From the NCBI RefSeq assembly GCF_000711695.1, contig NW_013547005.1:62001-126000 (forward strand): DNA of 64,000 nt, given 5' to 3'. The position numbers and the translations under genes were made by a program. Origin of the DNA: Tilletiaria anomala UBC 951 (taxonomy: Eukaryota; Basidiomycota; Exobasidiomycetes; Georgefischeriales; Tilletiariaceae). Of this stretch, positions 1 to 64,000 are shown one piece after another. Numbering within the stretch: position 1 is the stretch's first letter; each line of letters begins with the position of its first letter. A model generated the notes under the pieces. The model saw only the letters and a list, made by a program, of their open reading frames with translations, had not been told where the DNA came from and did no database searches.

Positions 1-738
1 CGAGAACTAGGTTGTCTCTCTGTACCTGTCTCAACCCTCAGACCGTTTTGTGCTGCGCTCCTGCTGCAACCTCATACTAGGTAACGCATGCATACAAAGG
101 GTGCGCAGTGCTTATTCGATACAATTCTTCATCATATGTACATACTACCAGGAGAGCAGGTGGAAAGTGGAAGCGAAGGGGCAAGCCGGGAAGGGAGGTA
201 GTGAAGGCAATGGAAAGCGGTCACGCGCAGAGCATGAATCGGTGCTCAGCACGATGGCAATTCAGGCAATTCTTCTACCTCCCTGCCCGGCTTGCCCCTT
301 CCCCTCCACCGATAGTCTAAGTACACAATGCATGCTTCGACCAAACGTATCTTGCTTCTCTCTGTCTAGCATGATGGTTTGTTAAAAGTACTTCAAATCG
401 GCGCGAGCAACAGGTGGATGCATTTGCAAGGCATGAGCCTTCGCGGACTCGGGAAGCGCAAGACCGAGCCCGAAATGAGACCCCGCTGATGACGCCTCCG
501 AATCATCCGAACGCAGCGAGACTACTAGCCCTTTATGGCCGTATAGTGCGACAAGCTATGCACCAACAGGCACCGACTGGATACTTTGACTACCTATGCT
601 ATCGTCTTCTAACCTATAATTAGATGCTTTCTGCGGCAGTATTGGCCCGCTGATTGTTCCGCCACAGATGTCTCGTGCCACGAGGCAGCATCAGGCTGAA
701 TTAGTGTAATGGATTCCTTCTATGCATATCCCAAAGTA
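1..738. other. Spacer, no gene recognised
   Basis: This stretch lies downstream of the aminotransferase gene. The open frames in it (for example 50-385) show low-complexity or unrecognisable translations and no splice-linked continuation. I see no RNA gene or repeat. Confidence 0.5.
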
Positions 739-2189
739 TCAAGCCAACAGTTCCCTCATAAGCTCAACGCATGTCTTGTTCTCCTCTTCTGTGCCGACCG
801 TGATCCTCAAGGCGCCATCGCAGCCAAGCTCTTTACTCCGATCCCTGACGACCAGCCCATTTTGCTCGGCCATGGCTTTGTACACCTTGCCTGCCCGCGC
901 ACTGTCTGGGCGAGCACCCGGCTCTGAGCGCGGTCGATCGAGCACGACAGCGAGCAGGAAGTTCGCTTCGTTGTTGCCCAGGATCGGCCCGATGGACGGG
1001 ATCGCCTGCAGATCCCGTGCCAGCCGGTCGCGGTTAGCAAGAAGCGTGCGAATGTTGGCGTGCATCTTGTCCAACCCTGGGTCTGAGAGCGCCAAGCTAG
1101 CAAGATGAGCGGTGGGCACCGAGATGTTGTACGGTGCTTTGGTATTGTTGAGGATCTGTATCAATGGCGGTTGCGCGTACGCGATGCCAAGGCGGATCGC
1201 GGCAAGGCCAAATGCTTTGGATAAGGTCTGTGTCACGATCACGTTTGCGTAGGAGTGTACCAGCTCCACAGCGGATACTGGCACTTCCGAGGTCGGCGAC
1301 CGAGCGCCGAAACGAGCCTCCTCCTCGGCAAAGTCGATGTAAGCTTCATCGACTACGACTAGACCAGACCAATCGGGGAAGTCAAGAATCCGCTGAATGG
1401 ATGAGATGGAAAGCAGTGTGCCCGTTGGGTTGCCAGGAGAACACAAGAAGAGAATCTTGATCGATGGGTCCGCACGAAGATTCTCCAGGACCTTCGTAAT
1501 GGAAGTGAGGGGATCCAGGGTCAGCAGACGTTGGGGGAAATAGAACCACAGCCATCAATGTGCGTGCGCACCTTGTCCGTGTCAAGACTAAAGCGCTGCT
1601 TCTCCTCTCCTGCCGGCACATCCACTCGCAGTGGAATCTTAACGACTTCCAGGTCATTGACAGCTGCACAGACACAGTACATGCCGTATGTTGGCGGGCA
1701 GATTGCGATCTTGTCCTTGCCCGGTCGCCCGACGACGCGCTGAATCAGGTCGAGTACCTCATCGGAGCCTACACCGAGAAATACGTACGAGTCGTCCGGC
1801 ACACCGCGCAGGGACGCTAAGCGAGGCTTAATGTTGTAGAGAGAAGGGTCAGGATACCGGTGCAGCGCAAGCGTATCTGCCGCGCCCGCGCCGTTGATCG
1901 GTGTTGCCATGCCATTCTGTGTTCCAGCCTGTGCTTGGGCAGACGATGACAATGATGCGAGAGCTTGGTGAGGGACCGATGCTCCCTCAGGCAAACAGTG
2001 ACCCAGGCTGTTTTCATTGGCATCAAGCAGGATCCCCTCTTGGTAGTCGTCGCGTGCACAACGATAAGGCTGCAACGAGAGGATATTGGGCCGAATGATG
2101 GAAGAGAGCTTGAAGTGCGGCGGCTTGAGCCTGGTGCTCGGTTTTGCGCCTCCCTTGGACGAGATGCCCGGAACTTGGAGTGCAGACAT
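739..2189 (-). CDS. HIS5: Histidinol-phosphate aminotransferase
   Basis: The product is a PLP-dependent aminotransferase that makes L-histidinol phosphate from imidazole acetol phosphate in histidine synthesis. The model is complement(join(739..1491,1572..2189)), 456 residues. The 80-bp intron has a GTGCGC donor, a CTGAC branch-like site and a GAAG acceptor, and restores the reading FSLDTDK then VLENLRADPSIK. Visible family motifs are LDANENSLG near the N-terminus, LHRYPDP, FLGVGSDEVLD, CSPGNPTGT, VVDEAYIDF and TQTLSKAFGLAAIRLG, where the lysine (about residue 298) should form the Schiff base. The protein is somewhat longer than the usual 380-430 residues because of an Ala/Ser/Gln-rich insert around residues 65-90. 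The start is the first ATG of the frame. The gene diverges from MED17. The assignment is firm. Confidence 0.93.
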
Positions 2190-2648
2190 GGCGAAATTAT
2201 ATTGGACCAGCAGGACTGACTAAGAGCAATAGTCCATCCACGTAACTCCTGTAGGCTGTGTGGGCTGACAATAACGGGATATATATCTGTCGAAAGCACC
2301 TCGAACGAGTCACTGCAGTAATGCAATACAAACTGCTTTTCGGACTTGTGCTTGGCCCAACCATTGCACCGAATAATGAATGACCCCAATTAAAGTCACG
2401 TGCGCCACCACGAACCATACCCTACACGCCACAGGAAGCTTGGCATTGAGATCGTGAACGAGAAGTCACCAATATTGGAGTAGCTATATTTCAAGGTCCT
2501 CAATACCACAAACGTGAAGCGACGCGGACACAGCCTCCAACGTTAAATAATCGGGACTGGAGAATATAATTCGCATGCTGTTTGGCGGAGTTTGTGCTGG
2601 GAGAGCCGCGAAACCGGGACGTAACCTCCGCGGCGCGCACCGTCCAGC
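2190..2648. promoter_or_regulatory. Divergent promoter region, HIS5 / MED17
   Basis: This 459-bp spacer separates two outward-facing start codons and must hold both promoters. I see no clear Gcn4-type TGACTCA site and no other element I would name. Confidence 0.45.
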
Positions 2649-5452
2649 ATGAGCCCCTCAGAAACGCCAGCAGCAGCGCTTGCACTGGCACTCGAGCCAC
2701 CCGTCCCTACAGCTTCTCGATCTGGCGGAGCAGGTTATGGCGCCGCATCTATAAGCGCTTATGATTTTTCCCAACTTGACATTCTCGCCCAGCAAAGACG
2801 CTTGCTAGAAGTCGGCGTAACTGGCGAGCTCATCTTCGAAAGTGCGCAACAGGCGGACCCGCCCCTTTCCACCAAGCTACAGAAGCTGTGGGCAGAGCGC
2901 GGAGACTTTTCAAAGTTCAGCACAAAAGCGCTGACCATCAAAGACAGCGAAGATGCGGACCAAGACGGTGAAGGAGATGGAACAATAGCAGTCCTGGGCA
3001 TTGATGATGAGGACGATGATGGACATAGCGAAGGTAAGGTAGCTGGAGCAAGCGGGCAACAGACAGGGAACACTTCGGTCTCCCAGCAACAATCTTCCAA
3101 TATTCATTCATCTGCAATGATCTCGATCCCGGAGATGATTGCATTAAAAGAGCGCATGCTAGCGCAGCTCACAGCAGCTCAGCACGCCGTACACTTTAGC
3201 AATATGCTCCTTTCGTTGCTCATTGCCGGTGCCAAACCTGCCGCTGCACCCACATTCGGTACTGCTTTAAAAACGGCTTCGCGCGCAGGATCACCGGAAC
3301 TTGGTGCAGGAAAAGCTGGCAGTAGCACTGGCGGCGGTGGCGCCGGCGTAGGAGGCACCCAAGCAGCTGAAGACGGAGGGTGGGGCATTGATCCGTCCGT
3401 AATCGGCTTGACGCGGATCGCGCTCAAAGAAGACCCGAGCGAGTCACCCGCGTACTTGGGAGATACAGCGAACTCCGCTCGAGGAGATGGCCAAGGTCTT
3501 TCGGCAGCGCAGGTGAATGCGCTCAAGAGCGAAGCTGAGATCGCACATGAACGCGCACTCGCGCTCGGAATGCAACGGGATGGGATCACAAGCGCCATTG
3601 CGATTCTCCGACGCGGCGCAGAGCAGATACGGTCGGCCGTCGGGGCCAGTGCCTCTCCATCTGAGAGCGGCGCTGAAGCCGCTCAGCCGCAATCACCGAG
3701 TCGTAGAGCGCTCGCGGAGCGAATACGATGGGAAGGCCTGAAGCGTCTCAAGTCCGGAACCAGTACTGAGGCAGGCTTGAGCGGCGGAGGCGCATGGGGT
3801 GTCCGCGGTGGCAAGCCCATCGAGATGGAGATGCGGCGAAAATCAGGGCTTCTCGTTCAGGGCATGCCAAATGTGAACAAGGCCGAAGAGGCTAGAGACG
3901 CTTGGATTGGATGGGGAGTGCCAGAGTGTGAGTGCCGATGCTGACCATGCGGATTCCCCAAGCGGTTATTTAAGCAGCGAACTTTTTTTGCTGCGCTTTG
4001 TACATAGCGCACCCTCGCTATCGCCGGCGAACGCTCGCTTATTTTGCGTCTGAGGCGACTCTCGACTCGAAAGCTGATGGGCAAGAGTTGCCGGACGACC
4101 CGGCAGCCATTCCAGATCACATCATTGCCAAGCACATTGTTATACCAGACCGTCCTAACAAGCGACTGCGTGTTGCATTCAAGCTCCGCACAAGCGGAAA
4201 GGCTGCTCATGTTGCGGAGAGTAGCAAAGTTGTAGACGCAATAGGGGAAGAAGAGGTGCTGCTGTGCAGTGACCTGACCAATGGCGAAGAGTCAGCACAG
4301 AGCGCAGAAACAACCATCGATGCGGTACTGCAACGGGCTGTGGATGAGATTGCAGATGTGGAGCTTTTCGACGAGGTTAGCAGCTACTGCATTGGACGCG
4401 GTGAAGTTTGAAGCATCCACTGACACCACGTTTGACCTCCCGCTGGCGGAATGTACCTTCAGATTACACGACAAGCACGCCAGCTCTCCAGCACCTACGA
4501 CATCAGCATCTCTGCTGAATCGGTAAAGCTGGCATTGACGCCCGATGTGACGCTTTCTTACGAGTTCGTGCCCACTTGTGTGACGTCGGCGACCCACGAA
4601 AAGACATCATCTTCAGCGCGTCATGAGGCTCATCAGGTTGAAGGAAAAGGGACTGCAGAGCACTATTCGCCAATTGCAGCAGCTCTTTGTTGGGTCGCAC
4701 GGCTAGCGCTTGTGCAAAAGTACAAGCGAGTCGCCAGGGCGATGCAAGCTGGAGACGAGGCAAGCCTGGGCACTCATATGGTGCCCCATGCAAGTGAGGC
4801 AAATGCATCGGTGCTCGCGCCAGTCATTGGCCTTTTCCTCTACTGCAGAGTGAGTTGCTTGATTTCATTCTTTCCGTTGTCACTTGTTCTGTCTCTAACA
4901 ATCTGAATTGCCTGTGGCACCGGCGCACGCGCCTCGCAGACGGCCAGCGCGCTCAAAGGAAAGCTCTCAGAACTCAGAACCGAATTTCCAGAGTGTACGC
5001 TGGTATTCGAGCCATTTGCAAGTGTGCAGGATGTGCAGAAGTGGTTGGCTAGCTTCATCGGCGGCATAGACCTGGCACGCTCGCAACTATGTGGGACAGT
5101 TACGGTGCTGCGTACGTCACTATCAGATCGGAAAAAGGCGCGAAGAGAGACATCTACTTCTGTTTCGAACGCCATCGGAAAGCCGCAGAATGAGCAGGAG
5201 CAAGAGCAGCAGCCACAACGAAAAAAGAACCAGCTCGTGCCTATCGCGCTGATCGAGCTCAGCTTCCCATCCGAAGCATCTATCGAGTTTCCGCTCAAGG
5301 AAAGCAGCACATCATCCGGCTCGGCTAAGGGCAATGGAGGGGTCAGCAGCGCGGGCGTCAGGCTTGATCGCGTCGGCGTCGATAAGGCAACAGAATATTT
5401 GCGAGAGGAGCTGAACCGACTTCGCGAGACTGCTGAAAGCTTCGGTGCTTGA
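2649..5452 (+). CDS. MED17: Mediator complex subunit 17 (Srb4-type)
   Basis: This is a nuclear scaffold subunit of the Mediator head module, which links activators to RNA polymerase II. The model is join(2649..3927,4008..4375,4463..4849,4940..5452), 848 residues. All three introns (80, 87 and 90 bp) have GT-AG ends and in-frame joins. Family signs are the N-terminal KLWAERGDFSKFS, the conserved DAWIGWGVPE followed across intron 1 by RRRTLAYF, and NKRLRVAFKL and ELFDEITRQARQL across intron 2. An acidic stretch near residues 95-120 and a Gly/Ala-rich linker around residues 220-240 are lineage-specific low-complexity inserts. The C-terminus has a basic, Gln-rich segment and a predicted helix. 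The family call rests on these motifs and on length; no alignment was run. Confidence 0.85.
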
Positions 5453-5738
5453 GGAAGTCAGGAACTCTCTTTGGCTCCTTGCTGCTTTTGGAGGCGCATC
5501 AAAAGGAGTATATTTACATTGGCTTTACCTCGCACATCATATGCGCAATTTCCCTCCTACACAGCCACGAACCAACAGCTGCGTTTGATGAACTCTCGAC
5601 GCGTCGTTGACCGTGAGCTACGTCTTCTTTTAACCGTCGCCTACATGTACCTCTCATTCTTTCCTCTTTTCATCCTTTCTACTGCCCTTTCTGCCCCCTT
5701 CGCCGGTAAGCGGGTCCAGTAGCGATTGTTCTGTTGTC

Positions 5739-7480
5739 ATGACCTCCTCCACGCCTCGTCATGCCCTGCTCAGGGACCCCAAGTCAATTTTTACCTTGTT
5801 GAATCCTTAGAATGGTACACTCGTATCTGGCGCGCTCTGGCAGTGGCTTGGGGACAAAGCTAAACTCTTTGCGCATATGGGCATTACCCCTGTGTGGTCT
5901 CCCCCTCCCCGCTTACAAGGCCTAATCACAGCATGGCAATGGAGATGGTGAGCACTTGCATGCAACCACGGTGGCGACTACTGCTTCCACCGTAGGGATT
6001 GCAATTGCACTCAAGAGGATGGCGCTGGTCGGCTTGATAATACGCCATTCAATTCCACAGCGTATGATCTCTCGAATTTTGGAGAGTACATCAAGAATTC
6101 GAATGCTGAGAACGCTGAAACCAGGATCAAGTACGGCACAGAGGATCAACTGGAAGTGACGATGAAGACGCTTCGCGAGAACGGTGTTGGTTGCGAGTTC
6201 GAGTGGTTACGCCTCACCCGTGTCACTGGCTAAGCTGACGTAACTTTTGGTGTACCGCCCAATAGATCGGCATTTACCTGGATGTGGTCATGAATCACAT
6301 GATTGGCGCTGACGACAAGGAAACCTTCCTCGCCCCGTAACGAGAACGATCGACCTTACGAAGGTACAGCGGACCAAATCAAAGGATGCACCAAGTTCAA
6401 GTTCCCCGGTCACGCAGGCAAGTACAGCGACTTCAAATGGAGCTTTCAGAGTTTCATTGGCGTAGATTGGGATGACAAAAAGCAAGGAAAGCGAATGTTC
6501 CGCGTTGCGGGTCGTAGAAAGATGTGGGCGCAAAATGTCGACGGTGAAAAAGGTGGATACAATTTCTGATGTGGGTGCATGCGAGTCCCATCACTATGGC
6601 GGCTCGATTTTGATGCTTCTCCAACAAGGGTGCCAACAATGACCATTCACAGCCGGATATCCGTGGAGACCTGCTCAATTGCGCAAAATGAGTCATTTGC
6701 ACCTTTCCCCTCGAGGGCTTCCATTTCGACGCAATCAAACATATCTCCAGGAAATTCGTCTTCGGCTTTGTCAAGCACGTCTGGGCGGAGGCGCACAAAG
6801 TATCGCGCTGAGCAGACGGGAGTAAACAAATTGGTTAGTCCGGGCCTGTTCAGTGTCGGAGAACACTGTAAAAACTCTGCCAAGTCGTGCGAAGTACACC
6901 TCGACAGCTTTACAGGCGAGCCCTCCTCCCACTTCGATGCTGCGTTGCACTACTACTTTGAAGAGGCAGTTGAGGCAGGTTTGGATTGTGAATTGCTCAA
7001 TATCCTTGAAGGGTCCATCCGGCAAACGCGCCAAGATGAAGCTATCACACTCGTTAACAACCACGACACGCAGGCAGGCCAGGCACTCGAGCCACCCGTC
7101 CCACTGGCCTTTATGCCTTTGGCATACGCCATTATCGCTCTGTGCGAGAGCAGCACGCCCTGCGTCTTTGTCGGCGACCTCCACGGCTGCCACGGTCAGG
7201 TTAAAGATCAACCTGAATTGCTGATCATGCCAAATCTTGTTACCCTTATCGCTGCGCGTAGGCACTTCGCATATATGATGCAGAGGGATTGCTGGGAGCA
7301 CCCCAGCTGCATCGGCTGGGCGCGGGGCGGTGACGAGCACGGGCACGATGGCTGCATTGTCGGGCTTTGCATTGCGGATGAGGGGGCACCAAGGGATGGA
7401 GATGGGGAAAGGGTACGAGGGTCAGCCAGGTCAATGTGACTCGTCAGCATCAGTAGAAAATTAAGTCAACGAATACGTTG
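5739..7480 (+). pseudogene. Decayed GH13 alpha-amylase (cytosolic, maltohexaose-type)
   Basis: Segments in all three forward frames match, in order, a complete fungal cytosolic alpha-amylase of the bacterial liquefying type. The start MTSSTPRHALLRDPK lies at 5739. Then come LWQWLGDKAKLFAHMGIT, YLDVVMNHMIGADDKETF (after a still recognisable intron ending near 6265), FPGHAGKYSDFKW, GVDWDDKK, FHFDAIKHISRKFVFGFVK, VNNHDTQAGQALE, and HPSCIGWARGGDEH. The presumed nucleophile Asp (FDAIKH) and the NHD aspartate are still present, while the acid/base region VGEFW has become VGEHC. At least six frame changes with no room for introns break the frame, including one near the C-terminus, so no functional enzyme can be read. 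A CT-rich tract at 5645-5705 probably marks the old promoter. No signal peptide is seen. Confidence 0.8.
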
Positions 7481-7596
7481 GGAGGAGCTCAAACGCTAAG
7501 CGCACAGCTGCTCAATTTGGGTCTGGGAGGATGCGCAGAAAAGAAAGGAGCTTCCATGAAAGCGAGGCTGAGTTGAAACAAATTGATTGTGCTATT

Positions 7597-8799
7597 TTAT
7601 ACTCTGGTATCAGATGGGTAGTCGTAAAATCCCTGCAAGCATTCATTTCGATTGTAACAGTAAATGTCAGTAAGAGGAACGAGTAGCAATTGCATTTTGC
7701 CTTTATCACAACTATGCATGCAACGGGCTTCGATCGCAGTTTCACCTTTCCGCTCTTCTTTCCATACCAGCCGGCATCAACCATGCGCCCAAGCAAGACA
7801 GAGGGCCTGTACTTCGAGTCGCATGTTTCGCGATACATGGTCTCCATGATGCTGTTGTGAGAAGTATATTGGTCAGCAAAACGGTCGCGAAATTCCAGAA
7901 CAGCGTAGGAGTCAGTGATTGTTCTCACTAAAGGCAGGTGTCGAGGCCGATGAAATCTGCCAGTGCCAACGGGCCCATGGGGTGACCCATACCGAAGCGG
8001 AGACATGTGTCGATGTCCTCCTTGCTTGAAATGCCCTTCTCCAGTGTCATTATCGCCTCGTTGATGAAGGGCATCAGCAGCCGGTTCGAAACAAAGCCGG
8101 GTACGTCGGTGCTATGTGTGACCGTCTTGCCGCAGGCCTCGGCGAATGCGTGCGCACGGTCGACGATGTCCTTACTGGTCTGAAGTGCCGGGATGAGCTC
8201 CACGAGCTTCATGACCGGTACCGGGTTGAAGAAGTGCAATCCGAGCACGCGTTTCGGCCCTTCAATGGCATCTTCCGAGCCAGCCTTTGCATTCTCTGCG
8301 ATGGCACTGGCTGCAATTTTTGTGACGGAAATGGAGGATGTGTTCGTAGCGAGGATTGTGGAGAGTGGTAGTGTTGACGCGAGTGATCCGAAAATCTTTT
8401 GCTTTACGGCTAGCGACTCGGTAGCGGCCTCGATGACCATTTGGGGTGAGTCATCGCTGCTCAACTTAAGCGCGGGGATGCCATCGACGGGGTGCAGGCG
8501 CGCTTTGGCCGCGTCGGCTTCCTCCTGCGTGAGCTTGCCCTTGCTCACATCCTTGGCGAGAAGCTTGTCGAAGAATGCTACACCTTTCTTCAACTGCGCT
8601 GGTGATGCGTCACAGAGCAGGACTTTTGGAACCTGGGCTTTGACTGCCGCGACAAATGCGATGCCTGCAGTGATATAAGGTCATCTTGTCAGCGATTGAC
8701 ACGAGCCACGATGCTAAGAGGCAGCTCACCAAGTCCCATCTGGCCGCTGCCAATGACCCCGAGCGTCTTGACGCCATGCTTTGCTGCGTTGACCGCCAT
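7597..8799 (-). CDS. 3-hydroxyacyl-CoA (3-hydroxybutyryl-CoA) dehydrogenase
   Basis: The product is an NAD-dependent oxidoreductase that oxidises L-3-hydroxyacyl-CoA in beta-oxidation or short-chain acyl-CoA metabolism. The model is complement(join(7597..7632,7746..7851,7929..8664,8730..8799)), 315 residues, the normal length for the HADH/PaaH family. Exon 1 encodes the dinucleotide-binding start GVIGSGQMGLG, split by an intron. The catalytic region LGLHFFNPVPVMKLVELI carries the His and Glu of the family, and VPGFVSNRLLMPFINEA and GMGHPMGPLALADFIGLD belong to the C-terminal domain. The last two exons give SKYRPSVLLGRMVDAGWYG and GFYDYPSDTRV. All introns have GT-AG ends. No presequence or PTS1 is evident, so location is open. 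The 3' end was chosen by the family ending GFYDY. Confidence 0.9.
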
Positions 8800-9178
8800 C
8801 TTTCAACTCCTGTTCGATACCTTCGACAAGTTGCTTGACGATCTTAACAGCTTGAGATCAAAGGGACTGCGAGTACAGAAGGGTGTGAATGAGAGTATTA
8901 ATATGGCTAGGCGATCAACCGCAAAGCCAGATTGCCTCTCGGCGGCCCGTTCCATCAAAGCCGACGATATCCGCTGGACGCGGTGCAATTCTAAGGCGCG
9001 TTCGTCGCTTCGTCTGGCAACAAATCGACTCAATTCAGATCCACCTTACTCCCAAGATATGGGCCGCAGAATGGATGCAATGCTGCTCCGTGAGTTCGGG
9101 TGTAAAGGTGTAGATGGGAAGTGTACGAGTACATGTGGAAAGTCAAGGTAAAGTAAAGCTATTGCGGCATGGCTCTCT
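8800..9178. promoter_or_regulatory. Spacer, promoter side of the HADH gene
   Basis: This spacer lies between the HADH start and the 3' end of the CK2 beta gene, both on the minus strand. Its open frames have no recognisable translation, and I see no further element. Confidence 0.4.
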
Positions 9179-10766
9179 TCACCGCCCGCTTCCCGAGATG
9201 GCCATTGCGTCAGACTTCTCCACTGTCCCTGCAACATCCACCCTGGGCGATAATGCTTCGTCACCATTGCCAATGCTTGCTGGCGATACATCCAAGGTAT
9301 CCGTCGCAGGCTTGTTCGTCGAGCCCGCTGGGAGGCCTTTCATGAGCTCATCGTAGCTCTCTGGGCGCATGCGCAACCAGCGCATCCGTGGACCGCTCTT
9401 TGCGTGCTCGCTGACCCTGAACCCATAGATGCGCGGCGTGTAGAGCCGCTCATTCGGTACTTTTTGGCCAACCAGGTGCGGCGGCATGTGCGAGTCGCTC
9501 CCGCGACCGTCCGGAAAGCCGCCCATGGCGCCTACGCCAGACTCGTCGACGGCGGAAAAGTGCGACGACGGCAGGAGCGGGTTGAGTGATTTCTCATTCG
9601 ACCCCGGTGGCGCGATGGGCGAGGGTGCAATGTCGCGGTAGCATTGGAAAAGGAGGTGCGGAAATGTTGTCCCAAAGAATGCGCCTGGAAACATCCGAGC
9701 CAATGCGCAACGAGCAGCAACAGATCAGTATTTCGCCGCGCAGCTCACGTTGGGAGAGCACTTACCATCGACACCGTGGAATCGGGAAGATGGAGGGGCG
9801 TAGCAGTCGAAGCAATTGGGACAGTAAAGCTGTAGAATGTGCGTTTGTCAGCTTTCACACTGAGTGCAGAGGGGTTCACGAAGGGTCGCTCCAGGAACAT
9901 GCCTTAACAGTGTCCAAGCCTGGCAGGTCCGAGCGTCCGCATGGAAGGACTGGGTGCGAATGGCAGAATACCCGCGGGCAGTATCCAAAGTGACCACTCT
10001 CGAATTTTTCGACCTATTTCAAGAAAGAAGAGGCAAGGGGTCAGGAAGATGCAGCGTGGGCTTCTTGATAGATGGGCTGCGGGACACTGACCATCTGTTG
10101 TAAGCCTTGTCGCGTAAGGATATATCGCTGATGAATCAACCCATATAACAGCTCGGCTGATGACTCAACAATCGAGACATCTGGGATCTTCGGAGAGTCT
10201 TCTTCTGTGCCAAATACATCATCAGAAAGCATCAGTTGAGCAGCCCATATTCCATCGGCCATTGAGTGCAAAAGCTCCACGAGGGCGGCTGAGCGGACTT
10301 ACGTGGCTCAACGTCCAAAATCATCTCAAGAGCTTCGCGATAGAAGGGTACCAGCGCATTTAGCCCGGTCAGATTGAAGTCATCTTCGATAAAGTCCTCG
10401 CTGACTTCTGCAAAGTATTCGTGTCCCGGCAGTGAGCAGAACCAGGATATCCATGTTAGGGAGTCTGTCCCCGATTCTGATGCCGACTCGGATTCTTCTA
10501 ATAAAAAATCAAGGTGTGAATCCAAGAAAGCTCATGAGCATGAAGAGTTCTGCCCATTGATTGCACTCTGAGACTCAGTGTTTCTCACCTTCCAGATCGT
10601 CCTGGCCCATCATGGCATCCCCAACGGCTTCTTCATTTTCGTCTTCTTCTTCCTCTTCCTGATCTTCGTCATACTCGGCCTGCATGGCCTCCGCCCCCTC
10701 GGCGGCGATCATACCCTGCTCCTCGTCCTCGAACAGAGGCCCAGAAATCTTGTTTCCGGCGGACAT
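9179..10766 (-). CDS. CKB1: Casein kinase II regulatory (beta) subunit
   Basis: This is the regulatory dimer that holds the CK2 holoenzyme together. The model is complement(join(9179..9684,9766..9829,9903..10013,10092..10204,10303..10497,10589..10766)), 388 residues. The acidic N-terminus leads into [46 protein letters not shown] and [20 protein letters not shown]. The zinc finger cysteines are C174, C179, C202 and C205 (CPRVFC and CPNC), followed by [12 protein letters not shown]. The intron between GLDTVK and LYCPNC (9830..9902) begins with GC rather than GT (AAG|GCATGT); no GT donor in reach keeps frame and alignment. The C-terminal tail of about 110 residues after the core is Ser/Gly/Pro-rich and longer than in most homologs. 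The identity is very secure. Confidence 0.95.
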
Positions 10767-11459
10767 GTCCCTTACGATGCACTTTCTATCTTCTGCCCTT
10801 CAATGGTTTGAGAGAATGATGGGCACTGTCTCCCGCCTTGATCCACTATCTCCCTGTGGTTGTACAGCTGCTAGTTGGGGAGTGGTACCTCCTGATCCTC
10901 CCGATTGGATGGAAGGTGAAAACCGGAAATTGACAAAGTTGCTTCGGAGGCAGCACCAGACTGCTGTCTGTGAGATGGAAGTATCCCCTGGGTGCCCGAG
11001 TCGTACCGCTTTGGCTGCGATCGATATCAGAGCAGGGAAGCAGGGCAGACCTTCACTGTCAGTCGCTGGTGGTCAGCCGCCGCAAGCTGTGAGGTGCTGC
11101 AATCAACCCGGGATGAGCGAGATCAAGCTTGTTGGCCCATTCTGATGGTGAGTCTGCGATGGGTCTCTCTCTCTGTCTTCCTGCCTTTTCATCGACTCAT
11201 CCAGCCAGGCAACAATCTGGCGGAAAGTGCTGCAGTGCTGTGCTCTATTGTGTATTGCGCTCAGATTGATGCCACCCAAACCAAAAACGGGGATTCAGAT
11301 TCACGTCGCGCTCGCCTCTCGCCTTTCACTCGTCATGCTGCGCGTCTCCAACACTTTTGCACCCTGACGCATCGATCGACCTCCTTTCCTCCCATATCAT
11401 GGCTTCATGTGCGGAGGTGCAACAGATGGCCAGCAGCGGTGCCTGTAAACGATCTGTAT
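10767..11459. promoter_or_regulatory. Divergent promoter region, CK2 beta / AOS1
   Basis: This 693-bp spacer separates two outward-facing genes. A frame from 10992 runs open into AOS1 exon 1, but its translation upstream of 11460 is unlike the family, so I treat it as 5' leader. I see no specific motif. Confidence 0.4.
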
Positions 11460-13115
11460 ATGTGCAAAATGACGCAGACACGCCCGGCAGAGGAGCCGGC
11501 AGAAGTTTCGGGTGCCAGTAAACGCGCGCGGACCGCGGGATCGAAAGCGCATGACGTGACGGAGGGTGAGCTGCTTGCTCGGTATGGGCGACTGCGAGGC
11601 GCTTTCGTGCTCGTCGCGCATCGAAACTGTAGCTATATACTATGCCATCTGACTGCATTCTTCTTTGGACGCCTGCAGAGGAGGCCGCGCTATATGATCG
11701 TCAAATCAGGCTTTGGGGCCTAGAGGCGCAAAGTCGGTGAGTGTGACCCCCTCTCAGCCTCACGTCGCCAAAGCTTACGGGCGATGGCCGAACATTGGCA
11801 CCGTCATGCGCATACAGCATTCGAAAAGCGCACGTCTTAGTGCAAAATATCCAAGGCCTCGCAACAGAGGCAATCAAGAACATCGTTCTGAGTGGCATCG
11901 GCAGTCTGACGATCGTCGATGCAAACGAGGTCGCAGAGGAGGACCTGAGTAGCGGCTTCTTCTATCGAGGAAATGATGTGGGGAAGCTGGTAAGCGCAAT
12001 ATGCTCTTGATACCATGATCCGCCCGAACACGATGCTTATACTGTGAATGCATATCGTGATTGTGTCATCATTCTGGGTAGAGAGTTGACGCTGCCGCGG
12101 CGAGGATCCAAAATCTGAACCCCCTTGTCAAGATCAACACTCTGTCAGATGCAAGCGTGCTCAAGAACAAGGAGAAGCTTCGCGCGATGGCCCTCGATGT
12201 AATTGTTGCTACATCTGGCAACAAGGAGGAATTGGTGAGTGTGTGCCACCATTTTGGAAGCGCTACACATACTGACTTATGTCTCCTGACTTTCCCTAGG
12301 TTGCACTGAACAAGATCTGCCGCGAGCTATCCCTGAAATTCTATGTATCTCAAGCGCAAGGGCTAGGAGGATGGCTCTTTTCCGATCTCGGTGACTCGGC
12401 GGAGTACGTCGTGGAGCGCTCGGCTAATACAGGGGGGCAAGCCGCGGCGGGCCCGCCCGTAAAGAAGAAGTTCAAATATTCGCAGCGATTTGTGCCGCTC
12501 AACGAGGCACTCGCAAAGGAGTGGAAGGGCATGAATGAGCGCAAGCTGAAGAGACTCAAGCTAAGTGCGGGCTTTTTTGGTACGCTTGGTGAGTCCAAGG
12601 ACGAAACCGGCAACGCGCAAGGGGCCAGTCAGGCAGCCTGGTTAACGCAGTGCTAACCGCATGAGTCAATTGCAGCGCTATGGGAAACCCCGGAAGCATC
12701 GCCGTCCGAGCTCCGAAAGCGAGCAGAGGTGATCATGGAGGCCAAGGGCGTCGATCCATCCGTCGCCGACGGCGTAAATGACGAATTCTATCAGTCACTT
12801 CATGTCGCAGTATCATCCTCATCGACGGCTTCGGCGAGCGACGGCGGCGGTGGAGGCATCGGCGACTTTGCACCGACGACTGCCGTCCTTGGCGGCCTTT
12901 TGGGTCAGGCGGTACTAAACGGGCTGGGTGGACGGGAAGAGCCAATCGTTAATTGGCTACAGCTTGACAGTCTCGCAGGTAAGTCGAAAGTACAGCTCAG
13001 GAAGGTTGCGTTTCATGTTGACGGTAAGAGCCTTGAATTCTCTCCTTCTTTCTTCCCTGCAGGGCAAGCTACAATCCATAACCTTGGCGCTGGAGAGCCT
13101 AAACTTGTAGTATAA
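11460..13115 (+). CDS. AOS1: SUMO-activating enzyme subunit 1 (AOS1/SAE1)
   Basis: This is the non-catalytic half of the heterodimeric E1 that adenylates SUMO. The model is join(11460..11565,11679..11736,11818..11989,12082..12234,12300..12588,12676..12978,13063..13115), 377 residues, with six GT-AG introns of 81-113 bp. Family motifs are ALYDRQIRLWGLEAQ in exon 2, HVLVQNIQGLATEAIKNIVL and GIGSLTIVDANEVAEEDL in exon 3, ARIQNLNPLVKI in exon 4, and LALWETPEASPSELRKRAE at the exon 5/6 join. There is no catalytic cysteine domain, as expected for this subunit. Two in-frame ATGs lie at 11460 and 11469; the first was taken, but either could be used. A Ser/Gly-rich loop near residues 305-330 is local. 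Confidence 0.9.
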
Positions 13116-13749
13116 GTGAATGGTAGCATCTGATGATATCCTGATATCAGTAATCCAAGTAAACTACTGTGAAGGTCGAAGCCGTCCTCTTCTGTTTCGA
13201 GTCTCTCCCCGCCTGCCTGCACGCGCTGCAGCTAGCATTTGGCACTGTGCGAAATATCCGAGATTCGTCATTGTAATGGTTGAGACGAGTTTTGACCTAA
13301 AGAGCAAGGCAAGCATCTCAAGCAATGCGCTTTTACCAAAGAAGTCCGAGCGGAGCTGGTAGCGCTCAATCTAGCCTTGCCAAAGGCGAGCATGTCACGC
13401 TACTTCAGAGTCGGGAGTCTGGATTCGGCGGGAGCGCTTGAGTGCATGAGCCTCTGCATTTCGTTGACTTGAGGCCACACCGTTCGTATGAATGCATCAG
13501 GTAGCGAGGTCCATTATACCGCTTTCTGTGGCACCCCGGACATGCAGGATTGGTCGTAGCGTCAAATACACCGTCAGGCGCAAAGTCGTTTCCCCCAACG
13601 GTGATCGGCGTCATCGCGGAAGCAGTCACGGCCTCATGTGACTTTCGATCTCTGCTCGCCTACACGCAGACCTCAAGAGCACATCGGGAGGTGATATAGG
13701 ATGCTGTCAGGAAACACCCTCCGGGACTGCCAAAGTCCGCGCAAGAGCT
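13116..13749. other. Spacer, no gene recognised
   Basis: This stretch follows AOS1 and grades into the decayed coding region. I found no intact gene, RNA gene or splice-linked open frames. Confidence 0.4.
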
Positions 13750-16700
13750 TATCTGCAAGGAACCTGGATCCAGATTCATCCGCCTTCCACCGTTGCTTGC
13801 CGCCTCCATTCCGACACTGACGGATACATACTTCGCATCGACGCGGTACCATGATCCGGGGATACTAATGCACGGTCAAGCATTCGGACTGATGCTGGCG
13901 CAGGTCGAGAAGCAGAGCGTCACCATCATCAAATTTCACTGATATCCTCCTGCGCAAGTCGCCCTCAATTTTGATCACGAAATCTTGTTTGTCGACCAAA
14001 AGCAGCTCTTTGACGAAAGATGGAGCTTGACTTCAAACCGATTCCGGCTCACCAGTCACCCAGTTACAAGCGATGGAAGTACCAGTCCCGTGGGGTGACG
14101 AGCAAGACATGCTCCGAGTCATCTATGCCGAGACTCCACACGAAGCCTTCTTTCACTCGCTGGAAGACAAGTTCTTCAAGTGGTCACTGGACTCGCGAAT
14201 CTTGTCGGCGACGGACAAATCGACGGCTGAGAGGGCATGCGAGATCTTCGAAGTATATCCTCGACAGCCATGTGCCCAATTTGACGGGCTACCAGCTCTA
14301 TGGCGGTTCGCAACCGCCCACGGCCCGCTCCAAGGACGACTGGGTTGCAAGTCTGCCTGCTCCCAGACGCCGACTTCCGCATCAGAGAGGATGTTGCCAA
14401 GACATTCGCCCCCAAGGCGCCGGCAAACAGCGACACCTACATGCCCCGCACGTACTTCAGCATCTCGCTAGGATATCTACATGTTGACTGGCAATGCAAG
14501 AAACGTGGCTTCGCCCGTTGCAATGTCTTTCGCGGATCCTTCGAAGCAGAGCTGCTGCTGTTGGACCTTGTGGCTCATCAGTCGAGTGGGCCGCGCTATA
14601 AGAAGCCAGATCAGCGGCCCGCCTTGAACAACCGGCGAACGACGCTGTGGGGAGGTAAGAGTACCGTGCACTACTCCGCAAACAGCCTGCTATGCGTGTC
14701 TCTCGCCGATTGAAGCAGTATTGATATTCGCACAAGAGCTTCCTCTGAAGACGGTTGGCCATCGAAGCCTACGGAAGTCTTCGAGCCGGATGAGGACATG
14801 GAATCATCGGAATCTACCAGGAATAGGCCGTATGCGTCAGCCATGACACAGGCGAGATCCTGGTCTTCCGCTGCAAGCCGCCCTTGACCACCTGTCTCTT
14901 ATTATTGGGCCCGGCGGCCGACTTTACTTCGTGGATGCCGACTTTTGTGGGTCTCGGAGAAGAGAGGGAAGGATCGCCAGCGAATAGAGAGCACCATCTG
15001 CTCAGAAAAAAAATTTGGCACCTGTGCACACTTAGAAGAGCGTCTAGGGATGTTCGAGTTCGGCCAATTACATGAAGGCACCTGCGATCAAGCTGGAGAA
15101 CGGTGTTGTGAAGACGAAATCGCCGGAACTAGTAAGTGACTTTTCTGATCATTTGATGTACATGAATTTTCTTGTCCCTGCTGCTTTGAGCCAGACCGTA
15201 CCGTAATGAAATCGGTCCCGCGCGCACGCGATCACGTCGCCCCCTACCGCCCGTCGCATTCGACGAACATGGGCCTCACTTCTGCGTCGAGTACGATCAC
15301 CACCACTACCACGAAGAAGTTCTCGTTCATGTCCGCGGCTTAGCCACGTCTCCCACCCGGTTGCAGCTGACGCTGGAGCATAGTTCACATCCCAGAGCCA
15401 ATTTCCATCGGCGACTACGCTATCAGCCGCAAGGGGTACGTCTGCTATCTCGGGACAGCAGCAGAGCTCCTGAGGCTCACGCGTACTGGGGACTACGAAG
15501 TTTCGGACCCAGTCATTGTCAAGCGGAGGAGGCCGCTTTGATGGCTGGGATGACAGCGAAGACGACATTCAACCCTCTGCGGTTGATTGGGGTGAAGTTG
15601 ATGATGGCAGTGTCTGAGGTAATGCGCACGCCACCTCAGCGTGGAAAAATGAGACAATGAATGGAGGAACTGCTCAGTCACATTGTGCGCAGAATCGAAC
15701 AGGAGACTATTCAGTGCATCGCGCCGGTACCAACAGACCAATCCTCCCGATCTTCGGAGGAAGCCCAGACAGGGACGGTTGGAGCGATCAAGGGAAGCTG
15801 CCCCCATTGAGGCCCGACTACGCTCCTTCCCAGTGGAATGCGCCTGATGGCACGCTTTCTGGTGATGCTCCAAGAGCTGCTGAGTGCAGTGGGTGGAGCA
15901 CCACTCCACCACTTGGTCAACCGTCGTCCGCACGTGACCATCAAGGGGATGGCGATACCGCGGCTGAAATAAGAAGCGAGCGCTTGCTGGATGCCGCTCA
16001 TAGTGACTGGAGTCCCGAACCAGAGCCGCATGCGGGAGCACACGGAGGGCAAGGGCATGCCTCTTATGCTTCACAACGTATCTACGGTCCCGAGTATCGA
16101 AATAGAAGTGTAGCTTGGACTCGAGAGCGAAAAGATCACCTTCACCTCCAGCTGCCCCCACTGCTCATAGCGGCTGGTCACCGAAAGCGGAAGGTCCGCG
16201 TCCACCACAAACCTCATCATCCGCCGTTGCCTCGGCGGCAACGCGACGCTCCGCCAGACATGACTCTGACATTTCTGCTTCGCAACGCGGTATCAAAGAC
16301 AAGCGGCACGAGGCGCCGCCGATACGAGGGGGATGCAGTTCCTGTGGTCTTTCTAGTGATCATCACGATGGCCGCTTGAGGTGGCAGGAGCATCGCGACC
16401 CGGGACGACGAGAAGATGGAGCCGAGGCCGTCAGACCCTTTCGAGCTCAGTAGACCGATTCCCAAACCAGAAGGTACTCGTGCACAGACTGTGCAGTGAC
16501 ACTCGGCGGCGTTTTTTATACTCGGGGGTCCTTGGGCGAGGGTCGACATTCTTTGTCTCAGCGCATTCGCAGCCACCGAAGGTCGAGATCAATGGAGATG
16601 GATTAAGGGGAGCAGTTGTGCAGGTGAGCTCAAGGCACGAAGCACGGTAGGACCACACACGCAGCGGATGGATATTTGAGCTGGCAAAGCGGGTGAGAGG

Positions 16701-18240
16701 GGCGCAGGAAGAACGGCCATCTCGCCCGAGTGGCGGAGATCGCATGCACGCCTCGATTTCTGGCTCACCGCATCGCGGCAACGTAACGGCGGGCGGAGGG
16801 GGGGTGAAAGGCCGCAGCCACATCAGTTTTCTTCGGGGGCACCGCAAAAGAGCAGCAGCGGATGGACGCCAGAGCCGGAAAGTCCGACTCCTGACCCTCG
16901 GCCACGGCCGTCGTAAGTTCTGACTTGTGAGGGGCGAAGAAGTCGGCTGAGGCCATTCTCTTCACATTTTGAAACACGAAGGGGCTCACACAGGACACCA
17001 ATCACGGAAGAAGCGCAGGCACCTACTCACTAGGGTTTTGAGCAGCAAGTGCGCAGCGGTTGGTCACCCGAGGCAGAAGAGCTGCCAGGTTCATCTACTT
17101 CAAGGCGTTTGGCGAATCCGCCTCGCCAAAAAATGAATGTGTGCGTCTCAGAATGCTACATTGCGACACGCTGAGGCGCCAAGACGCGAGGCTGACACCA
17201 AGACTCCGGGGCAGCAGAGGGTCATCTTACCTCTCGAAGTGAGGAGGCTAAGAAAAGTTGTCCGCGGTGGCTGGAACTTAGAGCCGATGGGTTCAGACGA
17301 TCAGAATGAGCCCACGCGGCCAGGGAATCAGGCCACTGATTCACATCATATGCTTTCCAAGTTCTCCAATTTCCTAGTGTAACAACGAGCGTGGATCGCG
17401 CAGGGAGAACGCGAGAGAAGCGGAGCAGGCTTGCGTTCACCATGAAGGCACAAGAGATGTGCGTAGCAGTTGGACACCAGAATCAGCACGGCCATTGAGT
17501 CGGATTGGATCGGGCCAGCGAGTCAAGCCGATTGATCGACAGCGAGTGCGCGTCCCTCATTCGCTGCAGCGCAGTGATTGGTGCCAGCAGCGAGGAGTGG
17601 GCAAGGATAGAAGAAAAACAGCAGGGAACCTCTCCTTACCCTGACGTTGGACAGGACGAGCACAGTGAAAGGTCACCAGATCCATCGATGCAGGCGGAGG
17701 TATGTGCAGAACAGTAGCAGATGTGCTAAAGAAACGCTAGTGCTTATTTGAATATCTTCATCTTCTTAATTGCGCATACAAAGTCGTAACTTGCAAAACG
17801 TCGGACCAGCGCCGAATTCCAAGAGGGATCGCGGCCTTTGTTCCCACTTCACGTCCCACGACAGGTCGCCCGCAGCGGATGGTCACCTGAAGAAAATCGG
17901 AATGCACTACGGCGAGCTGAAGCTTCAAACCCAGGGTTTGTGCCGCAGGATCACCGCCATGGTGAGTTCCCTGTTTCACCCGCTCGTGCTCCTCCGGCAG
18001 GGACGCATAGCGGATGGACACCAGAGCCCGATGGCATCACTGTTATAACTATGGGAAGGACAAGCAGCACCACATCTAGGTCAGCTTAGATTGTCGGCCC
18101 GTATACAACAAGCTCAGCGGCGGACGCGCCGGACGCGAGGTGTTCGAGAGGCTGTGGACAACCAGTGGAGCGATGATCGTCATCGACTCGGAGAGCTACA
18201 ATACATACGGCGGCCAGGACAGCATCTCGATCGGAAGAAG
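13750..18240 (+). pseudogene. Decayed protein-coding region, family unknown
   Basis: No gene model can be built here, yet protein-like stretches follow one another on the plus strand in changing frames. Examples are LNFDHEILFVDQKQLFDERW (about 13963-14022), FFHSLEDKFFKWSLDSRI (near 14149), DSHVPNLTGYQLYGGSQPP (near 14262), YFSISLGYLHVDWQCKKRG (near 14455) and EVFERLWTTSGAMIVIDSES (near 18140). Frame changes near 14245 and 14355 leave fewer than 20 bases, too little for introns, so at least this part is broken. From 15.7 kb the translation becomes hydrophilic and carries the repeated SGW[S/T]PE motif described separately. I do not recognise the family. It may be one large gene or two neighbours. 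A few donor/acceptor pairs (for example 14655-14716) suggest old introns. Function is not assignable. Confidence 0.5.
15760..18030 (+). repeat. Dispersed SGW[S/T]PE coding motif, about seven clear copies
   Basis: Clear copies are HSDWSPEPEP (near 15996), HSGWSPKAEG (near 16167), SSGWTPEPES (near 16852), RSGWSPEAEE (near 17050), RSSWTPESAR (near 17465), RSGWSPEENR (near 17871) and HSGWTPEPDG (near 18005). Weaker relatives are DRDGWSDQ (near 15773), CSGWSTTPP (near 15889) and GGWNLEPMG (near 17265). Copies lie 115-690 bases apart in more than one frame. At DNA level the core reads about AGCGGNTGGWCNCCNGARG. The variable bases fall mostly at third codon positions (GGA/GGC/GGT, CCG/CCC/CCA/CCT), as expected if the peptide, not the DNA, was conserved. 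Confidence 0.55.
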
Positions 18241-19123
18241 GGCAGGCGGGTAGGGCGATCCTTCATTCAGCCTGGCGTCTTGCCTAGAGGGAGTTGCGGC
18301 TGGGCAACAGAACGCACAAGGCAATCAGATGAACATTTTCATCTGAGGGAGCGCGAGCCGGCGCAACGGCCAGGGCACTGTCGAGCAAGGCGGGGCTTCT
18401 GAGTCGACGGGGCGGTCGAGGGGAAGTGTGAAGAGAGTTGCAAGGCGAGGAGGGGCTGTGGAGGAGGATGGCTTGGCTCCAGCGGCAGTATAGCTCGAAC
18501 ATGTGCACGGTGAGAGAATACTTGGTCGAAAAGGCAAGAAAGCCCGCATGTTGGATACTTCGTCTTTACCAGCAAGATAGCGAGCCGTAACAGGTAAAGT
18601 CTGATATTTCATGGCACAAAAGAGAGAGCAACAATTAAGACGACAACATGGGTACAGATTGTCGGTAAGACCAAGCCCCTCCAGATGGTGGGAGTCGGTG
18701 GTGTCGTACGCATTCAGGAGGTATCACCTTGCGCAGATGTATGCTCCGGAGGATAAGGGCATTGCGAGCAACGCACCATGGGCCTGCTAGCTGTTCACAT
18801 CAAACTGTATTCGCATGCAATGATCCACTTCAAAATTCGTTGCCTGAATCAAGCAATGTATGGGTGCATGCAGAATGGCCTTCCAAAGAGAGTGAGCACG
18901 GTATTCCATTTAACCACCTTGACATGGAATAAAGCCACAATAGATTCAGCGACGCACGCGCCGGCCGCCGCGCCGAGCCACGGACCACGGTCGTCTCTAA
19001 TCTCTCTTTCCACAACGGTCTCTAAATAGCACCGGATCAGAGACAGCCTCCACATTTGTATGTCCTTCCTCGCTGTCTATGTCCAAGTACAGCTCTGCAG
19101 TCTGAGATACTGCCAGTGCCGCC
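18241..19123. other. Spacer, promoter side of CAP1
   Basis: This is the tail of the decayed region followed by the upstream region of the capping protein gene. Open frames here are short and unrecognised, and I see no RNA gene. Confidence 0.4.
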
Positions 19124-20691
19124 ATGTCCTCCTCTGCATTGCTTACGGCGCAAGCGGTGGCGCTGCTGCTGCAGACACCACCGGGACAGACGTCCAAGGT
19201 GTACCACGACCTACGAGTGCTCCTCGAGTCGAGCGGGCAGAGCCACGTCTCGGACCAGCTCAAGCAGCAAGCTCAGCCTGTCCTGGAACAGTACAATACC
19301 GATCAGCTTATCACTGTCAAGCCTCCGGCGTCAGCAGACGGTAAAGTAGACGAGAAACCGCTCATCATCGCGAGAGCGGCATCGGTAGCAGGACAGAACG
19401 CTCGCTATGCGGATCCGAAGGCTGGCTTGAGCTATGCATTTGATCATCTGAGGCTCGTACGTGTAGAGTCAGATCATTTCTGAATTTGAGCTGCAAGCAT
19501 GATCATCTGACAAATTCTTCCGTGTATAACGAATGCAGGCCCTGAGCGACCCGCGACCGCTTCGTGTCAACAAATCATTCGAAAAGGTGCGCGCGGCCAT
19601 CGATACCAAAGTAGCCAAATACGTGCTTGACCACTATCAAGACGGTGTCATCTCCACATTCACCGTCATCGAGCAAGACCCAAGCCGTCAAGTTCCTGCT
19701 GCCGCGCGTGCGCCCGATGCTGACGAGGCGGAAGCAGACGAGAATACGACGCAGGCGGTACAAGGAGCAGCTCAGGATCCTACGGTGCCCACAGCCGCTG
19801 TGGCTGACGTGAATGAGGAGGCAGCGAAAAATGCGGACGAGGAGGGAAAAGCGGGAGAGCCAGAAGATAATCAGGATGCGACCGATGATGCTAATGTAGC
19901 TGAAGGCAAGGCTGAGCCGGCGAATGACGACGCGGACCCCAAAGACGATGCGGTCGAAACAGCGAAGGCTCTGGAAGAAGTTGAGGTGACGGAGACCCCG
20001 GGGCCTGCGATGGAGAGGGAGAAGGAGGAGCCAGAACCGCAAGGTGCACCGACGTATGTGACACACATCGTGGGAAACAGATACAACCTCTCCAACTTTT
20101 GGTGAGCGACATCCCTTTAGCCAGCCTTAACCAGGAGTATACCTCGCAATTGAAATGCTGACCAAGGGTACATTCCAAAAATGGTCTGATCGATCAGGGC
20201 TGGCCGATGGCGCTCCTCCTACACATACACGCCATCTTCGTCTGGACCATCGATGCTGCAATCTAGCATTCAAGTACAAGTCCACTACTTCGAAGATGGA
20301 AACGTGCAGCTGGCAACGTCAAAGCCTGCAGAGCTCGAGCTCGATCTGCCTGCCGGGGCGGGAGCGACAGAGACCAAGGCTGGCGCGATCGATGATGCTA
20401 TGGCCGAAGCAGTTGGCAAAGCGATCGCGCAGGCTATCAAGGGGCACGAGCAGGAATACCACCAGACGCTGAACGAGGCATACGCCGAGTTGAGCGAGAA
20501 GACGTTCAAGGCGATACGCAGACAGTTGCCCGTCACCAAGCAGAAGTTGGATTGGGACAGGGTGAGTCGGTTGCTACCTTGCGGGTCATCACTCGTGATC
20601 AATGGCGTAGAAACCCAGCTGACAAGGACGATTCTTGCATTTCCCATAACAGGCCTTGAGCTATAAGCTCGCGTCGGAGCTGTCCAAGTAG
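19124..20691 (+). CDS. CAP1: F-actin capping protein alpha subunit with acidic insert
   Basis: The protein pairs with the beta subunit to cap barbed ends of actin filaments at cortical patches. The model is join(19124..19456,19539..20101,20198..20561,20653..20691), 432 residues, against 260-290 usually. N-terminal features are the KVYHDLRVLL region and LRVNKSFEKVRAAIDTKVAKY. The conserved core YVTHIVGNRYNLSNFW joins across an intron to AGRWRSSYTYTP and VQVHYFEDGNVQLATSK. The end is RRQLPVTKQKLDWDR plus ALSYKLASELSK from a 39-base last exon, the classical actin-binding tail. The extra length is one Glu/Asp/Ala-rich block at about residues 160-285, placed where normal proteins have only a short loop. 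It has no stop or splice pair that would clearly remove it. The family call is secure. Confidence 0.92.
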
Positions 20692-20828
20692 AGGCACAGA
20701 CAAGGTCTAGATCAATGAAACCCATCGATAGGACAATAAAGCTATATAGGAAACATTGTTTGCGTTGAGTTCCAAAGGTCAACATATCTCTCTTCTTTTT
20801 AATGCGGCGCAGCGATGCAGAGTTCGGA

Positions 20829-22735
20829 TCAGACGTCCCACTTGATGAGATCCGCCGCGCGCTCGGCAACCATGAGGATGGTGAGCATCGGGTTGATGGT
20901 CGGCAAGACGGGCATCACGCTCGCGTCGCAGATCCTCAGGCCCTGCAGGCCGACGACCTTGAGGTTCTTCTCATCGCAGACAACCTCGTCGTCGACCTTG
21001 CCCTGGAGCGCGCTGACGGTGCCCTCGCGGCGGATCTGTCCCGGGGTGCCCATCTTGCACGACGAGCTCGGGTGGTAGACGGTGTGGTGTACGGAACGGG
21101 CGTACGCGCTGAGCTCCTCGTCGGTCTGCACGGCGGGGCCGGGCGCGACTTCGCGTACGAGGTGCTGGCGGAACGGCGCATGCTGCGCGATCTTTCGCGC
21201 AGCCTTGAGTCCCTCGACGAGGATACGCTCGTCGTAGCGCCGCTCGTCCTCAAAGTACTTGAAGTCGATCAGCGGCTTATCAGCCGGGTTGGCGCTGGCG
21301 AGCTTGATCGTGCCGCGAGCTTGGCTGCGCGGGATGTTGGGAGTCATGCAGAACGCGTGCTCGGGCAGCTTATACCCCTTGGACTTGAGGTGTTCGCCAA
21401 AGACGACTTGGTAGCAGTGCATCATCATGTCCGGCTGGTCCTTGTGCAGCTCGCCGTTGCCCGGCTCCTCGCTCGGGGGCAGGACGCGCAGGAAGACGCC
21501 GGCGTCGGAGAGCATGACGGTCTCCTTGGGCGTCTCGCGCGTCTCCCACATGATGATCGTCTCGGGGTGGTCCGACAGGTTGCGCCCGACGCCGGGTAGG
21601 TCATGCTTGCACTCGATCCCGACGCTGGCCAGGTCGGCGGCGGAACCGATGCCCGAGAGTAGCAGCAGGCGTGGTGTGTCGATGGCACCGGCGCAGAGGA
21701 TCACGTCGCGGCGCGCCGAGATCTCGAAGCGTTGTCCGCCCTTTTGGACGACCTGCACGCTGCGGATGCGCTTGCTGTTCGCGCCGTCAAAAACAACCTT
21801 TTCGGCCCAAGTCTCGAGAAAGAGGTGCAGGTTCTTGCGCGCGCCACGTGGCGCTTGCGGCATAATCGGGTGCAGGTATGATGTGCTAGCGCTGCTGCGG
21901 TCGCCATTGTACGGATCGTAGCTGATGCTGAAAAAGCCGGCGCCCTTGCCCTTGGACGGTGTGAACCCGTCGCGGTGAACAATTTGCGCGTTAAAGTCGG
22001 AGATGAGCGGCGCGTCGAACGTCTCAGCTGCCGCGTTGACCCAGTCACGCACGACCTGGTTGCGGTGTTGCGCCTGGACGGGGACCGTGTTGAGCTTGAG
22101 GCGGTCGCCGTACGGCTGCAGCTTGTCGGCCGACCAGGAGGGGCAGCCGTGGCACTGCGCCCACCAGTCAAGGTCCTCCTTGAGCGGCCGGAAGGAGATC
22201 AGTGTGTTGTGGCTGCTACAGCCACCGAGGACCTTGGCGCGCGAGTGGCGGATGTCCGAGTTGCCCCGCGGCTGTGCAGTTGTGGTGTAGTCGTAATCGA
22301 GCTCGCTGCCGAGCAGTTCGAGCCAGCGTGAGAGGTTCAGGACGCGGTCGAGCCCGACGTCCGAGGGCCCGCCTTCGATAACGGCTACGCTGACATTGTA
22401 GTCCTCTGTCAACCGGTTCGCGAGGACGGACCCGGCTGTTCCGCCTGCGTTTCACAGCCGACCAAGTGTCAGTGATCATGGAGAAGCGGCGACAAGCGCG
22501 CTACAACGGCATCGGCGGCGGAACTGGAGGTACGGCACTCACCACCGACGATGACATAGTCAAACTCGTGCTTGCCGCTGACCTTGGATCCGAGGGGCAG
22601 AATGTGCTGGGCGAGCGAGGCGAGGCGAGAAGTGGCTATCGAAGCGCGGGAGGCGTGCCCGGCGGGGGTGGTGGTCGATGCGCCGTGGACGTGCTCGTTG
22701 TCGTGGTCGGCGTTGCCTGCTCGTCGGCCGGTCAT
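20829..22735 (-). CDS. GMC-family FAD oxidoreductase
   Basis: This is a flavoenzyme of the glucose-methanol-choline family (CAZy AA3 type); the substrate cannot be told. The model is complement(join(20829..22444,22543..22735)), 602 residues. The FAD-binding motif DYVIVGGGTAGSVLANRL is split by the single 98-bp intron. Other motifs are VLGGCSSHNTLISFRPLKED (GMC signature 1), GAIDTPRLLLLSGIGSAADL (signature 2), and the C-terminal VHHTVYHPSSSCKMGT with the catalytic-type His. The second active-site position is Asn in TINPMLTILMVAERAADL. The N-terminal 55 residues are Ala/Ser/His-rich with no convincing signal peptide, so a cytosolic or mitochondrial location is more likely than secretion. It could be a choline- or aryl-alcohol-oxidase-like enzyme. 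GC content is very high and gives long antisense shadow frames. Confidence 0.9.
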
Positions 22736-23255
22736 TTTGGGGTGAGTTGGAACTTATGGTCTTTTCGACAAGGGGATGGGTATTGCGACAGGATGCGTTT
22801 CGTCGAGGCGACTCCGTGCTACTGGATGGCAAAGGAGAGTCGGCTGAGGATGAACGGCGCGAAGATGGATCCGAAGCTGCCCATGAGTCGATTGCTGTCT
22901 ATTGTGTACAACGGGGGTCGATCATACCGGTCGTTCCGGATGCTCTCTCGTGCGGGGAACACACTTGCTCGCCAGCGAAGAGATGGGGACTTCGGGGCAG
23001 CCGGAGAGGGGCCGCGGCAGATCATCCTGGAGGCAGAGTAGGGTTCCGCACAGAAGCGAGCTGACCATTGTAAATCCCACTTGACTGTGTCTCTGCAAAA
23101 AGTGTCGAGTGGACTTCATAACTGTCGACTGCTTCTTCTTAGAGATCCATTGGAACGAGCATTATATCAAGCAAGCAGACTAGGAGCAGGCCGTTGCAGA
23201 CGCACAAAGACCAGTGCACTATCGGTCCCTCGCGTCACTAAAAAGCGTATATGCC
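22736..23255. promoter_or_regulatory. Divergent promoter region, GMC enzyme / mitochondrial uL3
   Basis: This 520-bp spacer lies between outward-facing genes. Open frames in it give unrecognisable translations, and I see no named regulatory motif. Confidence 0.4.
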
Positions 23256-24597
23256 ATGCGTCGCTTTGCAGCATCGTCGTGCTGCCGTCAGGCGCTACTC
23301 CATCAACAAGCCGCCTCTGCTTCCACCTCCGCCTCGAGTCCTGCCGCATACAGCCGGCTGACTGGGCAATGGCGTGCGGTGTCGACGATAGCAACGGCAG
23401 AAGCAGGAGCTGCAAGAGCATCATCAGCCTATCTGCTACCGTCAAGCAGGCCTTGGCCTGCCGCAGCATCAGCATGGAGGCCGCCGCAACAGCATCGGCA
23501 GGCCCGCTTTCTCTCCACCTCTTCTGCATCGTCTGCAACACCTTCGTCTGATGTGGGCCCGGAGGGAATCAGCGCTGCAGCCTCCTCCGAATCAGCACCA
23601 GGGGCAACGGAGCCAGTCTCAAGTACAGACACAGCTGCGTCTCCTGAGCAGCAGCAAGAGCGCAAACCATGGTCTCCCACCTCGCAGCGCGTAGGGCTTA
23701 TAGGTATCAAAATGGGCATGATCTCCTACTTTCTCCCGTCAGGAATTTGCGTTCCCGCCGCGGTAGTGCAGGTGCAGCACAACCAGGTGATGCAGCAAAT
23801 CTCCTTCGACCCCGTCGCGCACGCGCACAAGAAGGGTACGACGCCCTCGGCTATCCGCGGCGCCTCCATCCAGCCCTACCTTGCCCTGCAGGTCTTCTCC
23901 GGCGCGTCCAGCCCAGAGGAGGCGCGCAGGTCGCGCAACAGGATCAAAGGGACGCTTAAGGAGTTCCGCGTGACTCCCGACGCGCTTGTGCCCCCCAAGA
24001 CGCAGCTGTCCGTCTTGCACTTTGTGCCTGGTCAGCAGGTCGATGTGCAGGGCACGACGAAAGGGAAAGGGTTTCAGGGCGCCATGAAGAGGCACGGATT
24101 CAAAGGTCTTAGGGCTAGCCATGGTGTCTCGATCAGTCACCGTAGCCATGGTAGCACGGGTCAGCACCAAGATCCGGGCAGGGTCTTTCCAGTGAGTGCG
24201 CTTATGTGCACTGGCTGCAGCAGCAGAAGTTGACCTCCAATTGCATTCCTCCACCCCGTAGGGCAAGAAAATGGCCGGCAGGATGGGCGGCCGCGGCTCC
24301 ACGCTGCACAATCTGACGGTGCTGCGCATCGACACGTCCAAGTCGCTCATCTTTCTCAAAGGCAACATCCCCGGACCCAATGGCTCCGAAGTCTACTTGA
24401 CCGATGCCAAGCGCTCGCTGATCGGCAAGGCACGCAATGCGGTCAACAAAGGCAAGCTGAGGGATGGCTCACTGGCCAAAGGCGACGAGAATGGTTCTGC
24501 GTACCTACCCGACGGCATCGAGGATCTACCGTTCCCCGCCGCCACCAAGGAGATGGAGAAGGATATGCCGGCTGTCGTTGAAGTCACGCAGCTATAG
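23256..24597 (+). CDS. MRPL9: Mitochondrial large-subunit ribosomal protein uL3m
   Basis: This is a core protein of the mitochondrial 54S ribosomal subunit. The model is join(23256..24191,24262..24597), 423 residues. The start is the ATG opening MRRFAASSCCRQALL; the first 100 residues are Arg/Ser/Ala-rich without acidic residues, a typical matrix presequence. The uL3 core follows: QRVGLIGIKMGMISYFLPSG, TLKEFRVTPDALVPPKTQLS, QGTTKGKGFQGAMKRHGFKG, SHRSHGSTGQHQDPGRVFP, then after a 70-bp intron GKKMAGRMGGRGSTLHNLTV. An out-of-frame ATG lies five bases upstream (23251) and opens a short overlapping frame. The last 60 residues after the core are charged and poorly conserved. Identity is secure; the symbol follows yeast usage. 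Confidence 0.93.
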
Positions 24598-24746
24598 CTT
24601 TTCTTTGCGCCTTCAGCGGCTACGCGCGGATGCATATAAGCACACGGAAAGAAAAGGGAAAAGACTCTTGACCACCCGCGTGTTGTATTCCGACTGCCTT
24701 TGGTGCGGAGCGCAGCAACCAGTACGCTATGCTCTCATATTTTGCT

Positions 24747-26916
24747 CTATCGCTGTGGGAATACAATTGCTGCAATGTGATACCGGACGGCAAAGGCGAA
24801 CACGCTGCCGAGCGTCTGTACGGCCATGACATGCCACCAGAGTCCCTTTTCATCTACGATCGGCCCGCTGACGCGCGCCTCTCGCTGCCCATCTGCGGGC
24901 ATTGCCTGAACTTCATGCTTGGAGCCATCTTTACCATCTCCCGATGCGTCCTCGAACGTAGGCAGTGTGACGGAGGTGAAAGAAACCTGCGCAGGCGTCT
25001 TGGACGAGGAAGACGTGCGTACCTGCTTGCCCAGGCTCATTTGGCCCGACTCGTCCATTGGTCCTCGCACCCCACGCAGGACCAGAAGGGCATTGAGGAT
25101 CGTCAGGTTGGTAGTACCTATGATCTTGCCCGACGCGTTGCCGTCTCCGCCATATCCACCGCCGTCACGCTTGAGGCGCACCAGACTGAGCGCCTCGAAC
25201 ACGCGCAGGATCAGCGTCGCGACCACACCGGCATGCTGACCCTGCGGCCACGCTGCGCTCGACGGGTAGAGGCACATCGTGTCGCTGTCGATGCGCGGTA
25301 GGCGGTGCCGCGGACATGGCACGAGGCCGAAGAGCTGCGGGCACGACAGCAGGAAATTGACCACCTGCGGCACAAAGAAGAGCAGAAGCGTCTTGCTGAA
25401 ATGGCCCAAGATGCCGACGACGGAGAGAACCTGCCCCGCAAAGTAGCAGAACGTGTCGCCGACAAATACACGCGATGGGTGGCTTGAGGTGCGCAGATGG
25501 GGGCGAAAGAGCATTGATGGTCTTTCGTTCAGCCCAACCGTTGTGATTCGCATCGGGCACGCGTCGACTTACCGGTTCCAGTAGAGCAGGCCCAGGCAGG
25601 TGCCAATAAACGGAAGCAGCAGGTACAGGCTGAAGAGGTGCCTTTGGACAAGCTCAATGCTCGACCTTGACCCTCCTTCGCCGGCTCTCGTGTCCAGGTA
25701 AAGCAAGTCGTTTGCGCACAGGCTCAGCGCGATGATCAGCGCCTGCCCGACTTCGACGCCGTTGATGCCGGCGAGAATGTTGATGCTGTTCGTACAAAAA
25801 GTCGAGAGGCACGATATGTACACGTAGTACAGTACGCCCAAGTCGATCAGTGCGAGGTTATCGGGGAGCAGCGGCCGCAGCATAGCGGGCACGACGACAT
25901 GCGTGCCGCCTCCCCCGGCAAAGTAGACGACGAGCAGAGGTGTGGAGGAGATGATCGGGATCGGAATCTTGTAGCGCCATCGAATGTCGAAGACGTCATC
26001 CAGAAAACCAAGCATTGTCGCCGAAAGAAGGGACAGCAATGCAGACAGAAAGGTGGCCAGCTGCGAACGCAAGCTCGACCTTACGTCAGCTCGGGCACCT
26101 TGAGAAATTGCATGCGCAAAAGCGACCCACCTCGTGGTGAGGAAAATCACCTCGGCCACTCATCAAGCCGTTCCAACCACCGTCAGCATCCATTCGTGTT
26201 ATGGCCGCAATCCCCTCGGTAAATCCAGCCTTGTCCAGCATTAATGCTTGCATGTCCTCCTTGCCGTGTGCCAGGCGAAGTCCCATCGCACGAACTAGCG
26301 CCTCAGCTCGCGAAGTCGCACCTCCCAGTCGTTTGGACGAGTAGTCTTCGTATGGCTGTACAAAGTAGCGGCATGGTATGAAAAGAAAGAGCAAGAGGAT
26401 ATAGAGACATGCAGAAGGAAGCCCCATCATTTCAGGTCTGAATTGGAGACAATGTATGCATGTCAGTCGCTATGTCAAGCATCGAAGACTTGGCCATGAC
26501 CGGCCCAAAGCTCAAAGCCCGTTTTCTACAGCTCAGTACGGCTGCTTTCGACGGTGGATCATCGCAAGAAAATGAACAATTCGACGTGGAGGGTATCACC
26601 GTGAATATGCTCACATTGCATCGATTGCTTGGGGTTTCAGCAGGTCCTTTCCGACGAATCCTCGCTCCTTGAAGGTGCTCATCGTCAGCTTGATACCGGC
26701 AACCGTCACCCAAGCGGCGATGGCCAGCATGCCGACCGCTGGAAGCAGACCCGGCAGGCGATCATCGAACAGCAGGTAAGAAATGCTAACATCCTTGAGG
26801 CCCTGTGGGACGTACGCCCAGACAATCGACCTCGAAAGCGGTGGGATGACGATGAGCGGCACCGCTAGCGAGAGCGAGAAAGCGGCGAGCGCAGCGACCG
26901 TCTGTTCTCGCATCAT
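24747..26916 (-). CDS. ALG7: UDP-GlcNAc:dolichyl-phosphate GlcNAc-1-phosphotransferase
   Basis: This ER membrane enzyme makes the first lipid intermediate of N-glycosylation, GlcNAc-PP-dolichol, and is the tunicamycin target in this family. The model is complement(join(24747..25482,25573..26060,26131..26437,26615..26916)), 610 residues. Introns are 90, 70 and 177 bp. Motifs are IPEMMGLPSACLYI at the first join, LGFLDDVFDIRWRYKIPIPI with the Asp pair, NSINILAGINGVEVGQALI, WNRHPSRVFVGDTFCYFAG across the last intron, and FFVPQVVNFLLSCPQLFGL. About ten hydrophobic segments are visible. The protein is 130-200 residues longer than usual because of a loop rich in Ser/Asp/Gly near the C-terminus (after MSLGKQVRTSSSSKT) and shorter inserts. 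It converges on the uL3m gene with a 149-bp gap. Confidence 0.92.
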
Positions 26917-27387
26917 GCCGTGTCTTCAGCTACCAGGAGCGCCCATGAAGGGCTGTTGTAGTCCGTCCCAATCCTTGGAGATGCCCTGCATCACGCTTTC
27001 AGAGTTTATGCACAGGCCCCTGAGAGAATGACAGCGTGGAGCGAATTTTATGTTGGTTGGAAAGGTTGTGGAATGCCTGCGTGTGCAACGTTGAGATCTT
27101 CATCACTTGGTGACGGTTGCGACGCGTTCTGAAGCGAGTGAAGAGGCGCACAAAAACCAAATATGTGAGATCACCGACAATGATTCACCGTCACTCGAAC
27201 ACTCCCAACAAAACAAAATGGACCACACCCCGATCAATGCCCTTTCGCATGAGACAAGAAACACATATATGAGGCGGGTGTCTCAGCAGCAGAGCCAAAT
27301 GAGATGGAGGTCCGAGTAGCATAGCCAAATGCAAAGGCCAGTTCGCAAAGGGCGATATCTGGGAGACTACAAGCACCGCAAAATGCA
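26917..27387. other. Spacer between ALG7 and SAS10
   Basis: This is the promoter side of ALG7 and the 3' side of SAS10. I see no gene-like frame or repeat. Confidence 0.4.
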
Positions 27388-30051
27388 TCAGGCAAATTTC
27401 CGACTCTTGACCACGTTGCTGCTGATACCGCTCTTCTCTCCCTGATAACCTCCTTCGAGGGAACCCAGACCACCTTTGTACACGGCCTGCATGCTCCCGA
27501 GCTTCTTCTTGGCTTTGTCGTACCGCTGCCGCTTCTTGACACGAGGGTTGCGCACGGCTTTCGGACGGAAAGGGGTAAGGCCTTTGTTCTTCTCGATTGT
27601 GCGATTGATGGCACGATGCTCGCCATCTGCAAGTGTCGGCTCGTAGATATTTCTGTAGTTTGAAACGGAAAAAGGGCCAGTAAGACTGTCAGCCGCGGTG
27701 TTGTCATCCGAACGCTTTGAAAACACGCACCTGATCTCTTCGCGCATTGCATCGTATTCTTCTTGCTTTTGCCTCTTTGCAGCTCTTCGGCGATTCGTAA
27801 CCAGATCGTAGTACCCCTCAGCGTCGTTGTCGCCACCATCAGCTTCCTCGCCAAAGTCGCCCTCTGCGCCAGCAAAGCCGAGAACAGCACTGCGGTCCGC
27901 GACATCCTTCGCATCCCATTCGCTTCCATCGAGCGCAGCGCCCATGCCACTGTCTGCACTTCCCCCCGAAGCAGCTTGACGAGCGCGTTCGACAGCGTCC
28001 CTGCTGGCAGACTTATCGCGATACGGAATGTCTGCATCACCGCTGAGTCTATCGCGCTTCGATTGCCCGGCGCCTTTGCGAGCCTCTTTGGCTGAGATCT
28101 GAGACGTGTAGAACTTAAGCGAGCGCTTGCGTGCAGCCTTCTCAGCCTCCTCTTGCGCAGTAAGCTGTGTGGGCTCGCCGAACGCGTGCGCCGCTTCTTC
28201 GTCCGGGATGCTTCCCAAGGCGTCACGCTGCCGCTTCTTGCCCTTCGCAATGCTCGATGCGGCGAGGATGGACGCGAAGTCGTCATTTTCTGAATAGTCG
28301 TACGCGGCAAGCGCCGCCAGTGGAGCAGGTGCGACTACCTCTTTCACTTTGCCCTTGCTTTTCTTCTTCCGGTCTTTCTTGGACTTGCTATTGACAGCTG
28401 GCGAAGTTGAGACAGTCTTTGCTTCAGCATCTCCTTCGCCAGCACCGGCGAACGCCTCGCGTCCCTCGAAATTGTTTGCACTGGCACCGTTTCTGGCAGT
28501 GGCAGCCATGAAGCCGTTTTGGTCCTCGTCCGCCAATAGGTCTGCCAGTTCATCGTCATCCATGTCTTCAAGCTCCTCCGAGTCGTCACTGCCGCCCTCA
28601 AGGAGTACATCATCCATGAGCATCCCCTCTTCATCATTGACTTCTTCCTCATCTTCATCCTCGTTGTCCAGCGCCAATCCATCGATGTCGCGGCGGTGCG
28701 GAGAGATCCTTGCCTTGCCGCCAATACCAAGGTCCTCTAGTGCAGCGAGCGTCTTCTTGAACTTGAGCAGACGCTCCATAACAGGGTGCGCACGAAGTTT
28801 TGCCGGATCTTCCGCATATTCCGAGAGACTGCGCAAGTAGAAATAGAAAGCAAGGTTGGTAACGTATGCGTTGATCGCTTGATGATGGAGATGAATTAGG
28901 CCATGTCCTGCAGCGTCTACCTCCTTTGACCCCTTGCTATGCTTCCCCTCGAGCCGCTGCTGAAGCGTCGCCTCTGCCTCTGCGTACTCTTCTGCAATGT
29001 CAGGTAACTCTCCGGACAACGCGATGGTTTCTGGCGAGGTCTTCTCTAGCTGCGCAAACATATTTTCACGCAAATATTTGGAGTCGGTCGCTACTTCGAC
29101 TGCACACTTGTCAAGCGTCTGCTCCGCGGTCTCTGCAACGTTGTCAAACTCGCGGCGTCGTTTTTCTTGATCCTCCTTGCTTCCGGAGCTAAAGCCTGTG
29201 CGCTTGTCTTTCCAGTTCGGCTCAATACCGGCAAGAATAATCCGTGCGCCTTCACGGGAGGTGGCAGATGGGAAGCCAAAATCTTCGTCGTCCATGCCTT
29301 CCCGCGCCAGCGCTTGCATCTTCTTGGCTTCTCTGACTTCCAGCTCGCGCTTCGTTTCTTCGTCTAGCTCTGAATCGGACTCGATCGCATCGAGATTGTT
29401 TCCACTGTAGTAGGCATGCTTGTTACGCCCGAATCCGTTGGCTTGCGCAGCGGCAGATTCAGATCGCGAGGATGATGACTCGGCGTCGGAGTCTTCCTCG
29501 CCCTGCTCATCGTCTTCGTCCGATGAGTCTGGGGTACCTAGGCGACCGCCGGCCTTTTTCGGTGCTGCCGGAGAAGCAACAGCTTTCGAAGCAGCACGCT
29601 TCTCTTTCGCGATTCTCCGACGCCCTTTTGCTGCTTCCTCTTCATCGTAACGATCTTGGCCGAGCTCGTCAGACATCTCCTCATCGTCGGCCTCATCGTC
29701 AGAGCCTGGACGTAAAGCAAGAACCTCGTGCTCGTCGCCTCCAAATACGTCTAAGGTGTGAAGAAAGTGGTGTCAATAATTGAGATCGAGGTTTAAAAAA
29801 TGTTCAGGAGCCCCACCGTCGCCAGCGTATCCGTCATTGCCGCCGCCTATACCGACTCCTCCCTGAAGCAGAATCTGATCTCGCTGGCGATGAAAAGCAT
29901 CTTCGTTGTCTTCGGGTATGTCATCTTTGGTGTTCCAGCGAGCGACCTTCCCATCCTTTCTGTTCGCTCTTGGCGCTGCAACCTTTGCGATGTTGAACGT
30001 CTTGGCCGAAGTGGCACGACCTGCCTTTGGCTTCTTGGGACCGCGGGCCAT
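27388..30051 (-). CDS. SAS10: SSU processome protein Sas10/Utp3
   Basis: This nucleolar factor takes part in early 18S rRNA processing in the SSU processome. The model is complement(join(27388..27652,27731..29750,29817..30051)), 839 residues. It shows the basic start MARGPKKPKAGR, long acidic Ser/Asp/Glu tracts, a central segment with INAYVTNLAFYFYLRSL and LKFKKTLAALEDLGI, and the diagnostic C-terminal Sas10 domain. That domain carries RTIEKNKGLTPFRPKAVRNP, RVKKRQRYDKAKKKLGS and GGYQGEKSGISSNVVKSRKF. The second intron (27653..27730) is 78 bp, contains no stop, and keeps frame if retained; family spacing supports removal (EEIR joined to NIYEPTLADGEH). The first donor is uncertain: GTGGGG at 29816 was used, while GTATAG about 36 bases upstream in the gene would also keep phase. 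Confidence 0.9.
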
Positions 30052-30623
30052 GTTGCTGAAGCGAGCCCAAGGCGTCGGTAGTCGTCCTGGCTGAGCTTGA
30101 ATCCGAGTTGAGGCCCTTGTATGGCCCTTCTCCGCTCAGGCTTGGCTACAACAGAATGCCACCTGCGGTATCAGTCGATCATATGAACTCTATCTTGTGT
30201 GCAAGCGTAAATCGTGTGCAAGTGCAAAAGAGTGCCAAAGCAAAGGCGTTCCAGGAGGCTTGACAGGTGAGTATGGCAACAATTTTGGTGCCGATGAGAA
30301 TTTGAGCCCCGAGTTCCGTCTTTCGGATCACAGGGAGGGAAAAGAGGGCGGAACCGCGGCATACTCTCATCTCCAGTGTATGTGGTCACCGTCGCAGTTC
30401 TTATCCTCCTGGGTCCTTACAAAAAGCATCGACGTTTCGACTGCTGAGTTGGGCAGTCGCTTCTCTTGTCGCTTCGTGGTAATCGCTGCAGAGGCCTGCA
30501 CATGCTCGCGCCCCAACCCCTGTTCAATTCTGGTGCCCTCAAAGCGAGACCGGTTTCAACCTCAGCTTTGTGATTGCGTTCAAACTCACTCCTGCGCAGC
30601 TTATCGGTCGCCTGAACAAAGCC
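30052..30623. promoter_or_regulatory. Divergent promoter shared by SAS10 and FCF2
   Basis: This 572-bp spacer separates two SSU-processome genes transcribed outward. The heptamer CGATGAG at 30292-30298 matches seven of eight bases of the yeast PAC element (GCGATGAG), and an AATTTT run lies just before it. Whether PAC works in this lineage is inference. Confidence 0.4.
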
Positions 30624-31903
30624 ATGAGCATCCAGGCCCTCACGCCTTCCGTAGGTCTTTCCAACAAAGCGAAGGGTAAACAGCCTGTTCGTGTTCAATC
30701 TTTCGTGAACTCCGCGCAAAGGGCAGGCTCTACGAGCGACCTTGACTCTGATGCAAGCTCTGACTCTGATGACGAGGAGGAATCCTCGAGTTTCTCAAGC
30801 TCGTCATCTGTCGATGATGCAGAAGGCCTGTCTGTCTTTGATCATCTAGAAGATCTGGTCGTCGCAGCATCCTCCTCCATTCGAGCACGCAAGCAAGCGC
30901 GGCAGCAGGCCGAGAGAGAGGCATTTGAGAAAGGGCAAGATATGGTCTCGCTAGTCCAGCCAGCACGATCCGAAGCAGCTGCTTCGACTGGTCAATCAAG
31001 CAAAAGCAAAGGAAAGGCCCGTCAGATCAATCAAGGCGGTTCATCGAGAGGTCCATGCAGAGCGAACGACGGGAAAGTCATTGATTCATCGATTGAGCGA
31101 CTTGGCAGTGGGCAGCTTTTACAGCAAGACGCAGCACCCACAGGGCGATATGCAAAGCGAGAGCGGCGTGATGTGAGTGGGCTGACAGCACTACCGTGCG
31201 CTCTCAGTTCCTGACTGCTAATTCCATTGCATATGACCAGGAACGCTCCAAGACCGCTGGATCCGCATGGTTCAACATGCCTGCTTTCCCCACCAGTTCG
31301 ACTTCCTCCCTCACCAATACATCATCCTCGGCGATAGTTCGTGATGAACCATCGAGGTTAACGAGAGGTGGCACCTCTGCCATATCCGGTGACGCACGTG
31401 CCAAGACTGCCCTTGAGATGCGGAGGGAGATCATGGCTATAAGGCTGAGAAACATGATGGATCCGAAACGGTTCTACAGGGGCAGCAAAACCGGGAAGAT
31501 TCAGATGCCAGAGTTTGCTCAGGTGAGGCAAAATGCCAGCAGCGAATGAACCGTCTCTGCAGCCGTGACTGACACCTTCGGCATTCGAGCTACAGCTCGG
31601 GACAATTGTGTCATCACCTTTTGAGCCGAAGCAACAGCTGCGACGCGACGAGCGAGGGCGGACCGTCGTCGAGGAGCTCATCAAGGACGCGGAGGCGGCT
31701 GCCTATGCCAAGAAGAAATTCGGAGAGGTACGTTGAATGTCCACCTTGCCCCCAGGTTTTTGTTTCCTCACCTTGTGGCACACCTAACTCTTGTGATGGA
31801 AATCTTCGTCTAGCTTCAAGGCCGAAACGTGCCCGGCGGACGTGTGCATCACAAGCACAAGAAGGGCAAAGGCAAGGGGAAGAGCAAGAGCGGCCGCCGA
31901 TGA
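30624..31903 (+). CDS. FCF2: rRNA-processing protein Fcf2
   Basis: This nucleolar protein is needed for 18S rRNA maturation and is a component of the SSU processome. The model is join(30624..31172,31241..31522,31596..31727,31814..31903), 350 residues. Introns are 68, 73 and 86 bp. The first exon is acidic and Ser-rich (residues 35-75) with a Lys/Arg/Gln helix. The Fcf2 domain begins at GSAWFNMPAFP and continues with EMRREIMAIRLRNMMDPKRF, YRGSKTGKIQMPEFAQ, LGTIVSSPFEPKQQLRRDER, and RTVVEELIKDAEAAAYAKKK. It ends in a Lys/Gly-rich tail (HHKHKKGKGKGKSKSGRR) that probably serves nucleolar targeting. The start chosen is the first ATG after the last upstream in-frame interruption of conserved-looking sequence. 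The gene diverges from SAS10. Confidence 0.9.
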
Positions 31904-32541
31904 TTTTGGCAGAGGAAGAGGACCGTGATGGTCCCTACGCCAGGCCCCTGCTTCACTTGCGTGCTGTTAGCCGATTGATGCACAAGCGTGCTTCACCATT
32001 GGACGGTGCAACACGCCGAGCTTTTCTGAGAATGAAGTGCCATGGACTTTGCCTCGGGAGAGCGCCCACATGTACGAGCACCAGCCAATTCGACGGCTCG
32101 GTCCGCTTGCATGATACGCTCGACGATGAGAGCATCCTGCTCTCAGTACTAGCTGATGGAGAGTGACGGGCGATGGCTCATCTTGCTCCCTTTCAAGGTG
32201 CTGCTTAGATCTTGTTGGCAAAGTTGCTTTGCATGAGTTTACATGAGATATTCTGTAAAACCCGCCGAGGGTAAAAATTTTGTATGGCTGGCCCTGGATA
32301 CAGCACGGGAGCACTGTTTTGCCGTGTTTTCACCCCTGCTTGTACAAATTTGCCAGCTGGGTCGCCATTCGCCAGGGAGAGGCTCCCGCGCGCACGCACG
32401 CTTCATGCAGACCCCCCAGCTTTTCCTTCTCTTCCTGGCCCTCGTCTTCACTGCGCAGCCAAACATCTCCCGCGTGTACCCGTCTTCAATATCTAGCACC
32501 CACCCATCCTCAGTCATTTTGAGGGCGGATGATGGTCACAA
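31904..32541. other. Spacer, promoter side of EPL1
   Basis: Short open frames here are not recognisable. The stretch holds a CT-rich segment near 32400-32460 and no other feature I can support. Confidence 0.4.
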
Positions 32542-35500
32542 ATGGTAGTACGCTCTAGGTACAAGAAGCTCACCAATCGCGAGAAGTGTGAGTAGTAATA
32601 AAATGGTTCTAGAAAGGCGGTGGCGAGTAAAGGGGGCCCCTGAGAGCGAGCTGAGTTGGGTGTGCAAGCGAGCGATGGTCGGGGGTGCTCGCGCGCGCGC
32701 GGGCATGTCTGCCTGCGCGCGCGAGGATGGGTGTTCAGCTGCGCAGTGCCAGACCCGGGGATTTCGGAGAATGGATGATAAATTCAGGGTATTTTCCGCT
32801 CGTCGTCTGGATCGCGTCTGGATTTTGGTCACAATCCCACAAAATCTCACGCCTTTGCCTTTGTTTCCCCCTTAGTAATTGTCCATCGAGGACCGCTTGA
32901 GGCCGACAATGCCATTGTCAATGGCTCCGGTCTCGAGCTCGATGGCCAGGACGCACATGATCAAGACCTTGGCGTAGACAAGAACCTCGGTGTAGACCGT
33001 ACTGAGATCTCGGTGAGTTGATGTCGTTTCTGGGAGTTGGATGCATTACGGGGCTAGGGGGCTCGCTTGGGTGGCGGGGTACATGTTGCGCGCGCGCGTG
33101 CGGCTGCAGTAAACGGGAAGAAGGGTTGCCGGCTGAGAACACGCCTGGCGAGCCTTTCGAGCCGGGCCTACAGCATCATCACTTATGCTGTCTGTGATGA
33201 GCTTGGACTGACGAGAGGATCAACAGTCCCTGGATCTCAAGCATGGTGGAAACGTTGGCTTTTATCTGTTGTGTTTTGATTGGGGAACTTGGGAACGGAG
33301 AGTCTGCCTCGCCTACAGCTAATTTTGCGAAGAATGTTGGAAAGCCTTTGTCCGCGAGCTCTCCCTGACAGCGTTTCACCGTGCTTGCCTTCACCGTCAC
33401 CGTTTTGTTTGACCATTCACCTTACAGGAGCACCATTTACAAGCTGCGCTTTCATCGAACCAGCTCGCAACAGATGGTGCTCCGGGATCCACAGCTAAGG
33501 CAGCTTACCACATCCCGACACCAGATGCCAAAGATGTTCTTAGCAATGAGGCAGTCGCGGCGCTCTACCCTCGCGGGGCGTATCAAGATTCAGTCACCTA
33601 CGTGCGCTTCTCGAACACGGTCGAGGACAAGATTCAAGGGCCTTCGTACTGTCTAGATGAAGATGACCAAGAATGGCTCAACAAGAGGAACGCCAAGGCC
33701 AAGGAGGAGGAGCAGACAGCGTTGCGCACCTTCAAGCCACCGCCGAGCTCGCGCTCCAAGGGCAAGGAGAGGGCAAAAGAGGATGTGCTGAAAGCGCTTT
33801 ACCGCGCCAAACCAGAGGTGCAACCAATCACGGAAGACGAGTTTGAGACGGTCTTCACCGTGTTCGAAGCGTACACAGCGGAGAGATGCCCTCTTCTACA
33901 CCTCAACATGGCGCAGCTGCCTACAATCGAGGATCTACTTTCTTGCTTTGAGCCCGATTCATTCTTGGCAAAGCATGCTCAGCCAGTACTTCCAGCATGT
34001 TCATTTGAGGCAAATGACCCCAATCACCCCTCTACATCGACAGAATGGGATGAATCGAACCCGTTCCGCAACCTCTCAGCTCTCAAGCGCTTCGCTCCGA
34101 TCATCTATCCATGGTGGGAGATCCGCAAGAAAGATCGGGAAGGCAAGCCCATCACCCCCCTCCTCAACTTTGACGAGACCAATGACAATGATCCCTACGT
34201 GTGCTTCCGTCGCCGAGAGGTCAAAACGATGCGCAAGACGCGCAAGACGGATGCCCTCCACATTGAGAAATTGGTGCGCCTCCGCTCAGAACTCGAGTCA
34301 GCCACGAGGCTCCTCGAGCTGGTCGCTCAGCGCGAGCGAACCAAGTGGGCGTTGCTTGGGCAAGACAGGAATTGCTGGATCGTCGGCCGCGACCTCTTGG
34401 ATCTCAAGCGAAGCTGGGGTATCATCGGTCCGCAACATGGCACCGAAGACGACGAGCTCGTCTTTGGCACGAAGAAAAAGGAGGAAGAGGCGGCAGCTGC
34501 TGCAGATCAACGAGCCAAGAAGAAGCGCAAGAACGAGGAGCAGAACGCCGCTTCTGCACTCGGAATCAAGCTCATGCGCAAGCCCAGGCCAAGCGACGAG
34601 ACCTGCAGCGCGACATCTGTTGCTCAGCAGACTGGTGCCCATGCCATTGCGCAGCCGCAAGGGCTTGGCGCTGCTATTCTCGAGCGCGTACAAGCTGTGC
34701 AGGCATACATCGAACGCGAGTGTTTGCGGAAAGCCGAAGCGGACCTTGGCTTCGAAGAGGCGACCGACTCGACCTTCCAGCCGCTTGCATCCTCGTTGGC
34801 TTTGCGCTTGTTCCGCCCGCTAGCGTCAGACAGCATCTACAGCAGCAGCATGGACTCGGGGCAAGAAGCAGGCCAACTTTCACTCTCGGCCGATGTCACC
34901 ATGGCCGATTCTTCAGCCTTACAAGGCTCCCCGCGCTCGGGCAGACCTGCAAGCTTCCGGCGACGTCTTGGCCGCGGGGGCCGGGTTCTGCTTGACAGAA
35001 AGCTGCCCTTCCTGACGCCAGTGCCTTCACAGCTTGCCGACTGGCCGAGCGTCAAGAGCCTTTCCGAAGTTGAACAGGTCGAGGCGATGCTGCAGACATC
35101 CATGTCACAGCAGCCCGGTGGCCCCTTTAACGATGTCGCAGCCACCAGCTCTCAAATCAACCCGAATCATCACCCACACCTGACAGGGCCGTTTGCTTTT
35201 TCTGCGGATGTGCGGCCGACTCAGCTTACCAGTGCGGCTGTTCACGTCTCTTCCATGCACGCGACAGGACCATTTGCTGCCACTTCCTTGTCGGATGCAG
35301 AAGCCAACGAGCGTATTCGCCACATCTCGGACGCGTCCAGCACCTCGTCCGATTGGAGCGACCGCTCGAAGCCTAGCGATGCTTCGTCTATTGGCGCTGC
35401 GAGCACGCAGCCGACGGACGTCGAGGATGCCGACGTGATGGACATTGACAACAGCGGTGGTGACACGGAGCGCAGCAGTAGTAGTAAGGACAAAGGCAAA

Positions 35501-37243
35501 GCGCGACAGACGAACGAGTCGGACGCGCCATTTGATATCAAGGAAGAGGCAGAGACGTGGGCGCGACTGTGCGAGCGTTGGCGCTACGACGACGATGCAG
35601 GTCGATGGGCAGGCCTTGGCCTGACCGGCCTAGGCGGCATGGAGAACGACGGGGAAGCTGTGATCGACGACTTTGATCAACGGTTTCTTAAGTATCGTAT
35701 GTACCTGCTGGAAGAAAGCGACTTGCTTAAGTTGCAGACCGACCTCAGCCACATCATGGCTGCCCAGGCTGCAGTTGAGGTACCACTGCCACCCGCGCCG
35801 CCTCCAGCATCAACTATGCAGTCCGCAGCGGCAGCGACAAAGAATCAACAATCGCTATCGCAACAGGCCATGCTTTTACAGCAACAGCAGCAACAGCAAC
35901 AGCAGATGGCGGCACAGGTGCGGGCAGCAGTCACAGCCAATGCCATGACAAACGTCATCCGTCAACCACCCGCGACTGGCAGCGGTCCATCGCTCTTGGC
36001 TCTTCAACAGCAGCAGCAATTGCATCGGCAGCAGCTACAGCTAGCCTTACAGCAGCAGCAGCGAAACTCGGCGGCAGCTGCAACAGCAGCGGCGGCGTCG
36101 GCAGCATCTCAGAGCTCACCCGGCACGCCTCGAGCAACCGCAGCGGGCCAGCGCGGGTCCATGAGTGGTGGGCAGCCACAGTTGCAGCAGCAGCAGCCGC
36201 ATCCATTATCGCAATCCTTCAGCGTCAACAGCGCGACTGGAGCGCTGACACCTCAGCAGATTCAAATGCAGCAGGCAGCTCTCCTAGCCTTGCAGCAACA
36301 ACAACAACAGCAACAGCAATCACAGGGGCAGTCGCAAAGTCAGCAACATGTCCAACAAGCTGGACAGCAACAGGCGAATCGCGGCGCGACTGCTGCGACC
36401 CTGAGTCAGGCTACTGGTGTGCAGTTTCCAAATGTCTTCCCCATGCCAGTGCCCAACGGAGTGGTTGGGGCTGCCAATGGCCAGCTACAAGGACAGATGC
36501 AACAAGGTAGCTCGAGTCCTAGTCCCGCACCTGGTGTCAATGGAAGCTCGCCTCATATGAATGCAGCGCTGGCAGGTCAGCAACGTGTGAATGGGGCGAA
36601 TGCGGCCTTACTTCTGCAACAGCAGCAGCTTGCGGCGGCCGCAGCAGCGGCGGCTGCAGCCGCAAATAATCAGCTGTCGAATGGCGGAAATACACCGCAT
36701 GGTCTGCCTGCCGCAAGTGCAGCACAGATCCTCGCTATGAAAGCGGCTTTGGCTCAGAGTCCGCAATTGCAACTCAAGCTGCTGCCGAATCGAGCGATGC
36801 AGATTGCACAGGAGGGCAACCAGAATGGCAACAACAATCTGCAGAACCTTCAGCTCAGCTCCCAGGCAGCGCTGATGCAGAGTCTCATCGCGAAGCAGCA
36901 AGCTCAGCAACAACAACAGCAACAACAACAGCAACAACGTGCCCAGCAAGGTGTACATATGCAAGGCCGTGCGAGTCCGCAATTCCAACAGGGTTTTAAC
37001 AGCATGCCGAATATGAGCGGCGCCGGCAGCGTCTCGCCTTTACCTGCAGGAGCGCACTTGCCGAGCCCTGCCATGGCAGCCGCTCAGCTCCAGCAGCATC
37101 TAGCACAAGGCTCGCCTGTTGCCGCGTCGTCCCCGCAGATGGGTCGTAACACACCTGGTGGCACGCCGCAGCCGCACCACCGGCAGCCATCGCAAGGCGT
37201 CGGCGGGCAGGCAGGCTTCAATGGCGGCTATGGCAGCGGCTGA
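32542..37243 (+). CDS. EPL1: Enhancer of polycomb-like protein Epl1 (NuA4 subunit)
   Basis: Epl1 anchors the Esa1 acetyltransferase core (Piccolo) within the NuA4 histone H4/H2A acetyltransferase complex. The model is join(32542..32587,32876..33012,33428..37243), 1332 residues. A 46-base first exon (MVVRSRYKKLTNREK) joins to LIVHRGPLEADNAIV and then EHHLQAALSSNQLATDGAP. The EPcA domain continues with AYHIPTPDAKDVLSN, YVRFSNTVEDKIQGPSYCLD, FEAYTAERCPLLHLN, IYPWWEIRKKDREGKPITPL, DPYVCFRRREVKTMRKTRKT, and ELVAQRERTKWALLGQD. From about residue 870 the protein is rich in Gln, Ala and Ser, with several uninterrupted Gln runs to about residue 1240. The two introns (288 and 415 bp) are far longer than others in the window. 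Family identity is secure; the first exon is inferred from splice sites and the basic N-terminus. Confidence 0.9.
32688..32725. repeat. CG-rich inverted repeat in EPL1 intron 1
   Basis: The left arm CTCGCGCGCGCGCGGGCA and the right arm TGCCTGCGCGCGCGAG are nearly perfect reverse complements around a four-base loop. It could form a hairpin of about 16 bp in DNA or pre-mRNA; the alternating CG is also Z-DNA-prone. A second CG run lies near 33089-33102 in intron 2. Confidence 0.6.
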
Positions 37244-37575
37244 TTGCCCTGCGGCACATGCGTCGACCCCGTACATCTGATGCTGCAACGCGCGAGCGTC
37301 GCTCTTGCAGCCACAGCCACGGCATCAACATCTGGTGTGGCGAAAGCAAATATCGACTCAACAAACGGACGTCTACCTTCGTAAACCCCTTTCCTGCGCG
37401 CGTCAGAACCTATGAGATTCCATTGAGCGCCTGTAAGGATGATATTATGCACTCTCAATGAAGCAGCCTTCTTGAGTGTTCCTCTTTTAAGACTTTGTGG
37501 TGACCTATGCTATGCTACAGTTAAGTATTCGTGGGCGTTCCTTTTCGCCATGGGGAGGGCTCATGCTTGCGAGTG
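37244..37575. other. Convergent spacer, EPL1 / RAD51D-like
   Basis: This spacer lies between the 3' ends of two converging genes. Nothing beyond presumed 3' processing signals is seen. Confidence 0.4.
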
Positions 37576-39474
37576 TCATAAAAGAGCAGGTGAGTCCAAC
37601 AAGCGCGTTCCATCGGACGAGTACGTCGTCCAGCGGCCTTTGCCTCCTCTACTGGACTCGAGCACCTCGAGGATGTGCGTGCGCATACCGGGGCCCTGCT
37701 CGGCGATGGCGCTGACCAATTGGCACTCGGCCTCGCTCGCATCTGTTGCTGCGTCGCTGCCGGAGCGCAGCGGTGCTGCAGCAGAGGCAGCAGCAGCGCG
37801 CACCTCGTGCTCGAACGCTTCAGCGCCGCACTTGGAGACGCCGGCGCTGGTAGCGAGATGCGCAGCTGCGAATGCGGATGCGGAGGATGGCGAGACGTGT
37901 GTGAAGACCGCGTTGCCGCGCGACACCCACAGCGAGGCGTCGAGCATGTGGGAGAACGAGGCGCCTAGGCTCGGACAGTTCTTGTTGTTTCCGAAGCTCG
38001 AGAGCGGGTTGTACGGCAGCGAGGCGAGTGCGCTGTTGATGAGCTGCGGTGGGAGGGAAGGTGGAGAGTTTGGAGATCAGCGTTCAGTGCGGTCGAGGGG
38101 CGCTTGTAGGATGGAGGAGCTCGGGGGGACGCACATATACGCGGACGCTCGCAGTCCTCGCGACGCGGACCATGTGTCGGCAGAGATGCTGAAGATCCGC
38201 CTGCACACTCGTCTTGGTCATGCCAGGCAGGAGCTGCAGGGCCTCCTCGTCGTTGAACAGTCGCTGGACCTGGTCGATGACAATTGCCTGGATGGGCAGC
38301 GAGGATGATTGCGAGTAGGCTGCTGCTTTGAGTGGATCAGCAGGCAGCGCTGGCGGCGATGTCAAGAGAGCGTCGACCAGCTCGATGATTCCGTCGACAT
38401 TGGTGCACGTCTCGATGCCAAGCCTATCCAGCGGGTCGTATTCCTCTGCGATCTTCTGCCGCTTCACGGCTCTCTGCGCCTTCTCTTCGTCTTCGCCCGC
38501 TGCATCCGTACGTGCGCTCTCTCCCAGCAATGCATCGCAGATGTGCAGGGCCTTGGCTGCCACGTGGAGGCGGGCAGCCTCTGCGCGCTTGTGCAACTCC
38601 GCTTCCGCGAGCGGCTGTGATGATCGCAGTGGCACGCCGATCCACAAGGCGCGCGTGGCGGTGTGAGCGCAGAGCGAGCGCATGAGCGCATTGAGCACGA
38701 GCTGACGCGAGCAGCAGGGTGAGCGATGGTGCGTGGAGTGGCACGGTCAGCGGCGCTGCATGGACACTCGAGCGATCGGAGCAAAAAATAGAGGCGTACC
38801 GTCTTTCTCCCCGATGCCTTTGTTCCTGCAACTTGGACAACTTCCTGCGGGACACACAAGCTTGACGCATCCTGCATGTCGTTGGGCAGACCGGCCATGA
38901 GCAGCTTGGAGATGGCCGTCGGCAAAGCAAAAGCAGGCACAGCCGAGCACTCTTGCATCGCCATCAGGTTCTCTGGTGCGGTTGCCGTTGTCTGCTGAAT
39001 ATGCATGCCGCTCAAGAGGGCCTCGGAGCCGCGTTGAACGGGAGGGGAGAGTGCTTGAATGGCGAGCTCGCGCAGTGATGCGAGGCGCTCGAGGAACGTG
39101 GAGAGTATCAAGTGATGCGCATCGTCGAAAGCACCGGTGGCCGCGCCGAGACCTTGCTGCTGCTGCTGCTGTCCAAGGTAGGCATTGGCACTGTCGAGCA
39201 GCACGTCCTGACCTTCGCGATCAGCACGGCCGCCGCGGAACAGGTCTCCGACGACGAGGTGCTCCGCGGCCCGGATGCCGTGTCGTGCAAGCACGTCGAG
39301 CAGCTGCTCCGCCTCGGCGCTGAGCTCCACCTCCACCTCGATCTCTATCTGGGATGGGCCGCGGTGCGCGTGACTGCGTGCACTGCCTCCACTCGCAGGC
39401 CGACCACTGGCGACGGCCCAGGCCCTGCCACGCGACAGCAGCAAGCTGCGCAGGGTGGTTGGGTGGGGATCCAT
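37576..39474 (-). CDS. Rad51/RecA-family recombinase paralog, RAD51D-like
   Basis: Probably a Rad51 paralog acting in homologous recombination in the nucleus. The model is complement(join(37576..38043,38141..38701,38800..39474)), 567 residues. The N-terminal part has LARHGIRAAEHLVVGDL, similar in layout to the helical domain of RAD51D. Then comes LLMAGLPND and a P-loop-like segment, VVQVAGTKASGRKT, split from LVLNALMRSLC by an intron. A Walker-B-like strand LPIQAIVIDQVQRLF is followed by DLQHLCRHMVRVA and, near the C-terminus, GNNKNCPSLGASFSHMLDAS, typical of the family end. The P-loop reads GxxxxGRKT, one residue longer than the canonical GxxxxGK[T/S]. It could instead be the ortholog of another paralog such as Rec2 or Rad57. 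The superfamily is fairly sure, the exact paralog is not. A Gln run lies near residue 105. Confidence 0.65.
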
Positions 39475-40382
39475 GCGGGGGCGGGGCGCGGATCAGGACA
39501 GGACAGCTGTTGACTCATGCGCGGGCCAGTATTGAAGCTGCGCATCCACATCGGGCGCACGAACCAACGAAGAACAAGGGTGTCAGAGGCGAGCAGCTTG
39601 GGGAACCCTCGCTCCTCCCTCCCCCCTGGCCAGCCTCGCCTTGTGCCCCCTTTCAGCGACCTGGCCCTGCTGACCAATCATTGCGTTCGACAGAAGGAAC
39701 GCGCAAGCGCTTCTCTCTCTTTCACGGCGATAAGCGAGATGAGGTGAACGTCAACGTATTTCGACTCGCGTGGGACATAATGAGGTGGTTGACGTTTTCA
39801 GCACAAACACCACGGTGACGACAGCGCCGCGTGGTATTGCTAGGGCTGTCCTGGAAACCGTGTGGGCCCTCGGCCGGAAACCCGGGAACCCTAGTAGGTC
39901 CCCCGGTCTGGATTGCAGGGCCCAGCCGTTCCGGGTTTTTCCATGTACTTTAATCCCCCAGATCCGTAGTCTGGAGGCATCGTGTGGAGCCGATCTAACA
40001 GTCTCTCCATCTTTTCTAGCGAAATACGAGATAGGCACATAGGAAATTACCGGAAATTGCCGAGGCTCGATTTCGAGCAGCCACTTTCGGGAGAGACTTT
40101 ACATGGGTTTCCGGGCGGATTTTGTGCACTGGGCCAGGTATTTGCAAGGGTTCCCAGCCAAGTCTAGGATATAATGCACCTCATCTCCAGCGTGTGGTTG
40201 CAACATGGCATTCTACAACAAATACAATATGAGAGAGCGAGCAAGCAAGCTAAACTAGTAGCTGGCACCCACTTTCACCACGACCCCGCCCCTTGTACAC
40301 ACGCCTCGCCGCTCTCTCTCCATCACACACAGAGCAGCGCTATCAGCTGTCGCGCTACGCATCGCGCGACACCCGGCCCAGC
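39475..40382. promoter_or_regulatory. Divergent promoter region, RAD51D-like / HECT ligase
   Basis: This 908-bp spacer lies between outward-facing genes. It carries several GGAAA/CCGG-rich short motifs around 39880-40100 that I cannot assign. No gene-like frame is convincing. Confidence 0.4.
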
Positions 40383-43300
40383 ATGGACTTCAACTTCACC
40401 GGTATCGCCAAGTCCCGACCAGCCATCAACCTCGGCGGCCAGCTCTCCTCGCAGACGTCCGCATCGCTCGCCGCCAACGCACGGCAGCAGCGGCAGCAGC
40501 GAGAACAACTGCGCCGCAAGGAGGCCGCTGCGCAGACGGTCCAGCGCGTCTGGCGCGGTCGCCGTGCGGCCGAGTGCACACGACGGGGCTGGGAGGCGGA
40601 CCTGGGCCGTCTGCTTGCAGAGATCGAGGCGCGAGTGGCGGCTGAGGGCACGCTGGCTTGCCGCTCGACAGAGGTTCGAGATCAATGGCTCGCAGCGACG
40701 TCACTTTTAGTCTTTGCCACCAAGGCCAAAGCGGAACACGTCGTCGTGGACAACTCTGGACGCCTCGAGAGATGGTGTCGCCTAGCGTTGACTCCAATGT
40801 CAAGAGCCTCATCAGCTTCTGCTTCCACCGCTACAGATGCCGATGCGGCAGACACACAGCTCCCTGTTGTCTTGTATTCATTCTTTGAGAGTACCTCTAC
40901 GGCGCGATTTGATGAAGCGCGATGGCGCGCTTTCTTCTTGCTCAGCTCGGTCGCCCGCCGGCTAGAGGCTGCCGTGCAGAACCCCACACTAGCAAAAGGC
41001 AGTCAAATGGCATGTTGCACGTTTTTCAAGACGTTGTTATTTTTGGCAGGCCAAGATCCAGGGACGGAGAAAGCGCTGAGAACGATCCAAATCGCGTCTC
41101 CACGACCCGACGTGAAATGCGGCATGGACCAGCGTCTGGTCGGCCGCCTGCTTCGGCAAGGCGCTTGGTTCAGCTCGTTGCGCAGGCATCTTCTGACACA
41201 TGCGAGTACAGCCTTATTGACCTTGCATGCGCGTATCGCTGACTCTCCTGGCTCCGTTGCCCACTCCTACATTCAGTCGGTGGACCGCAAAGCGTCGCCT
41301 GATACGGTATCGCTCTGCATCCAGCTCTGTTTCGCACCGTTTAAAGTCTTCACTTCTCCGACGCAGACAGGCGCAAGCGGGACCTCTCGGGCGAATCCAA
41401 TCGCTATCGAGGCAGATGCAGGCGCAGACGCCGATCCGACAGGCCTGTTTCCGAGTCCTGCCGAAGCATACAGACTCGCTTTGCGGCAGTTCACCGAGCA
41501 GATCATGACGATTCCGCTCCTTCCCAAACGCATACCGCTCAGCAGCCTTACTCAGCTGGTGGCAGCATCGCCATTCAATGGGATCGTAGGACAGCTGTCT
41601 TCGAGCGACACACTGACCCTGTGCGACCTACACGTGGTTGAACAGGCGCATCTGCTCGCCAACTTCCTCGCACTCAGCGCGGGACGCGTGCCGCATATTA
41701 CTGACGGCAAGACTCTCAAGGCGTACCTGGAGAGCCTGACGGCGATGCAAGATGCCGTTGCGGACAGCAACGTACTGGCGCACATCCCTGCGTCGGCGCG
41801 CAGGCAGGAAAGGGGCAAGGGCAAGGCGGGCGTTGCATCTACCCCACCCGCCTCGGCTGCTGCTGGCGGACAGGGTAAGAGGATGAGAGCTGCTGTTGAA
41901 ATGATCGAGGACGAAGAAGAGCGCGAGCATGGGCATATTTACCTCGCTGCTGGACATGGAGATCAAGCCATGGCACCTCCGGGCGCCTCTACCGGCGCCG
42001 TAGCCGCCACGGAGCAGGAGCAACTCGACGACCAGACGTACAGATCGCTCCTAATCCTCCCGTCGCTGACACACATCAACGCGATCGTGGCCGCTTCCAA
42101 CCGCTTCAGCGCTTCTAGCCGTCCAGCACTCTTCCGCTTCCTCACATCCACGCTCAATGCCGGGTGGCCGATCGACATCCGGGACGACATGCTCAGCAAC
42201 ATCTTGTACAGCAACAGCAACCCGGCCGCGCCACCAGGCATGGCAGCGGCAGGCGGTGATGCGGCACGAAGCGCCGCATCAGCGACTGGCGGCCTGGTCC
42301 GCGAAATCTGGCGCGGCTGGGTACGTGCGAGCCCGCTCGCGACGCGCCTTACAGCCAGCGGCGGCGGAACGGATGCGGTGCCGGTCACTTCACAAGCAGG
42401 TGCTTCCAGTGGACTTGGCGGGGATGCGGTCGGGGCGGACGTCAAAGCGTTCCTTGGCACGTTGGGCGATCCGGCGCTAGCGAATGAGTGGCCTGCGTTG
42501 ATTGTCCTCTGCGAGCTGTACAGTCGCACGCTGCTTACTGTTGGCGATGACGAGTTCTATCCGCCTAGCTCGGCGTCACCATCCTCTTCGTCGCCTCTGA
42601 GAGATGCCGTCACGGCTCCTTTGGCAGCCAGCCGGGTTCTGGTTTCGCCTGCTTCTGCTTCTAGCGGCGGTTCATCGAGGAACCCGCTTAGTCTCGACGA
42701 GGTCGTCAGCCTCAGCGCGCTGCTGCGGAATCTGACCTTCGCCATGTATTGGCACGAAGGCAACGGCTCGCTCGCGACGTTGCAGCCAATCGTGTCGGGG
42801 CTTGCCGCCAGCGGCGCTAAGCGAAGCCAGCCGCCAGCGGGGGTCGCAACAGGTGGCGCATCCGGCACGAGTGTGTCGCCCTTCGCTCCAGCGCAACAGC
42901 AGCAGCAGCATGTGAACGAGCCAGACTGCCTTCCAGGCATGAAGATGTCGCTGCTCAGCTTGCGGACCCTCTTTACAAAGCTCCTGCAGCAGCTCTATGC
43001 GCGCGATTCACGGAGGGAGTTTACGCCAGAGGGCCACTGGCTCATGGTGAGCCAGTTCGACATGCAGGCGTTCATCCAGACCGTCATCATGGAGGAGACC
43101 GAACTTGCTGGGCCCGCGGCCGGAACGGCAGCGACAGACCAGGTGGAAGAGGAAGACGTGGACGAAGATGGTGATCGGAGGATGGGTGCTGGCGCGCAAG
43201 CGCACAGATTGGCAGCCAATACCCGGAGCGACAATATGGACGGCGGAGATTCGGACATCCCGGCCCTGCCCGTGTCAATTCGCCTTCGTGCCCGGCGAGG

Positions 43301-44561
43301 CAGGACACAGGGATTGACGGCTCGCACGCTCGCGTTCCTCAGTCCGAGGCTTGGCGTGCTGAACAACATACCTTTTGTCATCCCGTTCGAGGTGCGTGTC
43401 GAGATCTTCCGCCAATTCATCCGCAATGACGCACAGCGCCTTGGTATCGAGCAGCATGCGTTCATGCGTCCGCGTCGGCACAGGATCAAAGTCCGGCGTG
43501 GGCACGTTGCCGACGACGGGTTTGCACAGCTCAATCTACACGGCGATATGCTCAAGCATCCTATCGAGATTGCGTTCATCGATGAGTGGGGACAGGAAGA
43601 GGCTGGCATCGATGGAGGCGGCCTGTTCAAAGAGTTCTTGACCTCCCTCGTCAAGGAAGTATTTGATACCGATCGCGGCTTGTGGTGCGCGACCAACGAG
43701 CAAGAGATATACCCTAACCCGCACTCGTACGCGCAGACGCCTGAATCGCTCGAGTGGTACACCTTCCTCGGACGCATCCTTGGCAAGGCCATGTACGAGG
43801 GCATCCTTGTTGATGTCAAGTTCGCGAGTTTCTTCCTCAGCAAGTGGCTCGGTAAGCAGTCTTACCTCGATGACTTGTCCAGCTTGGGCAGCCTTGACAA
43901 AGAACTCTACAAGGGCTTGATCTACCTCAAGAATTATCCTGGCGACGTCGAAGCGGATCTGGCGCTCAACTTTACCGTGACAGATGAGGAGTTCGGCGTG
44001 CAGCATACAACCGAGCTGGTCCCTGGCGGCTCTTCCATCGCCGTCACGCGGGAGAATCGTTTGTCGTACATTTACCGCGTCAGCCACTACCGCCTGACGG
44101 CACAGATCGCACGGCAGTGCCGCGCCTTCTTTAACGGGCTGAGCGAGATGATCGACCCGAGGTGGCTGCGCATGATGAACAGGGAGGAACTGCGAGTCAT
44201 CGTCAGCGGCGCCGATCAGCCGATCGACATTGACGATTTGAAGGCGAACACGGTGCTTGCCGGCTACCACGAGAAGGACCTCGCCGTCGAGTACTTTTGG
44301 AACGCGCTCGCAACGTTCGACGACACAGCACGCAGGGCGCTGCTCAAGTTCGTCACTTCGTGTCCGTCGCCTCCGCTCCTCGGCTTCTCGCAGCTCAACC
44401 CTAAGTTCGCGATTCAGCATAGCAGTGATGATAGTTCGAGGCTGCCGACGGCGAGCACGTGCATCAACCTGCTCAAGCTCCCACGCTATACCAGCCAGGG
44501 GCAGTGCTTGGAGAAGCTGAGGTACGCGATCCAGGCGAATTCTGGATTTGATCTGTCGTGA
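40383..44561 (+). CDS. HUL5: HECT-type E3 ubiquitin ligase, HUL5/UBE3C family
   Basis: This proteasome-associated E3 extends ubiquitin chains. It is one exon of 1392 codons, unusual here. The start is the ATG of MDFNFTGIAKSRPAINL, the conserved opening of the family, and the IQ-like motif AAAQTVQRVWRGRRAAEC follows at about residue 45. The middle has low-complexity Ala/Ser/Gly linkers. The HECT domain occupies about residues 1000-1392: PFVIPFEVRVEIFRQFI, HPIEIAFIDEWGQEEAGIDG, GLFKEFLTSLVKEVFD, YTFLGRILGKAMYEGILVD, ELVPGGSSIAVTRENRLSYI, and the active-site stretch LPTASTCINLLKLPRY, with the thioester cysteine at about residue 1360. The protein ends 32 residues later, as is usual. Identity is secure; the symbol follows the yeast homolog. 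Confidence 0.93.
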   Translation: MDFNFTGIAKSRPAINLGGQLSSQTSASLAANARQQRQQREQLRRKEAAAQTVQRVWRGRRAAECTRRGWEADLGRLLAEIEARVAAEGTLACRSTEVRDQWLAATSLLVFATKAKAEHVVVDNSGRLERWCRLALTPMSRASSASASTATDADAADTQLPVVLYSFFESTSTARFDEARWRAFFLLSSVARRLEAAVQNPTLAKGSQMACCTFFKTLLFLAGQDPGTEKALRTIQIASPRPDVKCGMDQRLVGRLLRQGAWFSSLRRHLLTHASTALLTLHARIADSPGSVAHSYIQSVDRKASPDTVSLCIQLCFAPFKVFTSPTQTGASGTSRANPIAIEADAGADADPTGLFPSPAEAYRLALRQFTEQIMTIPLLPKRIPLSSLTQLVAASPFNGIVGQLSSSDTLTLCDLHVVEQAHLLANFLALSAGRVPHITDGKTLKAYLESLTAMQDAVADSNVLAHIPASARRQERGKGKAGVASTPPASAAAGGQGKRMRAAVEMIEDEEEREHGHIYLAAGHGDQAMAPPGASTGAVAATEQEQLDDQTYRSLLILPSLTHINAIVAASNRFSASSRPALFRFLTSTLNAGWPIDIRDDMLSNILYSNSNPAAPPGMAAAGGDAARSAASATGGLVREIWRGWVRASPLATRLTASGGGTDAVPVTSQAGASSGLGGDAVGADVKAFLGTLGDPALANEWPALIVLCELYSRTLLTVGDDEFYPPSSASPSSSSPLRDAVTAPLAASRVLVSPASASSGGSSRNPLSLDEVVSLSALLRNLTFAMYWHEGNGSLATLQPIVSGLAASGAKRSQPPAGVATGGASGTSVSPFAPAQQQQQHVNEPDCLPGMKMSLLSLRTLFTKLLQQLYARDSRREFTPEGHWLMVSQFDMQAFIQTVIMEETELAGPAAGTAATDQVEEEDVDEDGDRRMGAGAQAHRLAANTRSDNMDGGDSDIPALPVSIRLRARRGRTQGLTARTLAFLSPRLGVLNNIPFVIPFEVRVEIFRQFIRNDAQRLGIEQHAFMRPRRHRIKVRRGHVADDGFAQLNLHGDMLKHPIEIAFIDEWGQEEAGIDGGGLFKEFLTSLVKEVFDTDRGLWCATNEQEIYPNPHSYAQTPESLEWYTFLGRILGKAMYEGILVDVKFASFFLSKWLGKQSYLDDLSSLGSLDKELYKGLIYLKNYPGDVEADLALNFTVTDEEFGVQHTTELVPGGSSIAVTRENRLSYIYRVSHYRLTAQIARQCRAFFNGLSEMIDPRWLRMMNREELRVIVSGADQPIDIDDLKANTVLAGYHEKDLAVEYFWNALATFDDTARRALLKFVTSCPSPPLLGFSQLNPKFAIQHSSDDSSRLPTASTCINLLKLPRYTSQGQCLEKLRYAIQANSGFDLS

Positions 44562-44651
44562 CTGTCATGTAATGGCCTCTCGTCTTGTACTCCCTTCCTT
44601 GTCCAGAGCATCTCGCTCGAGGGGGGTTGTCAAATGCAGCACTCAGGGCTC

Positions 44652-45452
44652 TCAGACGTGCCGGCAAAGGACGAATTGGGCACAGACAATAATTGTTTCA
44701 GACATGAGCAACACCGAGCGATAATTGCAACTATGCGGAACCCCATGTAGCCTCATGCCTTGCACAAATAGCGCTTCACGCACTTCTTCGCTCATCGCTT
44801 CCGCATTCTCGTTCATGAAAGCTGCGAACTTCTTGTTGAGTCCGCTGAGTGTCATAGGCACGGCGCATTGTATGGAAAGTGGCCATTATGCTCGTAACGT
44901 AGCACCAGTTCAGTGGGGAATCAAGGTATCTTTCGGCACCTGATAGAAGGTTGCATTCGTTACGTGAGACGTGCGGACAATCGCTTACAGAGTCGGGCCC
45001 ATGAGGCGCATCGATGCATCATTGGGCCCTTCCATTGGCGAATATCGAGGAGCAGAGGGCGACGAAAGGTTGCCAGCATGAGCACTCCCCCTGGCATGCG
45101 CTACTGAACGCACCTTCAAATTTAGGCTCAGGGAGAGGATGCACCTTGTGGGCTTCCTGCACGCGCACACCGTATGCAAACCGCCCTTGCGTCCTTTGTA
45201 TTTCATAATTGTGAAGAACGACCTCTGGCGAATGGTTTATGCGAAAGAGTTCGTCGGTGAATGCTCCGGTGTACGGCCCGATCAACGGAGGGTAAGGGTA
45301 CTTGCTGCCGGACAGTGTGGTAGAAATACGCTGGGGTCGAGTTTCGCGCCCGACTTCAACTGAGACGCTTCTGCTGCCATTCTCCGCGCAGCGGCAGCCA
45401 ACGAGAGAAGCACGATTGTGCAAGCAGAACATCTAAAACGAGAGTTCATCAT
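44652..45452 (-). pseudogene. Possible broken secreted-protein gene
   Basis: From an ATG at 45452 the frame opens MMNSRFRCSACTIVLLSLAA, a good signal peptide, but stops after 56 codons. A second frame directly downstream has protein-like sequence (YPYPPLIGPYTGAFTDELFR, then VVLHNYEIQRTQGRFAYGV), ending at a possible GTGCGT donor near 45111. Further on, LNKKFAAFMNENAEAMSEEV at about 44770-44850 looks like an exon. The frame change near 45310-45340 leaves no room for a normal intron, so I call it a likely pseudogene. It may be an effector-like or other small secreted protein. I recognise no family. Confidence 0.3.
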
Positions 45453-46101
45453 AGGCACGATTGCAAGTGTTAACCACAAGACAGCACTGAACGCTGGGTG
45501 ACGACAGCAAACGCCAAACAGCTTGTTCTCGGCAATAGCAGCGACGTGTGCAGACGGCAAGGATCTGCGCAAGCAACCTTTACAATCAAGAATTGGATAG
45601 AGCGACACTTGTCTGAAGTCAGTCGAGTCCGGGTCTGCCCGTCATACATGTGATGTGGCGAGAATGATCTAGGATGGCACATGCTTCTGCACATTGAGTG
45701 ATATGTACAACTTCTAACGCTATGCACTCTTGGTAGTCCGGCGTCCTAAGGGCGGAAATTCGATTTTCTAACACAGGACCTAGGAGGCTCCTCTGAGGCT
45801 GGCTTTCGGGCCTTCAGGAACATACATAATTGGTCCTTTGTAGGACACGGGATTCGGGATTAGATAGATAGTTGGGGATTCTGGTGTGATCAGAGAACTG
45901 CGCGGATACGTGTGATGTGATGCACAGAGAAGCCTGTGGGCTGAATAAAGCTGCGGCGGAAGAGTGCGGGTCTCATGTGTGAACTCCCCGCACTGACCCA
46001 AGGGATGCATTGCATACACAATACATTCTCTGTTGCCCTACATCATTTCCATCCCCTCCTCATCATCAGCTCCGTATCAACAGCCGACGAACAACATCAA
46101 G
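45453..46101. promoter_or_regulatory. Spacer, promoter side of RPL8
   Basis: This stretch includes the promoter and 5' leader of RPL8. A pyrimidine-rich stretch just before the start (46028-46075, TTCC/CCTCCTC) resembles leaders of ribosomal protein genes. No gene is seen. Confidence 0.4.
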
Positions 46102-47510
46102 ATGGTACGTTCGGTGCTCGCTCATTGACGAGCAGAGAGATGGATGCACGGCAGTAGCGAAAAGCGCCTATCTCCCAGCGCGGCAGAATTACGGTGCGAA
46201 GGGGTTCTTTGCCCTTGACTGGCAGGACTTCGGCTGTCTTCTGGGCCGACAGGTCGCATGGATGTCTTCGCCCCATGGCATTGATATCTCGAAAGGCCAG
46301 CTGAGCTGTCGCTGGACTCTTTGATTTCAGCGGCGTCGCCCTCCAGCTGCTGCCCACGAGGCCACATCAGCTGCGATTGCACGCCAATGCACAAAGACTA
46401 GCACAGTGTTGAAGGCTGCAAAGTGGGGAGGATGCTCTGCAGGTACTTCGGGTGCTAGTACCTGTATGCCGTCCTACCGGCTTCAGGGAAGGTGCTGATG
46501 TACTGCGTAGGCTCCTTGGTAGAGCCAATGATCGCTGCTCAACTTGTTGAGCGCGATTCGTTGTCCGAGAGCGCACTTTGCAGCACAGCTTGACATCTGG
46601 CCATCGCCAACTGCCGCAGCTGCACGCCACTCTCTGCTCAATGACCCACGCTCCTTTCCCTTGATGGAGTACTAACGATATGGCTTTCTGCTTTCCCCTC
46701 CCCCTTTAGCCACCCAAAGCTGCAAAGAAGCCCGTTGCTGCTGGCAAGTCCAGGAGCAGCGCCAACAAGGCCGCTAAGAACCCTCTCTTCGAGAAGACCT
46801 CGAAGAGCTTCGGCATTGGCCAGGACATCCAGCCGCAGCGCGACCTTACTCGTTTCGTCAAGTGGCCCGAGTACGTCCGCCTGCAGCGCCAGCGTGTCAT
46901 CCTTCACCAGCGCCTCAAGGTTCCGCCTGCGCTTGCGCAATTCAGCAACACGCTGGACAAGAATACCGCGACGAACCTGTTCAAGCTCTTGAACAAGTAC
47001 CGCCCGGAGAGCAAGCAGGAGAAGAAGGCGCGTCTCGATGCTCTCGCCAAGGACGTTGCTGATGGCAAGAAGGCCGACCCCAAAGCCGACGGCAAGAAGC
47101 CCCTTTTCGTCAAGTACGGTCTCAACCACTGCGTTGCCCTGATCGAGGCCAAGAAGGCTTCGCTCGTTGTTCTCGCTGACGACGTTGACCCGATCGAGCT
47201 CGTCGTCGCCATCCCGGCCCTCTGCAGGAAGATGGGCATCCCATGGGTCATTGTCAAGGGAGGCAAGTCGCGTCTCGGTGCGCTCGTTCACAAGAAGACC
47301 GCTGCCATCGCCGTCATCCAGGACGTCCGCAGCGAGGACCAGCGCGAGCTCGCTAACCTCGTCTCCGCCGCCAAGGCCAACTACGTGGACAAGTACGAGG
47401 ACGCCCGCCGACACTGGGGTGGTGCCAAGCGTGGTGGCAAGTCGACCGAGAAGCTCCGCAAGCGTGCCAAGGCTGCCGGCACTACCGTCCAGGCCATCAG
47501 CCAGTCATAA
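46102..47510 (+). CDS. RPL8: 60S ribosomal protein eL8 (L7a family)
   Basis: This is a component of the large cytosolic ribosomal subunit. The model is join(46102..46104,46710..47510), 267 residues. The first exon holds only the start codon (ATG|GTACGT). The 605-bp intron ends at CCCCTTTAG, with a perfect TACTAAC branch site at 46670-46676. The protein reads [95 protein letters not shown], and [20 protein letters not shown]. These are hallmark eL8 sequences including the L7Ae-type RNA-binding core. Codon choice is strongly biased to C-ending codons, as expected for high expression. Identity is certain; the long intron may host regulation, but I could not identify a snoRNA with confidence. Confidence 0.97.
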
Positions 47511-47699
47511 AAACGGACCTGCTCTGGTCACGCTACCTCTCACTAGGGGCTCTTGTATTCTTAGGCTTCACGATATGACAAGCTCATGACGCTGCAACGA
47601 ACGTACACCAGCCCATCTCCGAGTTTCGAATGATCCTTTGCCATGAAGACCTCGCCAGACCTAATTCTTGGTAGGGATACACGTCGGGTCTTCTAGATA

Positions 47700-48737
47700 C
47701 TATCGCCAGCCGCTGCGAAGCTCGATCAACCGTGCAGTGCCCTCCATCCAAGCACCCTCTACATCCGCACGACTGGCGAGATCGCTCACGCGGAAACCTG
47801 GGCGTCCCTCGAATGTTCGTGAGACCTCTTCGTTGTCCTTTCGCAGCCATCGCACCTTCTTTCCGCTTGCTTTCGCGGTGTGCAGCGTCAATGAGAGAAT
47901 GATGACCAAACCGCAGGACTTTTGCAGCTGCTCAAGTCTCAAGATTTCCTGCCGTAGCGCTTCACCTTCGGTCTCATCGTCGAGTATGAGGATCTCGCTT
48001 GGAGATGCCGGTTCATCAATGCCTTCCTCGTGTTTCACATAGCCGTCGACTTCCCCGGCCGCTGTGCTAGCAGAGGCTGCAATCGCCGAATGGGCTGACG
48101 GTGGGGCGAGGAGTACGTGCAGGTGCGCATCGCATGCGAGAGCTCTGGCAAGCGCATGCCGGCCTTCCGGCTTGCTGTATTCCAGAATACGGCGCGCGTC
48201 AAAGCTCTGGATATGTGAGAAAGTCCTTGAGAGATTCCCCGCTGTGAGATCGAAAGCGACGTCCACCTCTTCGGATAGCGTGTGCACCTCGTCCAAGGCC
48301 GGGGGGCTTCGCGACGACGGTGCGCTGCTGGACGGGGCGGCGGGAATAATGAGATGGATGAGGTAGTGAGGTGCCAGATCCGATAGCATGTCTGAAAGTA
48401 GCCCTAGTGCTTGCGGAGTGTGTGGAAACTCAGGTGGTAGCGACAGAGTGAGCGTCGGCCGCGCCGCGAGGGGCTGCATGTCTTGACCGCGGCTCGCCCC
48501 ATTCCTTGCAGTGCGTCCCGTTGCAGCTTGGCTTCTTCTAGAATCATCCGCGCCGCTCGCTGATCCGCCTAGCCCCGCGGATCGCGGGAGAGAGGGGGGT
48601 CGAGGGGCATTGCTCGCTTGATACCATCGGTATACGCTGTATGAGAGCGAGAGAACGGCAAGCGTCGCACCGGCAAGCGCGAACGTGCGGTTGCGGTTGC
48701 GAGACCCCTTGGCTTGCGGTTGGCCGTTCGACGACAT
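47700..48737 (-). CDS. PEX22: Peroxin-22-like protein
   Basis: In the family, Pex22 anchors the ubiquitin-conjugating enzyme Pex4 to the peroxisome for Pex5 recycling. This is a single exon of 345 residues. The first ATG (MSSNGQPQAKGSRNRNRTF) was chosen. Residues 19-37 (FALAGATLAVLSLSYSVYRW) form one membrane segment after a basic N-terminus, giving a short lumenal tail and a cytosolic body. The body shows RPTLTLSLPPEFPHTPQAL, LSDLAPHYLIHLIIPAA, RRILEYSKPEGRHALARALA and CDAHLHVLLAPP, the pattern of fungal Pex22-like domains, then an extra C-terminal part with a coiled-coil-like EALRQEILRLEQLQKSC. The call rests on topology and pattern memory, without an alignment. It converges on RPL8. Confidence 0.6.
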   Translation of the reverse strand: MSSNGQPQAKGSRNRNRTFALAGATLAVLSLSYSVYRWYQASNAPRPPSLPRSAGLGGSASGADDSRRSQAATGRTARNGASRGQDMQPLAARPTLTLSLPPEFPHTPQALGLLSDMLSDLAPHYLIHLIIPAAPSSSAPSSRSPPALDEVHTLSEEVDVAFDLTAGNLSRTFSHIQSFDARRILEYSKPEGRHALARALACDAHLHVLLAPPSAHSAIAASASTAAGEVDGYVKHEEGIDEPASPSEILILDDETEGEALRQEILRLEQLQKSCGLVIILSLTLHTAKASGKKVRWLRKDNEEVSRTFEGRPGFRVSDLASRADVEGAWMEGTARLIELRSGWR

Positions 48738-49154
48738 TGCAGCTTCGGCTTCCACTTGTTAGCACCAGTGTACGGCTGACCGCTTGATGCGCTTCAGGAT
48801 GCACCCTTGTAGCCCAAACGCGAGTGCATATGAATGGGAAGTGGCAGAAACGATGTCGAAGTGACCGGCAATGGTGTGCACGGCATGAGCCGGTGAAGAT
48901 CTCATGATGCGCCACACGGCCACAGCGCAAAGGCCGCTCAAGGTGTGGGAAGGCCAACATGGCTTGTCTAGGTCGCATTTTGCTCACCCTTCGCGACGCT
49001 TCATTTCAAAGAAGAGGCAGAGAGAGCACCAAGATTAAGCGTGGGATAGACGCAGAATTGCAGAGGACATCCCGAAAGGCGAGCCCACGTCCATTCTCTT
49101 GGGAGCTGAGCCGCGTAAAGACGGCAGTGGCGCCTTCGAGTCCTCGACACCGCC
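48738..49154. promoter_or_regulatory. Divergent promoter region, PEX22-like / PAP2-deaminase fusion
   Basis: This 417-bp spacer lies between two outward-facing start codons. No named motif is seen. Confidence 0.4.
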
Positions 49155-51108
49155 ATGCCCAGGGAAAGCGCTATCGACCCGGAACGGTACGTCTCGCTCG
49201 GATTGACACACGTCCAGTGTGAGTGACAGGCCACCTGAATGTGCTCGCAGTATGAAGCAAACTCAGGATCGATGACTTATTCTTCACACATTGTATGTGA
49301 GGATTAGATGACGCCGGTGACCCTGCCGCCAAGTTACTCGGGCTAGTCACCTTGTCGCCCATCTTCTTGCTTTGCGCATACGTCACGATCATTCTCTACC
49401 GTCGCGAACTAACTTTTATCAATGCGCTGATAGGCCAGCTTGGCTGCGAAGGACTGAATTGGTTCTTGAAACGGCTGATCAGGCAGCCACGACCGTTTCC
49501 TGGGATGCTTGGGAAAGGCTACGGCATGCCGAGCAGCCACAGCCAATTCGTTGGATTCTTCGCAGCCTTCTTTATCAGCCATTTCTTGCTTCATCACCCA
49601 CAGAAAACCAAGCCTGCAACATTGATCAATACTATGAGAAGAGCTGAGCATGTGGCAGTCATCATCGCTATTGTGTTGCTTTCTGCTCTGACATGCTATT
49701 CGAGGTGAGCGGGAAGTTGTGCTTGCTCCGCGAGCGTGTCAATGCTGATATTTCGGCGTCTCGCAGGTATCATCTCGCCTATCACACACCTGTACAGATC
49801 CTCGTCGGCCTGACAATAGGGGTCGTCGTCGGCGGGGGCTATTACTATCTGACAGAGATCGTCTCTCGTCAGCCTCTGCGTCTACCAGCCCCTCTTGGCT
49901 CACCTACCGTATGGTCCATGTCCAGTTCGCCCATCCTGAGCCGACCGCGGAGCCCTGTGCTGAGCCATGGGAATGCGGCGTTGGGAGCCCCAAAAGACGA
50001 AGGCCTGCGCAAGCGCAGCAACTCAGCGTCCCGTGCGCGAGGTGCGCAATTGTCACGGCGAAAATCGTCGCTCAGCTCGATGCTGCCACCCATACCAGAT
50101 TTGCATCCCGCGCCTCCGCTGAGGCAGATGATTCTGGACCATCCAGTCGCCGTAGCATTCCGCGTTCGGGACAGTTGGACCGTCTGGCGCGACGGCGGGA
50201 TTGAGGGAGAGTATGGGACATGGCGGAGGGAGTGGGAGAGTAGGAGGGAGTGGAGCTGGGACAAAAGCGCGAGCAAACTGTCGCTGACTGCCCGCATGAA
50301 AAGTGGTCTAGCGTTGAAGCCACCGCAGAAGAAGAAAAAGAAGCAGCTGGGTGCCGCTACGGAGGAAGAGGAGGCAGACGTACACTACCAACACATGCTG
50401 CATGCCCTGCGACTTGCCAACAAATGTGAGCCCACGCAGACCGCCTTCTGCGTCGGTTGCATCATCACCGCGCCCTCTCTGAGAGAAACACTCGCGACGG
50501 GTTATTCACGCGAGCTGGAAGGCAACACGCACGCCGAGCAATGCGCGCTCGATAAATTGCAGCGGGAGCTTATATTTGTCGCCGAGAATGAGGCAGAAGC
50601 TGCTGCGGAGATAGCAGAAGAGCTCGCGCTGGATCTGTACACGACGATGGAGCCGTGTTCGGAGCGAATATCGGGTGCGACACCGTGCGTGCAACGGATC
50701 CTTGAGTTCAACCACCAGCGTCGCTACGCCGTCTGGACGGTGGGTGCGGATGCAGACGCACAGCGGTGCTCGCCGCAACCCCAGCAATCTCAACAGGTGC
50801 GCCATCCTCAACGATGCAGCAAATTCGTTCGCCTGCATGTAGCGCGCGTCTTTCAGGGCGTCAGTGAGCCGGACGACTTTGTGCAAGAGTGCCAGGGAGC
50901 ACGTATGCTGCGCGAGCAAGGGATCAGTGTGCAGACTGTACGCGCACGGAAGCCCCTGTTCAGAGTGCAAAATGACCGACAGCAGGGAGAAGAGAGCGAG
51001 AGCGAAGACTGGAGCTGGCTGGAGAAAGAGTGCTTGCGCATCGCCAAGTACGGCCATGCTGACCAGCCGCAGCCTCAGCCTGGCGTAAAGCGGCTGTGGA
51101 TGTTGTAA
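49155..51108 (+). CDS. CAX4: Dolichyl-diphosphatase fused to RIB2-like pyrimidine deaminase
   Basis: The model is join(49155..49218,49308..49704,49767..51108), 600 residues. The N-terminal half is an ER PAP2-family dolichyl-diphosphatase, which recycles dolichyl diphosphate after N-glycan transfer. It shows SLGLTHVQYDAGDPAAKLLG, PIFLLCAYVTIILYR, the KRLIRQPRP and PSSHSQF phosphatase motifs, and SRYHLAYHTPVQILVG; the family ending LDHPVAVAFRVRDSWTVWRD is also present. The same frame then continues through a Lys/Glu-rich linker into a zinc deaminase. That part shows HALRLANKCEPTQTAFCVGC, GNTHAEQCALDK (HAE, about residues 409-411), YTTMEPCSERISGATPCVQR (PCx(8)C-type zinc ligands), RVFQGVSEPDDFVQECQGAR and WLEKECLRIAKYGH. 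These match fungal DRAP deaminases of riboflavin synthesis. No stop, and no splice pair that separates the halves, is visible. Each domain call is strong; that one polypeptide is made is inferred from the open frame. Confidence 0.85.
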
Positions 51109-52023
51109 CACCGGTGACTCTCGTCGACGTCGCCACTGGGTTATGTGGCATTCAAACTGTCACTTAGAAATATATATGAGCACATCTACTCGTACACACG
51201 CGATTGCCGCAGACCACGACCGAACATGGTGTGCATGACGTCTCCTGAAGTCCATTTGGGCCATGCCTGCTCCAGCCTTCTCGGTGCCATGCAAGGTCAA
51301 CGGTATGCATCGCATCGCCACGCCGCGCACTTGGGTCAGATGCAGTTGCACACATAGCGCATGATGCTTGCACCGACAGCGAAGTACGAGAGACAGGCAA
51401 GACCTTTGGCTTGCATGCGACGAGGGGAAGAGGCGACCGCCCTATCTTGTATCGAGGGCGTCGGTGCTACGTGGGCCCGAGGATGCGGGAAGCGCACCAG
51501 GACACTTGACCGCTCCACCATTGCGCTCCTGCCTGTGCTCAGTGCTCCGACGTCTACTGACTCTGGTATGGATCGCCCCTGTAAATTCCATCACACGGCC
51601 ATTTTTTGCGGGGCTCCTCGTGTTTAGTCTCTTTGTCGATCTCCATCCACTATTGCTGACTGCCGCACTGCATGACGGCCGCCACAAACACGCACCCGCA
51701 GGCGACTTTGACTTGTAGTGGTACATCTTCAAAGGACATTTCAACTTGGTGCTTGGCTTCGGCGCTCCGAGTGTCGCCCGACCCTGCTTAGAGGTGCTAT
51801 TGCTATACCTTTCCCCCCTGCCCCTCACCGACACCCCGACTGTGCTGCATTTCTCCCCGTGCTTCATCATTCCTGTCGCCCCTCGCCGCCGCGTCGCGTT
51901 GCCTCTTGTTGCCAGCACGACCCAAACAGCTTTGCTAGCTCTCGCATCTCGTTCCTTGCTCTCTCTGCCTTCCCGTGCCCGCTGCAGAAGCGCTCGCAGA
52001 TCCTAGCCTACTCGCGGCCAAAA
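51109..52023. promoter_or_regulatory. Long promoter region of secreted-protein gene
   Basis: This 915-bp spacer has no convincing gene. From about 51806 to 51990 the plus strand is strongly pyrimidine-rich (CT/CCCC runs), a pattern common just upstream of highly expressed fungal genes. Confidence 0.45.
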
Positions 52024-52938
52024 ATGAAGTTCTCGACAGCCTTGTGCGCTTTCGTAGCGCTGCTCTCTGCGGCGAGTAGTGTCGCAGCGCAATGTGGGTC
52101 GATTCCTGTCGACCCCCTGTCTATAACCCACATACACCTGGCGAGGAGCTGACCGCTGTACATCCTCCTTATCTACGCCACCCAAACCCTGGCTGCACCT
52201 GCAGCAAATAGCTCGACAGCCACAATTACCAACACGTCCAGCAGCAGCACCTCCGTCGAGTGGCCCAAGTCGATCCCGTTGCAGCAGTCTGTGCAGTACG
52301 TCATGCCGTCATACGACCTGAGCAAGCTGCCCAAGTTCACCTGGTCGCTCGCCAACGAGTCTTTCACCTTGCGCACGTCCATATGCGGCATGCAGGTCGA
52401 CTTTTGCAAGAAGGCCGGCTGCGATGCAGCGGTGGGCGCAAAGGAGACCAAGGTCGCGGACAACTTTTGCGACCAGGTGACTCTCGCGTCGAAATGCACA
52501 TGCTCAGGTGGCATTTCGCGACTGCAGAAGTTCCAATGGCCCGTCATGACACAGGACTGCCGATTCCGAGGACAGGTGAGCGGCAATGCGCTGAGAAATG
52601 CCAAAACGACTTTGGATGGCTGACGTGACTCGATATGACGTTTGCTTCCCTCCCTCCTGCAGGCTTGCCGCAACCAATGCATGTATGGCGGTACGCTGAC
52701 GAACCAGATGCCCAGCTGTATTGCAGCGTGCAACAATGTCTTTGGCATGCAGTGCGGCCTGCCCGGCCAGATGGCCGCCAACTACGTCGTCAACAGGAAG
52801 GGTGAGAAGCCCAACCTCGTCCTGACGCAGGGGGGCGGCTCTCAAAGCGCCGCAGCCGCTGCCATGCACCTGCCGGCGCGCGGCACCACCACCGCTACCG
52901 CACTCGCCGTCGTGGGGCTGGCGTTCACGCTGTTCTAA
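52024..52938 (+). CDS. Cysteine-rich GPI-type secreted protein (DUF7707-like)
   Basis: Probably a cell-wall or surface protein. The model is join(52024..52093,52205..52575,52663..52938), 238 residues, with introns of 111 and 87 bp. MKFSTALCAFVALLSAASSV is a clear signal peptide. A Ser/Thr-rich stretch (NSSTATITNTSSSSTS) follows, then a cysteine-rich core: RTSICGMQVDFCKKAGCD, NFCDQVTLASKCTCSGG, MTQDCRFRGQACRNQCMYGG and MPSCIAACNNVFGMQCG. The C-terminus is a hydrophobic tail (TTTATALAVVGLAFTLF) after a small-residue stretch, as for GPI attachment. The Cys spacing resembles the fungal family DUF7707. No catalytic residues are evident and the function is unknown. Confidence 0.8.
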
Positions 52939-53416
52939 GCCGAGGGCGCCCAAGCGCAACGCCGGATCTCCAGTATCCCTTTGTTCGACTCGAAGTCAGC
53001 GGCCCTCACATCACCCAGCCCTTCTCTCACTTCCTATGCGAATCATTGCTATGCGCACACCATCCGGGGCGCCCGGCGCTCGTTGGCAAGTCATACCTCC
53101 TCCAGAGGCCGCGTCCCATGGCCTTTCCATCTGTTACGGATCTTTGTACTATATATTGGTCTCTGAAGGACCGTTTAAAAAGGCCAGAACATTTTCGATT
53201 CTGCCTTACAAACCCACCGCTCCATCTTGCATCAAACCACTTTATGAAGCTCCAAACCGGATCAGGTGGCTTCATGGCCAATTCTATGCGATTGGCCCTT
53301 TTGGTCAGGGAGCGAGAGGCTGGCGACTAGTCTACACTTGTATAGGGGAGTGAATGCAAAGCGAGCCAGAAAAGGAGGGAGAGATCGGGGGCGTCGTGGA
53401 ACAATTGTGCAGCTCT
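52939..53416. other. Convergent spacer
   Basis: This spacer lies between the 3' ends of the secreted-protein gene and the eIF3e gene. No gene, RNA gene or repeat is seen. Confidence 0.4.
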
Positions 53417-55358
53417 TCAAGCAGCTTCAACGCTCTCGGAAGCAGCAGGTGCTGTGCCGGTGCCACTGTTGACCTGCGCGGAGCCGTCTTGCCCCGTCGG
53501 TGCGCTAGATGCTGCTTGCTGGTGTCGACCACTAGCACCGGGACCCTGAGCGCTCCCGCCGCGTCCACCACCACGACCACCGCGGCCGGCAGCACCGCCA
53601 CGTCCGCCACGCCCGCCTGCACCGCCTCGACCGCCATCGCCGCCGGCGTAGCCGCTGTATGCAGACGGGTTTGCTTTCCGGTCGATCGCCTGGCCCATTG
53701 CCGACGTGCGGAAAACAAACCCTCGCGTCTTTTCGATGATGTTCTGATACATCGCCTGCGGTGTCTGGTTCATGTAGACCATGTTCTGCGGCGGGCAGGT
53801 TTAGAAACAGAGGGGGGAATTGGGGTGCTTGTTAGTCCATGGAATTGACTATGTGTGGTGCCCAAGAGGGAAATGAGCGCCATTGTAGCGATTACGTACC
53901 TCCTTGAAATCGATCTTCGCATCGGTTCGCGTGTCGCGGATGAGGTTCACGACCCACTTCTCTCCCTCCTCCTTGCTCATGTTGAGGCTCCTCGACAAGT
54001 CCCTGTGTAAAGAGGGAGCAAGGAGATGGTTAGCTGATAGACTCTAACAAATCTCCGTCTTGCGGCGTGCAGACAGCAACTCACGCAATGTCAACGCGGT
54101 GGTGGATCCTACAGTAAAGCTCGCTGATGAGGTATCGCGCACTCTCCACGAATGCGTCCTTGTGGTCAGCAAGGAAGAAGTCGTTAGCGATCAATTGCTC
54201 TGCTTTGGCAAGCTCCTCTTGCGCGGCCTCAAAGTCGAAGCCTTCGTAGAGAACGGAGATGAACTTCAGGATTGGGTCTGCCGGTGCTTTGGAGGAAGAA
54301 GCGGCATCGTCTGATTCAGGATCTGCAGCCTCTGACCGGTAGGATTCGATGTTGAGGATGCGGACGAGGTCCTTCATCGCATTTTGTGCGCTGAGCTTTT
54401 GCGTGGCACCGCCCCGCTCGTTGCCAAGTGCGCTAGCACCGGGCTGGGCGATGTTGAAGATCCTTGTCGTTCTCCGGGTCATGACGAGCGCAACGACGAG
54501 GTATCGGAGCAGCCACCATGCGGACGTCTGGACGGTGGACAGGTAGGCGGGTGAGAAGAAAAGCTCAACGAGCATCTCGCGTCCTTGCGGGTGGTTAAAG
54601 TAGACGAACAGCGACCAGTGAAGCAGCCAAGTGCGCTTCTGCAGGAGCGACTCGTTGACGCCCGCCATGGCTGCGCTCTGCCCAGTTGTGGGACCTTGCA
54701 CCATTGCGTCGGCAACTGAGGCTGCATCATCAAAACCAGAAGCAGAGATGACCGCTGAACCTCCTGCACCGCTGTCGACCTGATCGCGGAGCAGCTTGAG
54801 TTCCTCCATCGCAGCATCCCAGTTACCCATCAGAATATCGGCTGCAAGCTTGCCCCAGTAGCTGCTTAGTGTCATGGCGGGGTCCATGCTGAAGATGCGG
54901 AAGTGGTAGAGGTAGGACGATGCTTCGGCATAGTTGCCGCAGTTGAACTGGAAGTAGCCGAATCGGTAAAGCGCATTGATCTGGTCCAAAGTAAGTTGGT
55001 AGTTCTGCTCGAGCCAGCTCAGGTTTTGCTGCTTGTCTGACTTGAGTGAGGACAGAACTTTGGGGTCCTCGATGACGTTCAAGGCATGCTCGACCTCGGC
55101 AGTCAATCGCTCGTTGGTCGCGAGTGCTTCTTCTTTTTGCTTCTCGAGCTCTGGCGGCGCTTGTTGCCCTGGGTACGCTTGAGAATAAAGCTCGGCAGTG
55201 TATCCGACCATTGAAGTGCCCCTTGCAAGCTCATACTGCGCCTTCACTAGATCTGTCTCCTTGAAGAGTCCAGTGGAAGACAGGTGCTGGAGCATGGGGA
55301 TGGCCAGATGCCGGTCGACATGCTGCAGAAAGCGGGGGGTTAAGTCGTACTCGGCCAT
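53417..55358 (-). CDS. INT6: Translation initiation factor eIF3 subunit e (Int6) with RGG tail
   Basis: This PCI-domain subunit of eIF3 takes part in ribosome recruitment. The model is complement(join(53417..53785,53900..54002,54085..55358)), 581 residues. The start is the ATG of [19 protein letters not shown], the conserved opening. Other features are [60 protein letters not shown] and the PCI end [59 protein letters not shown]. After the family end a Gly/Arg-rich stretch at about residues 507-540 has repeated RGG/RGGR units, followed by an Ala/Ser/Gly tail. RGG tails bind RNA and are arginine-methylated in other proteins; here that is inference. Introns are 82 and 114 bp. Confidence 0.94.
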
Positions 55359-55802
55359 CGTGGCGGCAGCGACGTCTTGCACCTTTGAACGCTTTCTATC
55401 TACCCTGTGTGATCCGCAATATCGCAACTTCAACCAGGACGACTCGCTGTGCGATGTGTGACGGGGCTGCAGTTTTACGCTTCAACAACGAGAAGTTAGA
55501 AGAATTGCTCCTCCAACGAGAGAGAATTGTGCGTGTGAGGATCCTCTCTGTCAGTCGAAAAGTCGCGCAAGGTCAAATATTTTGCTTGTAAATCCCGCTC
55601 CTGAAGCGATATTGGGAGCGAAACCAGACGAGCCTCAACCCTATTTTGTGGCCTCTTTCTTTCACGTAGAGTCTTTCCACACATTGGGCTTTATTGCTGT
55701 GGCGCAGTAAGAGCCAACTTCGAAATGTTTTTCTGTTTGTTACAGGTGCGACGCAGTGTGTCTTTCTTTCTATGCATGCAGTACGACGCTCAGACAGTTG
55801 TT
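55359..55802. promoter_or_regulatory. Spacer, promoter side of eIF3e gene
   Basis: This stretch lies between the eIF3e start and the 3' end of RPA49, both minus strand. No gene-like frame is seen. Confidence 0.4.
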
Positions 55803-57638
55803 TCAACGCTTGACCATTCCTCTCTTGGGCTTGGGGAACGTCAGCGGCACCTTGAGCACCATGCGCCGCTCCTTCTTTGTGGCGCCGTCACCCGAACCAG
55901 AGACGGCTATCTGGGCTGGCGTGCAGCCGAGCGATTTGAAGATCTCTTGTACCCTATGTGCGAATGGGGAGTCCGCATTAGCGTTCAAGGCGAGGATTGG
56001 CTGATAGACTGAACAAGTCGGCATGCTACTCACCTCGGATGTGGGAGCTCCAGTCCGGCAGCGACGCGTGTGATGTCCACGGAGAAGGAGTCCAGATGCA
56101 GAAATATTGCAGCCATGTAAGCTAGCAGCTTTGTCTCCATGGGCCGGGTCAAGGTGCGCCTGCACAGGTGAACAATCGAAGGAACCTGCATCAGCCCTGA
56201 TCTTATAGTATCTTCAACGTGCGCAGAAAGGACCCACTTATGCGTGCCCCGCTCCTCTTCCGTGAAACGCGTCAATAAATCTTCGAGCACGATGCCGCTG
56301 CCAGAACCGCCTTTCAGCTTGAGCTTGCCAGAGAGCTTTTCTCGATCATTGAGGTTGCGCAAGTTGCGCCAGAGTGCGAAGAGGAGAGACGCGTAAAGCG
56401 CCAGGCGAAGGCGTTCTTTGCCCAATCCATGCTTGAGAATGCTTGTGCTGCCAATACTCGCATCGTTGTCGCTTGCGTTACAGCTGCGATTTGCTTTCAC
56501 GGCATTCCACACATGAGAAAGCAAGTAGGCGCTGCGCGCTGGCCCAGGGGACGGGAGCTGCTTCGCTGCTGCCTCTTCGCTTTCGGCCTCCGCCAGCCAC
56601 TTAACATCCAGTGCACGGAACACCGTCGAGGGGATAATGGCGTCGATCGAGAATGCCTGCGACGGGTGCGTAGCCTGAAGATTCGGCGCAGGGATGTAGC
56701 GTATCGTTTCGGCCGATACACCGCCACTCATGGCTTCCTTTGGCATCTCGCTTGCAAAAGCGGATGTAGCCGTACTGATGCCAGCAGTGACCTGCTTGAG
56801 AATCTTCTGCATGCCTTCGGTACTTCCATCCACGCGCATGCGGTCTTCATTGGATGCTTTCGCTTTCATCTTTCGGTTGCCGAAGAGGTTGCCCAGATCG
56901 CGTCTCGCAAGTTGGCGTGCTTGCCAGTCGCCAGTACCGATCGCCATTGGTTCAAGGCTATTCAGCGCTTTGACCCTGCGCTGTATGCTCAGCAGAGGTG
57001 CAAGTCGCAACGTAACGGCAGACGTCTCTGGATCATAGATGCCGATCAAGTACTCTCCTTCGTATTCCCTCATACGACTCTTGCCGCGCTCCATCTCGGT
57101 AAATTGCGTGTAATCACCATTCGTTGAGATGTAGTGCATGATATCATTCTCGCCGGATAACACATAGCGCTCGTCACTAGCATCCTGCGCACCGTCAAGG
57201 TTGTAGCCATTTGGAGCAGGTGCGGTGTAGAGTGTGAATGGGGTGTTCGGTGGAACCGCAAAGTTCGGAGCAGAGACTGAAAGATTGCAGTGACAGAGTG
57301 TATGTCAGTCCAAAAGGTCAGACATTCGAAAATACCTCAAACTCACCAAGGATGGGACCAGTACTAGTGTTCTGGCTGGAGCGAAGCACAATATGGTCAT
57401 CTTCAGGCGGCTCCCCTGGCTCCAGGCGTCGGATGCTACTGCCACTGGCTTCAATGCTGTCGTGTTCAACGGAAGGCTCCGATGTCAACCCCGATGCGGA
57501 TCGCTTCGACTTGACTCCAGACGTTGCCTGCTTGGATTTGCCCTTGGAGTCCTTGCTCTTCTTGGGATTTCCGTCCGCGCTGGCAGCGTCAGACGCGTGC
57601 TTGCGCTTCTTTGTCTGACTCATTTGTGAGGAAGTCAT
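55803..57638 (-). CDS. RPA49: RNA polymerase I subunit A49
   Basis: This subunit of nucleolar Pol I acts in promoter release and elongation. The model is complement(join(55803..55953,56034..57276,57347..57638)), 561 residues. After a Lys/Ser-rich start (MTSSQMSQTKKRKHASDAAS) the dimerisation domain shows VPPNTPFTLYTAPAP, EYEGEYLIGIYDPETSAVTL and RLAPLLSIQRRVKAL. A linker with RDLGNLFGNRKMKAKASNED follows. The tandem winged-helix part has WLAEAESEEAAAKQL, RLALYASLLFALWRNLRNLN, LEDLLTRFTEEERGTHKWVL, MAAIFLHLDSFSVDITRVAA and the end VQEIFKSLGCTPAQI. The last intron (55954..56033) splits PHPR from VQEIF. The family call is secure. Its neighbours include eIF3e, another growth-linked gene. Confidence 0.92.
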
Positions 57639-57974
57639 TTTTGCAGTAGGACAGAGGTTCCACGTATTAGAATCTCTGACCTCGGCGGGTTTTTACTCTC
57701 GTGATGCTCGTGACTTTGCTCTGGAGGCATTTAACACAGAGACGATCTCTGAAGTCAGATAACAAGATGCGAAAAGCTTTTTTCGCACACCAGTCCCGAC
57801 TTTCTTGCTCAAGCATCATCTACACGTCGCCATCGTTTCTGTCTCTGCTCACTTCAACTTTGATCCCACGGTGCTCATAGGTTATGCAGTGGATCATGAT
57901 GTGCTATAGATCGCGGAGCACCGGCGTCTTTTGAGTGCGTCGATGTATAGAAGACCTTCAATAGAGAGAGCCAA
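57639..57974. promoter_or_regulatory. Divergent promoter region, RPA49 / NDUFAF7
   Basis: This 336-bp spacer lies between outward-facing starts. It contains a T/A-rich run around 57775-57785. No perfect PAC or RRPE site is seen. Confidence 0.4.
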
Positions 57975-60005
57975 ATGCTTGTTGCAAATAGCTCAAGAGA
58001 AGGCGCAAGGGCCGCAGCAAGGTGGGGAATTCTTCGAGAAGGCGCAGCGCCTTCTCGGTGTCATACTTGCAGAAGAGCTCTTTCGTTCATCCATGGGCGT
58101 CAGCCCTGTTCTGAAAGTTGGGCAGCTCGAAAAGGACATCAAGGAGCCGCAAATATCTGGCCGTTACGCAGAAATGAGTCAAGCCAGGCGTCTGACCCGT
58201 CTTTCAAGTCCCCTACCAAGAAGCTGTCTGAGATCATCGCCGACTCCATTAAGACATCGGGGCCACTGACAGTTTCTACATTCATGCGCTCCTGCCTGCT
58301 TGATCCTGAGCAAGGCTACTACACAGCATCTCACAAGCAGGCTGAGGACCCGAGAAATGTCATCGGAGCCAAAGGGGATTTTATAACTAGCCCTGAAATC
58401 AGCCAGGTCTTTGGAGAAGTGAGCACCCTTACGTAGGCCCTACTCTCTGGTGCTCCTGGTAAATGCTGACTCAATTCCGAGCGCAGCTGCTTGCCATATT
58501 TTTTGTCGCTAGATGGCAGTCTGTTTCCATGCCCCAGCGAACCCGCTTGGTTGAGTTGGGCCCTGGTCGAGGAACTCTACTTGCCGACATGGTCCGAACG
58601 TTTGGAACCTTCAAGAGGATGATCGATTCGCTCAAGACAATTCACCTGGTTGAAACATCTCTGGGACTGCAAAGGCTGCAAGAGCAGGCTTTGAGAGAGG
58701 TGGTCGAAGGCAGGGCGGGTAAAAAGCTCGTAGTAATCAGGTCGGACGATGAGCCAAAAGAGCCATCAGAAGACGAAGTGCACGTTCAATGGTTCGCAGA
58801 CGCACATTCCGTTCCAATTGGTGAGTGTGACTAATAGAAATTGTTGCTCTCCTATGAGAATTAGTGGCTCACATGTCCTCATCGCTGTAGATGGCAGCTT
58901 CTGGACGATGCTAGTGGCGCACGAATTTTTCGACGCACTTCCAGTCCACATCTTTGAGAAAGCCAGCAATGGCTTCAAAGAGGTTTTGGTTGATCTCAAA
59001 AATAGCAGAAATGGTGGCCAAAAGGGCATGTGAGTATTGTCTGCAAGCAATGGCCACATTATATAGGCGACTCATTCGTGGCTGTTTGCAGCTCTGTCAT
59101 TAAAAGCAGCGAGATTAGCGCTTCCACGGCGCCTTCCTTCCAGTACGTCCTCTCTCCAAGCGCAACACCGTGGTCGATGCTGCTCGCCTCGCGCAATGCA
59201 CGCTTTGCCTCAATCCAACCTGGGCAGCGCGTCGAAGTGTCACCAGATGCATGGTCTGCGGCGCGGCGCGTGGGCGAGCTGATCTCTGGCAGGGAGGCCG
59301 CGCTGCCTCCGATTCCTGACGGTACTGCGGGTGATGAGCGCATGAAGGATTTCTTGGAAAGCGATAGGAAGCGCAGGGAAGAGGCGCGGCGCAGGACGAG
59401 CAGCGTTGGTGGTGTCGGACTCATTGTCGACTACGGGGACGAAAAAGCTTTCGGGTCGAGCTTCCGGGTGAGGGCAGTGGCTCACTTGAGCGTCATGCCG
59501 ATAATTTCTCACAATCTCCCCCGTTCCATTCCACACAGGCCTTCAAGCAGCACAAGATTGTCGATCCGCTGGAAGACCCAGGGACGGCAGACCTCACGGC
59601 AAATGTCGATTTCACACACCTGAAACACGCGCTGGCGTCTACGGAGGGTGAGTCACGGAACCCAAGAGCAACGTCCCTCTGTCAGCCCTTTCTGATCTCT
59701 AAAATCGGATGAATCATACAGCTACTGCACATGGGCCCATGGTACAGGCTCATTTCCTTTCCGCCCTCGGGCTGCAACAGCGAGTTGAAGCACTTCTACG
59801 CGCTGCAAGCTCGCCCGAGCGCAAAAGTGACATCACCAAAGCTGCCATGCGCCTTGTGGATCTGACGTCGATGGGAAAAGAGTACAAAGTGCTTGGAATT
59901 GACGCACTGGCGACAGCAGCGGCGGCCGCTCCGGAGCTTGAACGCGAGCCATCAAGGGTCCCGCTTTATCCTTTTGAAATGCAGCCGCAGCAGCAGACAC
60001 AATGA
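57975..60005 (+). CDS. NDUFAF7: NDUFAF7/MidA-family arginine methyltransferase
   Basis: This mitochondrial SAM-dependent enzyme symmetrically dimethylates a complex I subunit during assembly. The model is join(57975..58418,58487..58820,58891..59029,59092..59467,59539..59647,59722..60005), 561 residues, with introns of 61-74 bp. The N-terminus (MLVANSSREGARAAARWGIL) is Arg-rich, a likely presequence. Motifs are GPLTVSTFMRSCLLDPEQGY, GAKGDFITSPEISQVFGE, the SAM site RLVELGPGRGTLLADMVRTF, HEFFDALPVHIFEK, VGLIVDYGDE and the DVDFTHLK-like NVDFTHLKHAL. The end includes GPMVQAHFLSALGLQQRVEA. All five joins keep frame. The presence of the gene suggests respiratory complex I is retained. A Gln-rich short tail closes the protein. 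Confidence 0.93.
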
Positions 60006-60384
60006 TGTAAAAGCGCCATAGCGTCGAGCAAGAGTTTGCAAAGCAGCGTTAAGCATGGGGTACATTCCATGCATCAGATTTTTCGATGAAATGGGGAATA
60101 TTGGGGCAATAAGCGTACGTGAGAGAATGGCATCATGGCGTAGCATCATTGGTCGTGTCTATCGGTGCAAAGTGCAATTCTTTATGCTGGCAATGTCGAG
60201 GCGAGAGCCAGAGCAGCTCGCTCTTTCTTCGCTGCATGGTGATCGCTTTAAGCAAAAGTGAGAGGTACAAGGCAAGTTCGACGGCCAATCAGCTGCGGTG
60301 TGTGCAACCCAATTCACGATCATGACGTGCGTCTCGAGTTTCCGTTACGCCCTCTTCTAGCGCAAACTGGACCGCAATTCCAGC
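60006..60384. other. Convergent spacer
   Basis: This spacer lies between the 3' ends of NDUFAF7 and the SFK1-like gene. Nothing recognisable is seen. Confidence 0.4.
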
Positions 60385-61478
60385 TCAACGCGGCTTTTGC
60401 CTCTGTGCTTGCGGTGCGTCATTCTCGTTCGCGAGTGTAGCCTGCGAATGCATATGCGGATGCACGAGGCAGACGGGGCAGTCGGCGGCAGTGGCGTACT
60501 CGTACCCGGGTCCATGCCCATGCCCCACGGCGGACGCGGCGTTGCCGTTCTCAACCTCTTTCATGGACGACTGGCGCGCCTGCGGTTCATCGATCTGGCT
60601 CTCCTGCTTTGGGTGCGCAAAGTCGGCGACGTAGGTGAGGAAGAAGAAGAAGAGCAGGAAAGCCACGGTCCATTCGCAGATGGCCGCTACCGACGTGATG
60701 CGGTTGCAGCGCGTGTCGCCGGGCAGGGCTTTCCCGCGGCACGTACCGTACAGGGTTGCAAAGATGATGGAGACGATGATTGAGAAGCCAAGGATCTAGG
60801 CAACGTGTCGTGGAAAATATGATACCGGGAGCTATTGATCAGTTTCGAACGCAACCTGCCGCATGTCCGTTTGAGGGCTTGCTCAAGACTCACAATTGCC
60901 TTGATGATTGCAGTAGCCAGCAGAACGCCTCTTCCGCTGGGATGACCATGGGCGAGTTCGAAGACCTGGAGGAGTTGGAAGAGCACCGAAACCGCCACAA
61001 AAAACACGAATATGACAGTCATAGACCAGTGCACGGTAGAGTAGTCGAATGCGTCGAAGATCGACAGAAAGATGAGGCCGAGAGAGCCGATGATCGCGAA
61101 GATGACCGAGGCGACGTCGAAGACTGTCGTGCGCCGCCGAACTGACCCTGGGATCCGTCGGGAATGGCGCAGCTGCCGTTCGATTAGAACAGTCAGTATG
61201 TAGAGGCCTGCGGTCGTGCAGGAAAGTCCAATGAAGAATGCATGGTGCGCTGCGCCAATGTCCGACACAAATACAACTCGGTGCAGCAAAAAAAATATTA
61301 GAGAGTCAGCTCAAGTGGCGCATGAAGAAGAGTTTGAAGAACGCAGATGACGCGCACTATCTGCTTCACCACGCTTGTACGCTCTGAAGTTGTCTGCGCG
61401 CCAAAACCCGAGGAGACCGACGAGGTTAGTGAGCCACGCGAGGGCGCAGAGGAGGGGGACGATCCAGTAGAGGCCCAT
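60385..61478 (-). CDS. SFK1: Frag1/DRAM/Sfk1-family membrane protein
   Basis: Yeast Sfk1 acts at the plasma membrane with Stt4 in PI4P signalling and lipid asymmetry. The model is complement(join(60385..60795,60894..61276,61370..61478)), 300 residues. The first exon gives a membrane segment (MGLYWIVPLLCALAWLTNLV). The join gives YKRVVFVSDIGAAHHAFFIG with the family VSDIGA motif. Further segments are TTAGLYILTVLIERQLRH, FDVASVIFAIIGSLGLIFLS, FDAFDYSTVHWSMTVIFVFF, ILGFSIIVSIIFATLYGTC and ICEWTVAFLLFFFFLTYVAD: six in all. The cytosolic C-terminus is hydrophilic and His/Gln-rich. The conserved FDAF and EW positions support the family. The exact function of a given member is not fixed by sequence. 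Confidence 0.85.
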
Positions 61479-62471
61479 GGTCCTTGGCTAGCTGCAAAGT
61501 GAACCGATGCTTCGTTGCAAAGCTTCTGATTTCGGTTGAAGATGGACGGTCCTGGCTGAGCAAAAAGGGGGCAAAGACAGGCAAGGATGGGTTTGTCGGG
61601 TCGAAAATGGAGAAGCCCGCGGGGGTTGCATGGGCCACAACGGAGGTAAGGAGGAAGAAATGAAGGATGAGCAAGCCGCTTCGGTTCTATATGTCAAGTC
61701 CTAATTTCCTTTGTAACTTGCTGATCGGCGTGCCACCGCCCAAGATGCAGTGTAATCACTACATCCCATGTAGACACTGGCAGGGAGATGTCGCGGATGG
61801 GCGAGGGATGAATTATGAAACGGCTTTGAACTGCGACTTAATGCAATTGCACAGGGATAATGAGGACAACGAGGCCGCGGCCAAGCGTGCCAAGGGGCGA
61901 CAAGAGACAGGCTTTGCTTGAAGATGTTCTGCTTCTCTGTAGTCCCTGGGCCAATCCACTCTTCAATGGAGATGCTGACTTGTGCCAAAGGCGATGACGC
62001 GCGGGGCACTATCCAGTACTCAGTACTGTACTCAAGTACATCATTGACGTGCAGCTCATCCACCCAGCGGCTGGCAGGTTGAATCGGCTGACCGCCCACT
62101 AACTGGGCCCTAGCGCTGTCCGGATGGTGGTGAATTTGTCGCATATCTATCAGCCCGAAACGCTTGGAAGGGCGATGAGGAGAGGAAAGAGGAAAAAGAT
62201 GACGGCTAACTGGAGGAGCCTCTTCCATTGAACATCAAGGGTGGCCCAGAAAGCGAACACCCTAACTTTCGACACGTCACGTGACATTCTTTCACCCTCG
62301 AGCAGACAGGAAGAGACGGCAGACCCTCTCAAGTCTCCGCGCTTGCAATTTTGTTGCAAATAGGAGCACTGCTCCATGAACAATCCGCATGAAAAGCACG
62401 AGAAAAATAAAAAATGGTCGATGCCTGAGAAGGCGACATGCGGAAACAAAAGGTGCAAAAAAGAAAGGATG
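61479..62471. other. Spacer, promoter side of SFK1-like gene
   Basis: This 993-bp stretch holds open frames (for example 61701-62228 minus strand, 175 codons) whose translations I cannot relate to any family and which lack splice-linked partners. No repeat is seen. Confidence 0.4.
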
Positions 62472-62555
62472 TGCGTCGTCCGGGACTCGAACCCGAATCT
62501 GCTGCTGTTCACATGCTTGGAAGGCAGCTATCTTAAACCCTTGGACGAACGACGC
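62472..62555 (-). tRNA. tRNA-Gly (anticodon UCC) with 11-base intron
   Basis: Read on the minus strand, a 7-bp acceptor stem (GCGTCGT with ACGACGC, discriminator A), a D arm (GTCCAAGGGTTTAAGAT) and a T arm (TCGGGTTCGAGTCCCGG) are present. The anticodon stem GCTGC/GCAGC closes the loop CTTCCAA with anticodon TCC. Eleven extra bases (GCATGTGAACA, 62506-62516) sit directly after the base 3' of the anticodon, the standard place of a nuclear tRNA intron. The mature length would be 73 bases. Anticodon UCC reads glycine GGA/GGG codons. No CCA is encoded, as in eukaryotes. Confidence 0.9.
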
Positions 62556-62771
62556 CGTTCTGCTAAGGAACTTGTTGAAAGACCACTATATTTGTACATC
62601 TAGTATTGTCGCTACTGTTTCTAGGCCATGACCCGCCTCACTATATTGCTCTTTGAAGAGACAACTTTCTTGTCCCTCTTCTGATCAATCGCATTTGTAC
62701 GCGCGAAGTATCCCGTTATCACATCCCAAACTCACGCGTGTTTACTGGCGGTCGGAAGCCTGCAGCTCGCC
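62556..62771. promoter_or_regulatory. Spacer between tRNA and ABC ATPase gene
   Basis: This short spacer lies between divergent transcripts. No motif is assigned. Confidence 0.35.
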
Positions 62772-64000
62772 ATGACCCTTCAGCTGCGTAGCGGTTGTGG
62801 TGCGTGCGAGCATGTTGGGTATGTCGCTCAGCGCCGAGTTTTGAATCACCTTGCTGCTTGGCGGGCACCATCGTACCTCCGTCTTCGCCTTCCTTCCAGC
62901 GTCGAGCTTTCAGCCAAGCAGTATGAACCACGACGAGATGTCCAGACGGATGCTGCGCCTCGACCGCCGCTGTTTGAACTTCGCGCATCAGGTAGCACGG
63001 CACGAGTATCGCATTGCATCTCAAGCTCAAGTGGTCATGTTTCGCCAAAGACATCACACTTGCCCGCGCCGCTCAAGGAGCCATGGATTGTGCACGATGC
63101 TGGCGAAAGCGAATGCTGGGCGATAATCGGGCCGGCAATCGAAGCAGGAGGGGAGACAAAAGCGGCGCTGATCCGATTCCTCCTCGGTCGGCATTCGCCC
63201 ACGCAGCATCCGCATCTGACCACTTCGCATCCTTTCTTGAGCACCAGCAATCGCTCCGCCTCGCAGGCGATGCAGCATGTCACTTTCTCCACGCGCATTG
63301 CCTCGTGTACTTCAGCAGGAGCCGGCGCGGGCAACTTCGTCGACTTCAGCGCGCGATATGGCGCGATCCGTACCGTGGACAAAGTCACGCTGTACGAGAG
63401 CTTGTTGGAGCAGCTCGGCGTATTTACAGGCAACATTGCAGCCATGAAGCTGCTACCTGATCCGCTCGCGCCAGGTGCCGAAGCCGATACCAAAGTCGAG
63501 GGTATTGAAGGCGCCGACGCAGCTGAGTTGGGGCGCTTCAAGTGGAGCTCTGAGCAAGCGAGACGGAAGGGCATCGCCGCGGCCCAGCACGCAGACGCGG
63601 TAGTGCGGAGTTCGGCCAAACTGCTCAATCTCGATGGCGAGCTGCTGCATTGCCCTCTGATCGCGCTTTCGAACGGACAGACGCGCCGCGCTCGCATTTT
63701 AGCGACCCTGCTGGCCGGAGGCGAATGCATCATCATGGAGGAGCCGTACACCGGTCTGGATCCGCCCACACGTGCCAAGGTCTCGAAGCTGCTGGCCGAG
63801 CTGCATGCTAAGCGCGCACCACGGGTCATAATGGTGTTGCGGGAGCAGGACAGCTTGCCGAACTTCGTCACACATGTTCTGCGCATCGACGACGCAGGTG
63901 AGGTCGTCTCGATGGGCCGGCTCAGCGGCAGTTCCGAGAGAGACAGCAGCAGCAGCGTGTCTGGTGTGCATGCTGCATTTGGCGCGAATGCGCCTGGAGG
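62772..64000 (+). CDS. ABC-type ATPase, 5'-partial in window (3' end missing)
   Basis: An open frame runs from ATG 62772 to the window edge, 409 complete codons, with no intron needed. The first 100 residues (MTLQLRSGCGACEHVGYVAQ) are Arg/Ser-rich, possibly a mitochondrial presequence. An ATPase domain then begins at KEPWIVHDAGESECWAIIGP. The nucleotide-binding loop region GPAIEAGGETKAALIRFLLG keeps Gly and Lys but is not a textbook Walker A. The signature is LSNGQTRRARILATLLAGGE, the Walker B region CIIMEEPYTGLDPPTRAK, and a His switch-like region follows with FVTHVLRIDD. No membrane segment is present, which suggests a soluble tandem ATPase (ModF/PhrA-like in bacteria) with a second domain beyond the edge. 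The start could lie further downstream. Superfamily membership is firm, function unknown. Confidence 0.75.
   Translation, partial: MTLQLRSGCGACEHVGYVAQRRVLNHLAAWRAPSYLRLRLPSSVELSAKQYEPRRDVQTDAAPRPPLFELRASGSTARVSHCISSSSGHVSPKTSHLPAPLKEPWIVHDAGESECWAIIGPAIEAGGETKAALIRFLLGRHSPTQHPHLTTSHPFLSTSNRSASQAMQHVTFSTRIASCTSAGAGAGNFVDFSARYGAIRTVDKVTLYESLLEQLGVFTGNIAAMKLLPDPLAPGAEADTKVEGIEGADAAELGRFKWSSEQARRKGIAAAQHADAVVRSSAKLLNLDGELLHCPLIALSNGQTRRARILATLLAGGECIIMEEPYTGLDPPTRAKVSKLLAELHAKRAPRVIMVLREQDSLPNFVTHVLRIDDAGEVVSMGRLSGSSERDSSSSVSGVHAAFGANAPG

Follow-up and report, generated by a model that had tools for sequence, protein, structure and literature searches.

A CAX4-type dolichyl-diphosphatase and a Rib2-type deaminase share one reading frame in Tilletiaria anomala and much of Ustilaginomycotina

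Introduction

The dolichyl-diphosphatases Cax4/Cwh8 of Saccharomyces cerevisiae and Candida albicans, and their human counterpart DOLPP1, are built on a membrane core carrying the motifs K-x6-RP, PSSH and SR-x5-H, a core that the protein analyzed here has in common with them. The active site of yeast Cwh8 is placed in the ER lumen in the relevant passages of PMC12505894 and PMC6829516, and the former reports four predicted membrane stretches for the Candida protein. The second enzyme considered here, the fungal Rib2 deaminase of riboflavin synthesis, is defined by the zinc motifs HxE and PC-x8-9-C (excerpts of PMC8256712). According to the same excerpts, the mould-type Rib2 of Aspergillus oryzae is a free monomeric deaminase, whereas in the fusion the deaminase forms the C-terminus of a membrane protein. 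They also describe the yeast Rib2 of S. cerevisiae and Ashbya as a bifunctional protein in which the DRAP deaminase follows an N-terminal enzyme from another process, which is likewise the layout of the T. anomala fusion, but the yeast partner is a pseudouridine synthase and that of T. anomala is CAX4. In the bacterial RibD/RibG proteins, the deaminase is joined to a reductase of the same pathway, and the order of the steps differs from that of fungi (PMC8256712, same excerpts). Since the yeast enzyme is joined to a pseudouridine synthase, fusion of Rib2 to a foreign partner is not without precedent. The initial annotation of this DNA knew of no described protein combining CAX4 with Rib2; this holds for the open-licence PMC literature, in which no paper describing such a fusion was found, but not for the databases, which do list both domains.

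Gene structure and junction

The gene is located at positions 49155-51108 (+ strand) of the window, the 64,000-nucleotide stretch of DNA under analysis, which comes from the yeast-like saprobe Tilletiaria anomala UBC 951 (Basidiomycota, Ustilaginomycotina, Exobasidiomycetes, Georgefischeriales). It comprises three exons and encodes 600 residues with a predicted mass of 67.5 kDa, which corrects an earlier estimate of about 66 kDa.

49155..49218, + strand: exon 1, residues 1-21 and the first base of codon 22; a GT-AG intron scan gives a single open join
49219..49307, + strand: intron 1, 89 bases, GTGAGT...GATTAG
49308..49704, + strand: exon 2, bulk of the PAP2 membrane core with motifs C1 and C2
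49705..49766, + strand: intron 2, 62 bases, GTGAGC...TCGCAG
49767..51108, + strand: exon 3, remainder of motif C3, last membrane helix, CAX4 tail, linkers and entire deaminase

The spliced product is identical at every residue to the deposited T. anomala protein P0001 (600 aa). The CAX4 tail and the entire deaminase share exon 3, in which the frame meets no stop until 51106. An intron hidden across the junction was considered and rejected: chance GT...AG pairs are many, but an intron scan of 50100-50420 listed 15 GT sites that could pair with a downstream AG, and none of them begins GTGAG or GTAAG. The patterns GTGAGT and ATGAGT are absent from the + strand between 49225 and 58173, a search blind to GTGAGC donors such as that of intron 2. 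When the bases of the 69 junction codons were shuffled 20,000 times, 5.5% of the shuffles remained open. The open junction in the window is by itself weak evidence for a fusion, and the case for a true one rests on relatives. The original proposal that one frame joins a dolichyl-diphosphatase to a riboflavin-type deaminase is confirmed by the spliced gene, by the Pfam domains and by recurrence among these relatives.

The phosphatase half

The N-terminal half contains a PAP2 domain, followed beyond a linker by a tail typical of CAX4 proteins.

49481..49854, + strand: PAP2 domain, residues 80-183 (Pfam E 6.5e-11), split by intron 2
49469-49495, + strand: motif C1, KRLIRQPRP, in exon 2
within 49523-49546, + strand: motif C2, PSSH, in exon 2
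from the end of exon 2 into exon 3, + strand: motif C3, SRYHLAYH
49900..50097, + strand: linker 1, residues 199-264, with pLDDT below 50 at residues 199-253
50098..50241, + strand: native CAX4 C-terminal tail, residues 265-312, with DSWTVWRDGG at 50170-50199

All PAP2 catalytic residues are present (K76-x6-R83-P84, P96-S-S-H99 and S153-R154-x5-H160). Among the 23 named fusion proteins that were aligned, the C1 and C2 residues are kept in 22 and those of C3 in all; the sole exception, P0130 of Malassezia vespertilionis, has a gap at C1/C2, perhaps a fault of the gene model. Relatives bearing PAP2, where a function is named, are usually called dolichyldiphosphatase, CAX4 or PAP2-domain protein, these being database names only. 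A PDB sequence search with this half returned only glucose-6-phosphatase, with E values of 0.071 and 0.19.

A tail resembling D-[SG]-W-x2-W-x-D-[GS]-G is found in 9 of the 11 unfused CAX4 proteins inspected (P0183, P0184, P0186, P0188, P0189, P0192, P0193, P0199 and P0202), where the protein ends within about 35 residues of it; it is missing from P0211 (Fimicolochytrium) and P0215 (Uncinocarpus). Most of the unfused CAX4 relatives listed outside Tilletia are about 220-260 residues long, whereas the fusion has about 290 residues beyond the tail, deaminase included. As the tail stands near the end of unfused CAX4 proteins, the deaminase was joined behind a finished CAX4 end. The phosphatase part had been called complete, C-terminal region included, and the three motifs and the DSWTVWRDGG tail bear this out. 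The motifs and relatives support a CAX4-type dolichyl-diphosphatase as the identity of this half, with hydrolysis of dolichyl diphosphate as its putative activity, carried over by analogy from yeast Cwh8.

The deaminase half

A second linker leads from the tail to the deaminase.

50242..50376, + strand: linker 2, residues 313-357, holding Met331 (50296-50298), with pLDDT below 50 at residues 327-348
50377..51105, + strand: Rib2-type DRAP deaminase, residues 358-600
50857-50880, + strand: GVSEPDDF, with E521

Two Pfam deaminase families match this part, PF00383 at residues 360-472 (E 4.1e-11) and PF18785 at residues 386-473 (E 1.1e-29). The zinc motifs are H409-A-E411 and PC-x9-C, with nine residues between C451 and C461. 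In the PDB, the only sequence matches are the A. oryzae Rib2 entries (7dry, 7drz, 7ds0 and 7ds1). F26, N59, H61, A62, E63, E100, C102, R105, S107, C112 and E136 of the A. oryzae enzyme are all retained, and the identities with its substrate-binding residues comprise F381, N407, H409, E411, E449, R454, S456 and E521, the last being placed through a second HMMER stretch of the PDB sequence search that is weak on its own. Two substitutions, both conservative, separate the proteins at these sites (T53 to S401 and L106 to I455). H409, E411, C451, C461, N407, R454, S456 and E521 are kept in 23 of 23 named fusions; the position of T53 is Ser in every one, and that of L106 is Leu in 21, Ile in T. anomala and Gly in one. 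The deaminase half also conforms to the fungal Rib2 fold. The description of a complete zinc deaminase of the fungal DRAP type, with HAE, PC...C and GVSEPDDF, is upheld by residues conserved throughout the fusions. Most of the VIA rows listed are deaminases, and the absence of a dolichyl-diphosphatase structure from these rows carries no weight. A scan with NCBIfam gave weak matches only, far under the cut-offs, the best being bacterial RibD.

That PF18785 (Inv-AAD), a family named for AID/APOBEC, outscores PF00383 could be taken to mean that this half acts on another pyrimidine or on nucleic acid and not on the DRAP substrate. However, PF18785 is also the top deaminase match in all 10 relatives scanned, A. 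oryzae Rib2 is the sole PDB sequence match, the PC-x9-C spacing is retained, all 23 fusions keep the mapped substrate residues save for the Ser found throughout at T53 and the Ile of T. anomala at L106, and no other Rib2 candidate was detected in the genome of T. anomala. We regard such a different substrate as highly improbable, and the sequence comparisons support a Rib2-type DRAP deaminase as the C-terminal half.

Antisense to the deaminase, an open frame of 201 residues (window 50506-51111, minus strand) is probably a by-product of codon use.

Other copies and riboflavin genes in the genome

The genome of T. anomala (18.4 Mb, 202 contigs) was searched with protein queries, by a method that scores only the top candidates from a preliminary pass. 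The fusion used as query found only its own gene, save for one match at E 0.17. An unfused CAX4 of Rhizoctonia (P0183) and an unfused deaminase of Rhodotorula (P0114) likewise matched only the fusion gene, at E values up to 1. The initial annotation had asked about a second, stand-alone CAX4 or RIB2 gene, and none was found with these queries. A genome scan with the Pfam PAP2 model picked up four other loci, with five matches in all, and missed the fusion gene itself, in which the domain is split by introns, so the copy count relies on the protein-query searches, in which the exons of the fusion gene were recovered. PF00383 matches six further loci; at five of these, the cysteines in the frame read are spaced as PC-x2-C or C-x2-C, which is not the Rib2 spacing, and at the sixth (L006) they belong to an exon beyond the part read.

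The genome contains the families of Rib1, Rib7, Rib3 and riboflavin synthase, so that the deaminase step has a use in T. anomala. For lumazine synthase (PF00885), it yielded no match at E values up to 10, a miss that may come from introns or an assembly gap, or else from real absence. The pseudouridine synthase family PF00849 has no match in the fusion protein at E 0.1, and its one match in the genome lies elsewhere (L019, C41).

Distribution among relatives

Both Pfam domains are found in 41 of the 83 listed homologues of the full protein, and at least eight further two-domain proteins stand among the best 120 of 571 homologues listed. The named fusions belong to Ustilago, Sporisorium, Moesziomyces, Kalmanozyma, Melanopsichium, Testicularia, Thecaphora, Violaceomyces, Ceraceosorus, Microstroma, Sympodiomycopsis, Parajaminaea, Exobasidium, Meira and Malassezia, in addition to Tilletiaria. 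Of the 23 named records aligned, 22 come from Ustilaginomycotina and one is labelled as a fern. A domain-architecture check for PAP2 plus deaminase across Ustilaginomycotina had been suggested, and the fusion indeed recurs over much of this subphylum. The fern record (P0045, Adiantum nelumboides) is nearly a Meira sequence over the aligned stretch and is probably fungal contamination of the fern assembly. The fusion of Moesziomyces antarcticus (P0017) carries the source name 'RNA pseudouridylate synthases', which it probably received from yeast Rib2 via its deaminase half.

Adjacent fungal genes do get merged in gene models, and a missing stop or a merged model could in principle have produced the frame at this locus. 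One such merger may be P0044 of Tilletia controversa, a partial record of 700 residues in which CAX4 is followed by a pyridine-nucleotide oxidoreductase, either as merged neighbours or as another fusion. At the T. anomala locus, however, the junction lies within one exon in the raw DNA, and the same order, tail and catalytic residues recur in 23 named proteins and in metagenome proteins. With the single junction exon and this recurrence, an artefact of assembly or gene model is ruled out for practical purposes.

Tilletia (Exobasidiomycetes, Tilletiales) has separate CAX4 proteins (P0034, P0180, P0181 and P0182; also P0044) and deaminases (P0084, P0086, P0087 and P0088). Separate proteins in relatives, which the initial annotation had paired with an assembly artefact as grounds for doubt, do therefore occur, but the artefact itself is contradicted by the recurrence and the one exon. 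Among the matches listed, the deaminases of rusts, red yeasts, mushrooms and moulds bear no partner domain, nor do the CAX4 proteins of mushrooms and moulds. In trees of the single domains, the fused proteins together with those of Tilletia split from the outgroups, with support of 99/97 for CAX4 and 96/99 for the deaminase. The deaminase tree, which bore a long-branch warning among the outgroups, places Tilletia within the fused proteins, beside Ceraceosorus (98/93), and the CAX4 tree puts it in an unresolved fork with the fused proteins except the Malassezia-like ones. Constraining the fused proteins to a clade without Tilletia cost 13.7 log units for the deaminase (p-AU 0.034, rejected) and 7.0 log units for CAX4 (p-AU 0.13, not rejected). 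The simplest reading of these trees is probably a single early fusion in Ustilaginomycotina, undone later in Tilletia. The latter genus shows that at least one lineage can do without the fusion. In Tilletia horrida, CAX4 (P0182) and the deaminase (P0088) are listed with the same 17,027-base longest contig, a hint that the two genes lie close together.

Joining of a Rib2-type deaminase to other proteins was also observed outside the CAX4 fusions. In P0058 (759 aa), such a deaminase is C-terminal to a RanGTP-binding domain (PF05508), and in P0179 (480 aa) to a precomputed PF26545 region, each case being one small cluster. The PF26545 region of P0179 was not recovered by a Pfam rescan or a PDB search; we take this N-terminal region to resemble the ERMES protein Mdm34. 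By their domain order, P0058 and P0179 suggest that the Rib2-type deaminase has repeatedly been appended to other proteins.

One protein or two

In the structure model, the PAP2 helices and the deaminase are of high confidence and the linkers of low confidence. The predicted disorder of the linker would suit a deaminase that is also, or mainly, a separate product, whether through an internal start, a second promoter or cleavage of the linker. Met331, whose codon is at 50296-50298 (previously given as 50297), could start a complete deaminase in T. anomala, and Tilletia manages with separate proteins. Internal initiation at Met331 had been put forward as the main alternative to a single chain. 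This proposal is weakened by the occurrence of Met331 in T. anomala alone among the 23 named fusions, in 19 of which the stretch linking the CAX4 tail to the deaminase lacks any Met, and by its place in the spliced message, behind 16 ATGs, start included, of which 7 are in frame. Moreover, the base at -3 is C for Met331, as against G for the start at 49155.

A start at the Met within the first deaminase helix (column 364), present in 20 of the 23, is harder to discount and could give a product short by a few residues, but this Met may be retained for the sake of the helix itself, and the Ceraceosorus fusion lacks Met throughout columns 265-368, which cover the tail, the linker and the first deaminase helix. 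A Met also falls within the CAX4 tail in 7 of the 23. Initiation at such codons could give a trimmed or tail-bearing internal product. The metagenome proteins P0033, P0041 and P0053 start inside CAX4 and run via the tail into the deaminase, in the manner of unspliced frames. Altogether, a separate deaminase product appears unlikely, and the one-protein reading is held slightly less firmly on account of the Met at column 364.

Topology and proposed mechanism

Hydropathy indicates four clear membrane stretches, at about residues 32-50, 98-116, 134-152 and 157-175, and the structure model has five core helices, the fifth being 56-78 and the last in the chain 162-188. With either helix count, C1 and C2 fall between two stretches, C3 falls between two others further on, and the chain crosses the membrane only once more after C3. 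As a consequence, the C-terminal part should lie on the opposite side of the membrane from C3. If the protein is oriented like yeast Cwh8, the phosphatase site is expected to be lumenal and the deaminase cytosolic, in the compartment expected for riboflavin synthesis.

We infer that the message is translated as a single chain with both activities, and consider it likely that the product of this locus is a single bifunctional protein of the ER membrane, derived from an early fusion that was split in Tilletia, with its deaminase tethered to the membrane. In the proposed mechanism, the CAX4 half, the only one detected in the genome, would hydrolyse in the ER lumen the dolichyl diphosphate left by N-glycosylation. 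Past helix 162-188, the chain would reach the cytosolic face, where the CAX4 tail, the disordered linker and the deaminase would follow one another. There, the Rib2 half, also the only one detected, would convert DArPP into ArPP for riboflavin synthesis. The deaminase would have been added behind the tail of an ancestral CAX4 at an early stage of Ustilaginomycotina, with the two probably separating once more in Tilletia. As a likely effect, the deaminase would be anchored at the ER surface in equal dose with the phosphatase, for which no catalytic link between the halves would be needed.

A possible link through the riboflavin phosphatase step

Fusions often link consecutive steps of a pathway, and this general knowledge favours a different relation between the halves, in which the PAP2 half dephosphorylates ArPP and serves as the fungal riboflavin phosphatase, alone or beside its dolichol role. 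The initial annotation considered the two pathways unrelated, but thereby overlooked that the step after Rib2 is the dephosphorylation of ArPP to ArP, for which passages of PMC12542839 (2025) and PMC8955749 (2022) name no fungal enzyme, calling it unknown in fungi. Other substrates are conceivable for enzymes of the CAX4 type, as Cwh8 of C. albicans acts on farnesyl diphosphate (excerpts of PMC12505894). Nevertheless, helix 162-188 parts C3 from the deaminase, so that a cytosolic deaminase implies a lumenal phosphatase site; the catalytic motifs are of the usual CAX4 type; the Arabidopsis enzyme is HAD-like and HAD candidates have been proposed in a yeast (sections of PMC8955749); and Tilletia dispenses with the fusion. 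As the two sites are expected on opposite sides of the membrane, ArPP phosphatase activity of the PAP2 half is rated very unlikely. There is equally only a slim chance that this half is the missing ArPP phosphatase or belongs to a site at the ER surface where ArPP is handed over for dephosphorylation. Of note, in a screen of Aquifex for the riboflavin phosphatase, one membrane phosphatase went unscreened for want of expression (excerpts of PMC12051542, which by its title identified the phosphatase).

Implications

Records named only 'dolichyldiphosphatase' mask the RIB2 function, and the deaminase may thus be wrongly reported missing from genomes that encode it within the fusion. The fusion also offers a concrete protein with which to test the riboflavin phosphatase step. 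Were the PAP2 half to act on ArPP, the fusion would join two consecutive steps and the CAX4 family would gain a second role. If the preferred reading of a single chain is correct, riboflavin synthesis and N-glycosylation would depend in these fungi on the same gene, at the same dose and at the same membrane, and knockouts of the gene would be interpretable only when the two domains are separated.
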